From contig NZ_JAFBDH010000005.1 of assembly GCF_016908115.1 (NCBI RefSeq), positions 1-64,000 of the forward strand: a stretch of 64,000 nt of DNA, read 5' to 3'. The DNA comes from Peptoniphilus gorbachii. Lineage in GTDB: Bacteria > Bacillota > Clostridia > Tissierellales > Peptoniphilaceae. Below the pieces are notes generated by a model. It had not been told where the DNA came from. It was given only the letters and a program-made list of their open reading frames with translations, and did not search any database. Of the stretch, positions 1 to 64,000 are shown piece by piece (within the stretch, counting starts at the first letter, position 1; each line of letters begins with the position of its first letter). The position numbers and the translations under genes were made by a program.

Positions 1-58
1 TAACCAGAATTTTTATTTTTTTATAGTATTTTTGAGTTTTAATAATTAATTTGAATAT

Positions 59-95
59 AAAAAATGAGGACTTATGCTATTAGGCATAAATCCTC
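59..95 (-). terminator. Terminator of the ECF/ABC operon
   Basis: On the reverse strand a 12-bp near-perfect stem (GAGGATTTATGC / GCATAAGTCCTC, positions 66-95) is followed by a run of T. It lies about 45 bases after the stop of the last gene of the operon, as expected for an intrinsic terminator. Confidence 0.85.
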
Positions 96-139
96 TAATC
101 TAAATTTTCCTATTCAAAGACTTTAAATCTTTCTTCCTA

Positions 140-1876
140 TCAATTATTTAATTTCCATGATTCTGCCTTAGCTTTTGCATTTATAAGGTCAGAATAAAGT
201 CCATTATTTTTAATCAGTTCTTCGTGATTTCCACGTTCTACTATTTCCCCATCTTTTAAGACTAAAATCTGGTCAGCATTTCTTATGGTTTTTAGTCTGT
301 GGGCAATCATTATTACCGTCTTATTTTTTGTCAATGATTCTATTGCTTCTTTAAGTTTATCTTCATTTTCTGGATCTACATTTGCAGTTGCTTCATCAAA
401 AATAATTATGTCTGCATCTTTTAGCATGGCTCTTGCTATGGAGATTCTTTGTTTTTCTCCACCTGATAGGCTTGCTCCACCTTCCCCAATAATAGTGTCA
501 TATCCTTCTGGTAAAGCTTCTATAAATTCATGGCATCTTGCTTTTTTTGCAGCTTGAACTACTTCTTCATGGCTTGCATTTTGTTTTCCAAATTTTATAT
601 TGTTTTCAATTGTATCCTCAAATAGATATACATCTTGAAAGACCATGGAAATTGAATTCATAAGATTTTCTATCTTATAATCCTTAATATTTTTTCCACC
701 TATTAAAATTTCACCAGAATTTACATCCCAAAATCTCGCTATGAGATTACAAAATGTAGTCTTACCAGATCCAGATGGTCCAACAATAGCAGTCATAGTA
801 TTTTCTTTTATCTCTGCTAATACATTTTTTAAAATTGGTCTATCATCATAGGAAAATGATACATTTTTAAAGACTATATCATGATTTTTTATAGGCTCTG
901 TAATACTTCCTTCTCTCATATCAGGCATAGAGTCGATAAAACCTACAGAATCTATGGCATTTTCGCAAGCTCTTAGGATTGCCATGTTTGATCCTGCCCC
1001 TATTAAGCCTTCAAAGATAATAAATGATGCCATAATCATAAGAATTGTTTCAGCAAGTGGAAGTTCACCTGATAAATTTAATTTTAATGATACATAGACC
1101 ATAGCTACTGTTGTTATTCCCATTACAATTCTTTGGATAACTGTGTATGGTGCTACAGATATTTCTAAATCTAAAAGTATATTTGATGTATCTTTTATAG
1201 ACTTTCTCAAAGCTCTGTTATTTTCTCCACCAAGATTATAGGATTTTATAACCTGCATACCTTGTAAAGTTGCTAATACTTCTTTTGTAAGTCTTGTTTG
1301 TGTTTCTGTCATTTTATCTGCATTAGCTGATGATTTTTTCTCCATCATTGATGTAACGATGAAAAATACTACCACACCTGCTACAGCAACCAGTCCTACC
1401 TTTACGTTAAAAATTAAAGTTCCAAGGACAAAGACTAAAGTATTTAAAACTCCACCAAGTACAAGAACCAAAAGCATAGGCACCCACATTTCTGCTTGGG
1501 AAAGTGAAGATGTAGCAATAGTAGTTAATCTTCCTAGTGAAAAGCTTGAAAAGAAACCCATAGGAACTCTTTTTATTTTTTCTCCTATTTCTATCCTCTT
1601 ATGAGCTGCCATAAAATATCCAGCGTGTGTTTGTGCCATCTGTGATGATTTTTGTGTCATAATTTTGCCAATAAGGGATATAACTAATATTCCAAGACAA
1701 ACAAAGATAGCCTTATAGTCTAAAGTTTTAGAAAATATATTTACTAGCATATAGTAAATTGCACCAAACTCAAGGGCATTAAATACTGCGTGCAAAAATC
1801 CAGCGAGAATAGATTTCTTAATATATACCTGTTCTTCTTTTGAAAAATTCCATATCTTTTTAAACACATTAAGCAT
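140..1876 (-). CDS. ABC transporter, fused permease/ATPase half-transporter (YbtQ-like)
   Basis: Half-size ABC protein of exporter fold: an N-terminal membrane domain (about residues 15-320, six predicted helices) and a C-terminal ATPase with Walker A GPSGSGKTTF, signature LSGGEKQR and Walker B IIIFDEAT. It overlaps the end of the preceding half-transporter, so the two probably form a heterodimer. In known systems such pairs either export small molecules or, in the YbtP/YbtQ type, import metal chelates. Placement behind an ECF module and an AraC regulator favours the import type, but this is inference. The start was set at the ATG preceded at 8 bases by AAGGGG; a GTG and an ATG lie 9 and 6 bases upstream. 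The substrate is unknown. Confidence 0.85.
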   Translation of the reverse strand: MLNVFKKIWNFSKEEQVYIKKSILAGFLHAVFNALEFGAIYYMLVNIFSKTLDYKAIFVCLGILVISLIGKIMTQKSSQMAQTHAGYFMAAHKRIEIGEKIKRVPMGFFSSFSLGRLTTIATSSLSQAEMWVPMLLVLVLGGVLNTLVFVLGTLIFNVKVGLVAVAGVVVFFIVTSMMEKKSSANADKMTETQTRLTKEVLATLQGMQVIKSYNLGGENNRALRKSIKDTSNILLDLEISVAPYTVIQRIVMGITTVAMVYVSLKLNLSGELPLAETILMIMASFIIFEGLIGAGSNMAILRACENAIDSVGFIDSMPDMREGSITEPIKNHDIVFKNVSFSYDDRPILKNVLAEIKENTMTAIVGPSGSGKTTFCNLIARFWDVNSGEILIGGKNIKDYKIENLMNSISMVFQDVYLFEDTIENNIKFGKQNASHEEVVQAAKKARCHEFIEALPEGYDTIIGEGGASLSGGEKQRISIARAMLKDADIIIFDEATANVDPENEDKLKEAIESLTKNKTVIMIAHRLKTIRNADQILVLKDGEIVERGNHEELIKNNGLYSDLINAKAKAESWKLNN

Positions 1877-3589
1877 TTTCATCACCCCTTAAATTTGCAG
1901 CATACATTTCCTTATAAAGTTCTGATGACTTTAATAGTTCTTCATGAGTACCATAAGAATTTAATTTGCCATCTTTAATAACAAATATCCTATCTGCATC
2001 AACAATTGTCTTTAGCCTATGAGCGATTATGATTAAAGTTTTACCCTTAACTAGATTTGCCAAGGCATTTTGTATGAGAGCTTCATTTTCGGGATCTATA
2101 TAAGAAGTTGCTTCATCTAAAATTACGATTGGTACATTCTTTAGCATGGCACGAGCAATAGATATTCTTTGTCTTTCTCCTCCAGATAGATGACCTCCAC
2201 CTTCGCCAACTCTTGTATCATAACCATTAGATAGATTCATAATAAAATCATGGCAGGCAGATTTTTTACATACATCTATAATTTCTTCGTCAGAGGCATT
2301 CTTATTTCCAAGCCTAATATTTTCCTTTATAGTCATATCAAAGAGGAAATTGTCTTGGGATACAAAAGAAATAAGTGAAGACAAGTTTTCGAGCGACACA
2401 TCTTTTGTTTCTACTCCTCCAATTTTAATAGATCCCTTATCTACATTCCAAAATCCAGCAATAAGTTTTGCTATTGTAGACTTACCTGACCCAGAAGGAC
2501 CAACGAGGGCTGAAACAGAAGATTCTTTTATTTCCATAGAAAGATTATCTATAACCTTATTTTTTCCATCATAAGAAAAGTCTACGTCTTGAAGTTCTAT
2601 ATTATAGGATTCTATTTTTTCTCCCTTGCCAATATTTTCTAACTCTCTTGAATCTAAAACCTTTCCTATTTCAGAAGTTATAGTTGATATTCTTGACATA
2701 TCATCCATATAGTTCATGATTTTTAATATGCTAGAAACTGTAGCAAAGGATAAGACGATTAAGGTAATTAAATTCCCTAAATCAATACTTCCATTTATAT
2801 AAAATAAAATCCCAAAGGGTATGATTGTAATAATTCCCATAGGAGAAAGTAATCTACCTATGGCAACCCTATTCATAGATTCACCCATCCAGTTATAATA
2901 AAAGCTTGCATTGTCATAAACTGCATCAGAATATTTTTTATAAGATGATTCGCTTTGATTAAAGGTTTTTATTACTTCTATCCCATTTATATACTCAACA
3001 ATAGAATTATTCATGTGTTGACCAATAGCAACTGACTTTCCAAACATTTCCTTATAATGAGCATTCATAACAGACATCATGGTAGCCATTCCCACCACAA
3101 AAGGAATTAGTGATAGCAAGGTCAATCGCCAATCTAAGGTAAACATGTAAATAAACAATAGAATAGGTCCTACTAAATTTGCAGTAAATTCTGGCACTAA
3201 GTGGGCAAGGGATGTTTCCATAGAATCAACTTGCTCAACAATTATATTTTTAAATTCCCCTGAAGATCTTGAAAGAACATCTCCTAGTGGCATCTTAAAA
3301 AGTTTTTTGGAAATATCATTTCTAATTTCTCCTAATGAATTAAAGGTTGCCGTATGGGAAATACTTGTTGATATTCCTGCTGCCACTTCTTTAATAACAA
3401 ATGTTATTAAAATATTTATGCATAGTGGAGTATATAAACTCATATCATTTGCACCATTAATTAAGTTTACAACGATTTTTGCCATGTATATATAGGAAAA
3501 AAACCTGCCACCACTCCCACTATCGCAAGTAGGACGGATGCAAAATATGATCCTTTTCTTTTACTTACATATTGTTTTATTAAATTCAT
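1869..3589 (-). CDS. ABC transporter half-transporter (YbtP-like), frameshifted near N-terminus
   Basis: The partner half-transporter has a membrane domain followed by an ATPase (Walker A GPSGSGKSTIAKL, signature LSGGERQR, Walker B VVILDEAT-like). The open frame running to the stop begins at 3485 inside the first membrane helix. An ATG at 3589 with a strong GAGGGG site starts another frame (MNLIKQYVSKRKGSYF...) encoding the missing first helix. The two frames would join if the seven-T tract at 3497-3503 (reverse strand) had one more T, which gives ...AGFFSYIYMAKIV, the usual shape for this family. So the gene is frameshifted by one base through mutation, slippage-type variation or sequence error. 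The ATPase and most of the membrane domain are intact. Confidence 0.75.
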
Positions 3590-3600
3590 CAAATCCCCTC

Positions 3601-5052
3601 CTAAATATTAAATTTTTTCCCCATTAATATAGCTAGTATTTTTTCTTTATCCTCCTTTGTAGAAAATTCCTCAAAAGAGTATCCGTCTAAATAAAGAATT
3701 TTATTGCAGGAATTACACAAAAATTCATAATCATGGGAAATTATAAGTATAATTTTTTCTTTTTCTTGTAATTTCTTCATTCTTTCTGAAATAATTTGCA
3801 TATTATGTCCATCAAAACCACTTGTTGGCTCATCAAATAAATAAACATCTCTTTCTAAAAGTTCTGCTGAAGCGATAGTCAATCTTTGTTTTTGTCCGCC
3901 TGACATGATTTGTGGATGGATGTCTTTTATATTTTCTAAGTTAAAATCAGCTAATATTTTATCTGTATCTGCATCTTTATTATTTAGTTTTAACTCGTCT
4001 TCTGCTGAAACTTCAAAAAGATTACTATTAGGATTATTTGACAGGTAGTATATTCTTTTTTGCCTATTTCTTTTGTTTAATTTTTCTCCATTTATAGATA
4101 TAAAACCACTATCTTTTTTCATAAGTCCACTTAAAATTTTAAACAGAGTAGATTTTCCTATGCCATTATCCCCAATAATTCCATAAATATTTCCACTTTC
4201 AAATTCGTAGGTCAAATCTTTTATAAGGACATTCTTATTATAGGAAAAAGAAATTTTTTCTAAGTTCATAGAATTTATCTCTTTTAACTTATTTATTTTA
4301 GGAGATATTTTATTTAAAGAAAAGAATCTTAATCCTAACTTATTGAAAAAATCTTCACTTTTTGCTAATAGTTCTTCCTCTGTAAAAACATTGCTAATTT
4401 CCCCATTTTCAAGATAATAATATTTATCCACTACCCCTCTAAGGTAGTATAGCCTATGCTCTGAAATGATTATTGTCTTTTTATTTTTCTTTAATAAAAG
4501 CATAAGTTTTCTTAAAGCTTCTACACTTTTCATATCTAGGTTAGCAGACGGTTCATCAAAAACATAAATAGGTGGATTAAGTGCATTTATTGAAGCAATT
4601 GCTATTTTTTGTCTTTCTCCACTTGAAAGATGAAATAAGTTTTTATCTTTTAAATCTTCTCCATTAATAGATTTTAAGGAATTATTGATTATTTCATCTA
4701 TTTTTTCTCTTTCTATCCCATAATTTTCAAGCCCGAAGGCAATTTCGTCTTCTACATTTTCTGCAAAAAATTGACTCTTGGGATTTTGAAAAATAGATCC
4801 TACTTTCCTCCCTATTTCATATAATTCTTTTTCTAGGGGATTTATTCCATCTATGGAAATTTCTCCCTTTAATTTCCCTCCATAGAATTTATAAGCAAGA
4901 CCATTTATAAGTCTTGTAAGGGTAGTTTTACCACAACCACTCGCCCCTATAAAGGCAACACATTCCCCATCATTAATTTCCAAATTAATATTTTTTAAGA
5001 TGTTTGCTGAATCTTTACTGTAGGCAAAGCTTACATTTTTTAACTTGATCAT
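3601..5052 (-). CDS. ECF transporter energising ATPase, two ABC domains in one chain (EcfA-like)
   Basis: A 483-residue cytoplasmic protein with two ABC ATPase domains. The first has Walker A GASGCGKTTL near residue 40 and signature LSSGERQK; the second has Walker A GDNGIGKSTL near residue 290 and signature MSGGQKQR. This duplicated form energises ECF-type (CbiO-like) uptake systems together with EcfT, encoded just upstream with one intervening base. In many ECF modules the two ATPases are separate EcfA1 and EcfA2; here they are fused. Its substrate follows the S component and is not known. Confidence 0.85.
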   Translation of the reverse strand: MIKLKNVSFAYSKDSANILKNINLEINDGECVAFIGASGCGKTTLTRLINGLAYKFYGGKLKGEISIDGINPLEKELYEIGRKVGSIFQNPKSQFFAENVEDEIAFGLENYGIEREKIDEIINNSLKSINGEDLKDKNLFHLSSGERQKIAIASINALNPPIYVFDEPSANLDMKSVEALRKLMLLLKKNKKTIIISEHRLYYLRGVVDKYYYLENGEISNVFTEEELLAKSEDFFNKLGLRFFSLNKISPKINKLKEINSMNLEKISFSYNKNVLIKDLTYEFESGNIYGIIGDNGIGKSTLFKILSGLMKKDSGFISINGEKLNKRNRQKRIYYLSNNPNSNLFEVSAEDELKLNNKDADTDKILADFNLENIKDIHPQIMSGGQKQRLTIASAELLERDVYLFDEPTSGFDGHNMQIISERMKKLQEKEKIILIISHDYEFLCNSCNKILYLDGYSFEEFSTKEDKEKILAILMGKKFNI

Positions 5053-5053
5053 C

Positions 5054-5725
5054 TTAATAACTCCTCTCCAGAAAAATCATGCTCATTGTGATAAAGATGG
5101 TGATTAAACAAACAATAACATCAAGATTTCTAAATTTTATTTCTCTTCTTGAGCTATGTTTTCCAGATGCAGAAATTCCTCTTACTTCCGATGCGGCGGC
5201 AAGTTCTTCAGCTATTTTTGAAGATGAAAACATCATAGGAACAAATAAATATTCCATCGTTAAAAATGGTTTTTTAATAGAAATTAATCCCCTTAATCTC
5301 AACGAGTCGATAATTTCTTTAAACTCACTTTTAACTACTGGGAAAAATCTCATCATGAAAATAAGTGGCAAAGCAACATTTCTATGAATTTTCATTTTTT
5401 TCATTATTGCCATTATCTCTCCTGGAGGTGTTTTTAAAATTGGTATTACTGATAGAACTATAACTAATGTTCTTATAACCATAAACAGAAACATATCAGG
5501 AATCAAAATGCCAAAACCTTCACCATTTGAGACAAATCTCAAAAAACTTAAAACGCCCATTGCAATAATTAGTTTTATTGTAGATTTGCTATATCCTTGC
5601 AGTGATACATAAATAACTAGAATGGCGGCTAATAAAAAAAATACAGTATCTTTGGACAATACTGAAACCAAAAATACTGTACTTAAAAATACTACTAATT
5701 TGGAACGTAAGTCCAAATGCATCAT
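5054..5725 (-). CDS. ECF transporter transmembrane subunit EcfT
   Basis: A 223-residue membrane protein of the CbiQ/EcfT family with several hydrophobic helices and the two short Arg-Gly signatures that couple to the ATPases (SLRLRG near residue 143 and ASEVRG near residue 177). It transfers ATP-driven movement to the S component. Its start overlaps the stop of the S-component gene by four bases (ATGA type), which implies translational coupling. Confidence 0.85.
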   Translation of the reverse strand: MMHLDLRSKLVVFLSTVFLVSVLSKDTVFFLLAAILVIYVSLQGYSKSTIKLIIAMGVLSFLRFVSNGEGFGILIPDMFLFMVIRTLVIVLSVIPILKTPPGEIMAIMKKMKIHRNVALPLIFMMRFFPVVKSEFKEIIDSLRLRGLISIKKPFLTMEYLFVPMMFSSSKIAEELAAASEVRGISASGKHSSRREIKFRNLDVIVCLITIFITMSMIFLERSY

Positions 5726-6312
5726 TTTATTATGCCTGTCTTTTTAAAATGCTTTTCTGTCATCTTATTTCCTAAATAGCAACCAATAATTGCCGCCACA
5801 ATAGTACATGCTAAAGAAATAAGAATCCATTTAGGATTTGTATAATACTGAGTTTGTATTTGAACTTGTTCTGGAGATACGCCAGACTTAATGAAAGCAT
5901 CTTTAAAAAACCATATTTCGCTCATACCATGAGCCGCTCTAGTTAATGATGTAATTATCCAAGCAATAGTAATTCTTTTTATATTCCTATAGCTATCTGT
6001 ACCAATCATAGATAACTCTGCAATTATCCCGCCACCTACAAACCATGGAATCATAAAAGGACCCATAAAGACAGTTGCTAATATAGCTTGTATAATATTA
6101 TAAATTAGTGCAACTCCCGGTTTGCCTACTTTCATAGCCATATAAACAAAAAATGGTCCTAAAATTAGTGCAGTAAACACAGCATTAAAAATCATATTGA
6201 AAAATAATGATGCCCCTGTAATCATTGAAAAAGCAATGAATACAACAATCATGATTGCAGAAAAGATTCCTATGGTTGCTAAATCTTTTATAGTTAATTT
6301 TTTACTTTCCAT
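5722..6312 (-). CDS. ECF transporter S component, MptD/Trep_Strep type
   Basis: A 196-residue, largely hydrophobic protein with about six helices. The opening MESKKLTIKDLATIGIFSA and the G-rich helices match the Trep_Strep/MptD group of putative substrate-binding S components. It heads the operon and would set its specificity. A strong GGAGG site precedes the ATG. The substrate cannot be read from sequence; neighbours of YbtPQ type suggest a metal chelate or related compound. Confidence 0.75.
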   Translation of the reverse strand: MESKKLTIKDLATIGIFSAIMIVVFIAFSMITGASLFFNMIFNAVFTALILGPFFVYMAMKVGKPGVALIYNIIQAILATVFMGPFMIPWFVGGGIIAELSMIGTDSYRNIKRITIAWIITSLTRAAHGMSEIWFFKDAFIKSGVSPEQVQIQTQYYTNPKWILISLACTIVAAIIGCYLGNKMTEKHFKKTGIIK

Positions 6313-6348
6313 AATTCAACCTCCTTAGTTGATAGCTGTTATCATTCT

Positions 6349-6387
6349 ATAATAGACTAAGCTTATTTTCTTGACTATTTAGACTAA
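6349..6387 (-). promoter_or_regulatory. Operon promoter with two TTAGTCTA direct repeats
   Basis: On the reverse strand a possible -10 (TATTAT, 6349-6354) has a poor -35 (TAGTCA) 17 bases upstream. Two exact TTAGTCTA repeats (6353-6360 and 6380-6387), 27 bases apart, flank the -35. Direct repeats over a weak -35 are typical of AraC-type activation, and an AraC gene ends exactly here. This is a candidate operator, not proven. Confidence 0.4.
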
Positions 6388-7356
6388 ATGTGCTGTTTTA
6401 GATATTTTTCTATATTCTGAAGGAGTGAGATTAAACTTATTTTTAAAAGTATTTGAAAATTTAGCATGATCTGTGAAACCTACCCTAATAGCAATTTCTG
6501 TAATTGAAATTGATGTATTATTTAAAAAATCAGCTGCTACCTCCAATCTTTTACTTGTTATAGCTTCCTTAATTGTTTGCCCAAAAACACTCTTATAGCA
6601 AGATTTCATTGTGGTAGTATTTATCTTAAAGATTTCTGATAGTTTATCATAAGTTATATTTTTTTCGTAATTATTCTTTATAAATTCATCTATTTTCTTT
6701 ACAATATCAACATTTGTCTTAATAAAATATTTCCTATCGCTTATCTTGTTACTGGTATCAAGGCTTGAAATATATAGGAAAAGTTCTTGAAATTTTACCC
6801 TTAGATATTCAATTAGAATTTCATCTGGAACTTTATAAACTTCATAAAAAATATGTTCAATATGCCGAGTAGCTCTTTGTACAAAAATTTTGTCCTTATT
6901 GCATAATTTTCTTAAAACAACTTCAAATTTAATCCCTAACATTTCCTCTAAAAAATATATTTCGCTATCAAATTCTTTTGGATTAATATAAAAAGTCACA
7001 CCATGATAATGAGATATAGGAAAAAAAGATTCTTCAGAACTATTGCTACTTGCATTGATTGCAAAATCTCCCGATTCCATATAAGTAATAGTTCCATCGC
7101 TTAACACGCATTCAAATCTTCCTTCTCTACAATGATTAATCTCATAGCTTTGATTTAAATTTTTTGATAATTTTTTCTTTATGACAGAAGTGTGTATATC
7201 ATTATAAAAAACTGTTACCCCTTTGAAAATTTCGTACTTGGAAACTATATATTTCCCATTTTCCAAATTATGAAATTCGCAAATTCTCCCTTTAGAATTT
7301 TCTTTTATTTTTTCTAAATTTCTTCCATAAAGATGGCACATTAACTCCTTACCCAT
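6379..7356 (-). CDS. AraC family transcriptional regulator
   Basis: A 325-residue protein with an unassigned N-terminal sensing region (about 1-215) and a C-terminal pair of helix-turn-helix motifs (about 225-320), including the family signature around ITEIAIRVGFTDHAKF...F. It stands directly upstream of the S-component gene in the same direction with a 66-base gap, so it most likely activates the ECF/ABC operon. AraC regulators next to YbtPQ-like transporters often bind the imported chelate; that role is inferred from context. The start ATG has an AGGAG site. Confidence 0.85.
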   Translation of the reverse strand: MGKELMCHLYGRNLEKIKENSKGRICEFHNLENGKYIVSKYEIFKGVTVFYNDIHTSVIKKKLSKNLNQSYEINHCREGRFECVLSDGTITYMESGDFAINASSNSSEESFFPISHYHGVTFYINPKEFDSEIYFLEEMLGIKFEVVLRKLCNKDKIFVQRATRHIEHIFYEVYKVPDEILIEYLRVKFQELFLYISSLDTSNKISDRKYFIKTNVDIVKKIDEFIKNNYEKNITYDKLSEIFKINTTTMKSCYKSVFGQTIKEAITSKRLEVAADFLNNTSISITEIAIRVGFTDHAKFSNTFKNKFNLTPSEYRKISKTAHLV

Positions 7357-7366
7357 AAAAAATCTC

Positions 7367-7951
7367 CTAATTAATGAGTTTTTCTCTCAAATAATCTTCC
7401 AACATCTTTTTGATTGTTTTTTTATTTTCAATAAAAATTTCTTTTTGATTTAAACTTTCATATCCTAAAATCAAAGTATTTACAAAGGTAACTAAAAACT
7501 CATCTTCAAAAATAGATGAGAGTTTATCGTCTGGAGGAAATGCAGACAACAAAATTTCTGTGTTTGTTTCTTTTAAATTTTCAAACATTTCACACAATCT
7601 TTTATCTTCATTTTGTAGTTTCAAAAAAATTGCATAGATGCTTTTAAATTCATTTTCATCATAAATTCTTTCCATCATTATCTCAGTAATTGCGTCTAAA
7701 CTCGTTAATTTAGATGTGTCGATAGTTTTGTTTTTTTCTCCTCTATATTTGATACCTAATTTCATAAAATCATAAATCATTTCATAGGTTGATCCATAAT
7801 AATAGTAAACACCACCTTTACTTAAACTTACTTTTTCTATAACATCTTCCATAGTTGTATTTTGGAAACCCTTTTCTAAGAAACATTTCTTTGCCGCTTC
7901 CAGAATTTCTAACTTCCTTTTTTCTCCAACTTTCAATTTTTTATCATTCAA
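7367..7951 (-). CDS. TetR family transcriptional regulator
   Basis: An N-terminal TetR helix-turn-helix (after KRKLEILEAAKKCFLEKG, with TMEDVIEKVSLSKGGVYYYY) is followed by a ligand-binding helical domain. The chosen start is a TTG at 7951 placed 8 bases after AGGAG; an earlier TTG at 7969 has no site. It ends 10 bases before the AraC gene, so both regulators may be co-transcribed. The target is unknown, but local and self control are likely. Confidence 0.85.
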   Translation of the reverse strand: MNDKKLKVGEKRKLEILEAAKKCFLEKGFQNTTMEDVIEKVSLSKGGVYYYYGSTYEMIYDFMKLGIKYRGEKNKTIDTSKLTSLDAITEIMMERIYDENEFKSIYAIFLKLQNEDKRLCEMFENLKETNTEILLSAFPPDDKLSSIFEDEFLVTFVNTLILGYESLNQKEIFIENKKTIKKMLEDYLREKLIN

Positions 7952-7978
7952 AACTTTATCTCCTGTCAATAAATAATT

Positions 7979-7994
7979 CCGACGCTACCGTCAG
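7979..7994. promoter_or_regulatory. Possible TetR operator
   Basis: The inverted repeat GACG-CTAC-CGTC (7981-7992) lies directly upstream of the tetR start, the usual place for an autoregulatory TetR operator. It is short, so support is modest. Confidence 0.35.
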
Positions 7995-8149
7995 TTTTAT
8001 TGTAACTCATTTGATAATTAATTTCAATACATGGATTATTTTAAATTTTAGTAATCTTATTTAAGATATTTGCCCGAACGCCTTTTATACTTCTTAATTA
8101 ATTTCTTTAAATGCGGTATAATTAATAAAACTTAATACACGCTTGACGC

Positions 8150-8200
8150 TTATAACTTTAATAGCAAGCACAGTAAGTGTACGGACACTTACGAAAAAAT
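8150..8200 (+). other. Possible origin of transfer (oriT) upstream of mobC
   Basis: A perfect 8-bp inverted repeat with a 4-base loop, GTAAGTGT-ACGG-ACACTTAC (8173-8192), lies about 110 bases before mobC. The TAAGTG core followed by a C/G-rich step is reminiscent of RSF1010/pSC101-class nick regions (MOBQ). Placement next to a relaxosome gene supports an oriT, but the nick site is not shown. Confidence 0.45.
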
Positions 8201-8203
8201 TAA

Positions 8204-8237
8204 TGGAGCAGCCCTTTACGGAATGCTCCATTTTTTT
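8204..8237 (+). terminator. Intrinsic terminator ahead of mobC
   Basis: The stem TGGAGCA / TGCTCCA (8204-8230) followed by seven T forms a terminator between the oriT-like repeat and mobC. It may attenuate mobC or end a short leader transcript that starts at the TATAAT near 8115. Confidence 0.75.
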
Positions 8238-8300
8238 AAATTTTTACCTTGTTAGGGAGAACCCTAAGACCCCGAAATATATTTTATAAAGGAGAATAAA

Positions 8301-8642
8301 ATGGCAAATAGATTTAGAAATGAAAGAATAGAAATAAAACTTACTAAAGAAGAAAAAGAAGTTTTTGAAAAGAAAATGAAACTTGCAAATTGTAAAACAA
8401 TGTCCCACTTTCTTAGAAAGTGCGTATTAGAAAAAGAAATTTATGTAGTAGATTTAGAACCATTTAGAGATCTTCAATGGTTACTTTCAAATGCAACAAA
8501 TAATATAAACCAGATTGCAAAAGCTACAAATACAACTGGTGTTATTTACAAAAATGAAATCGAGTCAATGAATAAACAGATAGAAAAATTATCGAAAGAA
8601 ATATGGCAGATCCATTCCCTACTTCTTAACAAATCAAAATAA
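8301..8642 (+). CDS. mobC: MobC-like plasmid mobilization / relaxosome protein
   Basis: A 113-residue protein. Its N-terminal ribbon-helix-helix region (RNERIEIKLTKEEKEVF... followed by NCKTMSHFLRKCVL) and C-terminal helix with NNINQIAKATN match MobC proteins, which bind oriT beside the relaxase. The start has a GGAG site. A relaxase gene normally follows at once; here none does. After 330 non-coding bases the reverse-strand CBASS operon ends. The gene is therefore probably a remnant of a conjugative or mobilizable element. Confidence 0.8.
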   Translation: MANRFRNERIEIKLTKEEKEVFEKKMKLANCKTMSHFLRKCVLEKEIYVVDLEPFRDLQWLLSNATNNINQIAKATNTTGVIYKNEIESMNKQIEKLSKEIWQIHSLLLNKSK

Positions 8643-8974
8643 ATCATGCAATATAAAATCAAGATTCAAGTGTTATGGATCTCCAAATCATACAAAATCT
8701 AATTCCTATATAAGTCATTAAATATCAGATGAGCAATACTAAAAACTAGGTACATCAAATATAGCATTTTTAATGAGTATAATTATATTTTTATTTTTCA
8801 AATTAATCTATCAGATTAAAAAATAACCTTCCGAACTTACATATAATATTCTAAGTAAATACAATAAAAAAAAGAATACTCTAATGCTAGAATATCCTTT
8901 AAATAAATAACTTAGATAATACTTTTATATAAATAAATGCTTAAAATTTTTGTTGAATTAAACAAAAAAGTCAT
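8643..8974. other. Non-coding stretch between mobC and the CBASS operon
   Basis: This is AT-rich sequence without a credible reading frame or relaxase remnant. It contains only the terminator of the CBASS operon (8865-8896). This is the likely junction where the mobilization module was truncated. Confidence 0.6.
8865..8896 (-). terminator. Terminator of the CBASS operon
   Basis: Reverse-strand hairpin GATATTCTA-gcat-TAGAGTATT (8876-8896, with G-T pairs) followed by C and eight T. It lies about 80 bases after the effector stop codon. Confidence 0.7.
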
Positions 8975-9793
8975 CTATATAACTTTATATCTTTCAGAAA
9001 AATTTCTATAGCTCTGTCTATCTTGCTGGTATACAAATACTTCCGCTATGTTACCTCTATCTGCTAACTTTAGCGACTGCTCAACAATTTCATAATTGTG
9101 TTGTGCGTGTGTTGTAGCAAAAATATTAATTAATACTCCTTTAGGTAATGCCCTAATTTCTTTTACTACAAACTCTACAAATTTCGGATTATACTTTCTA
9201 ACTCCTTCACTTTTTGTCTTGGAATTTATAACTTTAATTGTTGGTAATTGTTTCTTTTCTGGCGGGATTTGAAAATCATTTATTGAATAAGTATCTTCTA
9301 AAATTAAATTATATTCTAAAGAATCCTTATTATCGCAATTGATATATATAATTTTAGAAGATGTTTTTTCTTCGGAGATATTGTTTGTTACTATAAACTC
9401 ACTGAATACATCATTAATAACTAGTTTAAATTGCATATAAATAGGAACTAATACTAAGTTACACTTTTCATATCCTAAAATTTTAGAGCATAACAAAAAC
9501 CATAAATAACTATGATCATGATATATATTTCCATTGTTTAAAATCTTATTCTTATTCATTTTTCGTATAGTAAATATAGCTATTCCTGCAAAGAAAATAC
9601 CTATTCCTAGATTTCCCAATTTTGACAAAAAATAATATATTATATCGATAATATCAAATGAAATATCCTTAGGTTTTGTATTTATAACACTCTCAATATT
9701 CGATATTTTAGGTAAAAATAATGCTAAAAATATAAAGAAAAACTGACATAATTGAGTTTTACAATCTTTAAACTTTCTAATAATTTCTTTCAT
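8975..9793 (-). CDS. CBASS membrane effector, two transmembrane helices plus C-terminal sensing domain
   Basis: A 272-residue protein at the end of the CBASS operon, overlapping cap3 by 17 bases. The N-terminal part has a hydrophobic helix at about 15-30 and a second hydrophobic region at about 48-76 (ending IGIFFAGIAIFTI). The rest, about 195 residues, is soluble. The C-terminal 55 residues (LINIFATTHAQHN..., then a strand and ...YQQDRQSYRN) resemble the last strands of SAVED nucleotide-sensor domains, which would make this a Cap14-like TM-SAVED effector. A Cap15-like two-helix beta-barrel protein is the alternative. The inferred role is to sense the cyclic nucleotide made by the CD-NTase and disrupt the inner membrane. 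The position argues strongly for effector; the fold is uncertain. Confidence 0.65.
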   Translation of the reverse strand: MKEIIRKFKDCKTQLCQFFFIFLALFLPKISNIESVINTKPKDISFDIIDIIYYFLSKLGNLGIGIFFAGIAIFTIRKMNKNKILNNGNIYHDHSYLWFLLCSKILGYEKCNLVLVPIYMQFKLVINDVFSEFIVTNNISEEKTSSKIIYINCDNKDSLEYNLILEDTYSINDFQIPPEKKQLPTIKVINSKTKSEGVRKYNPKFVEFVVKEIRALPKGVLINIFATTHAQHNYEIVEQSLKLADRGNIAEVFVYQQDRQSYRNFSERYKVI

Positions 9794-10268
9794 GTCTATC
9801 TCCCCAATAAATTGTTTCTAACAACTCGATAATACCCGACTTTTCATATTTCCAAATTCTATATGCTTCATATCCTACTATAATGTGGAAATATAAACTT
9901 ATTTCATCAGAACCTTTTGCTATTTTCCCCCAGTTTTTTAAGTCTATATCTGAATATTGGGGAATAGCTTCAGGATGAGTATGCCATTCACCTACATACC
10001 TATAAATTTTACCACTTCTTAAATATATTGAGTTACAGGTCTCTATATGTTTAGTATCTAACCTCTTAAATCTATTCCCTTTTCTCTTGTCATTTTTATA
10101 TGGTTCTGTTGCATAACCTATAGTATAATCATTATTTTGTAAGTTTTCTTTACCTATAATTATTCCACCAGATTCTAAACCATTTTGTTTATATTGTATA
10201 TATTTCTTAAATAAATCAATAACTGAATCCTTAATTTTAACCCTTTGAATATTTTCACTTATTGTCAT
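9777..10268 (-). CDS. cap3: CBASS Cap3, JAB/MPN-type deconjugating metalloprotease
   Basis: A 163-residue protein with a complete JAMM zinc-protease motif: Glu32, His96-Thr-His98, and Ser106-x-x-Asp109 seven residues after the second His. In type II CBASS, Cap3 removes the CD-NTase from the targets to which Cap2 joins it, limiting or resetting the response. The start overlaps the cap2 stop in an ATGA, and its 3' end overlaps the effector gene, so all are translationally coupled. Confidence 0.88.
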   Translation of the reverse strand: MTISENIQRVKIKDSVIDLFKKYIQYKQNGLESGGIIIGKENLQNNDYTIGYATEPYKNDKRKGNRFKRLDTKHIETCNSIYLRSGKIYRYVGEWHTHPEAIPQYSDIDLKNWGKIAKGSDEISLYFHIIVGYEAYRIWKYEKSGIIELLETIYWGDRHERNY

Positions 10269-12007
10269 AATTCACCACAAATACTACAAGTTTTATTATA
10301 AATATTATCAAATTCTATGATTTCAGAATCAGACTTTTGTGATACAAATCGTTTAGAAAAATTTAATCCTGCTAATTTGAAATAATAATCGTCACCTTTT
10401 GAAGAAAATATAAGATTACTGTGTATCCTATTAAGTGCGTGCTTCTTTAATAAATCCATAAACATTAGACTTGTTTTTATAGATATTAATGAACCATAAG
10501 AAATAAAAGAACCCTGACATCCAGAGTTAGATTTAGCAATGACTTGTCCTTTTTGCGTATAAGCTAATGAATTATATAAATTTCCTCCATCGTCCCTTGT
10601 AAACATACATTCATAACACCCTTTATAATTTATATCAAAAAATGCTACATGTGAGCCAATATCTAATGGCTCATTCCATAAATAAAAAACAGGTGTCTGT
10701 ATTTTATTAGTAACAATATATTTATTTAACCAACGGTTAAGAATTTCATTTCCAGTTGCTGATATTATATAATCATAATCTTCAAATTCTATAGAACAAT
10801 CTTCAATTGCATCCTCAATTTTGTTATCAACAGTTTTTATATTTAAATTTTGTAAGTTTTTCTCTCCATATATTCTCAAAGCTTCTGCCTTATAGTTGTA
10901 AAGATATTCAATGCCAAGTAAATGTCTATATATATTTTCAGCATTCAGATGATCTGAATCAACAAGAGTAATATCCTCTACTCCCGATTTGATCAAATTG
11001 CTAAATGTATATCCCCCGATAGAACCACATCCTATTAAAAGATATTTTTTATTAGCAAGTATATTTTTATCGAATGATGTTCTATTCATTAGATAACTCT
11101 TATCTAATCTATTTACACTGAGAGGAATGATTCTATCAGCATTACTAATTTTTAGCTTATCAAACTCAATATCATACTCTCCATTTTCAATTAAAAATCC
11201 TATTACATTATTAATTTCTTCAGGTTGTTTAATTTCAAATATAAAAAGCATATCTTTTGTTTTTAAATATCTCTTATCTTTAATGTTAAAAGAGCAATAG
11301 CTCAAGATATTATTTAAATATGATAAATCTATAGATTTTCTGAAATCAGGAGGATATATTGCTTTATTTGGAGCTATGAAGAAATATAAACCATTGAATT
11401 GTGTTCTATCTCTATATCCCCATAAATCAAAATCTGATGATAAGGTACTTGCAAAATAAGATGTTATAGTGGTTCTCTTTAGATATTCAGCATCCGTCTC
11501 ATTTTTCTTTCTTACTTTAGATATCTTATTTTTTGTACAATAACTAATCTTTTGGTTTTTCTTTTCTTTGGGAATAGCAACATCAATATTTTTATAATCA
11601 TCTCTGTTGTATATATACGAATTAAATTCTTCCAACAAATCTCTCTTGTTTTTACCATTTATGCCATCATCTAAAATTTTAATAGCTTTGTCTATGCATT
11701 GATTAAAAACTCCCTCAAAATTCCAATCTATCAAAGCTCCTTCTAAATCAAATAAACATAGTTTCCCATTCTTTTCAACATGTGGGATAAAAGGGAGCTT
11801 ATCTATCTCACAGTATATATCTATTAAACTTATTTCCCAATTTAATGGTAATCCAATTTTAACTGGAATTAACTTACTATTTGTTGATAAAGAACAACTG
11901 ATTAAAAATTTATATTCTGTCTTTTTAAAGCTTGCATTCTCTTCAATCATAACGTCTGAGATATATTTATTATCTAATAAGATATCTCTTAATTGATTTG
12001 AGTCCAA
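10265..12007 (-). CDS. cap2: CBASS Cap2, fused E2-E1 ubiquitin-transfer-like enzyme
   Basis: A 580-residue protein. The first part (about 1-170) is E2-like with a candidate catalytic Cys84 in PHVEKNGKLCLF. The second (from about 310) is a ThiF/E1 adenylation domain with nucleotide motif IGCGSIGG near residue 325, a downstream Asp (LVDSD), and a candidate E1 cysteine near 497 (SNSGCQGS). CxxC pairs (CYEC, CSIC) probably bind zinc. In type II CBASS, Cap2 adenylates the C-terminus of the CD-NTase and links it to partners, which primes signalling. It starts with TTG directly after the CD-NTase stop, with GGGAG inside the preceding gene. No ubiquitin-like gene is present, as usual for this system. 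Confidence 0.88.
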   Translation of the reverse strand: MDSNQLRDILLDNKYISDVMIEENASFKKTEYKFLISCSLSTNSKLIPVKIGLPLNWEISLIDIYCEIDKLPFIPHVEKNGKLCLFDLEGALIDWNFEGVFNQCIDKAIKILDDGINGKNKRDLLEEFNSYIYNRDDYKNIDVAIPKEKKNQKISYCTKNKISKVRKKNETDAEYLKRTTITSYFASTLSSDFDLWGYRDRTQFNGLYFFIAPNKAIYPPDFRKSIDLSYLNNILSYCSFNIKDKRYLKTKDMLFIFEIKQPEEINNVIGFLIENGEYDIEFDKLKISNADRIIPLSVNRLDKSYLMNRTSFDKNILANKKYLLIGCGSIGGYTFSNLIKSGVEDITLVDSDHLNAENIYRHLLGIEYLYNYKAEALRIYGEKNLQNLNIKTVDNKIEDAIEDCSIEFEDYDYIISATGNEILNRWLNKYIVTNKIQTPVFYLWNEPLDIGSHVAFFDINYKGCYECMFTRDDGGNLYNSLAYTQKGQVIAKSNSGCQGSFISYGSLISIKTSLMFMDLLKKHALNRIHSNLIFSSKGDDYYFKLAGLNFSKRFVSQKSDSEIIEFDNIYNKTCSICGEL

Positions 12008-13036
12008 TTAATATATCTCCCATCCAGATGAACTTGATGAGGGAATATAGTTAACTTGATTTTTAGCTGTGTTTTTCTCTTCAGGAATTTCGAAATCATC
12101 TCCAAAAATCTTATTCAATTTTTTATATTGGGCATACTCATCAATTTCATTTCTAGCTTCTTTCAAATCGTTAGAAAACTTTGTAATCTTATCTTTAAAA
12201 TCTGTCATTTGATTATCTGTCATTTTTTCAAAGACATCATTTGGAAAATCAAATGAAAGTTCATATGGTAAAGATAACTCTATTCTATAAAGATTTCTAC
12301 CATTTTCTGTTTTTCTATAATGAAATTTATTCTTTATATAATTAACGACATCTATTAATACTGTCAAATCATCATCAGAATAATAAGAAAAGTTGTCAAT
12401 AGCCATTAATGTTAATCCTATACTTGCTGGAGAAATATGCCCAAAGTTACTAAATCGCCTGTTCCTCCATTTTTTTATATAACGTATGATTCTTCTAAAT
12501 TGATCTCTTTGTTCTCCTTTAACAATTGTATTATTAATATAATCTACGAGGCCTTTTGGATCAGCTTTTTCCCATTTAATAGAATCCTGATTGCTTGAAA
12601 TTCCTTTAGCAATATACAATTGACTTTCTTTATTCTCATTATCCTCATAAGCATAAACTACTAAATCAACATGAAACGCAGCTTTATTATTTTTTTTATA
12701 AGTTACTGTTACACAAGGCTTTTTTATCTTAGCACCATAGTCTGTATGATTCTCTAGTATAGAACAAATTTTTTCCTTTAAATCCAACGGTTTGTAATCA
12801 TCTTTATTTACATTAAATATTAATCCAACGTCTATATCATATTCTTGATCTTCTTCAGGTTTTATTCCTGTTTTTAGAATGTAGCTGCCTTGATTTATAA
12901 CCTCAAACGATGGCAAGTCATCAGAATTTCTTAAAATGTTGACTAATACTTCACGTTTCTCTTTTAATTCATGATTCGTATCAAAGTCTACTCTTATATT
13001 ATCGTTGAATTTTTCAAATTGTTTTTGAACAGTCAT
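12008..13036 (-). CDS. CBASS CD-NTase (cGAS/DncV-like nucleotidyltransferase)
   Basis: A 342-residue nucleotidyltransferase of the SMODS/CD-NTase family. The active site is visible: Gly50-Ser51 in INQGSYILKTGIKP, the metal-binding pair Asp67/Asp69 in YDIDVG, and a third acid Asp124 in FHVDLVVY. Such enzymes make a cyclic di- or trinucleotide on phage infection. A helical C-terminal half follows, ending in a flexible tail SSSSSGWEIY, the expected substrate of Cap2. The tail ends in Tyr rather than the small residue seen in some well-studied examples. The product nucleotide cannot be assigned by eye. The start ATG has GGAGAG upstream. Confidence 0.9.
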   Translation of the reverse strand: MTVQKQFEKFNDNIRVDFDTNHELKEKREVLVNILRNSDDLPSFEVINQGSYILKTGIKPEEDQEYDIDVGLIFNVNKDDYKPLDLKEKICSILENHTDYGAKIKKPCVTVTYKKNNKAAFHVDLVVYAYEDNENKESQLYIAKGISSNQDSIKWEKADPKGLVDYINNTIVKGEQRDQFRRIIRYIKKWRNRRFSNFGHISPASIGLTLMAIDNFSYYSDDDLTVLIDVVNYIKNKFHYRKTENGRNLYRIELSLPYELSFDFPNDVFEKMTDNQMTDFKDKITKFSNDLKEARNEIDEYAQYKKLNKIFGDDFEIPEEKNTAKNQVNYIPSSSSSGWEIY

Positions 13037-13057
13037 TAGTTGTGCTCTCCTTTTCTA

Positions 13058-13270
13058 TTAAATTGAATTACTTTTATACATAGATATAACATCATTAAAG
13101 TCTACATCTAACTCTTTACAAATTCTATATAAAACTTGCATACTAACAAATTCTCCCTTTGTCATTTTTGCCACTGTTGCAGTTGATATACCTACTCTAT
13201 CCATCAAGTCTTTTTTGTTCATATTTTTATCAATTAATACTTTCCAGAGTCCATTGTAATTAATCTTCAT
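13058..13270 (-). CDS. Small XRE/Cro-type HTH regulator of the CBASS operon
   Basis: A compact Cro/C1-type helix-turn-helix protein of about 70 residues (NMNKKDLMDRVGISTATVAKMTKG). The start was set at the ATG at 13270 because an ATG nine bases earlier lies inside the AAGGATG ribosome binding site. It precedes the CD-NTase gene by 21 bases and shares its promoter, so it probably represses or tunes the CBASS operon. HTH proteins of this size at the head of defence operons are common. Confidence 0.8.
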   Translation of the reverse strand: MKINYNGLWKVLIDKNMNKKDLMDRVGISTATVAKMTKGEFVSMQVLYRICKELDVDFNDVISMYKSNSI

Positions 13271-13295
13271 AATTATCATCCTTATTCTGTTTTTT

Positions 13296-13326
13296 ATTAT
13301 ACAAATAAAACTTTTGTATTTGCAAA
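13296..13326 (-). promoter_or_regulatory. CBASS operon promoter with possible HTH operator
   Basis: Reverse strand: -35 TTGCAA (13320-13325), 18-base spacer, -10 TATAAT (13296-13301). The inverted repeat TTTG-N6-CAAA (13313-13326) covers the -35, where the small XRE protein could bind and repress. Confidence 0.55.
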
Positions 13327-13683
13327 CTTTTACTTTACTATATTATACTTTATATTCGTTGTAATTTCAAAACTTTGCATTAATAGAATTATTAAGTAGA
13401 AAATTATAGGCATTTGAGATATCATCGATATTTATATATCAGTACATTTGTTATATCATATCTCATTGTTATAAATATTTGTTTTACAAGTCCAAAGATT
13501 TTGATAAAATTTCCTATCTTTAAGTTCTATAATTCTCTTATACTATTTACAAGGCTAAGCATTGACAGGAAATTTATTTAATTTTAAATCCTATAATGCA
13601 AAATAAAAAAGAAGTAAAATAATTCCACTTCTCTTTTAACTGATATTTTCTTACCTATAATATTACAGACATTGTCTGTTAAA
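13327..13683. other. Non-coding gap between the CBASS promoter and the AbiE operon
   Basis: About 350 AT-rich bases with no credible gene. It holds the AbiE terminator near 13605-13632 and the CBASS upstream region. The motif TATATCAGTACATTTGTTATATC around 13435-13457 is loosely palindromic but is not assigned. Confidence 0.5.
13605..13632 (-). terminator. Terminator of the AbiE operon
   Basis: Reverse-strand stem AGAAGT / ACTTCT (13610-13632) followed by six T, about 50 bases beyond the abiEii stop. Confidence 0.65.
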
Positions 13684-14526
13684 TTACGACTCATTAATCC
13701 TATTTGATAAAATTATAACTACATCAACAACCTTATCAAAGGTCAAATCTCCAATATACTTATTTTCACTGAGATATACATCCCACAAGGATCTTAGATA
13801 TGAATCATTTTTTATGTCCTCGATTATTTCCTCAGAGTCTTTCATTATCTCCTGACTTCCTCTTTTCTTTGAGGTTCTTTCTATTGCTTCTTTTAAAATT
13901 TCATATTTTATCTCGTCTTTCTTTAGTTTGTAGAGGGTGTATAGGTCGTAAAAGTCTCTCATTCGTGTTGTTGTTATATTTCTTCTAATTATAGTTTCAA
14001 ATTTTTCAGCTAAAATTGTTTCTAATGGATATGCCATTATTTTTATATTTTCTTTGCTAAAGATACATGGATAGGTGTATTCTATTTCTCTTGGTGTTAT
14101 TGCATCTCCTGTTGTTAGATCAAGTTTCATTGGGTTTTTAGTTTTTCCAACATTTGCTATTAGTGAAATTCTAAAGTTCTCGTACTCATCCTCTTCTCTA
14201 ATATAAGAGATGTCTTTTATTTCAAATTTTATTCCATCATCGACATCTATATTTATAATTTCATCTACGATTTCTTTTATTTTTTCTTCTTTTAGGGGTA
14301 TGCCTTTTATGGTTGTGTCCATGTCCATAGTTGTTCTATTTTCAATCCCGATTAAAGATGATATTAAGAATCCTCCCTTTATTACAAAATTGTTTTTGTA
14401 CTTTGATTTAGATAGCCTTTCTAAAAATCTTTCAAAAAAATATATTTGCAGAACTTCTTGTGACTTTAGATTTTTCTTCTCTGCTAAACTTCTTATCTTG
14501 CCCTTTATACTCTCTATATTAATCAC
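13684..14526 (-). CDS. abiEii: AbiEii-type nucleotidyltransferase toxin
   Basis: A 280-residue protein of the AbiEii/AbiGii family with the nucleotidyltransferase core KGGFLISSLIGIENRTTMDM followed by DTT, and the downstream EKFETIIRRN...RMRDFYDL region typical of the family. It is the toxin of type IV toxin-antitoxin systems that block growth during phage infection. The start overlaps the antitoxin stop by four bases. Confidence 0.9.
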   Translation of the reverse strand: MINIESIKGKIRSLAEKKNLKSQEVLQIYFFERFLERLSKSKYKNNFVIKGGFLISSLIGIENRTTMDMDTTIKGIPLKEEKIKEIVDEIINIDVDDGIKFEIKDISYIREEDEYENFRISLIANVGKTKNPMKLDLTTGDAITPREIEYTYPCIFSKENIKIMAYPLETILAEKFETIIRRNITTTRMRDFYDLYTLYKLKKDEIKYEILKEAIERTSKKRGSQEIMKDSEEIIEDIKNDSYLRSLWDVYLSENKYIGDLTFDKVVDVVIILSNRINES

Positions 14527-15110
14527 GATAATACCTCCATATATTTTCTAATTTCATCTTCTATTTTAAATAATCTACCGTATTTTATTAATCGTCTTAG
14601 GTTTTTATTTTGTGATTTAAAGTATCTTTTTATTGCTTCTGTGAAAATTTGCTTATCTATTTTTTCTCTGTCAATTATGATATCGCAAACCGTTCTTTCA
14701 ATATCATAAACTGGTATGAGATTGCCTTGCGGTGATTTTATTTCTGTCTTTCCTAGTTCGTATAAATCTTTTTTTACATAGTGAACTTGTAGATCCTCAT
14801 ATCTTTTTTTGATATGGCTGGCATTGTAGCCTTGGGGTACAGATATATGAAATACATTTGGAGTCCTATCGGATAGGTCGTGGAGGTATAGGGCTGTTTG
14901 ATGGGAAAATATAATTCGATTGCTATTTGATGATATTAAAACAAAATCGTCTATTACTTTTCCTTTTAATTGATATAGACCTGGTCTTAATCTTTCTAAT
15001 TGTCCGATTTTTGTTAATTCAGATAAATTATGCCTACTATATCCAAGTTCTTCTGCTTCTTTGTTGGTGATTACTAAATTTTCTTGTATATATTCTTTAA
15101 GCGTATCCAT
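14523..15110 (-). CDS. abiEi: AbiEi-type antitoxin
   Basis: A 195-residue protein with an N-terminal winged helix (VITNKEAEELGYSRHNLSEL, then RLRPGLYQL) and the C-terminal AbiEi region (QGNLIPVYDIERTVCDII). AbiEi represses the operon and neutralises AbiEii. It forms a two-gene unit with the toxin inside the same island as the CBASS genes. Confidence 0.88.
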   Translation of the reverse strand: MDTLKEYIQENLVITNKEAEELGYSRHNLSELTKIGQLERLRPGLYQLKGKVIDDFVLISSNSNRIIFSHQTALYLHDLSDRTPNVFHISVPQGYNASHIKKRYEDLQVHYVKKDLYELGKTEIKSPQGNLIPVYDIERTVCDIIIDREKIDKQIFTEAIKRYFKSQNKNLRRLIKYGRLFKIEDEIRKYMEVLS

Positions 15111-15607
15111 AGTCTGCCTCCTCTCGTTTACGCTTTTATTATATGTTATAAAAGCGAATATGTAAAGTCGGCTTGTGAATGTTTCATATTTTGAAAAGGA
15201 TGTAACGAATCCTTACTCCCTTTCTAAAATTATTCTTTCTTAACTCAATATTACTAATATTATTATAGTTACTCTCCGATTTTCGAATTCTAGAAATCTG
15301 TTATTCGTAGTTCTTAAATTCCGATTTTCGGAAGTCTGGACTTCTGATTTCAGAGATCAGATTTTGTATTATTAGTTATATTTAAAATTTATATACACTC
15401 ACTTCTTAGAAAAAAAGAGCAGCCTTTTAAGCTACTCTTGTAGAAAGTACAAAATGAGTTAATTATATTTTTTTGTGTTTCCTCATACCAGTTGCAAAAC
15501 TACTCTTACGTTCATGTAGTTTTTTTGAGTCTTTTTGACGTATCCTTCTTCATCTTTATCGAAGACAAAATGCTTATAAAACTGCTTAAAATGCAGGATT
15601 TCTAAAT
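15111..15607. other. About 500 bases without an intact gene, rlmD-side edge of the island
   Basis: The stretch holds the abiEi upstream region, several imperfect inverted repeats around 15270-15360 (for example CCGATTTTCGG), a reverse-strand terminator (15411-15437) and, next to rlmD, a reverse-strand open stretch of about 45 codons (15490-15620, reading ...FVFDKDEEGYVKKTQKNYM..., stop at about 15488). That fragment may be the end of a lost gene such as a recombinase; it is not recognised. Confidence 0.4.
15411..15437 (-). terminator. Terminator downstream of rlmD
   Basis: Reverse-strand stem GAGTAGC / GCTGCTC (15417-15437) followed by T6. It may end the rlmD transcript about 170 bases after its stop. 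Confidence 0.65.
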
Positions 15608-16936
15608 TTACATCTTTTGTATCAACGCTATAGCTTCCACATGAGATGTTTTTGGGAATTGGTCGACTATTTCTACTTCTTCTATTTCATAGCCTCTTTC
15701 TTTAAAGACTCCGAGGTCACGGACAAGGGTTACGGGGTTACAGGATATATATAGAAATTTTTCCGGATCAAAGTCTATTATTTTTTCGATTGCTTTTGGA
15801 TTTATTCCCTCTCTCGGTGGATCTAGAACTATTAGGTCTGGATTATTGTCTAGGTCATCTAAGACTTTTAAGACGTCTGATGCTATAAACTCAACGTTGT
15901 CAATCCCGTTAAGCTTAGCATTTTCTCTTGCCGCCTTGACTGCTTCTTCTACTATTTCTACTCCAATGACTTTTTTTGCTGATGCTGCCAAGACCTGACT
16001 TATTGTTCCCGTTCCTGAATAGAGGTCAAAAACTAGTTTATCTTTTGCGTCAATTTTTTCTCTCGCCATTTTATATAGAACTTCAGCCGATCTCGTGTTT
16101 GTTTGAAAAAATGAGAAGGGACTTATTTTAAATTTGAGTCCAAGGACTTCTTCTTCTATGTGGTCCTTGCCGTAGATCAAATTTATTTCTTCTGGCACAA
16201 TTGCATCTGATAGGGCATCATTTTTTACATGAAAAATACTAAGGATTTGACCTTCAAGGTCTAAATCCAAAAGAAATTTTATAAAGGCATCTCTATCAAG
16301 TTCACTTTGAGTGGATGTTGCAAGCAAAACCATAATCTCAGAAGTTTTTGTCGCCTTTCTTATTAAAAGATGACGCAAAAATCCTTCATGAGTCTTTCTG
16401 TTGTAATGTTTTTCTCCAATTTTTTCGAAATAATTTCGGACTTCACTTCTAATTTTATTAAAGTCGACATCTACAATATTACATTCACTGGTATTTACTA
16501 TTTCGTGAAATCTATTTTTTACATGAAGTCCAAGGGCAAGTGGCCCATCCTTGTATTCGTCGCCAAAGGTGTACTCCATTTTATTTCTATAAAATTTGTG
16601 GACTGGTGATGGAATTATTTTAAGTTCTCTTTCAATTCCATTTTCTTTAAATAATTTTTCTATTAATTCTTTTTTATATTTAAGTTCATCTTCATAAGTT
16701 AAAGTTTGGTAAGTGCAGCCGCCACACTTTTCAAAGTGAGGGCAGGGATTTCCCTTTTCAAGACTTGATCTTTCTATTACCTTTAATAGTTTTGCCTTCT
16801 TAGATCTTCTTCCTCTCGCCTTTATTTCTACTGTTTGACCAATAATGCCACCCTTAAATTCATATTTTCTATCTTCAAATTTTCCTCTAGATAGGTTTGG
16901 AAATTTTGCTTCATCTATTTTAACAATTGTACTCAT
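15608..16936 (-). CDS. rlmD: 23S rRNA (uracil-5-)-methyltransferase, RlmD/RumA family
   Basis: A 442-residue protein with an N-terminal TRAM domain, an iron-sulfur cysteine cluster (CPHFEKCGGC), an SAM-binding motif VFDLYSGTGTIS and the catalytic regions VLDPPREG and ISCNP. It uses SAM to form 5-methyluridine in 23S rRNA; in low-GC Gram-positives one RlmCD-type enzyme often does both sites. It is of normal length and complete. Its 3' end is a recognised integration site for mobile elements, and here the accessory island begins directly beyond it. Confidence 0.9.
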   Translation of the reverse strand: MSTIVKIDEAKFPNLSRGKFEDRKYEFKGGIIGQTVEIKARGRRSKKAKLLKVIERSSLEKGNPCPHFEKCGGCTYQTLTYEDELKYKKELIEKLFKENGIERELKIIPSPVHKFYRNKMEYTFGDEYKDGPLALGLHVKNRFHEIVNTSECNIVDVDFNKIRSEVRNYFEKIGEKHYNRKTHEGFLRHLLIRKATKTSEIMVLLATSTQSELDRDAFIKFLLDLDLEGQILSIFHVKNDALSDAIVPEEINLIYGKDHIEEEVLGLKFKISPFSFFQTNTRSAEVLYKMAREKIDAKDKLVFDLYSGTGTISQVLAASAKKVIGVEIVEEAVKAARENAKLNGIDNVEFIASDVLKVLDDLDNNPDLIVLDPPREGINPKAIEKIIDFDPEKFLYISCNPVTLVRDLGVFKERGYEIEEVEIVDQFPKTSHVEAIALIQKM

Positions 16937-17050
16937 GTCTTCACTCCTTAAAAAAATTATATCAAATACTTACTATTTAATAAATTGATAATATATTCTT
17001 CTTATTTTTATTTTTTACCTTACTTTAATTTTAATTTTTGCTTTTTTTGG

Positions 17051-17056
17051 TATAAT
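17051..17056 (+). promoter_or_regulatory. -10 element upstream of phnD
   Basis: A TATAAT box 57 bases before the phnD start; the -35 region is T-rich and not distinct. Confidence 0.4.
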
Positions 17057-17112
17057 TAAATTGATAAAACTTTATTTAATAGGGAGGTCCCTATAAATTT
17101 TGGAGGTATTAT

Positions 17113-18153
17113 ATGAAAAAAACATGGTTAGTATTACTTCTTGCAATGCTTATGACTCTTACTGCTTGTGGCGGTAACAAAAAAGAAGAGGCAAAGGCAG
17201 AAGGAGAAAAAAATGCAATTGAAACTTTAAAAATTCAATTTGTTCCATCTAGGGAACCTGAAGAAATTGTCACACAAACTGAACCTTTAAAAGAAATCTT
17301 AAAAGCTAAGCTTGCTGAAAAAGGTTACGACGTAAAAAATATTGACATTACAGTTGGTACAAATTACGAAGCTACTGGCGAAGCTTTAAGTGCAGGTAGT
17401 GTTGATGTTGGATTTATCCCTGGCGGAACTTATGCAATTTATGATGATGGCGCTGAAGTTATTCTTACTGCAACTAGAAAGGGTCTTTCTGTTGAATCTG
17501 ATAATGCAAAAGATTGGAATGACAAAAAACCTACTGAACAAATTGATGATCAAGTTAATTTCTACAGAGCTTTAATAATTGCTGGTCCTTCTGAAAAGGG
17601 TAAAGAACTTGCAGCAAAAGTAAATAAGGGTGAAAAATTAACTTGGGAAGATCTTTCAAGTGCTAAATGGTCTGTAATGAGTTCATCTTCTCCAGCAGGT
17701 TATATTTATCCATATCTTTGGTTACAAAAAAATTATGAAAAAGGTCTAACTGATCTCCCTTCACTTGTTCAAGCCGATTCTTATCCATCTTCTATGGCAA
17801 GACTTGCTTCTGGTCAAGTTGATGTTATGGTTGGATTTGCAGATGTTAGAATGGACAATGCAGATAAATGGCAAAGTGAATTTGGAAAAACTCAATCAAT
17901 CTGGGATGAAACTAATGTAATTGGCGTTACTGATAAAATCTTTAATGATACAATTTCTGTTTCTAAAAACTCAGAAATTATGACTGACGATTTTAAAAAA
18001 GCTCTTTCAGATTCTTTCATGGAAATAGCACAAACTGATGAAGGTAAAAAAATCATTTCAATTTATAGCCACGAAGGTTATCAAGTTGCAAAAGATTCTG
18101 ATTATGATGGCGAAAGAGAAGCACAAAAACTTTTAAAAGAACTTAAAAACTAA
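17113..18153 (+). CDS. phnD: Phosphonate-type ABC transporter substrate-binding lipoprotein
   Basis: A 346-residue PhnD-family binding protein. It has a lipoprotein signal peptide (lipobox LTACGG at about residues 16-21) and the family pattern LKIQFVPSREPEE, with a central SSSSPAGYIYPYLWL loop that forms the oxyanion-binding part. It captures phosphonate, phosphite or a phosphate ester outside the cell for the PhnC/PhnE pair encoded next. No C-P lyase is nearby. A terminator-like hairpin separates it from phnC, which would let the binding protein be made in excess. Confidence 0.88.
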   Translation: MKKTWLVLLLAMLMTLTACGGNKKEEAKAEGEKNAIETLKIQFVPSREPEEIVTQTEPLKEILKAKLAEKGYDVKNIDITVGTNYEATGEALSAGSVDVGFIPGGTYAIYDDGAEVILTATRKGLSVESDNAKDWNDKKPTEQIDDQVNFYRALIIAGPSEKGKELAAKVNKGEKLTWEDLSSAKWSVMSSSSPAGYIYPYLWLQKNYEKGLTDLPSLVQADSYPSSMARLASGQVDVMVGFADVRMDNADKWQSEFGKTQSIWDETNVIGVTDKIFNDTISVSKNSEIMTDDFKKALSDSFMEIAQTDEGKKIISIYSHEGYQVAKDSDYDGEREAQKLLKELKN

Positions 18154-18199
18154 TAAACTTTTGGCAAAATAAAAAGTTTTATAGAAAAAAATTAAGAAG

Positions 18200-18223
18200 G
18201 AGCTTCAATAGAAGCTCTTTTTT
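18200..18223 (+). terminator. Intercistronic terminator between phnD and phnC
   Basis: A perfect 7-bp stem GAGCTTC-aata-GAAGCTC followed by six T, ending 12 bases before the phnC start. It probably gives partial termination within the operon. Confidence 0.8.
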
Positions 18224-18235
18224 ATAAGGAGTATT

Positions 18236-19000
18236 ATGATTGAATTTAAAAATGTAGATAAAGTATATCCAGGTGGATTTAAGGCCCTAAAAGATATTAA
18301 TCTCACTATTGAAGATGGAGAATTTGTCGCTATTATCGGGAGATCTGGTGCAGGTAAATCCACTCTCATAAGAACTATAAATAAAATGCACGATATAAAT
18401 GCTGGTACTTTAACTGTAGATGGAGTTGATGTGAAAAATTTAAAGGGCAAGGAACTAAGAAAATTCAGAAGAAATATTGGCATGATTTTTCAATCTTTTA
18501 ATTTAGTTGAGAGAATTTCTGTAATAAAAAATGTTATGTCTTCCTTTGTGCCTGATTTAAATCCCATCCAATCAATTCTTGGTATCTATCCAAGAGAGTG
18601 CAAGTTAAAGGCCCTTGAAGCCCTTGAACAAGTTGACATTTTGGATAAGGCCTTTGAAAGGGCAGATAATTTATCTGGAGGACAACAGCAAAGAGTTGCC
18701 CTAGCAAGAACTCTTGTGCAAAATCCAAGCATTATCTTGGCAGACGAACCTGTTGCCAGCCTTGACCCAGTTACAGCAAGACAAGTTATGGATTATTTTA
18801 AAAAGATTAACCAAAGTCTTGGCATAACAATTCTTTTAAATATTCACCATGTTGAGCTTGCTCTTGAATATGCCACAAAGGTCCTTGGTGTTCGTGATGG
18901 AGAAGTAATTTATTATGGACCTGCCAAAGATGTTGACGATAAAGTTTTAAAATCTATTTACGGAGATTCCTTTGAAGAATTAAAAATGGAGGAAATATGA
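18236..19000 (+). CDS. phnC: Phosphonate-type ABC transporter ATPase
   Basis: A 254-residue ABC ATPase of the PhnC group with Walker A GRSGAGKSTLIR, signature LSGGQQQRVALAR and Walker B IILADEPVASLD. It powers uptake with the two PhnE permeases. The ATG has AAGGAG upstream, and the stop overlaps the next gene by four bases. Confidence 0.92.
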   Translation: MIEFKNVDKVYPGGFKALKDINLTIEDGEFVAIIGRSGAGKSTLIRTINKMHDINAGTLTVDGVDVKNLKGKELRKFRRNIGMIFQSFNLVERISVIKNVMSSFVPDLNPIQSILGIYPRECKLKALEALEQVDILDKAFERADNLSGGQQQRVALARTLVQNPSIILADEPVASLDPVTARQVMDYFKKINQSLGITILLNIHHVELALEYATKVLGVRDGEVIYYGPAKDVDDKVLKSIYGDSFEELKMEEI

Positions 19001-19818
19001 ACCTCTACTACAAAATTTTTAAACCAAAAAAATATATAACAGAATCGGGAAAAGAAATTTATGAATACCCTGGTTTTACTCTTCCAATAATAATTGCTTT
19101 GCTATTATTTACTGCACTTTCAGTAAAGATTACTGGCTTTTCATTAAATACACTTGTGAAAAATTCTCACAAACTACTAGCAATATTAAATCCAATGTTT
19201 AAACCAAACTTTTCCTACTTTTCTTCAGTTGTGGGTCCACTACTTGACACAATAAAAATGTCATTCTTGGGATCTTTTCTCGGTGCAGTGGTAGCTGTTC
19301 CCTTTGCTTTTTTAGCATCACACAATATGGTTAAAAGTAAAATTATTAACTGGATTATAAAATTATTATTTTCCATTCTTCGTACAATTCCAACTCTTGT
19401 ATCGGCCCTAATTGCCACTTACATTTTTGGACTTGGTGCCTTTGCAGGTACAGTTGCAATTTTTATTTTTTCCTTCTCTTATGTTGGAAAATTAACTTAC
19501 GAACAAATCGAAACAGTTAATATGGGAGCCTTTGAGGCAATGATTTCTATGGGCTTTACAAGGACAATGGCATTTTTTAAATCCATTGTGCCAGAAATTT
19601 TACCCTTCTACCTATCAACTGCCCTTTATAACTTTGAAGGTAATGTAAGATACGCTGCTATCTTGGGCTATGTCGGTGCAGGTGGACTAGGTCTACTTAT
19701 TAACGAAAACATTAACTGGAGAGATTATAACCGCGTAGGTATGATATTATTGATGCTACTAATAACAGTTTTTATAATAGAAAATATCAGCTCCTACTTT
19801 AGAAGAAAGTTGAATTAA
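18997..19818 (+). CDS. phnE: Phosphonate-type ABC transporter permease (first PhnE)
   Basis: A 273-residue membrane protein with about six helices and the binding-protein-dependent permease loop (SIVPEILPFYLSTALY... GYVGAGGLG). It pairs with the second PhnE to form a heterodimeric channel. It overlaps phnC by four bases and precedes the second permease with one base between them. Confidence 0.9.
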   Translation: MNLYYKIFKPKKYITESGKEIYEYPGFTLPIIIALLLFTALSVKITGFSLNTLVKNSHKLLAILNPMFKPNFSYFSSVVGPLLDTIKMSFLGSFLGAVVAVPFAFLASHNMVKSKIINWIIKLLFSILRTIPTLVSALIATYIFGLGAFAGTVAIFIFSFSYVGKLTYEQIETVNMGAFEAMISMGFTRTMAFFKSIVPEILPFYLSTALYNFEGNVRYAAILGYVGAGGLGLLINENINWRDYNRVGMILLMLLITVFIIENISSYFRRKLN

Positions 19819-19819
19819 T

Positions 19820-20632
19820 ATGTCAGAAAAAGTAATAGAAAAACTAAAAAAAGAACCAAAAAATCATGGCTACATTTTAATGATAATCGCCATAATTTTA
19901 TTTATGATTATTTGGTCTTCAACAGTAATAAATTTTGAATCGGCAACAAAAGAAGGCATGGACGTTGCAAAAAATATTATAAAGGGAATTTTAAATCCCA
20001 AAAGAGAAATGCTCTTTAATTTGACAAAAAAAGGCGTGCCTTACCTTCTTCTTGAAACAATTTGTATTGCCTTTTTGGGAACTCTTGTTGGCTCAATAAT
20101 TGCAATACCACTTAGCTTTTTAGCCTCATCAAATATTGTGGCTTCACCTATAGCTTACCTTGTTAGACTTCTTATAATCCTAATAAGAACAATCCCGTCA
20201 ATAGTTTATGGACTTATGTTTATAAGAGTAACAGGACCTGGTCCCTTTGCAGGACTTATGACCATGAGCTTTACATCTATTGGTATGCTGACAAAACTAT
20301 TTTCAGATAACATCATGAATTTAAATAAGTCAATTTTGGAGTCTTTCTCATCAATAGGCGCCACAACTTTTCAAAAAATACGCTTTGGAATAATTCCACA
20401 GCTTTGGGCAAACTTTGCATCTACAACAATTTATCGTTTTGACATAAATTTAAGAGACGCAGCAGTTCTTGGACTAGTTGGAGCAGGTGGTATTGGATCT
20501 CCTCTTATGTTTGCCATAAATTCCTATAAGTGGCAAGAAGTTGGAGCAATCCTCTTGGGACTTATAATTCTAGTATTATTTATAGAATTTTTCTCAACAA
20601 AGATTAGAGCAAAGTTAGTAGGTGAAAAATGA
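19820..20632 (+). CDS. phnE: Phosphonate-type ABC transporter permease (second PhnE)
   Basis: A 270-residue paralogue of the preceding permease, with about six helices and the coupling segment FGIIPQLWANFASTTIYRF followed by GLVGAGGIG. Its stop overlaps the start of the phosphoesterase gene by four bases, tying that enzyme to the transporter. Confidence 0.9.
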   Translation: MSEKVIEKLKKEPKNHGYILMIIAIILFMIIWSSTVINFESATKEGMDVAKNIIKGILNPKREMLFNLTKKGVPYLLLETICIAFLGTLVGSIIAIPLSFLASSNIVASPIAYLVRLLIILIRTIPSIVYGLMFIRVTGPGPFAGLMTMSFTSIGMLTKLFSDNIMNLNKSILESFSSIGATTFQKIRFGIIPQLWANFASTTIYRFDINLRDAAVLGLVGAGGIGSPLMFAINSYKWQEVGAILLGLIILVLFIEFFSTKIRAKLVGEK

Positions 20633-22068
20633 AAATAAAAGTAATTCACACATCTGATTTACATGGATATTTTTTCCCAACAGATTATTTAGATAGAGAG
20701 AGAAAGGCTACTGGCTATCTCTCTCTTTTAAACAATATAAAAAAAGATGATCTTACAATTTTAACAGATGGTGGCGACACCCTCCAGGGTTCTTCCTTTG
20801 CCTATTATGTAAAAGAATTTTTGAACTCAGATATTATTGCAGACATTATGCAAAATGTAGACTACTACACTCTTGGCAATCACGACTTTAATTACGGCTA
20901 CGATTATTTAAAAAGCTATGTAGAAAATATGAAGGGGAAATTACTTTGTGCCAACGTCACTGACAAAACTTCTGGCATAAAATTTTCTCCTTACGCCATA
21001 AAAGAAATTAATGGCTATAAAATTGGAATTGCTGGAATTGTAACAGACTGGGTAAATCTTTGGGAAAAAGAAGAAAATTTAGAAAATTTTGAAATAAAAG
21101 ATGCTTTTACATCTGCAAGTGAAGTTTTAGAAAAATTAAAGGAAGAAAAAACTGATTTTAACATTTTAATTTATCACGGTGGCTACGAAATAGATTTGAA
21201 AACTGGGGAAAAACTTTCAGATACCAATGAAAATGTGGGTGGAAAAATTGCAAGTGAGCTTCAATATGACTTAATCCTTGCAGGACACCAGCACATGGAA
21301 CTCTCTGGAAAAATTAAAAATACCAGGGCAATAGAAAGTCCAGCTAATGGAAGTAAGGCTGCCTTAATAAATTTAGACACAGAAAATAAAAATATTTCTG
21401 TCTCTTTTATAGAGCCAAGGCTCAAGAAAAATCCCTTGGAAGAAAAATATAAAGCTGTTGAAGAAAAAGTGCAAGACTACTTAGACGAGCCAATAGCAAG
21501 ACTAAGTCGTGACTATCTTCCTGATGACAAAATAAAAATGGCAACAGAAGGGTCAGATCTTGCAGACTTAATAAATAAAATTCAGCTTAAATACACAGGA
21601 GCTGACATTTCAATAACTTCCTTTGCCAATGTAATATCTGGTCTCAAAAAAAATCTAACAACTAGAGATGTCCTAAACACTTACAGATTTCCAAATACAG
21701 CCCTAGTTCTTGAAATTGATGGAAAAACTTTAAGAGATGCCCTTGAGAAGAATTACAGCTATATAGAATATGATGGGACTTATAAAATAGCAAAAAGATT
21801 TTTAGAGCCAAAAGAAGAGCATTACAATTTCGATTTCTTTTATGGAATAGATTATAAGCTTGACTTAAAAAAAGAAATCGGAAAAAGAATTGGAAAAATT
21901 TATTTTAAGGGAAAAGAAATAAAAGATGATGACAAATTTTCTCTTGTCATGAATAATTATAGAGCGACAGGAGCAGGAGGTTTTGATATGTATAAAAATC
22001 TCAAAGTCCTAAAAAATTACGATAGAGAAATATCAGAAATATTATTAGATTATTTTAGAAATTTATAA
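20629..22068 (+). CDS. 5'-nucleotidase / 2',3'-cyclic phosphodiesterase family metallophosphoesterase
   Basis: A 479-residue protein of the UshA/YfkN superfamily. The N-terminal metallophosphatase domain has the metal motifs TSDLHGYF, TDGGDTLQG, GNHDFNYG and the His pair LAGHQHME. The C-terminal 5'-nucleotidase domain has ISITSFANVISG and NNYRATGAGGFDMY. No signal peptide is seen, so it should act in the cytoplasm on phosphate esters brought in by the coupled PhnCDE system, whereas most relatives are secreted. The natural substrate is not known. Confidence 0.85.
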   Translation: MKIKVIHTSDLHGYFFPTDYLDRERKATGYLSLLNNIKKDDLTILTDGGDTLQGSSFAYYVKEFLNSDIIADIMQNVDYYTLGNHDFNYGYDYLKSYVENMKGKLLCANVTDKTSGIKFSPYAIKEINGYKIGIAGIVTDWVNLWEKEENLENFEIKDAFTSASEVLEKLKEEKTDFNILIYHGGYEIDLKTGEKLSDTNENVGGKIASELQYDLILAGHQHMELSGKIKNTRAIESPANGSKAALINLDTENKNISVSFIEPRLKKNPLEEKYKAVEEKVQDYLDEPIARLSRDYLPDDKIKMATEGSDLADLINKIQLKYTGADISITSFANVISGLKKNLTTRDVLNTYRFPNTALVLEIDGKTLRDALEKNYSYIEYDGTYKIAKRFLEPKEEHYNFDFFYGIDYKLDLKKEIGKRIGKIYFKGKEIKDDDKFSLVMNNYRATGAGGFDMYKNLKVLKNYDREISEILLDYFRNL

Positions 22069-22075
22069 GCATTAA

Positions 22076-22104
22076 AATAAGAGATTAAATTCTCTTATTT
22101 TTTT
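22076..22104 (+). terminator. Terminator of the phn operon
   Basis: The stem AATAAGAGA / TCTCTTATT with a five-base loop and a T-rich tail, directly after the phosphoesterase gene. Confidence 0.85.
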
Positions 22105-22111
22105 ATTTAGA

Positions 22112-22140
22112 CAAAAAAATAAGACAGTTTCCTGCCTTAT
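22112..22140 (-). terminator. Terminator of the small SLH gene
   Basis: Reverse-strand stem ATAAGGCAG-gaaa-CTGTCTTAT followed by T7; the stem includes the SLH gene's stop codon. Confidence 0.85.
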
Positions 22141-22799
22141 TCGTAGAGATTCCTGCTTCCAAATCTAATTTTACTATTATTTAGAGCCTTTTTTTGTGGA
22201 TAGTTGTAATTAGAAATCATCGACCTAAAAAGCGAAGCCGCTTCTGATCTCCTAATTGATCTTGCTGGATAGAAATTTCCATCAGAGTAACCTCTTAGTA
22301 TTCCTGCACCGACTAAGGCGCCTACATAACCTCTAGCCGATTCACTAATCTTATTTTTGTCGCCAAATTCATCAGTTGCACTTACCTTTGGTACTAGAGA
22401 ATAAACATAACCAAGGATTTCTGCAACCTCTTCTCTTGTAATTTCCCTCTCTGGATTTAACTTTCCCGTAGTTGGTCTAATGTATCCTGCCTTTATTCCT
22501 TTAGCTACCTCACTATAATACCAGTCAGAAGTATTTACATCAGAAAATGTAACAGTGTAAGTTTTATCATATCCAGCTAAATTATTTATAGTTGAATAAA
22601 ATTCCACCCTTGTCATATTTTCATTAGGTCTAAAAGTGTTATCACGATATCCAGACATTAAACCCTTGTCTGTAACAAAATCGATAGACGGTTCTGCCCA
22701 ATGACCTCTCGTGTCCCTAAAAGATTTCGCAGATACAGTGCTTGTTAAAATCAATGCTGCGGAGATAATGATCAATGAAGTCTTTTTCAAAATCTTCAT
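22137..22799 (-). CDS. Small secreted protein made of three SLH repeats
   Basis: A 220-residue protein with an N-terminal signal peptide (MKILKKTSLIIISAALIL... VSAKS) and three SLH repeats filling the rest (about 28-75, 90-135, 145-195; each with the F-x-D ... Y-x-D-x-x-F-x-P pattern). SLH repeats bind pyruvylated cell-wall polymers. There is no further catalytic domain, so it is a wall-anchored structural or accessory protein. The start was set at 22799, where AAGGTG sits at proper distance; an ATG 21 bases upstream lacks a site. A TATAAT (22819-22824) may be its own -10. Confidence 0.85.
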   Translation of the reverse strand: MKILKKTSLIIISAALILTSTVSAKSFRDTRGHWAEPSIDFVTDKGLMSGYRDNTFRPNENMTRVEFYSTINNLAGYDKTYTVTFSDVNTSDWYYSEVAKGIKAGYIRPTTGKLNPEREITREEVAEILGYVYSLVPKVSATDEFGDKNKISESARGYVGALVGAGILRGYSDGNFYPARSIRRSEAASLFRSMISNYNYPQKKALNNSKIRFGSRNLYE

Positions 22800-23004
22800 T
22801 TTTATCACCTTCAATATCATTATAACTTAATAAGAAAGTTTTGAAACAGATTCTATTTTAAGTTTATGTTACAAAGAATATATATTGTAATATTAATGAA
22901 ATAAAAATCCTTTTCATACTTTATATAGTGTCTTTTGAAGATTTTTAAGTATTCTAAGTGTAATAATAGTGAAATAAATTAAAAATTTAAGATGTAAATT
23001 TGCG

Positions 23005-23083
23005 CAAATAAAAAGAGAACAGATTATGTAATGTTATAACTGTTCTCTAAGGGAAGAAAAAAGATGATGAAGTTTTCACTTCT
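23005..23083 (-). ncRNA. Candidate small RNA or attenuator leader of about 75 nt
   Basis: It begins just after a strong promoter (23089-23117). It contains a 5' hairpin GAAGT-GAAA-ACTTC, a pyrimidine-rich single strand, and ends in an 8-bp terminator stem GAGAACAG / CTGTTCTC (23015-23047) with a U-rich tail. No gene lies between promoter and terminator except a possible ten-codon frame starting GTG (MKTSSSFFFP) right after AGGAG. It could be a free small RNA or a leader with attenuation for the SLH gene 215 bases downstream. Confidence 0.55.
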
Positions 23084-23088
23084 CCTAT

Positions 23089-23117
23089 ATTGTACTGTAG
23101 TAAATTATTTTTGTCAA
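23089..23117 (-). promoter_or_regulatory. Near-consensus promoter of the candidate small RNA
   Basis: Reverse strand: -35 TTGACA (23112-23117), 17-base spacer, -10 TACAAT (23089-23094). It is the strongest promoter match I noticed in the intergenic sequence of this window. Confidence 0.75.
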
Positions 23118-23275
23118 GCCTTTATGAAAATATTTTCAAAAATTATTATTTTTTTATAAATCGCTTAAATCCATGGTTTGTTAGGAAAATAAATTAATTT
23201 TTAAAAAAATTATGAATATATTTGCACAGCTTACTTTATCTATAATTTGTGGTAGAATGTATTTGAGGTGATATT

Positions 23276-23794
23276 TTGTTAAAAGATATAATTTTAAAAA
23301 GAAGAACAGTTAGAAAATATAAAGATAAAGAAGTTGACAGAGAAAAAATTGAAGAACTTTTAATGTACGCATCAATGGGACCATCAAATGGCAATTCTCA
23401 TCCCGTTGAATTTATAATAGTAGATGACAAAAATAAAATTGAAGAACTTTCAAATATGGATTCCTTTGCAACTTTATATTTAAAAGACGCACCAATGATT
23501 GTAATAGTAATTGCAAACACTGACATTTGCAAAACTTGGGTGGAAGAAGCATCACTTACAGCAGCCTATTTACAACTTCTACTTGAAGAAGAAGGACTAT
23601 CATCTTCATGGATAAATGTAAAAGAAGGAAAAACTGCTGGAAAAATTTCCTATGAGGAATACTTCCAAGAAAACTTTGGCGTGAAAAAACCATATAGGGC
23701 ACAATGTTTGATACCTATTGGCTACAAAAAATCAGGCACAAAGGATCATGAAGAATTTGATATATCCTCAAAAGTCCACTACAATAAGTTCTAA
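23276..23794 (+). CDS. Nitroreductase family protein
   Basis: A 172-residue FMN-dependent oxidoreductase of the nitroreductase superfamily: the N-terminal RRTVRKYKDKEV and MYASMGPSNGNSHPVEF flavin-binding segments and a C-terminal IPIGYKK are typical. It starts with TTG six bases after GAGGTG. It stands alone between the SLH and DUF1002 genes; the physiological substrate is unknown. Confidence 0.88.
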   Translation: MLKDIILKRRTVRKYKDKEVDREKIEELLMYASMGPSNGNSHPVEFIIVDDKNKIEELSNMDSFATLYLKDAPMIVIVIANTDICKTWVEEASLTAAYLQLLLEEEGLSSSWINVKEGKTAGKISYEEYFQENFGVKKPYRAQCLIPIGYKKSGTKDHEEFDISSKVHYNKF

Positions 23795-23821
23795 AAAATT
23801 TTATTATCATGTAAAATAATT

Positions 23822-23846
23822 AAATCCGGTTCGCCGGATTTTTTTA
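23822..23846 (+). terminator. Terminator of the nitroreductase gene
   Basis: A perfect 8-bp stem AAATCCGG-TTCG-CCGGATTT with a stable TTCG tetraloop and a T tail. Confidence 0.9.
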
Positions 23847-23866
23847 TTGGGAAAATAAATTATAAT

Positions 23867-23890
23867 AAAAAAATTCACCCTAAGGTGAAT
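23867..23890 (-). terminator. Terminator of the DUF1002 gene
   Basis: Reverse-strand stem ATTCACC / GGTGAAT followed by seven T, 16 bases after the stop codon. Confidence 0.85.
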
Positions 23891-23906
23891 CTTTTAATCT
23901 CTTAAA

Positions 23907-24770
23907 TTATTTGAAAAGTGAAACTATAAAATCTATAAATTTTTCTAAAAAGCTCTTTGTGTTTTCTACAGCTTTTTCTCCTTCAGGAGAGTTTAAAAAT
24001 TTTGAGGCTTTGTCCTTATATTTTACGGCCGTGTCTGCTACTCTATTCCAATCTACATCTGCATTTTTCATGTTGTCAAAGAGGCTTACCAACTTGTCTT
24101 CTTGGTTTTTTGTTAAATTTATATTGTAATTATTTGTTACGCTTTCTATTATATATCTAACTTCTTTTTCATCTTTAGGCATATTTTTTGCCATGGCATC
24201 TTTTATTTCATAAATTATGTCATTTGTCTTTTCGTCACCAAGTTCTTCAGAAAGTTTTGTTTGCACAACTAATTCTTCATTGGCAACTTTTTTCAAATCT
24301 TCTGGTAATTTTTTTCCTGTATTTTCTTCATAGGATTTTAAAATTCCTGTTAAGGCTGCTGTCCCACTTACTTTTCCAGGTGCAGTTACATAAATGTCTG
24401 CATCTTCAATACCTACTGTGTTAAGTGCATTTAAAAAGGCTTCTTCACTTACTACGCGAATATTATCTGAAAGCTCTATATTTATTCCGCTGCCTTCTTT
24501 TTTATATTTTACTATGGCTGAAGAAATTGCTTTATTTCCTATTTCCTTTGCTGAAAGTACATCTCCCAAATATTTATATTCTTCTTTATTTGTTACTTCT
24601 ATGATTTTTGCATTTTCATCTGCCTTCATTTCACGAAGCATTTCATTTTTTTGTGATTCATTTAAATCAGCACCAAGAGTTACTATTTCATCTCCAGCGC
24701 TGGCAAAAACTGCACTTGGTAATAATATAAGTGATAGACCTAGGGTCATAATTTTATTTTTAATTTTCAT
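23907..24770 (-). CDS. DUF1002 family secreted protein
   Basis: A 287-residue protein with a signal peptide (MKIKNKIMTLGLSLILLPSAVFA) and the conserved DUF1002 core (GADLNESQK..., IEDADIYVTAPGKVSGTAAL). The function of the family is unknown; members are exported in Firmicutes. A C-terminal hydrophobic stretch (FLEKFIDFIVSLF) may be amphipathic or membrane-seeking. The start was set at the ATG at 24770 because the ATG at 24782 is part of the GGAGGAG site. Confidence 0.85.
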   Translation of the reverse strand: MKIKNKIMTLGLSLILLPSAVFASAGDEIVTLGADLNESQKNEMLREMKADENAKIIEVTNKEEYKYLGDVLSAKEIGNKAISSAIVKYKKEGSGINIELSDNIRVVSEEAFLNALNTVGIEDADIYVTAPGKVSGTAALTGILKSYEENTGKKLPEDLKKVANEELVVQTKLSEELGDEKTNDIIYEIKDAMAKNMPKDEKEVRYIIESVTNNYNINLTKNQEDKLVSLFDNMKNADVDWNRVADTAVKYKDKASKFLNSPEGEKAVENTKSFLEKFIDFIVSLFK

Positions 24771-24856
24771 AATCTCCTCCATTTTTTACATCTTAACATA
24801 AGTATATGTTTAATTTTTTAAAACTTTGTGAAATTTACTTTTCACAAAAGCTAAGT

Positions 24857-24878
24857 AAAAAAGAGCCAAGCTGGCTCT
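24857..24878 (-). terminator. Terminator of the clp-lon-engB block
   Basis: Reverse-strand stem AGAGCCA / TGGCTCT (24862-24878) plus T6, 9 bases after the engB stop. Confidence 0.85.
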
Positions 24879-24886
24879 TAATTAAT

Positions 24887-25486
24887 TTATTTATTTTTGT
24901 GAAATCTCATCATATCTTCAAAGATAAACCACATGTCCTTTACCTCATTTTTTTCTGATGAAGAAAAGGGAATTATATTTTCTCTGTGTTCTACTCCAAG
25001 TTTTTTTGCAATTACAGAAATATTTTTATCTATTTGAGATTTTTTTATCTTGTCTTTTTTTGTGGCAATAACTATTCCAGAAAAGCCTGAATCTATGATG
25101 TAGTCATACATCTGCTTATCTAAATCTGTTGGCTCGTGTCTAATGTCTACTAAGAGAATTGTCTCCAAAAGATTTTCTCTATTTTCAAGATATCTATTAA
25201 TTATGCCTGCCCACTTTTCTTTTTCTGTTTTTGCGACTTTTGCATAGCCATAACCTGGAAGATCAACAAGGCGAAGTGAATCATTTACTTTATAAAAATT
25301 TATGGTCCTAGTTTTTCCTGGTGTGGAAGATGTTCTTGCTAGATTTTTTCTATTTAGCATGGCATTTATAAAGGATGACTTGCCTACATTGGATCTTCCT
25401 GCAAAGGCAAATTCTGGAAGATTTGCCAGAGGATATTGTTTTTCCAAAACTGCAACTTTTTCGAGTTCTGCTTTACTTATCTTCAT
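24887..25486 (-). CDS. engB: Ribosome biogenesis GTPase EngB (YsxC/YihA)
   Basis: A 199-residue GTPase with G1 GRSNVGKSSF, G3 DLPGYGYAK and G4 TKKDK. It helps assemble the 50S ribosomal subunit and is usually essential. The start at 25486 lies inside the end of lon (overlap 14 bases), so translation is coupled. The lon-engB order is conserved in many Firmicutes. Confidence 0.93.
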   Translation of the reverse strand: MKISKAELEKVAVLEKQYPLANLPEFAFAGRSNVGKSSFINAMLNRKNLARTSSTPGKTRTINFYKVNDSLRLVDLPGYGYAKVAKTEKEKWAGIINRYLENRENLLETILLVDIRHEPTDLDKQMYDYIIDSGFSGIVIATKKDKIKKSQIDKNISVIAKKLGVEHRENIIPFSSSEKNEVKDMWFIFEDMMRFHKNK

Positions 25487-27806
25487 TAAAATCACCTATG
25501 GCAATCTCTGCAACTTCTTTGAAAGTGGAAACAGCTTTTATTTCAAGTCTTTCAACTGCTTCTTCTTCAATTTCTTTTAAGTCTCTCTTGTTTTCTTCGG
25601 GAATTATTACTGTTTTAACTCCATATCTTTCGGCAGCTAAAAGTTTTTCCTTTAGTCCACCAATTGGAAGAACTTTTCCGCGAAGGGTAATTTCTCCAGT
25701 CATAGCTACATCACTTTTCACTGGCTTTTTGGTAAGAGCTGATAAAACTGATGTGGCGATTGTAATTCCTGCTGAAGGTCCGTCCTTTGGCACTGCACCT
25801 TCAGGAACGTGAATGTGAATGTCTTTTTCACTTCTAAAGTTTGGATCAATCTTAAAATCTTCTGCATTTGATGCAATGTGAGAAATGGCAGCTATGGCAG
25901 ACTCTTTCATGACGTCTCCAAGAGAACCTGTAAGAGTTAATTTTCCTTTTCCAGGCATAACCGTTGTCTCTATGACAAGTGTAGTGCCGCCAACTTCTGT
26001 CCAGGCAAGTCCATTAACTGAACCCACTTCAGAATTTTTTTCTCTTTCATTTATTAAATAAATTTTTTCGCCAAGGAAGTCTGAAATATTTCTCGTGGAT
26101 ACAGAAACTTTATCTAAATCTTCTTCCACAATTTTTAGGGCAGACTTTCTCACAATTTTTGAAATTTGTTTTTCTAAACCTCTAACACCAGATTCACGAG
26201 TGTAGTAATCTATAATGTCCTTTAGGGCCTTTTCAGAAATATTTATATTTTCCTTTTTTAATCCATTTTCAGAAATTTGTTTTGAAACTAAATATTTTTT
26301 TGCAATATTTAATTTCTCATTTGGAGTGTAGCCACCAATTTCTATTACTTCCATTCTATCAAGAAGTGGTCTTGGTATAGTGGCAGTTGTATTTGCTGTT
26401 GCTATAAAAAATACATTGGATAAGTCAAAGGGAAGTTCCAAATATCTATCTGTAAAGGAATTATTTTGCTCTGGATCAAGTACTTCTAAAAGTGCAGAAG
26501 CTGGATCGCCCTTAAAATCATTTCCTATTTTATCTATTTCGTCAAATAAAAATACTGGATCATTTTTTTCTGCTTTTTTCATGAGAGAAATAATTCTACC
26601 AGGAAGAGCGCCAATGTAAGTTCTTCTGTGCCCTCTAATTTCTGCTTCATCAGTTACACCACCAAGGCTCATGCGAACAAATTCTTTATTAAGGGAATTT
26701 GCAATAGACTTGGCAATAGAAGTCTTTCCAACTCCAGGAGGTCCCACAAGGCAAAGTATAGGTCCCTTATTTTTGTCGCCAGATAAAATTCTAACAGCAA
26801 TAAATTCTAGGATTCTCTCTTTAACATTTTTAAGACCATAGTGATCCTCATTTAAAACTTTTCTAGCCTGGCTTAATTTTACTTTTTCTTCTCCAGCTTC
26901 AAGCCAAGGAAGGTCAATTATCCAGTCAAGATAATTTATAAGCATTGAATAATCTGGAGACTGAGAATTTAAATTGCCAAGTTTTTTTATTTCACTTAGG
27001 GCTTTTTCCCTAACTTCATCAGGAAGATTTTTCTCTTCTATTTTTTTCTTGTAGACTTCTGTTATTTCGCCTTCATCTTCTCCATCGCCAAGTTCCTTGT
27101 GGATGACGCGAAGTTGTTCCTTTAAATAGTATTCCCTTTGGATGTCGTCCATTTTCTTTTTAACTTGGTCGTTGATATTTTTTTCAATAGATAAAATTTC
27201 AATTTCCTTTTTCATTATCTCGTGAAAGGCTACAAGTCTTTCATAAATATCAGTTGTCTCAAGTAATTTTTGGTATTCTTCAAGTTTAAAATTTAAATAC
27301 CCAACAACTGTATCGATAAACCTTGAAGGATCGTCAGTGTCTGCAATGTTAGATAAAAGTCCTGGGAAGAATTTTTCATCTAAGGATGCATAGGATTCTA
27401 AATCGCTTAGGGCAAGACGAAGGGCTGCTTCAATTTCATCGTCTTTTGTGTAGTCAACTTCATCTTCTTCTAGGATTTCTATGTCAGCCTCAATTATTTC
27501 ATCGCTAATATGAAGCTTTGATATTTTTGCCCTCTCTTCACCTTCAACAAGAACCCTTACAATTCCACCTGGGAGTTTTAAAATTTGTTTTATAGTTGCC
27601 ACAGTCCCAACATCAAAGAGGTCTTCTCTCTTTGGATCTTCAACTTCTAATTCTCTTTGTGCCACTAAAAATATTTTTGAGTCCTGCATTTCTGATCTTT
27701 CAATTGCGTTTACAGAGATTTTTCTGCCACAATCAAAGTGCATAACCATGTGGGGAAAGATTACTAAATCTCGAAGAGGGATAAGTGGTAATTTTAAATT
27801 TTCCAT
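25473..27806 (-). CDS. lon: ATP-dependent protease Lon (LonA)
   Basis: A 777-residue protein with the usual LonA plan: an N-terminal substrate-binding domain (1-200), a coiled region, an AAA+ domain with Walker [13 protein letters not shown] and Walker B VFLFDEIDK, and a C-terminal serine-lysine protease with Ser in PKDGPSAGIT and Lys in GGLKEKLLAA. It degrades misfolded and regulatory proteins in the cytoplasm. A strong terminator stands just before its ribosome binding site, so it may be expressed by read-through from clpX. Confidence 0.95.
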   Translation of the reverse strand: MENLKLPLIPLRDLVIFPHMVMHFDCGRKISVNAIERSEMQDSKIFLVAQRELEVEDPKREDLFDVGTVATIKQILKLPGGIVRVLVEGEERAKISKLHISDEIIEADIEILEEDEVDYTKDDEIEAALRLALSDLESYASLDEKFFPGLLSNIADTDDPSRFIDTVVGYLNFKLEEYQKLLETTDIYERLVAFHEIMKKEIEILSIEKNINDQVKKKMDDIQREYYLKEQLRVIHKELGDGEDEGEITEVYKKKIEEKNLPDEVREKALSEIKKLGNLNSQSPDYSMLINYLDWIIDLPWLEAGEEKVKLSQARKVLNEDHYGLKNVKERILEFIAVRILSGDKNKGPILCLVGPPGVGKTSIAKSIANSLNKEFVRMSLGGVTDEAEIRGHRRTYIGALPGRIISLMKKAEKNDPVFLFDEIDKIGNDFKGDPASALLEVLDPEQNNSFTDRYLELPFDLSNVFFIATANTTATIPRPLLDRMEVIEIGGYTPNEKLNIAKKYLVSKQISENGLKKENINISEKALKDIIDYYTRESGVRGLEKQISKIVRKSALKIVEEDLDKVSVSTRNISDFLGEKIYLINEREKNSEVGSVNGLAWTEVGGTTLVIETTVMPGKGKLTLTGSLGDVMKESAIAAISHIASNAEDFKIDPNFRSEKDIHIHVPEGAVPKDGPSAGITIATSVLSALTKKPVKSDVAMTGEITLRGKVLPIGGLKEKLLAAERYGVKTVIIPEENKRDLKEIEEEAVERLEIKAVSTFKEVAEIAIGDFNEDK

Positions 27807-27817
27807 TTTTCACCTTC

Positions 27818-27842
27818 TAAAAAAGCCGTGGCGACCACGGCT
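27818..27842 (-). terminator. Terminator between clpX and lon
   Basis: Reverse-strand stem AGCCGTGG-tcg-CCACGGCT (27824-27842) followed by T6, ending only 12 bases before the lon start and overlapping its leader. Confidence 0.85.
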
Positions 27843-27850
27843 AAATTCAT

Positions 27851-29068
27851 TTATTTTTTAATTAATTCAGCAGACTCTGTACCTTCTACTGATTCTTTCG
27901 TTATTTTAACTGCTTTAATGTCGTCTCTTGAAGGAATTTCGTACATCACATTCATAATTGTGTTTTCGATAACTCCTCTTAATCCTCTAGCTCCTGCCTT
28001 CTTTTCTATTGCCTTTCTGGCAATATATTTTAAGGCTTCGTCTTCAAAAATTAAATCGACATCATCAAATTTTAATAGCTCCTTATATTGTTTTACAAGG
28101 GCATTCTTTGGCTTAGTCAAAATTTCTACTAGAGCATCTTCGTCTAATTCTTCAAGAGTAATTGTAACAGGAAGTCTTCCTATAAGTTCTGGAATAAGTC
28201 CAAACTTTAATAAGTCTTCTGTCTCAACTTTTTTAAGAATATTTTCTCTATTGGATTTTTTATCTACAAGTTCAGATCCAAATCCCATAGATGACTTAGC
28301 CGTTCTATTTTCAATAATTTTGTCTATTCCGTCAAAGGCACCACCAACAATGAATAAAATATTTGTGGTGTCAACTTGAATAAATTCTTGAGAAGGATGC
28401 TTTCTGCCACCTTGTGGCGGAACATTGGCAACAGTGCCTTCAATAATTTTTAAAAGTGCCTGTTGGACACCTTCTCCACTTACATCTCTTGTGATAGACA
28501 CATTTTCAGATTTTCTGGCAATTTTATCTATTTCGTCAATGTAAATAATTCCCTTTTCTGCCCTTTCAATGTCGTAATCAGCATTTTGAATTAATTTCAA
28601 AATAATATTTTCAACATCTTCGCCAACATAACCAGCCTCAGTTAAAGTTGTGGCATCGGCAATGGCAAAGGGAACATTTAAGAGTCTGGCAAGAGTTTGT
28701 GCAAGTAAAGTTTTACCTGAACCAGTTGGTCCAATCATTAAAATGTTGGACTTTTGAAGTTCTATATCTGGATTAACTTTCTTGGAAGATGATATTCTCT
28801 TGTAGTGATTATAAACTGCAACGGCAAGAGCACGCTTGGCATCCTCTTGTTTTACAACATATTGGTCTAAAATTTCTTTTATTTCAGCTGGCTTTTTAAG
28901 CTCAAAATCTTTATCCATCTCTACAGGAAGTTCAGCTTCTAAAATTGTGTGACATCTTTCGATACACTCATCACAAATATTTACATTAGGTCCGGCGATT
29001 AATCTATTCACTTGGTTTTGCGTTTTGCCACAGAATGAACATCTTAAAATTTCATCTGTATTTGACAT
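27851..29068 (-). CDS. clpX: ATP-dependent protease unfoldase ClpX
   Basis: A 405-residue protein with an N-terminal C4 zinc domain (CSFCGKT... CDEC), Walker [13 protein letters not shown], Walker [12 protein letters not shown] and sensor/arginine regions of ClpX. It unfolds substrates for ClpP, encoded immediately upstream with an eight-base gap. Confidence 0.96.
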
Positions 29069-29076
29069 ATCTCACC

Positions 29077-29661
29077 TCAAACCCTTTTTTCTATAACTTT
29101 ATCGATTAAACCATATTTTTTTGCTTCTTCAGAAGATAGCCAATAATCTCTATCTGTATCTCTTTCGATTTTTTCAAGATCTTGACCAGTTCTTTCAGCT
29201 AAAATTTCATTTAATTTTTTTCTGATTTTTAAAATCTTTTCTGCATTTATTTGAATATCACTTGCTTGACCTTGTGCACCACCAGAAGGTTGGTGAATCA
29301 TAATGTCAGAGTTAGGAAGGGCAAATCTCTTTCCCTTAGCTCCAGATGCAAGCAAAAATGCTCCCATAGATGCAGCCATTCCTATACAAATTGTAGAAAC
29401 ATCTGGCTTAATATAATTCATAGTGTCATAAATTGCAAAGCCTGCAGAAACAGATCCACCAGGTGAATTTATATAAAGTTGAATGTCCTTATTTGGGTCC
29501 TCAGATTCTAAAAACAAAAGTTGGGCAACAATTAAATCTGCCATAGTATCATTTACTTCGCCACTAGCAAAAATAATTCTGTCCTTTAAAAGTCTTGAAT
29601 AAATGTCATAGGATCTTTCGCCCCTATTAGTTTGTTCTACTACCATTGGCACTAATGCCAT
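29077..29661 (-). CDS. clpP: ATP-dependent Clp protease proteolytic subunit ClpP
   Basis: A 194-residue serine peptidase with its catalytic triad visible: Ser in [11 protein letters not shown], His in IMIHQPSGG and Asp in RDTDRDYWL. It forms the tetradecameric chamber with ClpX. The order tig-clpP-clpX is a conserved gene string. Confidence 0.96.
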
Positions 29662-29678
29662 TTAATCACATCCTCTGA

Positions 29679-31049
29679 TTATTTATCTTCTTTTTCTTCT
29701 TTATCTTTTTTTACTTCTTCTTTAATTTCTTCTTCAGTAGTTTCCTTTGGTTCAACAAATTTTGCCTTTTCAACAAGAGTGTCAATTGCTTTTCTCTTTT
29801 GAAGGTCGTCTCTTACAACTTCCTTGTTTTCGTTAAGCATGTATTCTCTCATTTTTTCCATGTGATCTTTGTCGTCTTTAAAGTATTCTTCAACAACTTT
29901 ATTAACTTCTTCTTCGATTTCATCATCACTAATTTCAATAGCTAAATCTTTTACAAGTGCTTCTAGGGCAAGATCATTTTTAACAGTTCTTTCTGCTTCA
30001 GGTCTCATAGTTTTTTTGAAATCATCAAGACTTTGACCAATCATTTTAATGTAGTCTTCAAAGCTAATTCCTTGAGCTCTTAGGCTTTGGTCATAATTTC
30101 TAATCATATCATCGATTTGGGCATTAATCATTCCTTCTGGAATATCTGCTTCTACCATTTCGCCGATTTTATCAATAGCTCTTCTTTGTTTTTCCATTTC
30201 AGAAGTTGTCTTGAATTCTTCTTCTTTTTTCTTTCTGATGTCAGCTTTAAATTCATCAAGAGTGTCAAATTCAGAAATATCTTTTACAAATTCGTCATCA
30301 AGTTCTGGAAGTTCTTCGTAAGAAATGCTATTTAATTTAATTTCAAATTTTGCATCTTTTCCTGCAAGATCTTTTTGGTGATAGTCTTCTGGGAATTTAA
30401 CAGTTATGTCAAATTCTTCACCAATTTCATGGCCAATTAATTGTTCTTCAAAGCCTGGGATAAATGTGTTGGAACCAATTTTAAGGTCTTGGCTTTCAGC
30501 TTCTCCACCTTCAAAATATTTTCCGTCAACAGAACCCTTGAAGTCGATATTTACAGTGTCGCCATCTTTTACAGCTCTATCATCAACATTTATAATTCTT
30601 GCATTCATTGCTCTTTGGTTTTCAACTTCAGAATCAATAAGTTCATCAGTTACTTCAAGAGTTGGATCTTCAATTTCAATTCCTTCGTAGTCTTTAAGTT
30701 CAACTTCTGGTTTAACATCAACAGAAACTTTAATAGTTAAGTCTTCATTATCTTTTACGCTGTCTTCGTCAATGTCAATATTTGGTTGGTCAACTACTTT
30801 AAGATCTAATTCTTTAATAGCTTCTTCATATTCAGCAGGAAGAAGTTCGTTAATAGCATCTTCAAAGAATACATCTTTTCCGTACATATTTTCGATCATC
30901 TTTCTAGGAACATGACCCTTTCTAAATCCAGGTAGTTGGAATTGTTTTTTGTTTTTCTTGTAAACTTCTGTCTCAGCATTATTTATATCTTCTCTTTTTA
31001 AAACAATGTCAAAAAAGACAGTGTTATTTTCTTTCTTTTTAATTTCCAT
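29679..31049 (-). CDS. tig: Trigger factor, ribosome-bound chaperone/prolyl isomerase
   Basis: A 456-residue protein with the N-terminal ribosome-docking signature GFRKGHVPRKMI, a central FKBP-type isomerase domain (about 150-240) and a long helical C-terminal domain ending in a Lys/Glu-rich tail. It shields nascent chains at the ribosome exit. A TATAAT (31093-31098, reverse strand) 44 bases upstream is its likely promoter, and GAGGAGG precedes the start. Confidence 0.95.
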   Translation of the reverse strand: MEIKKKENNTVFFDIVLKREDINNAETEVYKKNKKQFQLPGFRKGHVPRKMIENMYGKDVFFEDAINELLPAEYEEAIKELDLKVVDQPNIDIDEDSVKDNEDLTIKVSVDVKPEVELKDYEGIEIEDPTLEVTDELIDSEVENQRAMNARIINVDDRAVKDGDTVNIDFKGSVDGKYFEGGEAESQDLKIGSNTFIPGFEEQLIGHEIGEEFDITVKFPEDYHQKDLAGKDAKFEIKLNSISYEELPELDDEFVKDISEFDTLDEFKADIRKKKEEEFKTTSEMEKQRRAIDKIGEMVEADIPEGMINAQIDDMIRNYDQSLRAQGISFEDYIKMIGQSLDDFKKTMRPEAERTVKNDLALEALVKDLAIEISDDEIEEEVNKVVEEYFKDDKDHMEKMREYMLNENKEVVRDDLQKRKAIDTLVEKAKFVEPKETTEEEIKEEVKKDKEEKEDK

Positions 31050-31121
31050 TTTAATTGCCTCCTCGCTCTATGGCGTTTTTTTACATCTCTACATTATAAC
31101 ATAAGTTATTTTAAAAATATA

Positions 31122-31343
31122 TTAAATACCTCTATCCTTTAGGATTTTAGAGAGAATTTCTATTTCTTCGTCATTAAGAGTAACACCCTTTGACATTTTT
31201 TCGTGATTTTGGTCCCATTCTCTTAAATCATACTTAGCAGGTCTGTCATTAAAAGAAACCTTGTTAAGTTCCTTAGTCCAGCCCTTGGCACTTTCAGATA
31301 AAACTCCCAAGTGCTCTGTAATTTCAAATTTAAAGTCGCTCAT
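31122..31343 (-). CDS. YdbC-type PC4-like single-strand DNA-binding protein
   Basis: A 73-residue protein matching the YdbC/PC4 family (FEITEHLGVLSESAKGWTKE ... KYDLREWDQNHEKM-KGVTL). Relatives form dimers that bind single-stranded DNA and resemble the eukaryotic coactivator PC4. It follows proS by one base, so it is co-transcribed with it. Its role here is unknown. Confidence 0.85.
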   Translation of the reverse strand: MSDFKFEITEHLGVLSESAKGWTKELNKVSFNDRPAKYDLREWDQNHEKMSKGVTLNDEEIEILSKILKDRGI

Positions 31344-31344
31344 A

Positions 31345-33048
31345 TTACCTAACCTTTTCTACTTTCTTTAAAACATTTTTTATTGCATCTTCAGAAGAAA
31401 TTTCAGAATTTTCCATTTCTTTTCTAGTTGAATATTCAACTAAGCCTTCAGAAGATTTTTTGCCACAAGTTATTCTTAGTGGAATACCAATTAAGTCTCT
31501 GTCCTTAAACTTAACTCCAGCTCTTTCTTTTCTGTCATCAAGTAAAACTTCAATGCCCTTATTTTTTAATTCCTCGTAAATTTTTTCTCCAAGCTTAACT
31601 TGGTCTTCATCCTTAACATTTACTATTGTAACAATTGCTTCATATGGTGCCACAGCCATTGGCCAGATGATTCCATTATCGTCATGATTTTGTTCTATTA
31701 TAGCTGTTACAGATCTAGTAACACCTACACCATAGGAACCCATGTAAAAATAATTTGCCTTGCCATTTTCATCAAGATATGTTGCGTTTAAAGCTTCTGA
31801 ATATTTTGTACCCAATTTAAAAATATTTCCAACTTCAATGCCTCTGGCAAATTTATATTCTTCATCTGTTCCAGGAACTTTGTCGCCTTCAGCAACAAGA
31901 AGTAAATCATCTACAACTTCGCCCTCAAAATCTCTTCCATAATTTGCATTGATGTAGTGGTATTCTTCTTCATTTGCTCCAACAACAAGATTATCCATTT
32001 CAGTTACTCTTTTGTCAAAAATCATTCTAACATCAAGTCCAATAGGACCAGTGTAGCCTTTTTTAGATTTTATAGCTTCAATATCAGATTCTTCCATCAT
32101 TCTTATGTCATGTTCTGCAACTCCAGTATAAGTTACAAGTTTTGCCATATTTAATTCTCTGTCGCCAGGAATAAATACAAGAACAGGTTCATCGCCAAGC
32201 ATTAAATCAATTGCCTTAGCACATTTTTTTTGGTCAACTTTTAAAAATTTAGAAACTTCTTCGATAGTGCTTGCACCTGGTGTGTGTACTTTTTCTAATT
32301 CTTTTTTTTCTTCAGCTTCTGGAAGAATATATTCAACAGGAGCCTTTTCTTCAGTTGCTCCAAATTTTCCAGATTCAGCATAAACTATTACGCCTTCGCC
32401 TGTTTCAGAAAGAGCAATAAATTCATGTGAGCCAGTACCACCCATAGCACCATTGTCGCCTTCTACGATTTTATAATCAAGCTCTAATCTGTCAAAAATT
32501 TTTTCATAGGCCCTATACATATTCATGTAAGCTTCATGAAGTGTTTCTGGTGAAGTATCAAAAGTATAAGCATCCTTCATAGAAAATTCTCTTGCTCTAT
32601 TTATTCCAAATCTTGGTCTTTTTTCGTCTCTATATTTTGTTTGAATTTGATATAAATTTAGAGGAAGATCCTTATAGGATTTAACTTCATCTCTAATAAG
32701 AGTGGTAAAATATTCTTCCGCAGTTGGTCCAAGGCAGAACTCTCTGTCATTTCTGTCCTTTAACTTAAACATTTCAGGACCAAACTTTTCCCATCTACCA
32801 GACTCTTTCCAGATTTCAGCAGGTTGAATAGCTGACATCAAAATTTCCATTGATCCAGCCTCATCCATTTCTTCACGAACTATATTTTCAATTTTTCGAA
32901 TAGATCTATAGCCAAGTGGCAAGTAGGTATAAATACCACTAGCAGATTTTCTAATCATACCAGCCCTTAGGAGAAATTTGTGAGATGCAATCTCTGCATC
33001 TTGTGGATCCTCCCTAAGAGTAGGCATATAAAGTTTTGATAATCTCAT
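31345..33048 (-). CDS. proS: Prolyl-tRNA synthetase, bacterial type
   Basis: A 567-residue class II synthetase. Motif regions seen: SAIQPAEIWKESGRW, motif 2 around RPRFGINRAREFSMKDAY, and motif 3 MGSYGVGVTR. A central editing insertion (about 230-390) and the C-terminal anticodon-binding domain give the bacterial ProS layout. It attaches proline to tRNA-Pro. The start has GGAGG. I saw no T-box leader in the 236 bases upstream. Confidence 0.95.
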   Translation of the reverse strand: MRLSKLYMPTLREDPQDAEIASHKFLLRAGMIRKSASGIYTYLPLGYRSIRKIENIVREEMDEAGSMEILMSAIQPAEIWKESGRWEKFGPEMFKLKDRNDREFCLGPTAEEYFTTLIRDEVKSYKDLPLNLYQIQTKYRDEKRPRFGINRAREFSMKDAYTFDTSPETLHEAYMNMYRAYEKIFDRLELDYKIVEGDNGAMGGTGSHEFIALSETGEGVIVYAESGKFGATEEKAPVEYILPEAEEKKELEKVHTPGASTIEEVSKFLKVDQKKCAKAIDLMLGDEPVLVFIPGDRELNMAKLVTYTGVAEHDIRMMEESDIEAIKSKKGYTGPIGLDVRMIFDKRVTEMDNLVVGANEEEYHYINANYGRDFEGEVVDDLLLVAEGDKVPGTDEEYKFARGIEVGNIFKLGTKYSEALNATYLDENGKANYFYMGSYGVGVTRSVTAIIEQNHDDNGIIWPMAVAPYEAIVTIVNVKDEDQVKLGEKIYEELKNKGIEVLLDDRKERAGVKFKDRDLIGIPLRITCGKKSSEGLVEYSTRKEMENSEISSEDAIKNVLKKVEKVR

Positions 33049-33240
33049 ATTACCTCCATAATAAAAGTATTATAATAAATAAAATAAATTTCCACAAGTT
33101 TTATGAAAAATCTCGTGGCACGCTATTTTTATTATACTATAAAGACGCCAATACTTCACAATTTTGCAAAAAATTTTTAGATTTTTAAATCTTAAATAAA
33201 TTCTTTTGCAAAAGTCACAAAAATTTTTTCCATTTTAAGG

Positions 33241-33246
33241 TATAAT
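33241..33246 (+). promoter_or_regulatory. -10 element upstream of the YeiH-type gene
   Basis: TATAAT 39 bases before the start codon, followed by AGGAGG at the ribosome binding site. The -35 is not distinct. Confidence 0.4.
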
Positions 33247-33284
33247 AGATAAATGTTTCATAAAATTAAATAGGAGGACTTATA

Positions 33285-34274
33285 ATGAAGAAAAAAGATT
33301 TAAGTGGAATTTTATTTTCAGCTTTAATTGCAATTTGTGCCTACTTTTTAGGTAAAAAATTGCCTGTAATAGGCGGACCAGTTTTTGGCATACTCTTTGG
33401 AATGATTTTAAATAATTTTAATAGACCAGAGTCCTTTGAATCTGGAATAAAATTCACATCAAAAAAAGTTTTGCAACTTGCAGTAGTTCTTTTAGGTTTT
33501 GGACTTAATCTTGGAGAAATTATAGTTGTTGGAAAATCATCACTACTTATTATTCTATCAACAATTTCAACTGCCCTAATAATTTCCTTTGTAGCTGCAA
33601 AAATTTTAAAAATTGATTCTGATGTAGCCACATTAGTTGGCGTTGGCTCATCAATTTGTGGTGGCTCTGCAATTGCAGCAACAGCACCAGTTATTAATGC
33701 AAAGGATGAAGATATTGCAACATCAATTTCTGTAATATTTTTATTTAATATTATAGCTGCCCTAATTTTTCCTACTCTTGGTGTAAAACTTGGCATGACT
33801 CACACAGGTTTTGGTATGTGGGCAGGTACAGCAATTAATGACACATCTTCAGTTGTTGCAGCATCTGGCACTTGGTCAACAATGTTTAATGACGACACTG
33901 CCCTAAATTATGCAACAATTGTAAAATTAACGAGAACTCTTGCTATAATTCCAATAACTCTTGTACTTGGAATAATAAAATCAAAGGAAAACACAGAAAA
34001 AGTTAGTCCTTTAAAGGCTTTTCCAACATTTATTTTATTTTTCCTACTTGCATCAATTATAACAACAGTTTTACCTCTTCCAGAAACTTTCTTGTCTACA
34101 ATGAAATTTTTGTCAAAATTTTTCATCATTATGGCAATGACAGCAATTGGACTTAACACTTATATAAAGAAATTAATTTCAGAAGGTGGCAAGGCAATAG
34201 TTGAGGGTGCCCTTTGTTGGATAGGAATAATTTTAGTAAGTTTATTAATGCAACACTTACTTGGAATTTGGTAA
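33285..34274 (+). CDS. YeiH family (UPF0324) putative sulfate exporter/transporter
   Basis: A 329-residue membrane protein with about ten helices and the family signature GVGSSICGGSAIAATAPVIN in the middle. The family is annotated as putative sulfate exporters, but experimental support is thin. It stands alone, divergent from proS. An IS200-like element lies between its stop codon and a later terminator hairpin. Confidence 0.88.
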   Translation: MKKKDLSGILFSALIAICAYFLGKKLPVIGGPVFGILFGMILNNFNRPESFESGIKFTSKKVLQLAVVLLGFGLNLGEIIVVGKSSLLIILSTISTALIISFVAAKILKIDSDVATLVGVGSSICGGSAIAATAPVINAKDEDIATSISVIFLFNIIAALIFPTLGVKLGMTHTGFGMWAGTAINDTSSVVAASGTWSTMFNDDTALNYATIVKLTRTLAIIPITLVLGIIKSKENTEKVSPLKAFPTFILFFLLASIITTVLPLPETFLSTMKFLSKFFIIMAMTAIGLNTYIKKLISEGGKAIVEGALCWIGIILVSLLMQHLLGIW

Positions 34275-34289
34275 GATAAAATTTAATCA

Positions 34290-35040
34290 ACTTTAATCAT
34301 AACCACCCGTAAAACGGGTGGTTTGATCACGGGCTATAAGCCCGAGTGATACCAACCAGCGTCTCAAGGCGCTGGTTTTCACTTTGTTCAAACCTTATTG
34401 TTTTTGCCTCTTTAGCCAGCCCTGAAAGGGCTTTATTCATCTTCTTTTGAATGGATCTTCGTATTCTTTTACACTCAATTTATCCATTGCTATGTCGTGT
34501 TGCTCTTGCTCTCTTATATACTTTGCTATTGTTTGTTCATTCAATCCTACTGTACTTACATAATATCCCTCTGCCCAAAAATGTCTATTTCCAAATTTGT
34601 ATTTTAGGTTTGCATGCTTGTCAAACATCATTAGTGCACTTTTTCCTTTCAAGTATCCCATGAAACTTGACACTGATATTTTTGGAGGAATACTAACTAA
34701 CATATGCACATGATCTGGCATTAAATGTCCTTCTATTATTTCTACTCCTTTGTATTTACATAACATCCTAAATATTTCTCCCAAACTATCTCGGTATTGA
34801 TTAAATACTATTTTTCGTCTATACTTTGGTGTAAAGACAATATGATATTTACACATCCATTTTGTGTGTGATAATGAATTTGCCTTTTGAGCCATATTAA
34901 TCACCTCTTATTATTTTAGGTCTGAACAACTCTATTATAATACTGAAGTGATTTTTTGGTATAACCTATTGTTGCCTACCCGCATAGCGGGTAGTTTTTT
35001 GTTTCGCACGCGTTGCGTGCTCAACTGACTAAAGTCACAA
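34290..35040 (-). mobile_element. IS200-like insertion sequence with hairpin ends
   Basis: One transposase gene is flanked by hairpin-rich ends and no long terminal inverted repeats, as usual for the IS200/IS605 family. Hairpins: CCACCCG-taaaa-CGGGTGG (34304-34322) and CCAGCG...CGCTGG on the 3' side; CTACCCG-cata-CGGGTAG (34976-34993) and GCACGC...GCGTGC on the 5' side. There is no tnpB, so it is of IS200 type. Exact ends were not determined. Confidence 0.8.
34437..34895 (-). CDS. tnpA: IS200/IS605-family TnpA transposase (HUH single-strand type)
   Basis: A 152-residue Y1 transposase with the HUH pair in GHLMPDHVHMLV and the nucleophile tyrosine in IAKYIREQEQHD. It appears complete and cuts single-stranded DNA at hairpin-marked ends. 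The start is the ATG at 34895; the GTG nine bases upstream is part of its AGAGGTG site. The gene lies in reverse orientation behind the yeiH-type gene. Confidence 0.92.
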   Translation of the reverse strand: MAQKANSLSHTKWMCKYHIVFTPKYRRKIVFNQYRDSLGEIFRMLCKYKGVEIIEGHLMPDHVHMLVSIPPKISVSSFMGYLKGKSALMMFDKHANLKYKFGNRHFWAEGYYVSTVGLNEQTIAKYIREQEQHDIAMDKLSVKEYEDPFKRR

Positions 35041-35047
35041 TATAAAA

Positions 35048-35080
35048 ATCTCTTGCAAGAAAATTTGTAAGAGATTTTTT
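35048..35080 (+). terminator. Terminator, probably of the yeiH-type gene displaced by the IS
   Basis: The stem ATCTCTTGCAA / TTTGTAAGAGAT with a T6 tail lies just past the IS200-like element; without the insertion it would follow the yeiH-type stop codon closely. Confidence 0.7.
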
Positions 35081-35128
35081 ATTTCTAAAGATATTTTTTA
35101 TCTTTACTTTGGATTTTAAAAATTAAAA

Positions 35129-35156
35129 CAAAAAAATAAAAGCCCTCTCGAGCTTT
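35129..35156 (-). terminator. Terminator of the lysine ABC transporter operon
   Basis: Reverse-strand stem AAAGCTC / GGGCTTT (35139-35156, one G-T pair) followed by a T-rich tail, 15 bases after the ATPase gene. Confidence 0.8.
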
Positions 35157-35171
35157 TTATTTTTAAATTAT

Positions 35172-35900
35172 TTATAAAACCATGGACAAAAATTCCTTTG
35201 CCCTTTTTGTTTTTGGATTTCTGAAAAATTCCTTTGAATCTTCATCTTCTGCAATTACTCCCTTGTCCATAAAGAGAACTCTATTTGATACATCTCTTGC
35301 AAAGCCCATTTCGTGAGTTACAACAAGCATTGTAAGTCCTTCTTCTGCCAAGTCACGCATAACATTTAAAACTTCATTTACCATTTCTGGGTCAAGAGCT
35401 GATGTTGGCTCATCAAAAAGTAAAACTTCTGGATTCATGGAAAGAGATCTTGCAATGGCAACTCTTTGCTTTTGTCCACCAGATAGGGATGTTGGTTTTG
35501 CGTCCTTAAAGGGATACATGCCAACTTTTTTTAAAAATTCTTCTGCAACTTTTACAGCTTCATCACGAGATTTTTTTAAAACTTTGACTTGTCCTATGAC
35601 GCAATTTTCAAGAACGCTCATGTTGTTAAAGAGGTTAAAAGATTGAAACACCATGCCAACTTTTGTCCTATAATTATTTATTGACACTTCATCTAAAATA
35701 TTTTCTCCATGATATTTTATTTTTCCACCATCAGGTTCTTCCAAGAGATTTATACATCTAAGAAGGGTGGACTTCCCTGAGCCAGAGGATCCAATTATTG
35801 AAACAACTTCTCCCTTTTTGACTTTAAAATTTATATCCTTTAAAACTTCATTTGCGCCAAAACTTTTTTTCAAATTTTCTATTTCAAAGATATTTTCCAT
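35172..35900 (-). CDS. Amino-acid ABC transporter ATPase (lysine uptake)
   Basis: A 242-residue ATPase of the polar amino acid (GlnQ/HisP) group with Walker [16 protein letters not shown], signature [15 protein letters not shown] and Walker [15 protein letters not shown]. It ends the three-gene operon that is controlled by the lysine riboswitch, so lysine is the probable substrate. It follows the permease gene with one base between. Confidence 0.92.
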
Positions 35901-35901
35901 G

Positions 35902-36672
35902 TCACACCTCTTCCTTTACTTCAATAACTTCTGCTGTAGATTGAGAACCATAAATTTTGTAATGTCCATCTCCATCCATTTTCTTTTCCACAAATTTCAT
36001 TATTTGGCTCACGCTTATAGTTAAGACTAAATAAATTAAGGCTGTTATAAAGAAAACTTCGAAGTATCTTAAATAAGTTCCTGCTGCTGATTTTGAAATA
36101 AAGAATAATTCTGAAACAGAAATTACATTTAAAACAGAAGAATCCTTTATGTTTACAATAAATTCATTGCCCACAGATGGGATAATATTTCTAACAGCTT
36201 GAGGAAGTACAACTTCTGTCATAGTTTGCCAATGAGTCATTCCTATGGATAAGGCTCCTTCAGTTTGACCCTTGTCAACAGAAATAATTCCACCTCTAAT
36301 AATTTCAGCCATATAAGCACCAGTATTAACTGATACGATTATTAGAGCTGAAGGCATAGCTGCCATATTTAAATTAAAATATTGTAGAGAGCCATAGTAA
36401 AACATCATAGCTTGTACCATCATTGGCGTTCCTCTAATAACTTGAATGTAAACTGTAATTATTGCATTTACAAATTTTAGAAGTCCACTCTTAAAGACTG
36501 ATGACTTTTTATCTACCTTTGTTGTCCTTACTATTGCTATTAAAAGGCCTATTAAAAAACCAATTAAGGTGCCTATTACGGCAATTATAATGGTATTAAT
36601 AGTTCCCTCTACAAAGAGGGAACCATATTCCTTTATTAAAAATCTAATCCATCCAAAAAAACTATCTGGCAT
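35902..36672 (-). CDS. Amino-acid ABC transporter permease (lysine uptake)
   Basis: A 256-residue HisM/GlnP-type permease with about five helices and the family segment [16 protein letters not shown], plus the EAA-like loop [20 protein letters not shown]. It probably forms a homodimer. The C-terminus has a soluble extension of about 30 residues. Confidence 0.9.
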
Positions 36673-36698
36673 CTTTTTTCTCCTATGCTTTTTCTACT

Positions 36699-37553
36699 TT
36701 ATTCGCTAAGTGGTTGGTTAGCTACAGCTTCTTCCATTATACTTTGTCTTTCATCTTCAGAAATTTTTGAAAGAGCATCATTTACCTTGTCAAGAAGTTC
36801 CTTATTTCCCTCTTTAACTCCTACAGAAATAGAAGTGTCTTCTTCAGATGCTTCAAATCCCTTGCCTTTTTCAAATTCTACAAAAGTTAAATCCTTGTTT
36901 GCAGAAGTTGCAGAAAGTGCGCCAGGTCTTTCAGAAACATATCCATCAATTTTTCCACTTCTAAGAGCAACTACCATTGCTGGGAAAGTTTCAAGAGCTG
37001 TAGAATTATTTACACCTTCAATTTGATCAATTACATCGTAGTGGAAAGTGTTAAGTTGACCAGTAATATTTGCTCCCTTAAAATCTGCAAGAGATTTTGC
37101 ATTTGCATAAGGAGAATCCTTTTTAACTACAATTACAAGGTCTGATGTGTAATAAGTGTTTGAGAAGTCAATTGTTTCTTTTCTTTCAGCAGTTGGACTC
37201 ATGCCTGCAATAATTAAATCAATTTTACCTGAAGTAAGAGCAGGAGTAAGACCATTCCATTCAGTTTTTACAATTTCAAGCTTCTTGTCCATGGACTCAG
37301 CAATTTTTTTTGCAATTTCAACGTCATATCCACCAGCGTATCCACCAGCTGCAATTGGATAGCCATGTTCCTCACCAGTTTGTGTCCAGTTAAAAGGTGC
37401 ATAATCACATTCCATTCCAACTTTTAAAGTGTCAGAATCTGCTGGTGCAGCAGCTGCACCTCCATCACCCTTTGGATTACAAGCTGTTAAAAACATTGTG
37501 CTTGCTAAAGCGCCTACAAGTAAAACTTTTGCTACATTCTTTCTTAAATTCAT
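36699..37553 (-). CDS. Amino-acid ABC transporter substrate-binding lipoprotein (lysine)
   Basis: A 284-residue family 3 binding protein with a lipobox (MFLTACN) after the signal peptide, a Gly/Ala-rich linker, and the family core (YAPFNWTQ, GGYDVEIAKKIAE, DLIIAGMSPTAERK). The start is the ATG at 37553 with GGAGG; reading further upstream would run into the riboswitch. Lysine specificity is inferred from the riboswitch, not from the pocket. Confidence 0.9.
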   Translation of the reverse strand: MNLRKNVAKVLLVGALASTMFLTACNPKGDGGAAAAPADSDTLKVGMECDYAPFNWTQTGEEHGYPIAAGGYAGGYDVEIAKKIAESMDKKLEIVKTEWNGLTPALTSGKIDLIIAGMSPTAERKETIDFSNTYYTSDLVIVVKKDSPYANAKSLADFKGANITGQLNTFHYDVIDQIEGVNNSTALETFPAMVVALRSGKIDGYVSERPGALSATSANKDLTFVEFEKGKGFEASEEDTSISVGVKEGNKELLDKVNDALSKISEDERQSIMEEAVANQPLSE

Positions 37554-37593
37554 GATATACCTCCGTAAATTCCCGGTGGCTATAAAAAGTAAT

Positions 37594-37622
37594 AAAAAAA
37601 CAGTCTGGAAAACCAAACTGTT
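37594..37622 (-). terminator. Riboswitch expression-platform terminator
   Basis: Reverse-strand hairpin ACAGTTTGG-tttt-CCAGACTGT (37601-37622) with T7, between the lysine aptamer and the binding-protein start. Lysine binding would favour this terminator. Confidence 0.85.
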
Positions 37623-37659
37623 AAAAATGTCTAATAGAATATAAGACAAAGTATTTAAC

Positions 37660-37820
37660 TTTAGATAGCTCCCCACATATTTGTGACAGTCATGCAAATA
37701 TTGTTTGCATGCCCAGCATATTAACTTACCATTAATACACTTCGGCGAAATTTCCTTTCATCTTTCTTCCTTGCATGGCCTTGCTCTGAAAGATTACTGA
37801 TAAAGTCCGCTCCTCTATCG
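37660..37820 (-). promoter_or_regulatory. Lysine riboswitch (L-box) aptamer
   Basis: The reverse strand shows conserved lysine-aptamer blocks in order: P1 GATAG + AGGAGCGGAC, TTTATCAGTAA, AAGG + AAGATGAAAGG, TTTCGCCGAAGTG, ATGCTGGGC, TGACTGTCAC and the closing GTGGGGAGCTATC, whose CTATC pairs with GATAG. This leader precedes the three-gene ABC transporter, so high lysine should shut off its expression. The motif is long and in correct order, which makes the call strong. Confidence 0.93.
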
Positions 37821-37961
37821 TATTTTTCAATACAATGTATTTAATTGTTTCATCAATTATATATAGGAGAATTATAAATGTCAAGGACTTTTTTTATTTT
37901 CTTTAAATTTTTTAATTTTTCTCCAAAATTTTTATAAGCTTTTAAAAAACTTTATTCAAAA

Positions 37962-37991
37962 TAAAAAAATAAGGCCCCACTTGGGAGCCTA
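37962..37991 (-). terminator. Terminator of the large SLH gene
   Basis: Reverse-strand stem TAGGCTCCC-aagt-GGGGCCTTA followed by T7, about 13 bases after the stop. Confidence 0.85.
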
Positions 37992-38003
37992 ATATTATTA
38001 AAT

Positions 38004-39776
38004 TTATTTCCACATATCAACATCAGAAGAAGAATTTAATCTTTCTCTGTTGTGAGTATTTGCTGCATCAAGAATGTTGTAGTAAGCCCAGAAACCTTCA
38101 TTTACATCTGAAAATTTATTTAGAGCTGATTTATTAACATTATTAAGTGAAGTTGATGTTGTATTTCTGTTAAATACAGAGTTTAAAATTGTAACAGCTT
38201 CTGCTCTTGTAATTTTTGCATTTGGCTTAAATGTTCCATCAGGATAACCATTAACATTTTTATTGCCATAAAGTTTATCTATAGCGTCCTTTGCCCAGTG
38301 ATCTTTAACATCTTTAAAGTCAGCAGCAGATTTCTTTTGATTGTTAACATATCCAGAAATCATTTGTGCAAATTCTGCTCTTGTAATGCTGTCATTTGGT
38401 TTGAATTTTCCATCAGGATATCCAGAAATTAATCCCTTTGCAACAACATAATTAATTGCCTTTGAGAACCAATCGTCACTTGCATCAGAGAATTTTGTTG
38501 CAGAGCTTGTTCCAAAGTCACTTCCACCATTTAAAAGTGTAGCAAACATTTGAGCAGCTTCAGCTCTTGTTACATTTGCTTGTGGTTTAAATGTTCCATC
38601 AGGATAACCCTTAATATAAGAAATAGCCTTAGCTTCTTCTACAACTTTTTTAGTAACTTTATATTCAAGTTTAGTAAGATTTCCAGCTTCATCTTTTGCT
38701 TCAATTTTAATAGTTTCACCAGCAATTAATTCTCTATCTAAGAAAACCGTGAAAACTCCAGAATTATTTACATCAATGCTTCCAAGTTTTCTATTGCTTG
38801 CATCAAAAACTGTAATTGTATCTTTAGGATTTGAAGTTCCCTTTACAAGTTTTTGACCTTCAATGGCTTCTGTAATCTTAAATTTTTTATTTTCTACAGT
38901 TTTTGAATCAAGATAAAATCTTAAATTATCAAGGTCTCTTTCAGAAATGCTTTCGCTTAAATCAGCTGAAAAATATGAATTTTTGTCAGTTCTAAAGTTT
39001 CCAAGTAATTTTCCATCTCTATAAACTCTAACATTTTCAAAAGGATGATTTTTAATATAACCTGTTAAAATTCTTCCCATTAATCTTAAATCACTGGCAT
39101 CAATTTTAGAACCTTTAATGTCTTTGTAATTGTCATTTTTAACTTCTACACTTCTTGAAGTATGTCCTTCATCTTCAGCGTAAATAGTTGCACTTTCGCC
39201 TTCTTTAATTTCAAATCTTACTGAAAAAGTTCCATCGCTGTTCGCTTTTGTTAAATATCTATTATTATTTCTGTAGTATCTATAACTAGTGCTTTCTAAA
39301 TAGATTTTTGCATTAGCTGATGTTTCACCTGTAATATAAGTTCCATCATATTTTACATTTCTTAATGTTATATTGTCATATCTATTATTATATCTGTCAT
39401 TGACTTTGAAATTAAGTTCAATTGTCTTTTTTGAGCCGTCTTTAAATTCAACTGTAACATATTCTAAGTGACGTCCTGTTTTGTCATACTCAAAACTTTC
39501 GTTGCCAATTATTTTTGCACCATCAGGTAGGGAAATATTTTTAGTGTAAAATCTTTCTCCTCTGTTAAGGCTGTAATTGAAATCTGTTAGATTGCTTTTT
39601 TCTGCATCTGTCTTATTTTCTTCTTTCTTTTCTTCTTTCTTTTCTTCTGTCACTGCAGGTCTTTCTGTTTTATTTGATTCTGTAGCATCACTTCCTGCGA
39701 AAGCAGATACTGGCATTGATGCCGCTAATACTCCTGCTAGTGCAAGTGTTAAATATTTCTTACTATATGGTTTCAT
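38004..39776 (-). CDS. SLH-domain surface protein, 590 residues
   Basis: It has a signal peptide (about 1-27, ending AFAGS) and a Lys/Glu-rich linker (TEEKKEEKKEENKT). A region of several beta-sandwich-like repeats with YDG/TYITGET and LxGYI patterns follows (about 60-385, including an Ig-like stretch VKGTSNPKDTITVFDASNRK). Three SLH repeats come at the C-terminus (about 395-440, 455-500, 510-570), each with YPDGTFKP or a close variant. It is likely exported and anchored to pyruvylated wall polymer as an S-layer-associated or adhesin-like protein. AGGAGG precedes the start. Confidence 0.88.
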   Translation of the reverse strand: MKPYSKKYLTLALAGVLAASMPVSAFAGSDATESNKTERPAVTEEKKEEKKEENKTDAEKSNLTDFNYSLNRGERFYTKNISLPDGAKIIGNESFEYDKTGRHLEYVTVEFKDGSKKTIELNFKVNDRYNNRYDNITLRNVKYDGTYITGETSANAKIYLESTSYRYYRNNNRYLTKANSDGTFSVRFEIKEGESATIYAEDEGHTSRSVEVKNDNYKDIKGSKIDASDLRLMGRILTGYIKNHPFENVRVYRDGKLLGNFRTDKNSYFSADLSESISERDLDNLRFYLDSKTVENKKFKITEAIEGQKLVKGTSNPKDTITVFDASNRKLGSIDVNNSGVFTVFLDRELIAGETIKIEAKDEAGNLTKLEYKVTKKVVEEAKAISYIKGYPDGTFKPQANVTRAEAAQMFATLLNGGSDFGTSSATKFSDASDDWFSKAINYVVAKGLISGYPDGKFKPNDSITRAEFAQMISGYVNNQKKSAADFKDVKDHWAKDAIDKLYGNKNVNGYPDGTFKPNAKITRAEAVTILNSVFNRNTTSTSLNNVNKSALNKFSDVNEGFWAYYNILDAANTHNRERLNSSSDVDMWK

Positions 39777-39925
39777 AATATTCCTCCTAATTAAAATATA
39801 AAATATTTTTTAAGTCTATTTCATACTACTTTACTGAGTTTATATCTTTTTTGTGATAAAAAAGTGATAAAAGGCTTAAAACTAGCCTATTTAATATTTT
39901 CTTAACATTTTGTAACACAAAAGAC

Positions 39926-39955
39926 ATAAAAAAGGACTCGCCGCAGCAAGTCCGT
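39926..39955 (-). terminator. Terminator of the dnaJ-clpB operon
   Basis: Reverse-strand stem GGACT / AGTCC with a GC-rich loop (39934-39953) followed by T6, shortly after the clpB stop. Confidence 0.8.
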
Positions 39956-39963
39956 ATTTTTAA

Positions 39964-42543
39964 TTATTTAACTTTAACAGACAAATCATCGGCTTCTACA
40001 TCAACTAAAATTGTGTCGCCATCCATTATATCGCCCTTAATAATCATCTTTGAAATTTTTGTTTCAAGAGCATGGCCAATATATCTCTTAACTGGTCTTG
40101 CACCATATTGTGGGCTAAAGGATGCGTTAAGGATAAATTCAAGAGCAGCATCTGTTACTTCAATTTTAATTTCTCTATCTTCAAGTTTTCTTTCAACTTC
40201 TTTAATACTTTGTTTAATAATGTCATAGATTTCATTTCTTTGAAGTGGTTTAAATAAAACTATTTCATCAACTCTATTTAAAAATTCTGGTCTAAAAGAT
40301 GAACGTAAGTCTCTCATTACATTTTCTCTTGCATCTTCAGTAATTTGTCCGTCAGCACCAATTCCATCAATTAAGAAGTGAGAGCCAATATTTGATGTCA
40401 TTATTATAACTGTGTTTTTAAAGTCCACAGTTCTTCCTTGGTTGTCAGTAAGTCTTCCGTCATCAAGAACTTGTAGAAGAATATTAAAGACATCTGGATG
40501 AGCCTTTTCGATTTCGTCAAATAAAATTACTGAATAGGGTTTTCTCCTTACAGCTTCAGTAAGTTGTCCTCCTTCATCATAGCCAACATATCCTGGAGGA
40601 GATCCCACAAGTCTTGACACAGAGTGTTTTTCCATGTATTCAGACATATCAATTCTAATTAGATTTCTCTCATCATCGAAAAGAGTTTCTGTAAGAGCCT
40701 TTGCAGTTTCAGTTTTACCAACACCAGTTGGTCCCAAGAAAATAAAGGAACCAATAGGTTTATTTCTATCTTTAAGTCCTGCTCTCGCCCTTAAAACAGC
40801 ATCAGAAACAACTTCAATTGCCTTATCTTGACCAATTACTCTCTTGTGAAGAATATCTTCTAAGTTAAGAAGTTTTTCTCTTTCAGTTTTATTTAATTTT
40901 TCAACAGGAATTCCTGTCCATCTACTTACAACATAGGCAATTTCATCTTCTGTAACTTCTTCCTTAACCATTGAAGATTCATCTTTCTTTTCTGATTCTT
41001 TTTTTGCAAGTTCTTCCTTTAATTTTGGAAGAGTGCCATATTTTAATTCAGAAAGCTTTTCAAGGTCGTAATTTCTTTCAGCTTCTTCAATGGCATGATT
41101 TGTATCTTCAATTTTTTTCTTGATATCCTTAGTTGAATCAAGTTCCTTCTTTTCAGCTTCCCATTTTGATTTTAATCTGTCAAATTCTGCCTTTTCTTCA
41201 GAAAGTTCAGCTTGAAGTTTTTTAAGTCTTTCAGCACTTGCTTCGTCAGTTTCCTTTTTAAGAGCTTGGTTTTCGATTTCAAGTTGCAAAATTTTTCTTC
41301 TAACTTCATCAATTTCTATTGGCATTGAGTCTATTTCTGTCCTTAGCATTGCGCAAGCTTCATCCATTAAGTCTATAGCCTTATCTGGCAAAAATCTGTC
41401 AGTGATGTATCTATCAGATAAAGTTGCAGCAGCAATTACTGCAGAGTCAGAAATTCTTATGCCGTGATAAATTTCATATTTGTCCTTTAAACCACGAAGG
41501 ATGGCAATTGTATCTTCAACAGTTGGCTCTTTAACCATAACTTTTTGGAATCTTCTTTCAAGAGCTGGATCCTTTTCAATATATTTTCTGTATTCATCAA
41601 GAGTTGTGGCACCAATTGCGTGAAGTTCTCCACGAGCAAGCATTGGCTTTAATAAATTTGATGCGTCCATAGCGCCATCAGTTTTTCCTGCACCAACAAT
41701 GTTGTGAATTTCGTCAATGAATAAAATTATGTCGCCTTCAGATTTTTTCACTTCATTTAAAACAGCCTTTAATCTCTCTTCAAATTCACCACGATATTTT
41801 GCCCCAGCTATTAGAGCTCCCATATCTAGAGAGAAGACAGTTTTATTTTTAAGTCCTTCAGGCACATCTTCAGACACAATTCTTTGGGCAAGTCCACCTG
41901 CTATGGCAGTTTTACCAACTCCAGGAGGACCAATTAAAACCGGATTGTTCTTTGTTCTACGAGATAAAATTCTTATAACATTACGAACTTCTTCATCACG
42001 ACCAATTACTGGGTCTAACTTGCCATCACGAGCAAGTTCAGTTAAATCTTGTCCGTATTTTTTTAAGGCGTCATAAGTTCCTTCAGGATTATCTGTAGTA
42101 ACATGTTGATTGCCCCTAATTTTTTTAAGAGCATTTAAAAAACTATCAGCATCAATTTTATGCTTGTTAAAAATAGAAGATGAATCAGTTCCCTTCATGT
42201 TTAAAAGTCCAAGATAAATATGTTCAACAGAAAGATATTCGTCGCCCATTTTTTTCATAAAGTCTTCTGCCTTTTGGAAAAGCTCTCTGTAAGAAGAGTC
42301 GGCATAAACTTCAGCACCTGATTGTTTTGGAAGTCTTTCAATAACCTTTAAGACATCACTTTTTATCATATCAGGATTTTTTTCCATATAAGTTAAGACC
42401 CTTGGTATAAGTCCTTCTTTGTCATTTAAAAGTGCATAATTTATGTGAATTTCTTTTACCTCAGGATTGCCGTATTCCTTCGCAATATTGTATGCGCCTT
42501 GAACGGCTTCAAGGGATTTTTGAGTAAATTTTTCAAAATTCAT
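39964..42543 (-). CDS. clpB: ATP-dependent disaggregase ClpB
   Basis: An 859-residue protein: a Clp N domain (1-145), a first AAA+ domain with Walker [13 protein letters not shown], a coiled-coil M domain (about 400-520), and a second AAA+ domain with Walker [13 protein letters not shown] and sensor regions. It rescues aggregated proteins with the DnaK system. It is in one operon with the upstream dnaJ-like gene (21-base gap) under a promoter bearing CIRCE-like and CtsR sites. Confidence 0.96.
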
Positions 42544-42563
42544 AAAAACACCTCATTTACATT

Positions 42564-43490
42564 TTATTTATTTAAATTTTGTAATTCTTTATATAATTTT
42601 ATTTGATCATCAGATAATTTCTTTGGATTTATGATATTAAAGATGACATAGAGGTCGCCCACCTTGCCCTTTAAATCTTTAAAACCCTTGGAAGGAATTC
42701 TCATTTTATTTCCTCCAACAAAATTTTCTGGGATTTTTAATTTTAATTTTCCATCTAAAGTTTCCACAGTTTTGCTGCCACCAAGAGCTGCATCCCATGG
42801 ATAAATATTTTCAGTCTTTGTGATATCAAGACCGTCAAGGACAAGATCCTTTTCGTCGCGAATATTTATCTTAAAGAGAATATCTCCAGGTAAGCCAAAC
42901 TTTTCGCCCTTTACTTTAACTTTTTTGCCACGAGTTATTCCCTTAGGAATTTTTACAGCAACTTGATATTCCTTCTTATTGTAAGTTAAGCTCACATTTT
43001 TAGTTATTCCCTCATAGGCCTCTTTAATTGAGATAGAAAGCTCAGACTCAAACTTGTTTCTAGCTTTATTTGCTGATCTTCCCCTTGACTTAGAAGAAAA
43101 ATCTCCAAAGATGTCATTTATATTAAAGCCACCGGAGAAATTTCCTCCTTTGCCAGACCTTGATGAGCCGAAAATAGTTTCAAAGAAGTCAGAAAAATCT
43201 GCACCGCTTCCACCAGTAGTGTAAGTATAGCCATATTGAGAAGGGTCGAAATCATATCCGGAAGAAAAATCATAATTAGAGCCAAAAGTATCGTACTTCT
43301 TTCTCTTGTCCTTATCAGATAAAACCTCGTAAGCTTCAGAAACTTCCTTAAACTTTTCTGCAGCAGCTTCATCACCTTGATGCAAATCTGGGTGATATTT
43401 TTTTGCCAATTTTCTATAGGCAGATTTAATCTCCTTTTCATCAGCATTTTTAGAAACTCCAAGGATTTCGTAATAATCTTTGTATTTCAA
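42564..43490 (-). CDS. DnaJ-like co-chaperone lacking the zinc finger (CbpA-like)
   Basis: A 308-residue protein with an N-terminal J domain (HPD at about residues 33-35 in [10 protein letters not shown]), a Gly/Ser/Phe-rich linker (about 75-140) and the C-terminal substrate-binding domains. The CxxCxGxG zinc repeats of true DnaJ are absent, so it resembles CbpA/DnaJ type II. It probably stimulates DnaK for ClpB-linked disaggregation. It starts at TTG with GAGGAGGG upstream. Confidence 0.9.
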
Positions 43491-43712
43491 ATTGTTCCCT
43501 CCTCATATCTATTTAAAATCAAACTACTCTACAATAATTATATCCAAATTTTCTAAATTTATTATATTGAAAATTTGCCAATAAAATTAATAATTTGATA
43601 CATTTTATTTTTATTTTTTTATTATAAAGATTTTATTTTAATTTCCGTTTCCGTCTTGCCTTTTACATAAGAAAATTTAAAATTTAAATCTTTTTCAAAG
43701 ACGTCAATTGTC
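43491..43712. other. Long leader of the dnaJ-clpB operon
   Basis: About 220 AT-rich bases between the predicted transcription start near 43728 and the TTG start of the dnaJ-like gene. I see no further gene or clear structure. Confidence 0.5.
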
Positions 43713-43729
43713 TTTGACTATCTTTGACT
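43713..43729 (-). promoter_or_regulatory. CtsR operator
   Basis: On the reverse strand two exact heptads AGTCAAA-GAT-AGTCAAA form the canonical CtsR tandem repeat, placed at the transcription start just after the -10 box. CtsR represses clp genes until heat or other stress. Confidence 0.88.
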
Positions 43730-43734
43730 ATTAC

Positions 43735-43763
43735 ATTATACAACATCATTAGCACTCTTGCAA
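43735..43763 (-). promoter_or_regulatory. Promoter of the dnaJ-clpB operon
   Basis: Reverse strand: -35 TTGCAA (43758-43763), 17-base spacer, -10 TATAAT (43735-43740). The -35 lies inside the CIRCE-like repeat, and the CtsR box follows the -10. Confidence 0.85.
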
Positions 43764-43775
43764 GTAGTCTGCTAA
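43749..43775. promoter_or_regulatory. CIRCE-like HrcA operator
   Basis: TTAGCACTC-N9-GTCTGCTAA matches the CIRCE consensus (TTAGCACTC-N9-GAGTGCTAA) except for two bases in one arm. It covers the -35 of the dnaJ-clpB promoter. Confidence 0.85.
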
Positions 43776-43811
43776 TTATTTTTTATTTTTTTATTTTATT
43801 CAAAAAAATTC

Positions 43812-43840
43812 TTGATTGAATTTTGTGAAAACGATATACT
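43812..43840 (+). promoter_or_regulatory. Promoter of the amidotransferase-like lipoprotein gene
   Basis: -35 TTGATT (43812-43817), 17-base spacer, -10 TATACT (43835-43840), 45 bases before the start codon; divergent from the heat-shock promoter. Confidence 0.65.
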
Positions 43841-43885
43841 TAATTTGTAAAGCTAGAAAAATAATATTTAGAAAAGGAGCATATT

Positions 43886-44725
43886 ATGAGAAAGAACAAC
43901 AAAAAAAATATTATTATTTTCATCAGTCTTTTATTAATAGCAATGTTAACATTTACAGCTTGCTCAAAGAAAGAAGATAAGAACGCACCAGTAATAGGAA
44001 TTTCTTGGTCAACAGATGAAGTAGACAAAGACTCCAAAGACAAAGTAGACATTGATACACAAATGTATGCAGACGCACTAAGAAAAGCTGGAGCAAAAGT
44101 TGTTTTCTTAAAAGAAATGAAATCACTTGATCAAGCTAAAAAAGAAATTAGTGAAGTTCAAGGTGTTGTTGTAACTGGTGGAGACGACTTAAACCCTGCC
44201 CTTTACAAGGAAGAACCAATTCCAACATTAGAAGACATTAACCCAAGAAGAGATAAGTCTGACGTATTTTTACTTAACGCTTTATTAGAAGAAGACAAGC
44301 CAACACTTGCCACTTGCAGAGGAATGCAACTTACTAATATTTTATCAGGAGGAACTTTATATCAAGATATAATCGTTCAAAGACCTACTGATGTTATTCA
44401 TAGAGATCCTGAAAGAAAAGTTTTCGTAAAACACGATATCGAAGTTTTACCAGACAATATTTTAGCTGAAGGATTTGGAAAGTCAGGCAAAATTGAAGTT
44501 AACTCTTGGCATCACCAAGCTATTAAAGACCTTGGAAATAACTTAAGTGTTTTGGCAAAAGCTCCTGACGGAACAATTGAAGCAATTACTAGAACTGACA
44601 AAACATATTACTTAGGATTACAATTCCATCCTGAAGAATTAATAGTTGACGATAACAATGAAGATGCATTAAATCTTTATAAGGCATTTATCACAAAAGC
44701 ACAAGAATTATCACAACAAAAATAA
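43886..44725 (+). CDS. Secreted class I glutamine amidotransferase-like hydrolase (peptidase C26) lipoprotein
   Basis: A 279-residue protein with a lipoprotein signal peptide (LTFTACSKK) and then a peptidase C26/PuuD-like domain. The nucleophile Cys lies in LATCRGMQLTNI, the catalytic His in GLQFHPEEL, and VVTGGDDLNP is typical of gamma-glutamyl-GABA hydrolases. Relatives that cleave gamma-glutamyl bonds are usually cytoplasmic. Here the enzyme should sit outside the membrane and may act on gamma-glutamyl peptides or wall fragments; this is inference. Confidence 0.85.
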   Translation: MRKNNKKNIIIFISLLLIAMLTFTACSKKEDKNAPVIGISWSTDEVDKDSKDKVDIDTQMYADALRKAGAKVVFLKEMKSLDQAKKEISEVQGVVVTGGDDLNPALYKEEPIPTLEDINPRRDKSDVFLLNALLEEDKPTLATCRGMQLTNILSGGTLYQDIIVQRPTDVIHRDPERKVFVKHDIEVLPDNILAEGFGKSGKIEVNSWHHQAIKDLGNNLSVLAKAPDGTIEAITRTDKTYYLGLQFHPEELIVDDNNEDALNLYKAFITKAQELSQQK

Positions 44726-44748
44726 AAATTTAATCTAGTTTTACATTT

Positions 44749-44778
44749 TAGAGGGAAAATTCCCTCTAATTTTTTTTA
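44749..44778 (+). terminator. Terminator of the amidotransferase-like gene
   Basis: The stem TAGAGGGAA / TTCCCTCTA followed by T8. Confidence 0.9.
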
Positions 44779-44862
44779 TTTTTTTATTGTATTTATTAAT
44801 TTATTATGCTAAACTTATAACAGATTATTTAATACACTTTTTTAATTAATTTCCTTTTACAC

Positions 44863-44889
44863 GCCGAGCAAGACTCGGCAATTTTTTTT
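44863..44889 (+). terminator. Second forward terminator
   Basis: The stem GCCGAG-caaga-CTCGGC with a T8 tail, 85 bases beyond the previous one; no gene lies between, so it acts as a backup or ends an unrecognised short transcript. Confidence 0.8.
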
Positions 44890-44903
44890 ATATTCTTCCA
44901 AAG

Positions 44904-44926
44904 AAAAAACAGGCCCTGGGACCTGT
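44904..44926 (-). terminator. Terminator of the CorC/HlyC gene
   Basis: Reverse-strand stem ACAGG-tcccaggg-CCTGT followed by T6, 9 bases after the stop. Confidence 0.85.
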
Positions 44927-44935
44927 TTTTTTATA

Positions 44936-46294
44936 TTATGAATTAAATTCCTTATATTCTCTTTTGGCTTCTTCTTGTTCTTCTGGAATGACCTTTATAC
45001 TTGCTTTTACTATTCTCTTATCTGCCACTGCAAGTTCTGTCAAGATACAGCCAGAAGTTTTTACGCTAAGCTTTTTCTTTTCATTTTCTTCTGGTATAAA
45101 GCCAAGTTTTTCAATTATAAGCCCAGAAATTGTTTCGTGGTTTTCTGAATAAAGTGATGTGCCAAGCTCATCGTTTATGTCTTCTATATCCATAGATCCG
45201 TCAACTATATATTCATTGTCAGAAATTTTTTCTAAGGAGTGATTTTCCTTGTCGTATTCGTCTTCAATTTCTCCAACTATTTCTTCTACTATGTCTTCTA
45301 CTGTAACCATGCCTGAGAAGCCACCGTACTCGTCAATTAATATTGCTACATAATTTTTGGAAGCTTGAAGTTCCTTTAAGAGCATGTCAATTTTTTTGGT
45401 TTCAGGAACAAAGTAAGGTGACTTTATACAGTTGTCTAAATTTATAAACTCATAATCATTTTTTGCATATTCTACAAAAAGGTCTTTGATATAGACTGTT
45501 CCCAAAATGTTATCTGTATTTTCTCTAAAGACTGGCATTCTTGAATAGCCCTTCTTTAAAATTTCTGTAACTGTGTCTGTGTTAAATTCGTCATAGTCTA
45601 CCATGTAAATTGATGTCCTTGGCGTCATTATTTCGTAAGCCAACTTGTCATCAAAGTCCATTATATTTACAATCATTTCTTCGCCAGCTGAGTTTATTAC
45701 TCCTTGCTGAGTGGAAACTTTTATATAGGATTTTAATTCTTCTTCTGAGATTTTTTCTTCAACATCTTCTGAATATTTGCCCATCATTTTTAAAACTAAA
45801 GCTGTTGAGAAAGACAATAGCTTTACAAAGGGATAAAATATTTTTGAGGCAAAGGCAATTATATTACTTGATTTCAGTGCAACTTTTTCTGAATTTTGAA
45901 GTGCTATTCTTTTTGGAACAAGTTCTCCAAAGACAAGTGTTATATAAGATAGTAAAAATGTCACTAAAATAAAGGATACTGTAAAGCCATAAGGTATGCC
46001 CCTATCTCTTAAATAGACTCCAAAAACTTGCGATATACTTGTAGCTGCAGAACCAGATGAGAAAAATCCTGCAAGAGTTATTGCAACCTGAATTGTTGAT
46101 AAAAATCTTGTCTGATCAGATGAAATTGAGAGTAAAGTTTTTGCCCTCTTGTCTCCATCTTCTGCAAGTTCCTTTATCTTGTTGTTATTAACTGAAACCA
46201 TAGCCATTTCTGCTGACGCAAAAAATGCGTTAATTCCTGTAAGTATTGCGATTAATATGAGCTTAGCCCACAAGGCGCCATCGTCCATTAACAT
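44936..46294 (-). CDS. CorC/HlyC family membrane protein (CNNM transporter-like)
   Basis: A 452-residue protein with an N-terminal DUF21/CNNM membrane domain (about 10-190, four hydrophobic segments), a CBS pair (about 215-335, MTPRTSIYMVDYDE and AILIDEYGGFSGMVTVEDIV) and a C-terminal CorC_HlyC domain (about 350-440). Members act in magnesium/cobalt resistance or transport, though older annotations call them hemolysins. It is a single-gene unit. Confidence 0.9.
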   Translation of the reverse strand: MLMDDGALWAKLILIAILTGINAFFASAEMAMVSVNNNKIKELAEDGDKRAKTLLSISSDQTRFLSTIQVAITLAGFFSSGSAATSISQVFGVYLRDRGIPYGFTVSFILVTFLLSYITLVFGELVPKRIALQNSEKVALKSSNIIAFASKIFYPFVKLLSFSTALVLKMMGKYSEDVEEKISEEELKSYIKVSTQQGVINSAGEEMIVNIMDFDDKLAYEIMTPRTSIYMVDYDEFNTDTVTEILKKGYSRMPVFRENTDNILGTVYIKDLFVEYAKNDYEFINLDNCIKSPYFVPETKKIDMLLKELQASKNYVAILIDEYGGFSGMVTVEDIVEEIVGEIEDEYDKENHSLEKISDNEYIVDGSMDIEDINDELGTSLYSENHETISGLIIEKLGFIPEENEKKKLSVKTSGCILTELAVADKRIVKASIKVIPEEQEEAKREYKEFNS

Positions 46295-46418
46295 ATTCCT
46301 CCATATCTTTTAGACTAATTATATCAAAGAATTTGTGATTATAACAGAAAAAGAATGAATCTAGGGAATTTTTATTGATATTTTTATGTTATAATAAAAA
46401 TTGATATGGAGGTGTATG

Positions 46419-47027
46419 ATGAAAAAATTTAAAAAATTATCTATTTTAGTTCTTCTCCTTGCAGTGGCACTTTTGGCAACTTTCTTTGCTGGCAAAAAAG
46501 TTATGAAAAGCCAAATGGAACCAAATATAACTTCTACTTTAATTTTTAATAAATTAGTTAGTGCCAAGGAACTTACGACTCTTAAATATCACTATACAAA
46601 TATGGGACAGTTTGAAAATCAAAATACTTTTTATGGCTACAAAATTCCCTTTACATCAAAAAAATTCATAGTTTCCTATGATGGACTTATAAATGCAGGT
46701 GTGGACCTTGAAAAAATGAAGGTAGAACTTCATGATAAAAGCATTGAAATAAAAATTCCACCGGCAAAAATTTTGAGCCACGAAATTTATGAAGATTCAC
46801 TAAAGGTTTTTGACGAGAGAGAATCTATTTTTAACAGAATTGACATTGAAGACTATAACAACTTTTCTAAGGATCAAAAGAAAGAAGTTGAAAAAAAAGC
46901 CATTAAGAGAGGGCTTTTAAAGGAAGCTGACGAAGAATCTAAAAAGGCAATAGAAGAACTTCTCTTGGGAGATACAATTTTAAGTGAATATAAAATTAAA
47001 ATAACAAGGGACGATTCTTTAAAATAA
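46419..47027 (+). CDS. DUF4230 family membrane-anchored protein
   Basis: About 202 residues with one N-terminal membrane helix (LSILVLLLAVALLATFFAG) and an extracellular domain matching DUF4230 (TTLKYHYTNMGQFENQ ... KIPFTSKKFIVSYDGLINAGVD ... IEIKIPPAKILSHEI). The family function is unknown. The start was chosen at the second of two adjacent ATGs, six bases after GGAGG. Confidence 0.8.
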   Translation: MKKFKKLSILVLLLAVALLATFFAGKKVMKSQMEPNITSTLIFNKLVSAKELTTLKYHYTNMGQFENQNTFYGYKIPFTSKKFIVSYDGLINAGVDLEKMKVELHDKSIEIKIPPAKILSHEIYEDSLKVFDERESIFNRIDIEDYNNFSKDQKKEVEKKAIKRGLLKEADEESKKAIEELLLGDTILSEYKIKITRDDSLK

Positions 47028-47059
47028 AATATTAATAAGATCAAAAAAAAGGGCATTCC

Positions 47060-47222
47060 TTATAGTATGTCCTCAGATTGTAGACAAACCCAGGAATATT
47101 TTCTGGGTTTTTTGCATTTTAATGTCTTTGCTAAAAAAACCATTAATTTATTCAAAGTTAAATCTCTATTAGGATTGAATTTATATAGCAGTATTCCTAA
47201 TTTTTTCTTTAAATTAGATGAT
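47060..47222 (-). pseudogene. Possible coding remnant, unrecognised
   Basis: Reverse-strand open stretch of about 53 codons (reading ...LYKFNPNRDLTLNKLMVFL..., ending ...VCLQSEDIL) with no start codon or ribosome site. It may be the end of a lost transposase or another gene. The forward DUF4230 terminator lies within it. Weak evidence. Confidence 0.2.
47086..47113 (+). terminator. Terminator of the DUF4230 gene
   Basis: The stem ACCCAG / CTGGGT (47088-47108) with T6, about 60 bases past the stop. Confidence 0.8.
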
Positions 47223-47228
47223 TATATT

Positions 47229-47253
47229 AAAAGAGCAGGCTTTTTTTGCCTGC
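47229..47253 (-). terminator. Terminator of the hyd cluster
   Basis: Reverse-strand stem GCAGGC-aaaaaaa-GCCTGC followed by TCTTTT, about 50 bases after the hydF stop. A further hairpin AGCTGTG / CACAGCT lies at 47270-47287. Confidence 0.7.
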
Positions 47254-47305
47254 CTTGTCATCAATCTGAAGCTGTGTCACCACAGCTCTTTATTATTAAT
47301 TATCT

Positions 47306-48077
47306 TTAATAATTTATTTTATCCAGTATCCCCTTGAAATATGCTATTACTATTCCGTAGTTTGTTATTGGGATGCTTTTTTCTTTTGTACTCTCGATTC
47401 TACTCCTAATATTTTTTGCATTGTAAGTATTTAAAATTCTCTCTTCTTTAAAGTCACTTGATGTGTAAATAAATATAGAAATTTTTGGAAAATCTTCTAA
47501 GACAAAATCACTGCACTTGCCAAAAATTACAGCCTTTTTATTTTTTGCAATTTCTCTTATAGTTCTTAAATCCAAAAGAAAGGCAGCATCATTTTTTGCA
47601 ATGTCCTCTTGTGAATAGGAATAGTTTTGTCTATATAAATCGTAAATTGTCCCTTGCAAAAAGGAATCATCTTTTTTTATTTCTTCTTCTGATAAGAGGT
47701 CAATTTTATTTATTACAAGAAGGATTGGAGTGTCCTTAAATTTTTTTAGCATTTCCCTTTCAGGTCCTGTTTGGGTATCTGATACAACTAGGACTCCAAT
47801 GTCAGTTTTCGATATAACTTCGTCAGTTCTCTTCATCCTCTTTTGTCCAAGGACTGTTTCGTCTCCTATGCCTGACGTGTCCATTAAAAGACATGGCCCC
47901 AAGCTCTTAAATCTCCATTGACTTGTAAACTGGATCTGTAGTTGTCCCCTCTTGGTTTGAAACAATGGAAATATCTCGGCCAGAAAATTCATTTATTATT
48001 GAGCTCTTGCCCGAATTTACCTTTCCAAAAAATCCTATGTGAATCCTGTTACCAGAATTTGTCTTATTAAGTTCCAT
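47306..48077 (-). pseudogene. hydF: hydF remnant: frameshifted and internally replaced by a kinase fragment
   Basis: The gene starts at ATG 48077 overlapping the hydG stop (TAATG). It encodes the HydF GTPase start (G1 GFFGKVNSGKSS, G2 EGTTTDPVYKSMEI), then hits a stop because of one extra T at 47909-47911. The shifted frame continues with LGPCLLMDTSGIGDE (G3) and VINKIDLL (G4). After SEEE the sequence switches to IKKDDSFLQGTIYDLY, a 275-bp copy of a cytidylate-kinase-like gene, and then returns to the authentic HydF C-terminus (RIESTKEKSIPITNYG...AYFKGIL). The HydF dimerization region and its iron-sulfur ligands (HCGxC) are lost. HydF carries the H-cluster precursor to [FeFe]-hydrogenase, so this copy cannot work. 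Confidence 0.85.
47412..47686. repeat. 275-bp repeat, copy inside hydF
   Basis: Nearly identical to 55253-55527 in the same orientation, with no gaps and 7 differences in the 267 aligned bases from 47420 (about 97%). The downstream copy belongs to an intact gene, so this copy is the intruder. Confidence 0.93.
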
Positions 48078-49507
48078 TAAAATCTAAAATCTCTCTTTCC
48101 AACTTCTTCCATTTCGCTTATATATTCTTTAGCCTTCTTCTTTACAATTTCATTTGGAATTTTTTCAAGTTCTCTTGCAATTAAGTCTTCGCTAAGTTCT
48201 CTTGTCTTTTCATTTCCATAATCTAACATGTATTCCTTCAAAGTCATAAGGGCATTAGGCTGACAACAATTTAAGATTTGTCCTGACTTGCAAAGTTGCA
48301 TGAACCTGTCGCCAGTTCTTCCTTCCCTATAGCAGGCTGTACAAAAACTTGGGATATAACCAAGTTCCATTAGCCAATCCACAACTTCTTCAAGGGTCCT
48401 ATTATCTGCAACATCAAATTGAGCAGAGTTATCTTCTTCTAATTCTTCCTCAACATATCCACCAACAGAGGTTCTTGATCCACCAGAAATTTGACTTACA
48501 CCTAGTTCAAGAGCGCGTTCTCTAACTTTTTGTGACTCTCTAGTTGATATTATCATGCCAGTGTAAGGTACAGAAACCCTAATTAGGGCAATTAGTTTTT
48601 CAAAAATATCATCGGCAAGTTCGTTTTTAAAATCACTTGGATCAATGTCATCGGCAGGTTGGATTCTTGGAACAGAAATTGTGTGAGGCCCAACTCCAAA
48701 TCTTTCTTCCAAGTGTTCTGCGTGCATTAAGAGTCCAACTAATTCATACTTATAAGTTTCTAATCCAAATAAAACTCCAATCCCAACGTCGTCGATGCCA
48801 GCTTCCATGGCCCTATCCATGGCTTCAGTGTGGTAGGCGTAATTATGCTTTGGTCCTGTTGGGTGAAGTTCTTCATATGACTTCTTGTTGTAGGTTTCTT
48901 GGAAGAGGATGTAGGTTCCAATTTCTGCATCCTTTAATTTTTTATAATTTTCCACAGTAGTAGCAGCAATATTTATGTTGACCCTTCTTATTTGACCATT
49001 TTCATGTTTAATAGAATAAATTGTCTTAATGGATTCCAAAATATATTCCATTGTATTGTTCACAGGGTCTTCACCAAGTTCAAGGGCAAGTCTCTTGTGG
49101 CCCATGTCTTGAAGGGCTATAACTTCACTTTTAATTTCTTCTTGAGATAATTTTTTTCTTCTAATTGATTTATTTTTTGCATGGTAAGGGCAATAAACAC
49201 AACCATTAATACAATAGTTTGAAAGATAAAGGGGGGCAAACAAAACAATCCTGTTGCCGTAGTGGTCTTCCTTAATTTTCTTTGCAAGCTTATAAATTTC
49301 TTCTTGGTAATACTTGTCTTCAGCAAGTAGAAGTAAAGCCGCCTCTCTGTGGTTTAGTCCCTTTTCCTTCTTTGCCTTTTCAAGAACTTCATCTAAGAGG
49401 TCCTTATTATTCTTGTTTTTTTCTGCATAGTCAAGAGTTTCTAAGATCTCTTGATGGTTTATAAATTCATCTGCAATTTTTGAATCTAGCTTGTACAATT
49501 TCTTCAC
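48077..49507 (-). CDS. hydG: [FeFe]-hydrogenase maturase HydG (radical SAM tyrosine lyase)
   Basis: A 476-residue radical SAM enzyme with the cluster motif CINGCVYC and the C-terminal second-cluster motif CTACYREGRTGDRFM...C. It cleaves tyrosine to provide CO and cyanide for the H-cluster. It starts with GTG seven bases after AAGGA. Length and motifs look intact although both partner genes (hydE N-terminus, hydF) show damage. Confidence 0.92.
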   Translation of the reverse strand: MKKLYKLDSKIADEFINHQEILETLDYAEKNKNNKDLLDEVLEKAKKEKGLNHREAALLLLAEDKYYQEEIYKLAKKIKEDHYGNRIVLFAPLYLSNYCINGCVYCPYHAKNKSIRRKKLSQEEIKSEVIALQDMGHKRLALELGEDPVNNTMEYILESIKTIYSIKHENGQIRRVNINIAATTVENYKKLKDAEIGTYILFQETYNKKSYEELHPTGPKHNYAYHTEAMDRAMEAGIDDVGIGVLFGLETYKYELVGLLMHAEHLEERFGVGPHTISVPRIQPADDIDPSDFKNELADDIFEKLIALIRVSVPYTGMIISTRESQKVRERALELGVSQISGGSRTSVGGYVEEELEEDNSAQFDVADNRTLEEVVDWLMELGYIPSFCTACYREGRTGDRFMQLCKSGQILNCCQPNALMTLKEYMLDYGNEKTRELSEDLIARELEKIPNEIVKKKAKEYISEMEEVGKRDFRF

Positions 49508-49520
49508 TATTCCTTAATCC

Positions 49521-50486
49521 TCACTTATAATCTCCTCTAGATTTGGAAATCTTATATCCAATTTTCTCTAGTTTTTTCTCTAGTCCCATAAAGTCGTCAG
49601 AGTTTTGAACTTCTGTACCGATTTTATTGTCGTAAAGCTTATAATTTTTTCTAAGTTTCTCTGCCCCAACATTGGGCATTAAAACATTGGCCCCTGCCAA
49701 AATTCCCTTTTCTCGTCCAAATTCGTCAATACTTCCCAGGGCAGTTGTTGATGGCAAGAGAAGTTTCTCGTCAGCAATCCTTACAATGTATAAAATTTTA
49801 AGAACATCTTCTAACTTGCCGCCTTCAAAGTCCCTGAAAGGAGTGTCATGTTGGGGTATGAAGGGTCCAATTCCCACCATCTGAGGTCTTAATTTTAAAA
49901 TAAATTTTAAATCCTCATATAAATTTTCAAGCCTTTGATAAGGTGAACCCACCATCATGCCACAACCTGTTTGAAAGCCCAAGTCCTTTAATTTTAGAAT
50001 GGAATCAATCCTGTTTTCAAACTTCATAGAGCTTGGATGAAGCCTTTGGTAGTGAGACTTGGAATAGGTTTCATGCCGCAAGAGGTGCCTGTCAGCCCCC
50101 ATATTTTTCAAGGCCTCAAAGTCCTGAAAATCTCTTTCACCAAGAGAAAGTGTTATGGCAACATCAGGAAACTTTTCTTTGATATGATAAATAATTTCTT
50201 TTAAGTAATCAAGGCTATAAAAGTCATCTTCGCCACCCTGCATGACAATGGTTTTTATCCCCAGGTCCACTGAGTAGCTGGCAAGGTCCAAGATTTCTTC
50301 CTTAGACAACCTAAGCCTCTTGGTATTTTTGTTGGCCAACCTAAGACCACAATAGTAGCAATTGCTTTTGCAATAAGTGGAAATTTCTATTAGGCCCCTA
50401 ATGTAAATCTCTCGGCCAAAGTTTTTTACTGCTAAGTCTCTTGCAAAGGCATGTAAATCTTCGGCTTCAACTTTATCCAAATTCAT
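49521..50486 (-). CDS. hydE: [FeFe]-hydrogenase maturase HydE, N-terminus shortened by a stop codon
   Basis: A 321-residue radical SAM protein with the CKSNCYYCG cluster motif and the HydE core (GIKTIVMQGGEDD, HETYSKSHYQRLHP). The usual N-terminal helix is encoded further upstream in the same frame (MAIENFKDM, stop, KVYNTKEISFKDFSNL) but is cut by a TGA at 50535-50537. The first in-frame ATG after it (50486) has only a distant AAGGA. The gene may be translated in a short form or be inactive. It is co-directional with hydG, 13 bases apart. Confidence 0.75.
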   Translation of the reverse strand: MNLDKVEAEDLHAFARDLAVKNFGREIYIRGLIEISTYCKSNCYYCGLRLANKNTKRLRLSKEEILDLASYSVDLGIKTIVMQGGEDDFYSLDYLKEIIYHIKEKFPDVAITLSLGERDFQDFEALKNMGADRHLLRHETYSKSHYQRLHPSSMKFENRIDSILKLKDLGFQTGCGMMVGSPYQRLENLYEDLKFILKLRPQMVGIGPFIPQHDTPFRDFEGGKLEDVLKILYIVRIADEKLLLPSTTALGSIDEFGREKGILAGANVLMPNVGAEKLRKNYKLYDNKIGTEVQNSDDFMGLEKKLEKIGYKISKSRGDYK

Positions 50487-50750
50487 TAGGTTGGAAAAAT
50501 CCTTAAAGCTAATCTCCTTGGTATTATAAACTTTTCACATATCTTTAAAGTTTTCAATGGCCATCTTCCATTCATCTTACCCGAAAATAATTTTTTAACT
50601 ACAATTACAGTATCATATTATATCAAATTTTGTTGATTTTAAGAAACATAATGAAATAAAAAATTTTTGCACTTAAGAATATCAAAAGATGCAAATAGGA
50701 TAAAGAATTTCCATTTTATAATTCTTTTTTAGCCTACAATATAAATTTCT
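50487..50750. other. Upstream region of the hyd cluster
   Basis: It contains the disrupted hydE N-terminal codons (50487-50564) and otherwise AT-rich sequence without a further gene. Confidence 0.5.
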
Positions 50751-50752
50751 AT

Positions 50753-50784
50753 AAAAAAATGGACGCAGTAAAGACTGCATCCAT
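50753..50784 (-). terminator. Terminator of the third SLH gene
   Basis: Reverse-strand stem ATGGATGCAGT-cttt-ACTGCGTCCAT followed by T7, one of the most stable terminators in the window. Confidence 0.9.
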
Positions 50785-50815
50785 TTTTGAGAAAGTGAAG
50801 ATAATTTAGTAATTT

Positions 50816-52360
50816 TTAATTCTTCTTAGCCAAGGAATTTAAAATTTCTTGATAATCATTTGCTGCCAAGAAAATTTGAACATAGGCCCAGTGATTTTCT
50901 TTGACATCAGTGAAATTATTAAAGTCCTTAATAATCTTTTCTAAATCTTTTTTGTTAATAGAACGACCATCATAGTGGTTTAAAATTGTAACGGCTTCTG
51001 CCCTAGTAATAACACCATCTGGTTTAAAACTTCCATCTGGATAGCCAACAATGTGTCCATTACCATAAACTTGATTGATTGCATCTTCAAATTTGTGACC
51101 CTTGATATCTGCAAAAGGAGCGGTCTTGTTGTTCTTCTTATCAATACCAGCTATGGCTCTAGCAAATTCTGCCCTAGTTATTGGCTCATTAGGCCTAAAG
51201 TTGCCATTCTCGTCTGCGAACATCAAGTTGTTTTTAACCATAGCATTTATGGCTGCATTATACCATCCATTAGGTGTATCTTTGAAGTTAGGCTTGTCCT
51301 TATTGTCTAAGTCTAATCCAGCCAAGACTCCTATCATAGAAGCTGCTTCAGCACGACTTATCTTTCCCTCAGGACGGAAACTCTTGTCACCGTAGCCAAA
51401 AATATAGGCTCCATGTTTTGATTTAGGTTTTTCATTTGGAGCATTTTCTATTGCGCTTTCAGTAACTTCTACCATGTCACCATTTTCAAAATAAGTTTTC
51501 TCTGCAAATTTAACTAATACAATAGGTTTAATATATTTTGCCTTGTCTGGTAATTTAGTTATTACAATTTCATAACCACCATCCACAGCCTTAACAGAAT
51601 AGTCCTCTATTGGAAGCTCTTGTTTTTTGTATTTAGGTGTAGCTGTTGAAGTTATATCTACTTCCTTCGAAGGTTTCATAGCATTAAAATCATCTACAGT
51701 TACATAGTTAAGCTTGAAGAAGAATTTTTCATTTTCTCCAATCTTTCCTGCATCTTTTAAAGTAGATTTAATTCTTATTTTATTGTCCTTAAGGGCAACA
51801 TATTTTTTATTGTTGTGTGGGTTTAACTTATCCCTATCTCCAGAAACCTCAAAGTTAACAAGGGCTTTTTTAGTATAATCTCTAAATAAGCCAGATTTTT
51901 TACCATCAACTTTTTTAAATGGCATTGCTTCAATTTCTGCCACTTCTTCTTCACTTATTGAATTAGAATCTTTTGCTAATAATTCTTTTGCCCTAGCTAT
52001 AGAGTTTTTAATTTGAGATTTTACTTGATTGTCACCATATTCTATTGCTTCATTATCAAGAACTTTATCGTCCATTGTATCTAAATAGACTTTCAATTCT
52101 TCCTTGGCCTTTTTAACCCTTGCTGCAAACTTCTCATTTGCATTTTGATCTTCGCCAACTGTACCTGGCCTTTGACTTTCTTCTCTTTCTTTATTGGTCT
52201 TGTCAGACTTTAAGGCTATTTGCGTATAATTTTTAACTGAACTTGCATAGGCTTGTCCTGGTACTGAACCTAGCATTAAAGAAAAGCCTAAAAGGCAAGA
52301 AACAAAACCTAGTGACAACTTACTCATTCCATTACTAGGTTTTTCATTTATTTTTTTCAT
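50816..52360 (-). CDS. SLH-domain surface protein, 514 residues
   Basis: A signal peptide (about 1-39, with GFVSCLLGFSLMLGSVPGQ and cleavage near AYA-SS) is followed by a helical segment with many Lys/Glu (about 60-160), a beta-rich middle (about 165-320), and three SLH repeats (about 325-370, 385-430, 440-500; YGDKSFRPEGKISRAEA, FADENGNFRPNEP, VGYPDGSFKPDG). It is predicted to be displayed on the wall. No catalytic motif was recognised. AGGAGG precedes the start. Confidence 0.85.
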   Translation of the reverse strand: MKKINEKPSNGMSKLSLGFVSCLLGFSLMLGSVPGQAYASSVKNYTQIALKSDKTNKEREESQRPGTVGEDQNANEKFAARVKKAKEELKVYLDTMDDKVLDNEAIEYGDNQVKSQIKNSIARAKELLAKDSNSISEEEVAEIEAMPFKKVDGKKSGLFRDYTKKALVNFEVSGDRDKLNPHNNKKYVALKDNKIRIKSTLKDAGKIGENEKFFFKLNYVTVDDFNAMKPSKEVDITSTATPKYKKQELPIEDYSVKAVDGGYEIVITKLPDKAKYIKPIVLVKFAEKTYFENGDMVEVTESAIENAPNEKPKSKHGAYIFGYGDKSFRPEGKISRAEAASMIGVLAGLDLDNKDKPNFKDTPNGWYNAAINAMVKNNLMFADENGNFRPNEPITRAEFARAIAGIDKKNNKTAPFADIKGHKFEDAINQVYGNGHIVGYPDGSFKPDGVITRAEAVTILNHYDGRSINKKDLEKIIKDFNNFTDVKENHWAYVQIFLAANDYQEILNSLAKKN

Positions 52361-52709
52361 TTTTCCTCCTTAAATAATAAGAGAAACGCGCTTACAAAAA
52401 TTAGTAAAAATCTATAAGTTTTTCCTACTTATATAAGACAAAGAAGTATGTAAATAAAAACTTTCTAGTATTTCTACATATACTTAAATCATAGTATTTG
52501 TCACTTGATTTTGTTTATTATTTTATCTTTCTTTTTTTAATAATTCTTCTTCATTAAAATATTTTTAATTTTATTGCGATTGAATAAATGTTTTTCTTTA
52601 ATATATCCTCGCTTTATCTGTCTTTTTAGATATCCTTATCTTTTAATTTTAAAAGATACTACTTTAATTCAATGACTGTTTTAAAATAGTATCTTTTAAG
52701 AATATTTTT
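52361..52709. other. Non-coding stretch with a long hairpin
   Basis: About 350 AT-rich bases holding the promoter area of the SLH gene. At 52651-52697 it has an 11-bp perfect inverted repeat AAAAGATACTA / TAGTATCTTTT with a 25-base loop, probably the terminator of the HIBCH-like gene. No credible gene was seen. Confidence 0.5.
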
Positions 52710-53762
52710 TTATTTTTCTACTTCTAATAATTTTTTTACTTCTTCAATTTCAACATCTTCTAAGGACATCTCCCTCCACTTCGGCTGGTAGTCCTTATCT
52801 ATAACTTTTGATTTAATTCCCTTTTCCATTTCCCCAATTTCAAGAGCGTAATTTAAAACTTTTAGGTCTAAGTCCACAGTTTCATGGTAGGTCAAGTTTT
52901 TACATAAAAAATATTTTTCAAATTGCACTTGAAGCATAAACTGTGACCTTGCCTTTAAGTCATCATAGATTTCTCTTGCAAATTCATCTTCTAGGTTTTC
53001 TTCTAGACTTTTATAAATTTCCTCAAGGCTATCTTTATTAAAATATTTTTCAATTTTGTCATAATTTTTATCTACAAAAGTTTCCTTTACTGGCAAATTA
53101 TATTTTTCGCCTTCAATTTTTAATTTTTCAATTAATTCTTCGCCCTCATAAATTTCTGAAAGATCAATAAGTTTTTCAATTAATTTTTCATAATCCTTTG
53201 AATCAATATAGACATGGGAAAAATTATATTTAATTAAATCAGAAGCTTCAAGACCTCTTCCGAGAATGCCAACAAAATGTCCCAAGGCCTTCGGAAGTCT
53301 AGAGATGTAGTTGCAGACTCCAACATCTGGCACAAAGCCAAGACTAGTTTCTGGCATAGCCCAGTTTACAGATTCTTCTGAAATTATATAGTCTGAATTT
53401 ATGCTAAGACCAATGCCACCACCCATGACAATGCCTCTCCAGTGACTTATAAGAGGCTTTTTATAGGATGCAATATACTTATCAAGCTCAAATTCTGTTG
53501 CAAAAAATTCGTCTTTTCTCTTACAGGAATCCTTGTTTATAAAATTATTGTAGAGGTCCTTTAAATCTCCTCCAGAGCAAAAGGCCTTATCTGTCAAGCT
53601 GTCAAATAAAACTGCTTTAATATTCTCATCGTCTTCCCATTTTTCCAAAATTTCTCTAATTTTCTTTATCATTTCAAAATTTAGGGCATTTAATTTTCTA
53701 GGATTATTTAAATAAATTACGCCCAGGTTTTTTATAACTTTTGGAATAATAAAATCCTTCAT
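52710..53762 (-). CDS. Enoyl-CoA hydratase/isomerase family, 3-hydroxyisobutyryl-CoA hydrolase-like
   Basis: A 350-residue crotonase-fold protein with oxyanion-hole segments DKAFCSGGDLKDLY and WRGIVMGGGIGLS and the acidic motif MPETSLGFVPDVG, which fits HIBCH-type hydrolases better than plain hydratases. The extra C-terminal region of about 100 residues also fits HIBCH. It would hydrolyse a short acyl-CoA. No valine degradation genes are nearby, so the substrate is uncertain. Confidence 0.8.
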   Translation of the reverse strand: MKDFIIPKVIKNLGVIYLNNPRKLNALNFEMIKKIREILEKWEDDENIKAVLFDSLTDKAFCSGGDLKDLYNNFINKDSCKRKDEFFATEFELDKYIASYKKPLISHWRGIVMGGGIGLSINSDYIISEESVNWAMPETSLGFVPDVGVCNYISRLPKALGHFVGILGRGLEASDLIKYNFSHVYIDSKDYEKLIEKLIDLSEIYEGEELIEKLKIEGEKYNLPVKETFVDKNYDKIEKYFNKDSLEEIYKSLEENLEDEFAREIYDDLKARSQFMLQVQFEKYFLCKNLTYHETVDLDLKVLNYALEIGEMEKGIKSKVIDKDYQPKWREMSLEDVEIEEVKKLLEVEK

Positions 53763-53813
53763 TTCATCACCATCTTTTCCTTATAAATATTTTATACCCA
53801 AAGAAAAAAATCG

Positions 53814-53848
53814 CAAAAAAATAGATCTCATATAAGTGAAATCTATTT
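53814..53848 (-). terminator. Terminator of the membrane XRE regulator gene
   Basis: Reverse-strand stem AAATAGAT / ATCTATTT with T8, 9 bases after the stop. Confidence 0.8.
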
Positions 53849-53857
53849 TTCAAAATT

Positions 53858-54847
53858 TTATTTTTTAAAATTATTTTCCAGGAAAAATCTTAAAATTAAA
53901 TAATATAGGACGTAGGAGACGCCTGCCATTGGCCAAATTATCCATGACTTGTCCCATTTATTTGTGACAAGGGAATAGCCAAGATAAATTGCCACAATAA
54001 GAATCCAATAGGCTGTGATAAAGGGCTCTATCTTCTTCTTAAGCTCCTTATTTTTTCTAGTAAAGTCATCTTCTTCTAAAAGTGCCTTTAGGGCACTCAT
54101 GGGAATATTGGTTCTCAGCAAAAAATTTACACCAAGACCGACAAGTGCCAATAAAAAACCCATTGCTATTGCTATTACCATGTCTTCAGCTGAAAAAATC
54201 ATGCCAACAAAAATTGGAAGAACTGAGGCAACTATAAGTAAGATACCAATTATGTTGTTCTTGACAAAAGAATCGTGAAACTTTTCCATTCTATCCCTCG
54301 CCATGCCATCAACTCCATAATCAGTATCAATGGCTTCACTTTCTATAAATTCATGTTTTTTTAAAAGCATTCCTTCCCTTACAAAAATTCCAACTGCAGC
54401 TATTATAAATAAAAATAATACTGTAAGAGAAACTCCATAAACTACATTTTCTGGAACAGATAAAAGTTTTTTTTCGTAGGCTTCTGATGAAATTACTAAA
54501 AATATTGGAGATATTATACAAAGAGAAACTCCAAGAGCAAGATTTTTTGCTGAAATTTCCTTTAAATTCAAATATTCATTTGCCATCTCCATGGAAACTT
54601 TTCTCGTCTTACTTTCTTCATATTCCTCATCTAAAAATTCTGGGTCCTCTATCTCATCCTTGATGAGATAATCTGTTGTGACACCAAAAATTTTGCTGAG
54701 CTTTAAAATTTTATCCATGTCGGGAATAGATTGTGCCCCTTCGTACTTTGAAATAGATTGTCTGCTTACGCCAAGTTTTTCTGCAAGTTCTTCTTGTGAC
54801 CAAGCATTTTTCTTTCTAAGATTTATAATTTTGTCTGCTAAAATCAT
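53858..54847 (-). CDS. XRE-type HTH regulator with C-terminal membrane domain
   Basis: A 329-residue protein. The N-terminal Cro/C1 helix-turn-helix (about 1-62, NAWSQEELAEKLGVSRQSIS) is followed by an acidic linker and about six hydrophobic helices between residues 100 and 325. Such membrane-bound XRE proteins are common in Firmicutes and may sense envelope state. The target is unknown. AAGGAGG precedes the start. Confidence 0.88.
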   Translation of the reverse strand: MILADKIINLRKKNAWSQEELAEKLGVSRQSISKYEGAQSIPDMDKILKLSKIFGVTTDYLIKDEIEDPEFLDEEYEESKTRKVSMEMANEYLNLKEISAKNLALGVSLCIISPIFLVISSEAYEKKLLSVPENVVYGVSLTVLFLFIIAAVGIFVREGMLLKKHEFIESEAIDTDYGVDGMARDRMEKFHDSFVKNNIIGILLIVASVLPIFVGMIFSAEDMVIAIAMGFLLALVGLGVNFLLRTNIPMSALKALLEEDDFTRKNKELKKKIEPFITAYWILIVAIYLGYSLVTNKWDKSWIIWPMAGVSYVLYYLILRFFLENNFKK

Positions 54848-55047
54848 AGTCTTACCTCCTTTTCTAAGTAAATTTTATAAAAATTTATGGTGGCAAGCTA
54901 TAAATAGTGCTTGTCAATTTGTAAACTCCAAGTTGCAAGTCTTAAAATTTTAAAATTTTTTTGCTTATATATATTTTACAAAGCATTTTTCTATGAAATA
55001 TATATTTTATTTAAAGATCATGTAAAGTTTTTATAAATTTTTTCGAT

Positions 55048-55074
55048 AAAAAATCCTGACTTGTGTCAGGATTT
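55048..55074. terminator. Terminator, probably bidirectional
   Basis: The perfect 10-bp stem AAATCCTGAC-ttgt-GTCAGGATTT with A- and T-runs on both sides; it abuts the stop of the kinase-like gene on the reverse strand. Confidence 0.88.
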
Positions 55075-55701
55075 TTACTTTTTATTTTTTGACATATCTA
55101 CAATTAAATTTACCAGGCTTTCAAAGTCAAAGGCTGAAGAATCTATTAAGAGGTCATAATTTGATCTCTCGCCCCAAATTTTTCCAGTATTTCTACCATA
55201 GTGATTTGACCTTCTATTATTTTCACGCTCTAATTTTAGTTCAAGTTTATCTTTTTTTACATTGTAAGTATTTAAAATTCTCTCTTCTTTAAAGTCACTT
55301 GATGCGTAAATAAATACAGAAAGTTTTGGGAAATCTTCTAAGACAAAATCACTGCACTTGCCAAAAATTACAGCCTTTTTATTTTTTGCAATTTCTCTTA
55401 TAGTTCTTGAATCCAAAAGAAAGGCAGCATCATTTGTTGCAATGTCCTCTTGTGAATAGGAATAGTTTTGTCTATATAAATCGTAAATTGTCCCTTGCAA
55501 AAAGGAATCGTCTTTTTTTATTTCTTCAGGTTTTACTTTGCCTTCCAGGCTCATAAGTTCAATTAATTTTTCGTCAAAGAATTGGTAATTTAATCTTTCG
55601 GCAACTTTTTTTGCAATTTCATTGGCTCCGCTGCCATATTCTCCATCAATTGTAATTAATTTTTTTCCAGCTTTTTCGAAAAATTTATTAAATAGTGACA
55701 T
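55075..55701 (-). CDS. Cytidylate kinase-like family protein
   Basis: A 208-residue P-loop protein of the cytidylate kinase-like group (ITIDGEYGSGANEIAKKVAE as nucleotide-binding loop; RTIREIAKNKKAVIFGKCSD; a late SNYDLLIDSSAFDFES). The cellular substrate is not established for this family. The start was set at 55701 with GAGAGGTG. A 275-bp part of it is duplicated inside hydF. Confidence 0.82.
   Translation of the reverse strand: MSLFNKFFEKAGKKLITIDGEYGSGANEIAKKVAERLNYQFFDEKLIELMSLEGKVKPEEIKKDDSFLQGTIYDLYRQNYSYSQEDIATNDAAFLLDSRTIREIAKNKKAVIFGKCSDFVLEDFPKLSVFIYASSDFKEERILNTYNVKKDKLELKLERENNRRSNHYGRNTGKIWGERSNYDLLIDSSAFDFESLVNLIVDMSKNKK
55253..55527. repeat. 275-bp repeat, source copy in the kinase-like gene
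   Basis: The same sequence as 47412-47686 at about 97% identity, here within an uninterrupted gene; an offset of 7,841 bases is kept along the whole length. Confidence 0.93.
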
Positions 55702-55776
55702 ATTCTCACCTCTCAACCATTATATATGATAAATGTGAAATCTTTTTTAATTAATATAAAATTCTTGTGAAAAATT

Positions 55777-56679
55777 TTATCTATCAAATATTTTCTTTAA
55801 ATAACTTTCAATTGGAAGTTGTGCAATAAGTGTGGCAATAAAAATAATTACAGCACCAATAATTTCCCTCTTACTCATACTTTGTGAAAGAATAAGCCAG
55901 CCAAAAATTGCTCCAAAAACTGATTCCAAAGAACTTATCATAGATGCAATTAATGGGTCCAGTTCCTTTAGTGCCATAAGCTGAATTGTAAAGCCAACGC
56001 CTGATGACAAAACCCCAACATACAAAATAGCAATGTAGGATTTTAAAATTGCAGAAATATTTATCTCTTCAAAAATAAGAGCTGCAAGAAAAGAAATAAT
56101 TCCACAAATTGCAAATTGAAATAGGGATACTAAAACTGCATTAGTATCTACTGAAAATTCCGCCAGCATTAAAATGTGAATAGAAAAAACTATTGCACCC
56201 ATAATTGTAATGAAATCGCCCCTATTCATGCTAAGGCTTCCCTTTACTGACATGAGATAAGTTCCAAGCATGGCAAGAACTATACATAGAAGAAGTTTTC
56301 TATTTATTCTCTTTCCAAAGAAGAGTCCAATAATTGGAATAAAAACTATATAAAGTGCAGTGAGAAAACTTGCCTTGCCTGCAGTTGTATAGACAAGACC
56401 AAATTGTTGAAAATTAATGCCAAAAGTAAAGACAAGACCACAAAGAATTCCACCTCTTATAGTTTTTTTCATGTCAAATTTTTGCTCTCTATAGGATTTT
56501 GATGTTTTATTAAAAAATAAATAAGTTAAGTACAAAAAAATTATAGCAACAAAAGATCTTACTGCCGTAAAAGTAAAGGGACCAATAAATTCCATACCCT
56601 GGGTTTGTGCTACAAAGGCAAGACCCCAAATTATTGATGTGAAAAATAGCATTATTGACGATTTAAATTCTCTACCCAT
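55777..56679 (-). CDS. EamA (DMT superfamily) transporter
   Basis: A 300-residue protein with ten hydrophobic helices in two EamA repeats (SIIWGLAFVAQTQGMEFIGP in the first; ALKELDPLIASMISSLESVF in the second). It exports or imports small metabolites of unknown type. The start at 56679 follows GGTGGTG; an ATG five codons upstream is less suitable. Confidence 0.88.
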   Translation of the reverse strand: MGREFKSSIMLFFTSIIWGLAFVAQTQGMEFIGPFTFTAVRSFVAIIFLYLTYLFFNKTSKSYREQKFDMKKTIRGGILCGLVFTFGINFQQFGLVYTTAGKASFLTALYIVFIPIIGLFFGKRINRKLLLCIVLAMLGTYLMSVKGSLSMNRGDFITIMGAIVFSIHILMLAEFSVDTNAVLVSLFQFAICGIISFLAALIFEEINISAILKSYIAILYVGVLSSGVGFTIQLMALKELDPLIASMISSLESVFGAIFGWLILSQSMSKREIIGAVIIFIATLIAQLPIESYLKKIFDR

Positions 56680-56819
56680 TATAACACCACCCAAAAAAAC
56701 ACCAATCCAGCGTTATCAACTAAATTGATGCTATTATTTTATAATTTAATAATATCATAATTTATCGCGAAAAAATAGTGATGTATAAACTTTATTTAAT
56801 AAATATTAATTAACAATTA

Positions 56820-56848
56820 TTAGACCTTTTACATATCTCATGTATAAT
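56820..56848 (+). promoter_or_regulatory. Promoter of the aminopeptidase gene
   Basis: -35 TTAGAC (56820-56825), 17-base spacer, -10 TATAAT (56843-56848), 18 bases before the start codon. Confidence 0.65.
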
Positions 56849-56865
56849 GAAGGTAGAGGTGAAAT

Positions 56866-58293
56866 ATGATTAAATTTAATTTGTATAAAGAAGGTGGACT
56901 TAAAGTCCACTTTGTAAAAAAAGATGATAAGCTTCCAGAAGATATTAAGGAATATCTCGAAAAGAAAAAATTTTCTTACAAGTTTAAGGAATCTCTTTAT
57001 CTTCCTAGTTTTCTTGAAGAATCAGAAATTTTCATGGGATTAGGCGATGATGAACTTGATTTAGAAGATGTGAGAAATCTTTTCTTTGAACTTGGAAATA
57101 TTTTAAGAGACAATGAAGAACACGAAGTAGAAATTAAAATGCCAGACCTTTCTATGTGCAACAGAAAAACTATTATGGCAGCCTATGAAGGCCTTCGCCA
57201 AGGAGAGTATGAATTTACGAAAAAAACTGATGTCAAAGAAAAAAAGGCTGACTTTGAACTTACTGTAAACTACTCTGCCTTTAAGGGCCCTGAAGAAAAA
57301 CTTCGTGCAGTCTTAGATAAAATGGAAAATATTATGGATGGAGTCTTCCTTGCAAGAGACCTTGTAAATGAAAGAGCCAATGTAATTTATCCAGAAAGCC
57401 TTGCCAATATTGCAGTAGAAAAATTAGAAAAGCTTGGGGTAAAGGTAAGGGTTTATGAAGAAGATGAAATCGAAAAAATTGGCATGAAGGCCTTTTTAAG
57501 GGTGGCAGCAGGTGCTACTAACCGTCCAAGACTTATTGTAATGGAATACAAAAATGCTGAGTCAGAAAAAATTGCCCTAGTTGGTAAGGGACTAACTTAC
57601 GATTCTGGTGGCTACAACATAAAATCTCCAGCTGGCATGAACTATATGCACTGCGACATGGGTGGTGCAGGCACAGTTATTGGGACAATCTATGCCCTTG
57701 CAAAGAACAAGGCCAAGGTAAATGTAGTGGGAGTAGTTGCCGCTTGCGAAAATATGATTTCAGGCACATCTTACAAGTCTGGCGATGTAATTGACTCCAT
57801 GAAGGGACTTACTATTGAAGTGGCAAACACAGACGCCGAAGGAAGAATTACCCTTGCTGATGCAGTCCACTATGCAACAAATAATCTTGGAGCAGAAAAA
57901 ATTATTGACCTTGCAACACTTACTGGTGCCGTTACAATTGCCCTTGGAGAAGTTTACACTGGAGCTGTTACAAATAATGAAGACTTTTATAAGGAAGTTC
58001 TTGAAGCAGGAAATTTATCTGGCGAAAAAATTTGGGCCTTCCCTTATGATGAGGACTACAAAAAATTAAACAAGTCAGAAGTTGCAGACATCAAAAACAC
58101 TTCAGGTAGAGATGCAGGCTCTGTTACAGCAGGACTTTTTGTTGGCGAATTTGTAAAAGAAAATACTCCTTGGGTTCACCTAGACATAGCAGCAACAGCC
58201 TACAGAAATAAAAAATCGGGCTATCTACCAAAGAATGCAACTGGAATCCATGTTAAGACTTTAAATAATTTACTAGACCCAACAGATTGCTAA
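56866..58293 (+). CDS. Leucyl aminopeptidase, M17 family
   Basis: A 475-residue cytosolic aminopeptidase. The metal-binding core is clear: VGKGLTYDSGGYNIK, MGGAGTV, and NTDAEGRITLADAV. The N-terminal domain (about 1-155) is divergent. It cleaves N-terminal residues from peptides, fitting a peptide-fermenting anaerobe. GAGGTG precedes the start. Confidence 0.93.
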   Translation: MIKFNLYKEGGLKVHFVKKDDKLPEDIKEYLEKKKFSYKFKESLYLPSFLEESEIFMGLGDDELDLEDVRNLFFELGNILRDNEEHEVEIKMPDLSMCNRKTIMAAYEGLRQGEYEFTKKTDVKEKKADFELTVNYSAFKGPEEKLRAVLDKMENIMDGVFLARDLVNERANVIYPESLANIAVEKLEKLGVKVRVYEEDEIEKIGMKAFLRVAAGATNRPRLIVMEYKNAESEKIALVGKGLTYDSGGYNIKSPAGMNYMHCDMGGAGTVIGTIYALAKNKAKVNVVGVVAACENMISGTSYKSGDVIDSMKGLTIEVANTDAEGRITLADAVHYATNNLGAEKIIDLATLTGAVTIALGEVYTGAVTNNEDFYKEVLEAGNLSGEKIWAFPYDEDYKKLNKSEVADIKNTSGRDAGSVTAGLFVGEFVKENTPWVHLDIAATAYRNKKSGYLPKNATGIHVKTLNNLLDPTDC

Positions 58294-58308
58294 AAATTTT
58301 TAAAATTA

Positions 58309-58337
58309 CAAACCACTGGCTCAGGCTAGTGGTTTTT
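58309..58337 (+). terminator. Terminator of the aminopeptidase gene
   Basis: The stem AACCACTGGC-tcag-GCTAGTGGTT followed by T. Confidence 0.88.
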
Positions 58338-58617
58338 TCATGACAAATCCTAGCTTATTAAAATTTGTGTAAAATTTTCATAAAATTTAAAAATTTAGAT
58401 TTTCTTGTGCTATACTAAAAAATATTAAATTGTCTTTATGGTAATATTACTTTTGTCTTGAGGTATAATTCCTTAGATGGCTACGCTTAAAAAATTACAA
58501 AAATATTTTGATTTTATAGCTTTATAAAACTTAATATCCAACTAGCAGTTAAAATATAATAGGCGGATTGTTTGCGTCTTAAAGAAATTGACAATTATTA
58601 TTTCATGGGAGCGTAAG
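58338..58617. other. Non-coding region upstream of the CPBP gene
   Basis: AT-rich; two TATAAT boxes (near 58462 and 58554) could be promoters of the CPBP gene. No gene or structured RNA was recognised. Confidence 0.45.
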
Positions 58618-59220
58618 ATGAACTTAGTAATTAATAAAATTTTAAACAGTTTACTTCAAATTATATTATTCTCAATTATCCCCTTCCTTTTCTGGTACTT
58701 TTCAGCAAGAAAACAAGAAAGTTTTAGAGAATGGATAGGACTGAAAAAAATAAAGGGAGGTAAGAAGACAGCACTTGCAATTATTATAGTGACAACTTTT
58801 TATTTATTGATAAGCTTAATTCTTCTTAATAGCTTAAAAAATATAGAAAATGCAACTACAGAATTCCAAGGACTTAGGTTTGCTGCCCTTCCTGCAATTT
58901 TTATATATGCAGTCTTTAATACATCTTTTCCGGAAGAAGTCTTGTTTAGGGGATTTATCTTAAAAAGACTTGCCAGTAAACTAGGGTTTATTAAGGCAAA
59001 TTTTATACAATCCCTCCTATTTAGTCTCTTGCATGGAGTGATGTTCTTTCCTCTTGTCGGTAATTTAAAATCTATTTTAATTATTCTAATGACAGGTTTT
59101 ATAGCTCTTGCTATGGGTTATATTAACGAAAAATTATCAGGTGGGTCAATTATTCCTAGCTGGATTATACATGCCATTTCAAATTTGATTGCTGGTCTTT
59201 ATGCTGCCTTTTATATTTAA
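58618..59220 (+). CDS. CPBP family intramembrane metalloprotease
   Basis: A 200-residue membrane protein with the CPBP (Abi) motifs: EE-x-x-x-R in FPEEVLFRGF, a His in SLLHGVMFF and His/Asn in IIHAISNLIAG. Relatives are intramembrane proteases, sometimes linked to bacteriocin immunity or prenyl-protein processing. No bacteriocin gene was seen nearby. The start was set at 58618 with GGGAG upstream. Confidence 0.87.
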   Translation: MNLVINKILNSLLQIILFSIIPFLFWYFSARKQESFREWIGLKKIKGGKKTALAIIIVTTFYLLISLILLNSLKNIENATTEFQGLRFAALPAIFIYAVFNTSFPEEVLFRGFILKRLASKLGFIKANFIQSLLFSLLHGVMFFPLVGNLKSILIILMTGFIALAMGYINEKLSGGSIIPSWIIHAISNLIAGLYAAFYI

Positions 59221-59244
59221 TTTAGTTTTCTTTAAATTATAAAA

Positions 59245-59273
59245 GACCCTGCCAGATAAATTCTGACAGAGTC
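59245..59273. terminator. Hairpin between the CPBP gene and hppA
   Basis: An imperfect stem GACCCTGCCAGA / TCTGACAGAGTC; the T run is on the reverse strand only. It may be a second terminator for hppA. Confidence 0.55.
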
Positions 59274-59301
59274 CATAAAAGTTAATATAGTTTGCAATAA
59301 A

Positions 59302-59338
59302 AAATCTGCTAGAGATTTTTCTCTAACAGATTTATTTT
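59302..59338. terminator. Terminator of hppA, probably bidirectional
   Basis: The stem AAATCTGCTAGAGA / TCTCTAACAGATTT with T-rich flanks on both strands, adjoining the hppA stop. Confidence 0.85.
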
Positions 59339-61342
59339 TTATAGGAATATTCCGCCGTATTGTACAAATAATGGTGCAAATACTAGGGATACAACAGTTA
59401 TTAGTTTAATTAAGATATTAAGAGAAGGTCCTGATGTATCTTTGAATGGGTCACCAACAGTATCTCCAGTTACAGCTGCCTTGTGAGCTTCTGAACCTTT
59501 GCCACCATGTGCTCCACCTTCGATGTATTTCTTTGCATTATCCCAAGCTCCACCAGCGTTTGACATAAAGATTGCCATTAGTACACCAGTTACAAGAGCT
59601 CCTGCTTGAAGTCCGCCTAGAGCTTCAGTTCCAAGTAAAATTCCAACTACTATAGGAACTACTACTGCTATAAGTCCTGGTACGATCATTTGCTTTAGGG
59701 CTGCTCCTGTTGAGATGTCTACACATCTTGCATAGTCAGGAGTTCCTTTACCTTCCATGATGCCAGGGATTTCTTTAAATTGTCTTCTTACTTCATCAAT
59801 CATTTCTGATGCTGCATTACCTACTGCTGACATTGTTAGTGCAGAGAAGGCAAATGGAAGCATACCACCAACGAATGTTGCTGCTATAACTTGTGGTTTA
59901 GAAATATCAATTCCACTAAGTCCAGTTGCATTAATATAAGAAACGAAAAGTGCAAGGGCAGTAAGTGCTGCTGAACCTATTGCAAATCCCTTTCCTATTG
60001 CTGCTGTTGTATTACCAACAGAGTCAAGTGAGTCTGTTATATCACGAACATCTTCTGGTAGTTCGCACATTTCTGCAATACCACCAGCGTTATCAGCAAT
60101 TGGTCCGTAAGCATCTACAGCAATTGTCATACCAGTTGTTGAAAGCATACCAACAGCTGCTAGTGAAATTCCGTAAAGTCCAATTATTGAATTGCCTGCT
60201 CCGCCTGCTCCAAGATAAGAAGCAATAATTCCAATTGCAATTACAATAATTGGTCCAACTGTTGACATCATACCAACAGAAAGTCCTGCAATAATATTTG
60301 TAGAGGCTCCTGTTTGTGATTCAGCTCCAATTCTTTTTACTGGTGCATAATCATCAGCTGTATAATATTCAGTAAATTTAGAAATAATAAGACCAACTGC
60401 AATACCAATAATTACTGGTGCAAAAGGTGAAAAACTTCCAAAAATGTAATTTGATAAAAATGCTGAAGCAATCATAGTAACAGCTGCTGCAACATATTCT
60501 CCTGCGTTAAGAGCTTTTTGTGGGTTCTTGTCTCCCTTTACAAAAAAGGCAGCTACAATTGATGCTAAAATACCAACTGTTGCAACAAGAAGACCAAATT
60601 TAACACCATCATCTCCGTAAGCTACTACTCCAAGAGTAATAACTGATAGAAGTGCTCCTACATAAGATTCAAATAAGTCAGCGCCCATTCCAGCAACGTC
60701 ACCAACGTTATCTCCTACGTTATCAGCGATAACAGCAGGGTTTCTTGGGTCGTCTTCTGGGATTCCAGCTTCAACTTTACCTACAAGGTCAGCTCCAACG
60801 TCTGCTGCCTTAGTATAAATTCCTCCACCTACTCTTGCGAAAAGTGCAATAGAAGATGCTCCAAGTGAAAATCCTGTAATAATTTCAGTTTGTCCTTCTG
60901 TAAAGAAATATGCGCAAGTAATACCAATAATTCCAAGTCCAACAACGCACATTCCCATTACAACTCCACCTGAAAAGGCAACGTCAAGGGCTTTACCTAG
61001 TCCACCCTTCCATGCTGCATTAGTTGTTCTAACGTTTGCTTTTGTAGCAACTTTCATACCAACATAACCAGCAGCTACTGAAAAGATAGCTCCAAAAATG
61101 AAACAAATAGCAGTTGGAATTGATTTAAGTCCTACTGCCAAAATAATTGCAAGTACAATGACAAATACAACAAGAGCCTTATATTCTCTTGTCAAAAATG
61201 CCATAGCTCCTTCTGAAATGTAAGAAGAAATTTCCTTCATTCTTTCATTTCCGGCATCTTGTTTTGACACGAAACTTGCCTTAAAGAAAGCAAATAAAAG
61301 TGCCAAAACGCCGACTATAGGAGCTAAATATAAAATATTCAT
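59339..61342 (-). CDS. hppA: Membrane-bound ion-translocating pyrophosphatase, K+-dependent type
   Basis: A 667-residue protein with about 16 helices. It has the pyrophosphate-binding motifs ([40 protein letters not shown]) and the C-terminal [16 protein letters not shown]. An Ala at the first variable position of [10 protein letters not shown] is the marker of K+-dependent enzymes. It uses pyrophosphate to pump Na+ or H+; the ion cannot be read with confidence here. AAGGAGG precedes the start. Confidence 0.92.
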
Positions 61343-61375
61343 TTTAATCCTCCTTAATTTTTAATTGCAAAGTAT

Positions 61376-61444
61376 TTATAAAAGAGCTACTAATAAAAAT
61401 ACAATTGCAATAAAGACCACTACAGGAAGTAGAAAAAATATCAT
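61376..61444 (-). CDS. Tiny membrane peptide, 22 residues
   Basis: Reverse-strand frame MIFFLLPVVVFIAIVFLLVALL with a good GAGAGGA site 9 bases before the ATG. It is almost wholly hydrophobic, one membrane helix. It lies between secG and hppA, 33 bases before the hppA start. Unrecognised; it could be an accessory subunit of the pump or a leader peptide. Confidence 0.45.
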   Translation of the reverse strand: MIFFLLPVVVFIAIVFLLVALL

Positions 61445-61463
61445 TTCTAATTCCTCTCTAATT

Positions 61464-61691
61464 TTACTTAATTGTAGCTAAAATAATAAGTGCAAGCGCA
61501 AAAACAATGCTTGAAATTATGACAACTTTATTTTGGATGTCTTTTTTACTTGAGCCTTTGTGTGATCCCCAAGTTGTAGTTTCTTCACCTTGAAGAGTTC
61601 CAAGACCAGCTTGATCTGATTCCATTTGTGCTACTACAGTTATTATAATAATGCTAGCAATAATAATTATAATAGATAAAAAAGTTTGCAA
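61464..61691 (-). CDS. secG: Preprotein translocase subunit SecG
   Basis: A 75-residue protein with two membrane helices joined by the SecG-type loop (QMESDQAGLGTLQGEETTTW). It supports SecYE/SecA-driven export. It starts at TTG eight bases after GGGAGG. The low length and two-helix plan fit the family. Confidence 0.8.
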   Translation of the reverse strand: MQTFLSIIIIIASIIIITVVAQMESDQAGLGTLQGEETTTWGSHKGSSKKDIQNKVVIISSIVFALALIILATIK

Positions 61692-61781
61692 ACAACTACC
61701 TCCCTTAAATTTCTATAACATATAAATTCTAACACAGCAAGTCTTCCTAATCAACGAAATTATAGGATTTTAGATAATTTT

Positions 61782-62372
61782 TTAAGATATTTTCTCTTTT
61801 TTCAAAGATTCTTCTATAAAATCTTGTCTATCTTGCATTGCTATAAGAGTTTTTTCGATTAACTCATCAAGTTCCCAACCTAAATTTTCTGCTCCTTTTT
61901 TTATAACATCACGAGAGCAACCTTCAGCAAATTTTTTGTCCTTAAATTTTTTCTTCACGCTTTTTAAATTCATATCCTTGGTGCTCTTAGATGGTCTCAT
62001 AAGTGAAGCTGCATAAATTAAACCTGTAAGTTCATCTACTGCAAAGAGAACTTTCTCCATAAAAAGCTCTGGCTCTACACTGGAACATAAACCATGACCA
62101 TGAGATAAAATTGCATGGATTAGTTCGTCACTTCCACCTGCGCTCTTTAAAATTTCTGGCGTATTTTTTAAATGCTCTTCAGGATATTTTTCATAATCAA
62201 CATCGTGAAGAAGTCCTGCCATTTTCCAAAAGTCTACATTGTCCCTATCAAATTCTTCTGCAAAATATCCCATTACACTTTCAAGGGTTAGACCGTGTCT
62301 TATGTGAAACTCATCTTTGTTGTATTCCTTTAAAAGTTTTAGTGCATCTTCTCTACTTATTCCGCTATTCAT
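61782..62372 (-). CDS. HD domain hydrolase-like protein
   Basis: A 196-residue protein with an HD-type metal site: His in FHIRHGLTLESVMGYFA, HD in GLLHDVDYEKYPEEH, and HA/HG in HAILSHGHGLC. HD proteins hydrolyse phosphate esters of nucleotides. Substrate unknown. It diverges from gap. Confidence 0.85.
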   Translation of the reverse strand: MNSGISREDALKLLKEYNKDEFHIRHGLTLESVMGYFAEEFDRDNVDFWKMAGLLHDVDYEKYPEEHLKNTPEILKSAGGSDELIHAILSHGHGLCSSVEPELFMEKVLFAVDELTGLIYAASLMRPSKSTKDMNLKSVKKKFKDKKFAEGCSRDVIKKGAENLGWELDELIEKTLIAMQDRQDFIEESLKKEKIS

Positions 62373-62477
62373 ATCGCCACTTCCTTTTTACCTATATTAT
62401 CACAATAATTTTTGAATTTCACTTTTTCCTACTTGTGTTATAATGAATATAACAATGTAATGATTATGGAGGTTTTT

Positions 62478-63497
62478 ATGAAAAAAAATGTTGGCATAAT
62501 GGGTTTTGGAAGAATCGGTAGAGATGCTCTTAGAATTTGGGCTCTAAGAGATGATTGTAATTTCGAAGTTACTCATGTAGCCGTTAGAAATTTAGAAAAA
62601 ACTTTAAAGGAAAGAACTCACTTATTTAAATTTGATTCTATTTATAGAAAATTCCCTGGTGAAATTGAATTTACTGATGACGGAATGATTATCAATGGAA
62701 AAAAAGTTACTTTTGTTGAATCAAAAACTCCAGACCAAATGAATTGGAAAGAACTTGGCGTTGATATTGTTATTGACTCTTCAGGTGCCTTCAAAGATGA
62801 AGACAAGGCTAGAGGACATCTAACAAGTGGAGCAAAAAAAGTTGTCTTAACTTCTCCAGGCAAGGGCAATATGCTTACAGTTGTAATGGGAGTTAATGAT
62901 GACAAATATGATCCTGCCAAAGACGATATTATTTCCAATGCATCTTGTACTACAAATTGTCTTGCTCCAGTTACTAAAGTTATTTTAGAAAACTTTGGAA
63001 TTAAGAAGGGACTTATGTCTACAGTTCACGCTTACACTAATGACCAAAATATTCACGATGGTGTTCATAAAAAAGATATGCGTCGTGCAAGAATGGGCGC
63101 AGAAAATATTATTCCTACTTCAACTGGTGCAGCTAAGGCTGTTGGAAAAGTTATTCCAGAAGTTGACGGAATTTTAACTGGTTTTGCCCTAAGAGTACCT
63201 GTTCCAACTGGCTCTCTTGTTGATGTTACTTTTGAACTTGAAAAAGAAGCTACTGTTGAAGAAATCAATGCAGCAATTAAAAAGGCGGCTGAAAATGAAT
63301 TAAAGGGCATCCTTGAATATTCTGAAGACGAACTTGTTTCTTCTGACATCATAGGAAACACTCACTCTTCTATTTTCGATTCACTTCTTACAACAGTTAA
63401 TGGCAAAATGGTTAAATTAATTTCTTGGTATGACAATGAATGGGGTTACACTGAAAGAGTTATTGATTTAACAGAAAAAATTGCAGAATCTCTATAA
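62478..63497 (+). CDS. gap: Glyceraldehyde-3-phosphate dehydrogenase, type I
   Basis: A 339-residue protein with the Rossmann motif GIMGFGRIGRDALR, the active-site Cys in SNASCTTNCLAPV, and the phosphate-binding IIPTSTGAAKAVGKVIPE. It oxidises glyceraldehyde-3-phosphate in glycolysis. At the ribose-binding turn the usual Asn-Asp is replaced (HVAVRNLEK), so NADP use or dual use is possible. The start was set at 62478 with GGAGG; a TATAAT lies near 62440. Confidence 0.93.
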   Translation: MKKNVGIMGFGRIGRDALRIWALRDDCNFEVTHVAVRNLEKTLKERTHLFKFDSIYRKFPGEIEFTDDGMIINGKKVTFVESKTPDQMNWKELGVDIVIDSSGAFKDEDKARGHLTSGAKKVVLTSPGKGNMLTVVMGVNDDKYDPAKDDIISNASCTTNCLAPVTKVILENFGIKKGLMSTVHAYTNDQNIHDGVHKKDMRRARMGAENIIPTSTGAAKAVGKVIPEVDGILTGFALRVPVPTGSLVDVTFELEKEATVEEINAAIKKAAENELKGILEYSEDELVSSDIIGNTHSSIFDSLLTTVNGKMVKLISWYDNEWGYTERVIDLTEKIAESL

Positions 63498-63510
63498 TTT
63501 AAACTTATTT

Positions 63511-63535
63511 AAGGCTTGCTATGCGAGCCTTTTTT
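63511..63535 (+). terminator. Terminator of gap
   Basis: The stem AAGGCTTGC-tat-GCGAGCCTT with T5. Confidence 0.88.
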
Positions 63536-63540
63536 AATTG

Positions 63541-63574
63541 AAAAAGCCAAAGTTTTTAAAACTCTGGCTTTTTT
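63541..63574. terminator. Terminator of the aspartokinase gene, probably bidirectional
   Basis: The stem AAGCCAAAGT / ACTCTGGCTT with A/T runs at both sides, next to the aspartokinase stop. Confidence 0.85.
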
Positions 63575-63575
63575 C

Positions 63576-64000
63576 TTAATCTTTTATAATTGTTCCGTGA
63601 TTTCTTGGATCATTAGTATTTAATATTTTTATTGTTATATTTTTTTCTTCAACGGGCTTTATGGCATCGCCTTGATAGACCTGAGCGCCCTTATCTATTA
63701 TTTCCTTCAACTCCTTAAAATTTAGCTTGTCAATTGTCTTTGCATTGGGGTCTCTATTGGGGTCTGATGTCATTATTCCATTTACATCAGTCCAATTTTC
63801 ATAAACTTTTGAATCTAGAGCATAGGCAATTAGGCTTCCTGTGTAGTCGCTGCCACCTCTTGTAAAAGTTACTATATCTCCATTTTTGTCGCTGCCATAA
63901 AAACCTGGCACAACTGCTTTTTGATTTTCGACAATGTGATTTCTTATTGCCTCTCTTGATTTTTCAAGGTCAACTTGTCCCTCATCATCAAAAATAATTA
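63576..64000 (-). CDS. Aspartokinase, 3' part only, without ACT domains
   Basis: The gene runs off the window. The visible frame (from IIFDDEGQVDLEKSREAIRN) covers the end of an amino-acid kinase domain with TFTRGGSDYTGSLIAYAL and the VNGIMTSDPNRDP motif of aspartokinases, ending ...HGTIIKD. In usual aspartokinases two ACT regulatory domains follow; here the stop and a terminator come directly. It makes aspartyl phosphate for lysine, threonine and methionine, or for diaminopimelate. Confidence 0.85.
   Translation of the reverse strand, partial: IIFDDEGQVDLEKSREAIRNHIVENQKAVVPGFYGSDKNGDIVTFTRGGSDYTGSLIAYALDSKVYENWTDVNGIMTSDPNRDPNAKTIDKLNFKELKEIIDKGAQVYQGDAIKPVEEKNITIKILNTNDPRNHGTIIKD

Follow-up and report, generated by a model that had tools for sequence, protein, structure and literature searches.

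A kinase-patched hydF remnant, probably a chimeric pseudogene, in an acquired second hydE-hydG-hydF operon of Peptoniphilus gorbachii

One of the two hydF sequences of Peptoniphilus gorbachii has lost its middle, which is occupied by a piece of a neighboring cytidylate-kinase-like gene. This hydF lies in a window of 64,000 nucleotides, the whole stretch of DNA that was analyzed, and is very probably a chimeric pseudogene within a redundant, acquired second hydE-hydG-hydF operon. The two parent genes, the form before recombination and an intact copy that survives can all be compared, which makes this a clean case in which the joints, the direction of the exchange and the later change can all be read. 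One genome of P. gorbachii was compared, and 13 other genomes of the genus were included in the searches. The intact hydF of P. grossensis ph5 (G007) served as the reference for the unrecombined form. The features of the region are listed in Table 1.

Table 1. Position and character of the chimeric hydF, its kinase donor and the surrounding genes in the window.
Feature	Position	Strand	Remarks
DUF4230 gene, island flank	46401-47027		PF14014
hyd island	47030..52708 (approximate ends)		identity step vs G007
hydF remnant	48077-47306	minus	HydF N-terminus, kinase piece, HydF C-terminus; one-base insertion near 47910
hydF remnant 3' part	47306..47418	-	HydF C-terminus to stop codon; PF18133
right joint	47419..47423	-	CAATG, 5 bp common to hydF and kinase
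kinase-derived piece	47424..47671	-	248 bp; PF13189; replaces 653 bp of hydF
left joint	47672..47686	-	15 bp identical in hydF and kinase, GAAGAAATAAAAAAA
hydF remnant 5' part	47687..48077	-	GTPase domain, Walker A GKVNSGKS; TIGR03918 match
hydG	48077..49507	-	open; 882.8 bits to TIGR03955
island hydE	49521..50575	-	1-bp deletion near codon 17 cuts original start off rest
514-aa protein gene	50816..52360	-	candidate S-layer-homology-like, by reading of the sequence
enoyl-CoA-hydratase-like gene, island flank	52710-53762		named by eye
cytidylate-kinase-like gene, source of piece	55075-55716	-	intact; 138.8 bits, PF13189 profile 2-175

The remnant is made up of two overlapping open reading frames (ORFs), 47907-48077 and 47306-47992. 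The first matches positions 1-52 of the HydF profile TIGR03918. The second contains, in this order, TIGR03918 positions 53-137, positions 29-145 of PF13189 (Cytidylate_kin2; 40.7 bits, above the curated cut-off of 28) and positions 80-114 of PF18133, the HydF tetramerisation domain, which forms the C-terminus of the remnant and corresponds to HydF positions 355-391 in the genome profile scan. These profile matches bear out the preliminary description, in which a HydF N-terminus, a kinase-like segment and a HydF C-terminus had been recognized at 47306-48077. It had also held that both ends were kept and the interior swapped, and had proposed a comparison with the hydF of relatives; set beside the intact G007 gene, the middle is indeed replaced, while the 5' part with its upstream bases and joint agrees at 435 of 439 positions (three substitutions and one insertion) and the 3' part, from the joint through the 3' flank, at 165 of 165. 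The insertion is the one-base frameshift that had been reported in the 5' part: one extra T is present in the run at ~47909-47911, and the frame ends at codon 57. The size of the replacement follows from index arithmetic, with G007 hydF standing in for the unrecombined gene, and ~codons 136-352 are gone from the island hydF.

The donor kinase gene is situated 7.8 kb from the chimera, on the same strand and in the same window. Together with its joints, the piece matches window positions 55253-55527 at 267 of 275 bases (97% identity, E = 2.5e-130), far beyond chance, and the copied donor part spans ~55260-55527. The best kinase match to the piece in the 13 other genomes of the genus reaches 86%, and the kinase of G007 only 85%, so that the resident gene is the nearest by a wide margin. 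Two other candidates were rejected. A PF13189 match on contig C1 was considered as the donor, and it is the window gene that is the 97% source. A chimera common to the relatives was also considered; none of the 13 genomes has a single match spanning hydF and the kinase piece, the two lying in separate places with short leftover matches of 26-42 bases. The piece and the resident kinase gene differ at seven sites inside 248 bp, and this bears on whether the chimera could have arisen in the assembly, by the wrong joining of hydF and kinase reads. The genome examined (G000; 99.99% complete) is a draft of 18 contigs, which leaves room for such an error, but the seven differences mean that the piece was not made of the reads of the resident gene. 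Joints of 15 and 5 bp fall below the usual length of assembly overlaps, the contamination estimate is 0.16%, and the hydF frameshift and hydE deletion are consistent with decay, all of which make an assembly artefact very unlikely.

Both joints lie at bases that the two parents have in common. No exact match between G007 hydF and the kinase gene is longer than the left-joint string, and among 200 simulated kinase copies a shared string of at least 15 bp occurred in two. This identity bears out the joint at short homology that had been suggested earlier; within the string then quoted, the shared 15 bp hold, but the GA at its end is kinase sequence and is not found at that place in G007 hydF. 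At the right joint, 11 of 12 bases are alike if the next C/T and AAAAAA are counted. As the donor kinase gene is intact, the exchange was one-way, and the two marks of microhomology-mediated one-way copying, joints at short parental identities and an intact donor, are found together. The proposal of recombination or gene conversion through short homology is supported in this form, the exact route being one of several. The sequence is also compatible with two separate events, the insertion of a kinase fragment and the deletion of the hydF middle. This is improbable, as both joints fall at bases common to both parents, a single copying event needs fewer assumptions, and no intermediate was found among the 14 genomes searched.

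The replaced part of hydF comprises the dimerisation domain and, with the [4Fe-4S] motif, nearly all of the cluster domain. In a review this motif is given as CxHx46-53HCxxC (PMC6212873), and the HydF cluster is described as essential for maturation in a 2025 paper (PMC12752695). In the remnant the motif is absent, its region being occupied by the kinase piece, and the GTPase domain is not in one open frame due to the insertion near 47910. The two remnant ORFs score 78.3 and 99.3 bits against TIGR03918, below the curated cut-off of 325.55. Since the dimerisation domain and the cluster motif are replaced, the remnant would not be expected to work as a HydF. The kinase domain is likewise incomplete: its first 28 profile positions are missing. 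As in other pseudogenes, the frame is disrupted and an intact paralogue is present in the genome.

The frame is kept across both joints: the difference between 653 and 248 is 405, which is divisible by 3, and the kinase sequence is translated in the frame of the donor gene. Retention of the frame at both joints is expected by chance in about 1 of 9 cases. Together with the open 228-aa ORF, this is what speaks for a working fusion, in which that frame would be translated into a GTPase fragment and a kinase fragment with a new role. Such a role is scarcely credible, because the HydF Walker A is encoded ahead of the frameshift, in the first ORF, the kinase match begins at profile position 29 and so is without the start of its domain, and the HydF cluster motif is gone. 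The changes within the piece also tell against it: all seven differences run towards A or T in the remnant, and the five that can be placed on the remnant branch are all nonsynonymous, the other two being synonymous and not polarisable (at one of the five sites, one of 11 relatives has the same base as the remnant). The in-frame joints do not outweigh the frameshift and a long frame that includes neither the HydF Walker A nor the start of the kinase domain, and the chimera is best regarded as a pseudogene.

The other genes of the island have changed to different degrees. Compared with G007, hydG is conserved, with 4 nonsynonymous and 13 synonymous differences (dN 0.0035, dS 0.046), and hydE shows 7 nonsynonymous to 4 synonymous differences over its 321-aa ORF, in addition to the upstream 1-bp deletion. 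When these changes are polarised with P. vaginalis KhD-2 (G003) and P. genitalis SAHP1 (G004), the window branch carries 6 nonsynonymous changes in 5 codons (one codon with two), 1 synonymous change and 1 indel in hydE, 1 nonsynonymous and 3 synonymous in hydG, and 1 and 0 in the hydF parts. On the G007 branch the nonsynonymous and synonymous counts are 3 and 2 in hydE, which is not frameshifted there, 2 and 4 in hydG, and 0 and 1 in hydF; changes that could not be assigned to a branch number 1 and 3, 1 and 6, and 0 and 1, respectively. Counted by codon on the window branch, hydE (5 to 1) and hydG (1 to 3) give p = 0.19, and the kinase piece alone against hydG gives p = 0.05, or 0.24 with the two unpolarised synonymous sites, in both comparisons from small counts. 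Pooling hydE with the piece against hydG gives p = 0.03, a value that depends on the pooling and on tests chosen after the data had been seen. The direction of the changes fits relaxed change, but these tests of it are weak, and the case rests on the frame breaks and not on the ratios.

The piece has changed more than the hydF parts on either side of it: its 248 bp contain 7 differences from the resident kinase gene, and the 604 bp of hydF contain 3 substitutions relative to G007 (p = 0.008). When only polarised changes are counted, the numbers are 5 and 1 (p = 0.009). From this excess the donor allele was maybe not exactly the resident one, or the copying was error-prone; the excess may reflect either of these, with an only slightly different allele, or chance. 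It can also be read as a sign that the chimera was made in another island-bearing strain and arrived already broken, given that 7 differences in 248 bp stand against the ~1.1-1.2% by which the island genes diverge from G007. This origin is rather unlikely and keeps some small weight. The nonsynonymous, A/T-ward changes resemble drift in a copy and not the allele differences of a working kinase, and the one other island at hand, that of G007, has an intact hydF, and the likeness of the G007 kinase to the piece is as low as noted above.

The operon that contains the chimera belongs to an island of ~5.6 kb. Measured in 200-bp bins and leaving aside the two bins of the chimera, identity to G007 is 96.5-100% between ~47.1 and 52.65 kb, and the island genes differ from G007 by 1.1-1.2% (17 of 1428, 11 of 963 and, in the 514-aa gene, 17 of 1542 bases). 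Identity in the aligned flanks is 79-94% as far as 57.3 kb and 93-97% from there to 58.3 kb; ~53.9-55.1 kb of the window has no counterpart in G007. Apart from G007, in which it is present, the island is absent at this site in all eight of the other genus genomes fetched there, a comparison that did not include G001, G006, G008 and G011. In five of these eight, namely P. genitalis, the metagenome-assembled genome Peptoniphilus sp. SUG200 (G005), P. faecalis AGMB00490 (G009), G012 and G013, the ends of the flanking genes are 31-71 bases apart.

The trees of the island and its flanks differ. In the hydE tree the two island copies group together (100/100) and then with G003 and G004 (100/99), apart from the second P. 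gorbachii copy on contig C3. The flanking-gene tree (10 rows) joins G000 with G007 (95/97), then with G005 and G009 (89/93) and with G010 (100/100). Both trees were midpoint-rooted, and the hydE tree kept 13 of 14 rows, G031 being left out by the length filter. The step in identity at the borders, the absence at the site in relatives and a tree position unlike that of the flanks mark this as a horizontally acquired island. According to the two trees it was acquired from the P. vaginalis/P. genitalis side, its nearest kin being P. grossensis at ~99%, followed by P. vaginalis and P. genitalis. Divergence of ~1% within the island, as opposed to ~10-15% in the flanks, favors a recent exchange, in which G000 and G007 would have received the island jointly or one of them from the other. 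The usual hyd locus of G007 (L144 12453-15371) holds no hyd gene any more; their place is taken by a gene whose 972-aa product was named by eye as a metallophosphatase-like surface protein.

Within the island, hydG is the only HydG of the genome above the TIGR03955 cut-off. The ORF of hydE now opens at an internal ATG (50486). Its product scores 439.5 bits, and because this is still above the HydE cut-off of 254.6, the damaged gene could possibly work from the internal start.

A search for another hydF and for [FeFe]-hydrogenase genes, which the preliminary description had recommended, was successful for both. The single HydF above the cut-off in the genome is encoded on contig C3 (391 aa, 504.1 bits), and a simple loss of hydF from the genome was accordingly rejected. 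This protein carries a Walker A motif, NKID and CxH-x45-QCGGC, the spacing having been counted by eye. A gap of 6 bp separates its gene from an intact hydE upstream, and hydG is absent between them. In G002, G003, G004, P. lacydonensis EL1 (G011) and G013 a hydE-hydG-hydF operon stands beside the same upstream neighbors, a thioredoxin-reductase-like and a MATE-type gene (both named by eye), and in G005 and G009 beside the first of these. C3 therefore represents the usual hyd locus, from which hydG was lost; among the operons of the relatives, that of G013 is broken and that of G011 has a frameshift in hydF. At L091 9040-9125 on C3, hydG is missing cleanly and the sequence of the hydG-hydF border is kept. 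Two hydrogenase genes exceed the PF02906 cut-off, and the 579-aa PF02906 product carries the three H-cluster motifs.

The chimera would have originated from a break or stalled synthesis in hydF that was repaired with the kinase gene, 7.8 kb distant, as the template, the copying entering at the 15-bp identity and leaving at the 5-bp one. Template switching, ectopic conversion or the illegitimate uptake of a fragment could each have provided the route. As an intact hydF is located on C3, the island copy would have been redundant and the chimera tolerated, after which the remnant would have drifted. H-cluster assembly in this strain would then presumably depend on the native HydF, the imported HydG and, most likely, the native HydE. 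On balance, a mixed crew seems somewhat the better reading: HydF and most likely HydE would be inherited and HydG would stem from another Peptoniphilus lineage, after complementary losses, the kinase patch being a scar of the redundancy. The arrangement is a natural test of mixing the three H-cluster maturases between species, and if the mixed crew is real, close co-evolution of HydG with its partners would not be required. The patch, if formed as proposed, offers a rare view of how many mutations microhomology-primed copying brings with it in a natural bacterium. The genome also calls for caution, in that operon-wise counts of hydE, hydF and hydG would misjudge it.

Several further observations were made on the maturases of other genomes. 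G010 and G012 (L122, L124, L145, L146) each have two PF02906 genes above the cut-off, including a 579-aa product with all three H-cluster motifs, and no HydE, HydF or HydG above the cut-off was found in these two genomes, which have an estimated completeness of 99% (G012 with 4% contamination). Among 30 HydF loci examined, 25 passed the filter. The second His of the cluster motif is a Gln (QCGGC or QCGSC) in 11 of them (L001, L029, L031-L036, L038-L040) and a His in the other 14, and the Gln variant is present in all 10 Peptoniphilus HydF that passed; a review describes the HydF histidines as essential for [2Fe] assembly (PMC6212873). In G011, hydF (L099 8318-9489) is split by a frame change at codon 107. 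In G013, which is 87% complete and 5% contaminated, hydE, hydG and hydF (L100 7667-11534) are all broken, with extra hydF sequence after codon 268. Sequencing error is possible for the breaks in both genomes; as read from these genes, decay of the maturase operon may be recurrent in Peptoniphilus.

No paper on this chimera or on complementary maturase loss in Peptoniphilus was present among the best-ranked literature matches, nor was there a match for a hydF pseudogene of this sort or for a Peptoniphilus hydrogenase with HydG; a plasmid search restricted to near matches gave no match. Both chimeric pseudogenes and pathways that have become mosaic after transfer are known. The remnant resembles HydF (TIGR03918) in its N-terminal GTPase half and C-terminal tail, which are ~99-100% identical to P. 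grossensis hydF, and differs in that kinase sequence replaces the dimerisation domain together with almost the whole cluster domain and the frame is shifted. Its 248 bp and joints are 97% identical to the PF13189 gene at 55075-55716; by contrast, the remnant has neither the beginning nor the C-terminal end of the kinase. The processes known as microhomology-mediated template switching, ectopic gene conversion and illegitimate recombination share with this case one-way copying from elsewhere in the genome, very short shared joints and an unchanged donor. Short-patch double illegitimate recombination is reportedly known from work on Acinetobacter, and no relevant paper on it was found among the best-ranked literature matches. 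Homology-facilitated illegitimate recombination (PMC3240628) uses homologous recombination at one end, whereas here only 15 and 5 bp are shared. Unlike the processes named above, the event described here is known from its end product in one genome. The acquisition of a second gene set with later complementary losses from the two is also a known kind. The present genome resembles it in that the native locus is without hydG, the imported hydF is dead and a full set exists across both loci, and differs in that the three H-cluster maturases are concerned.
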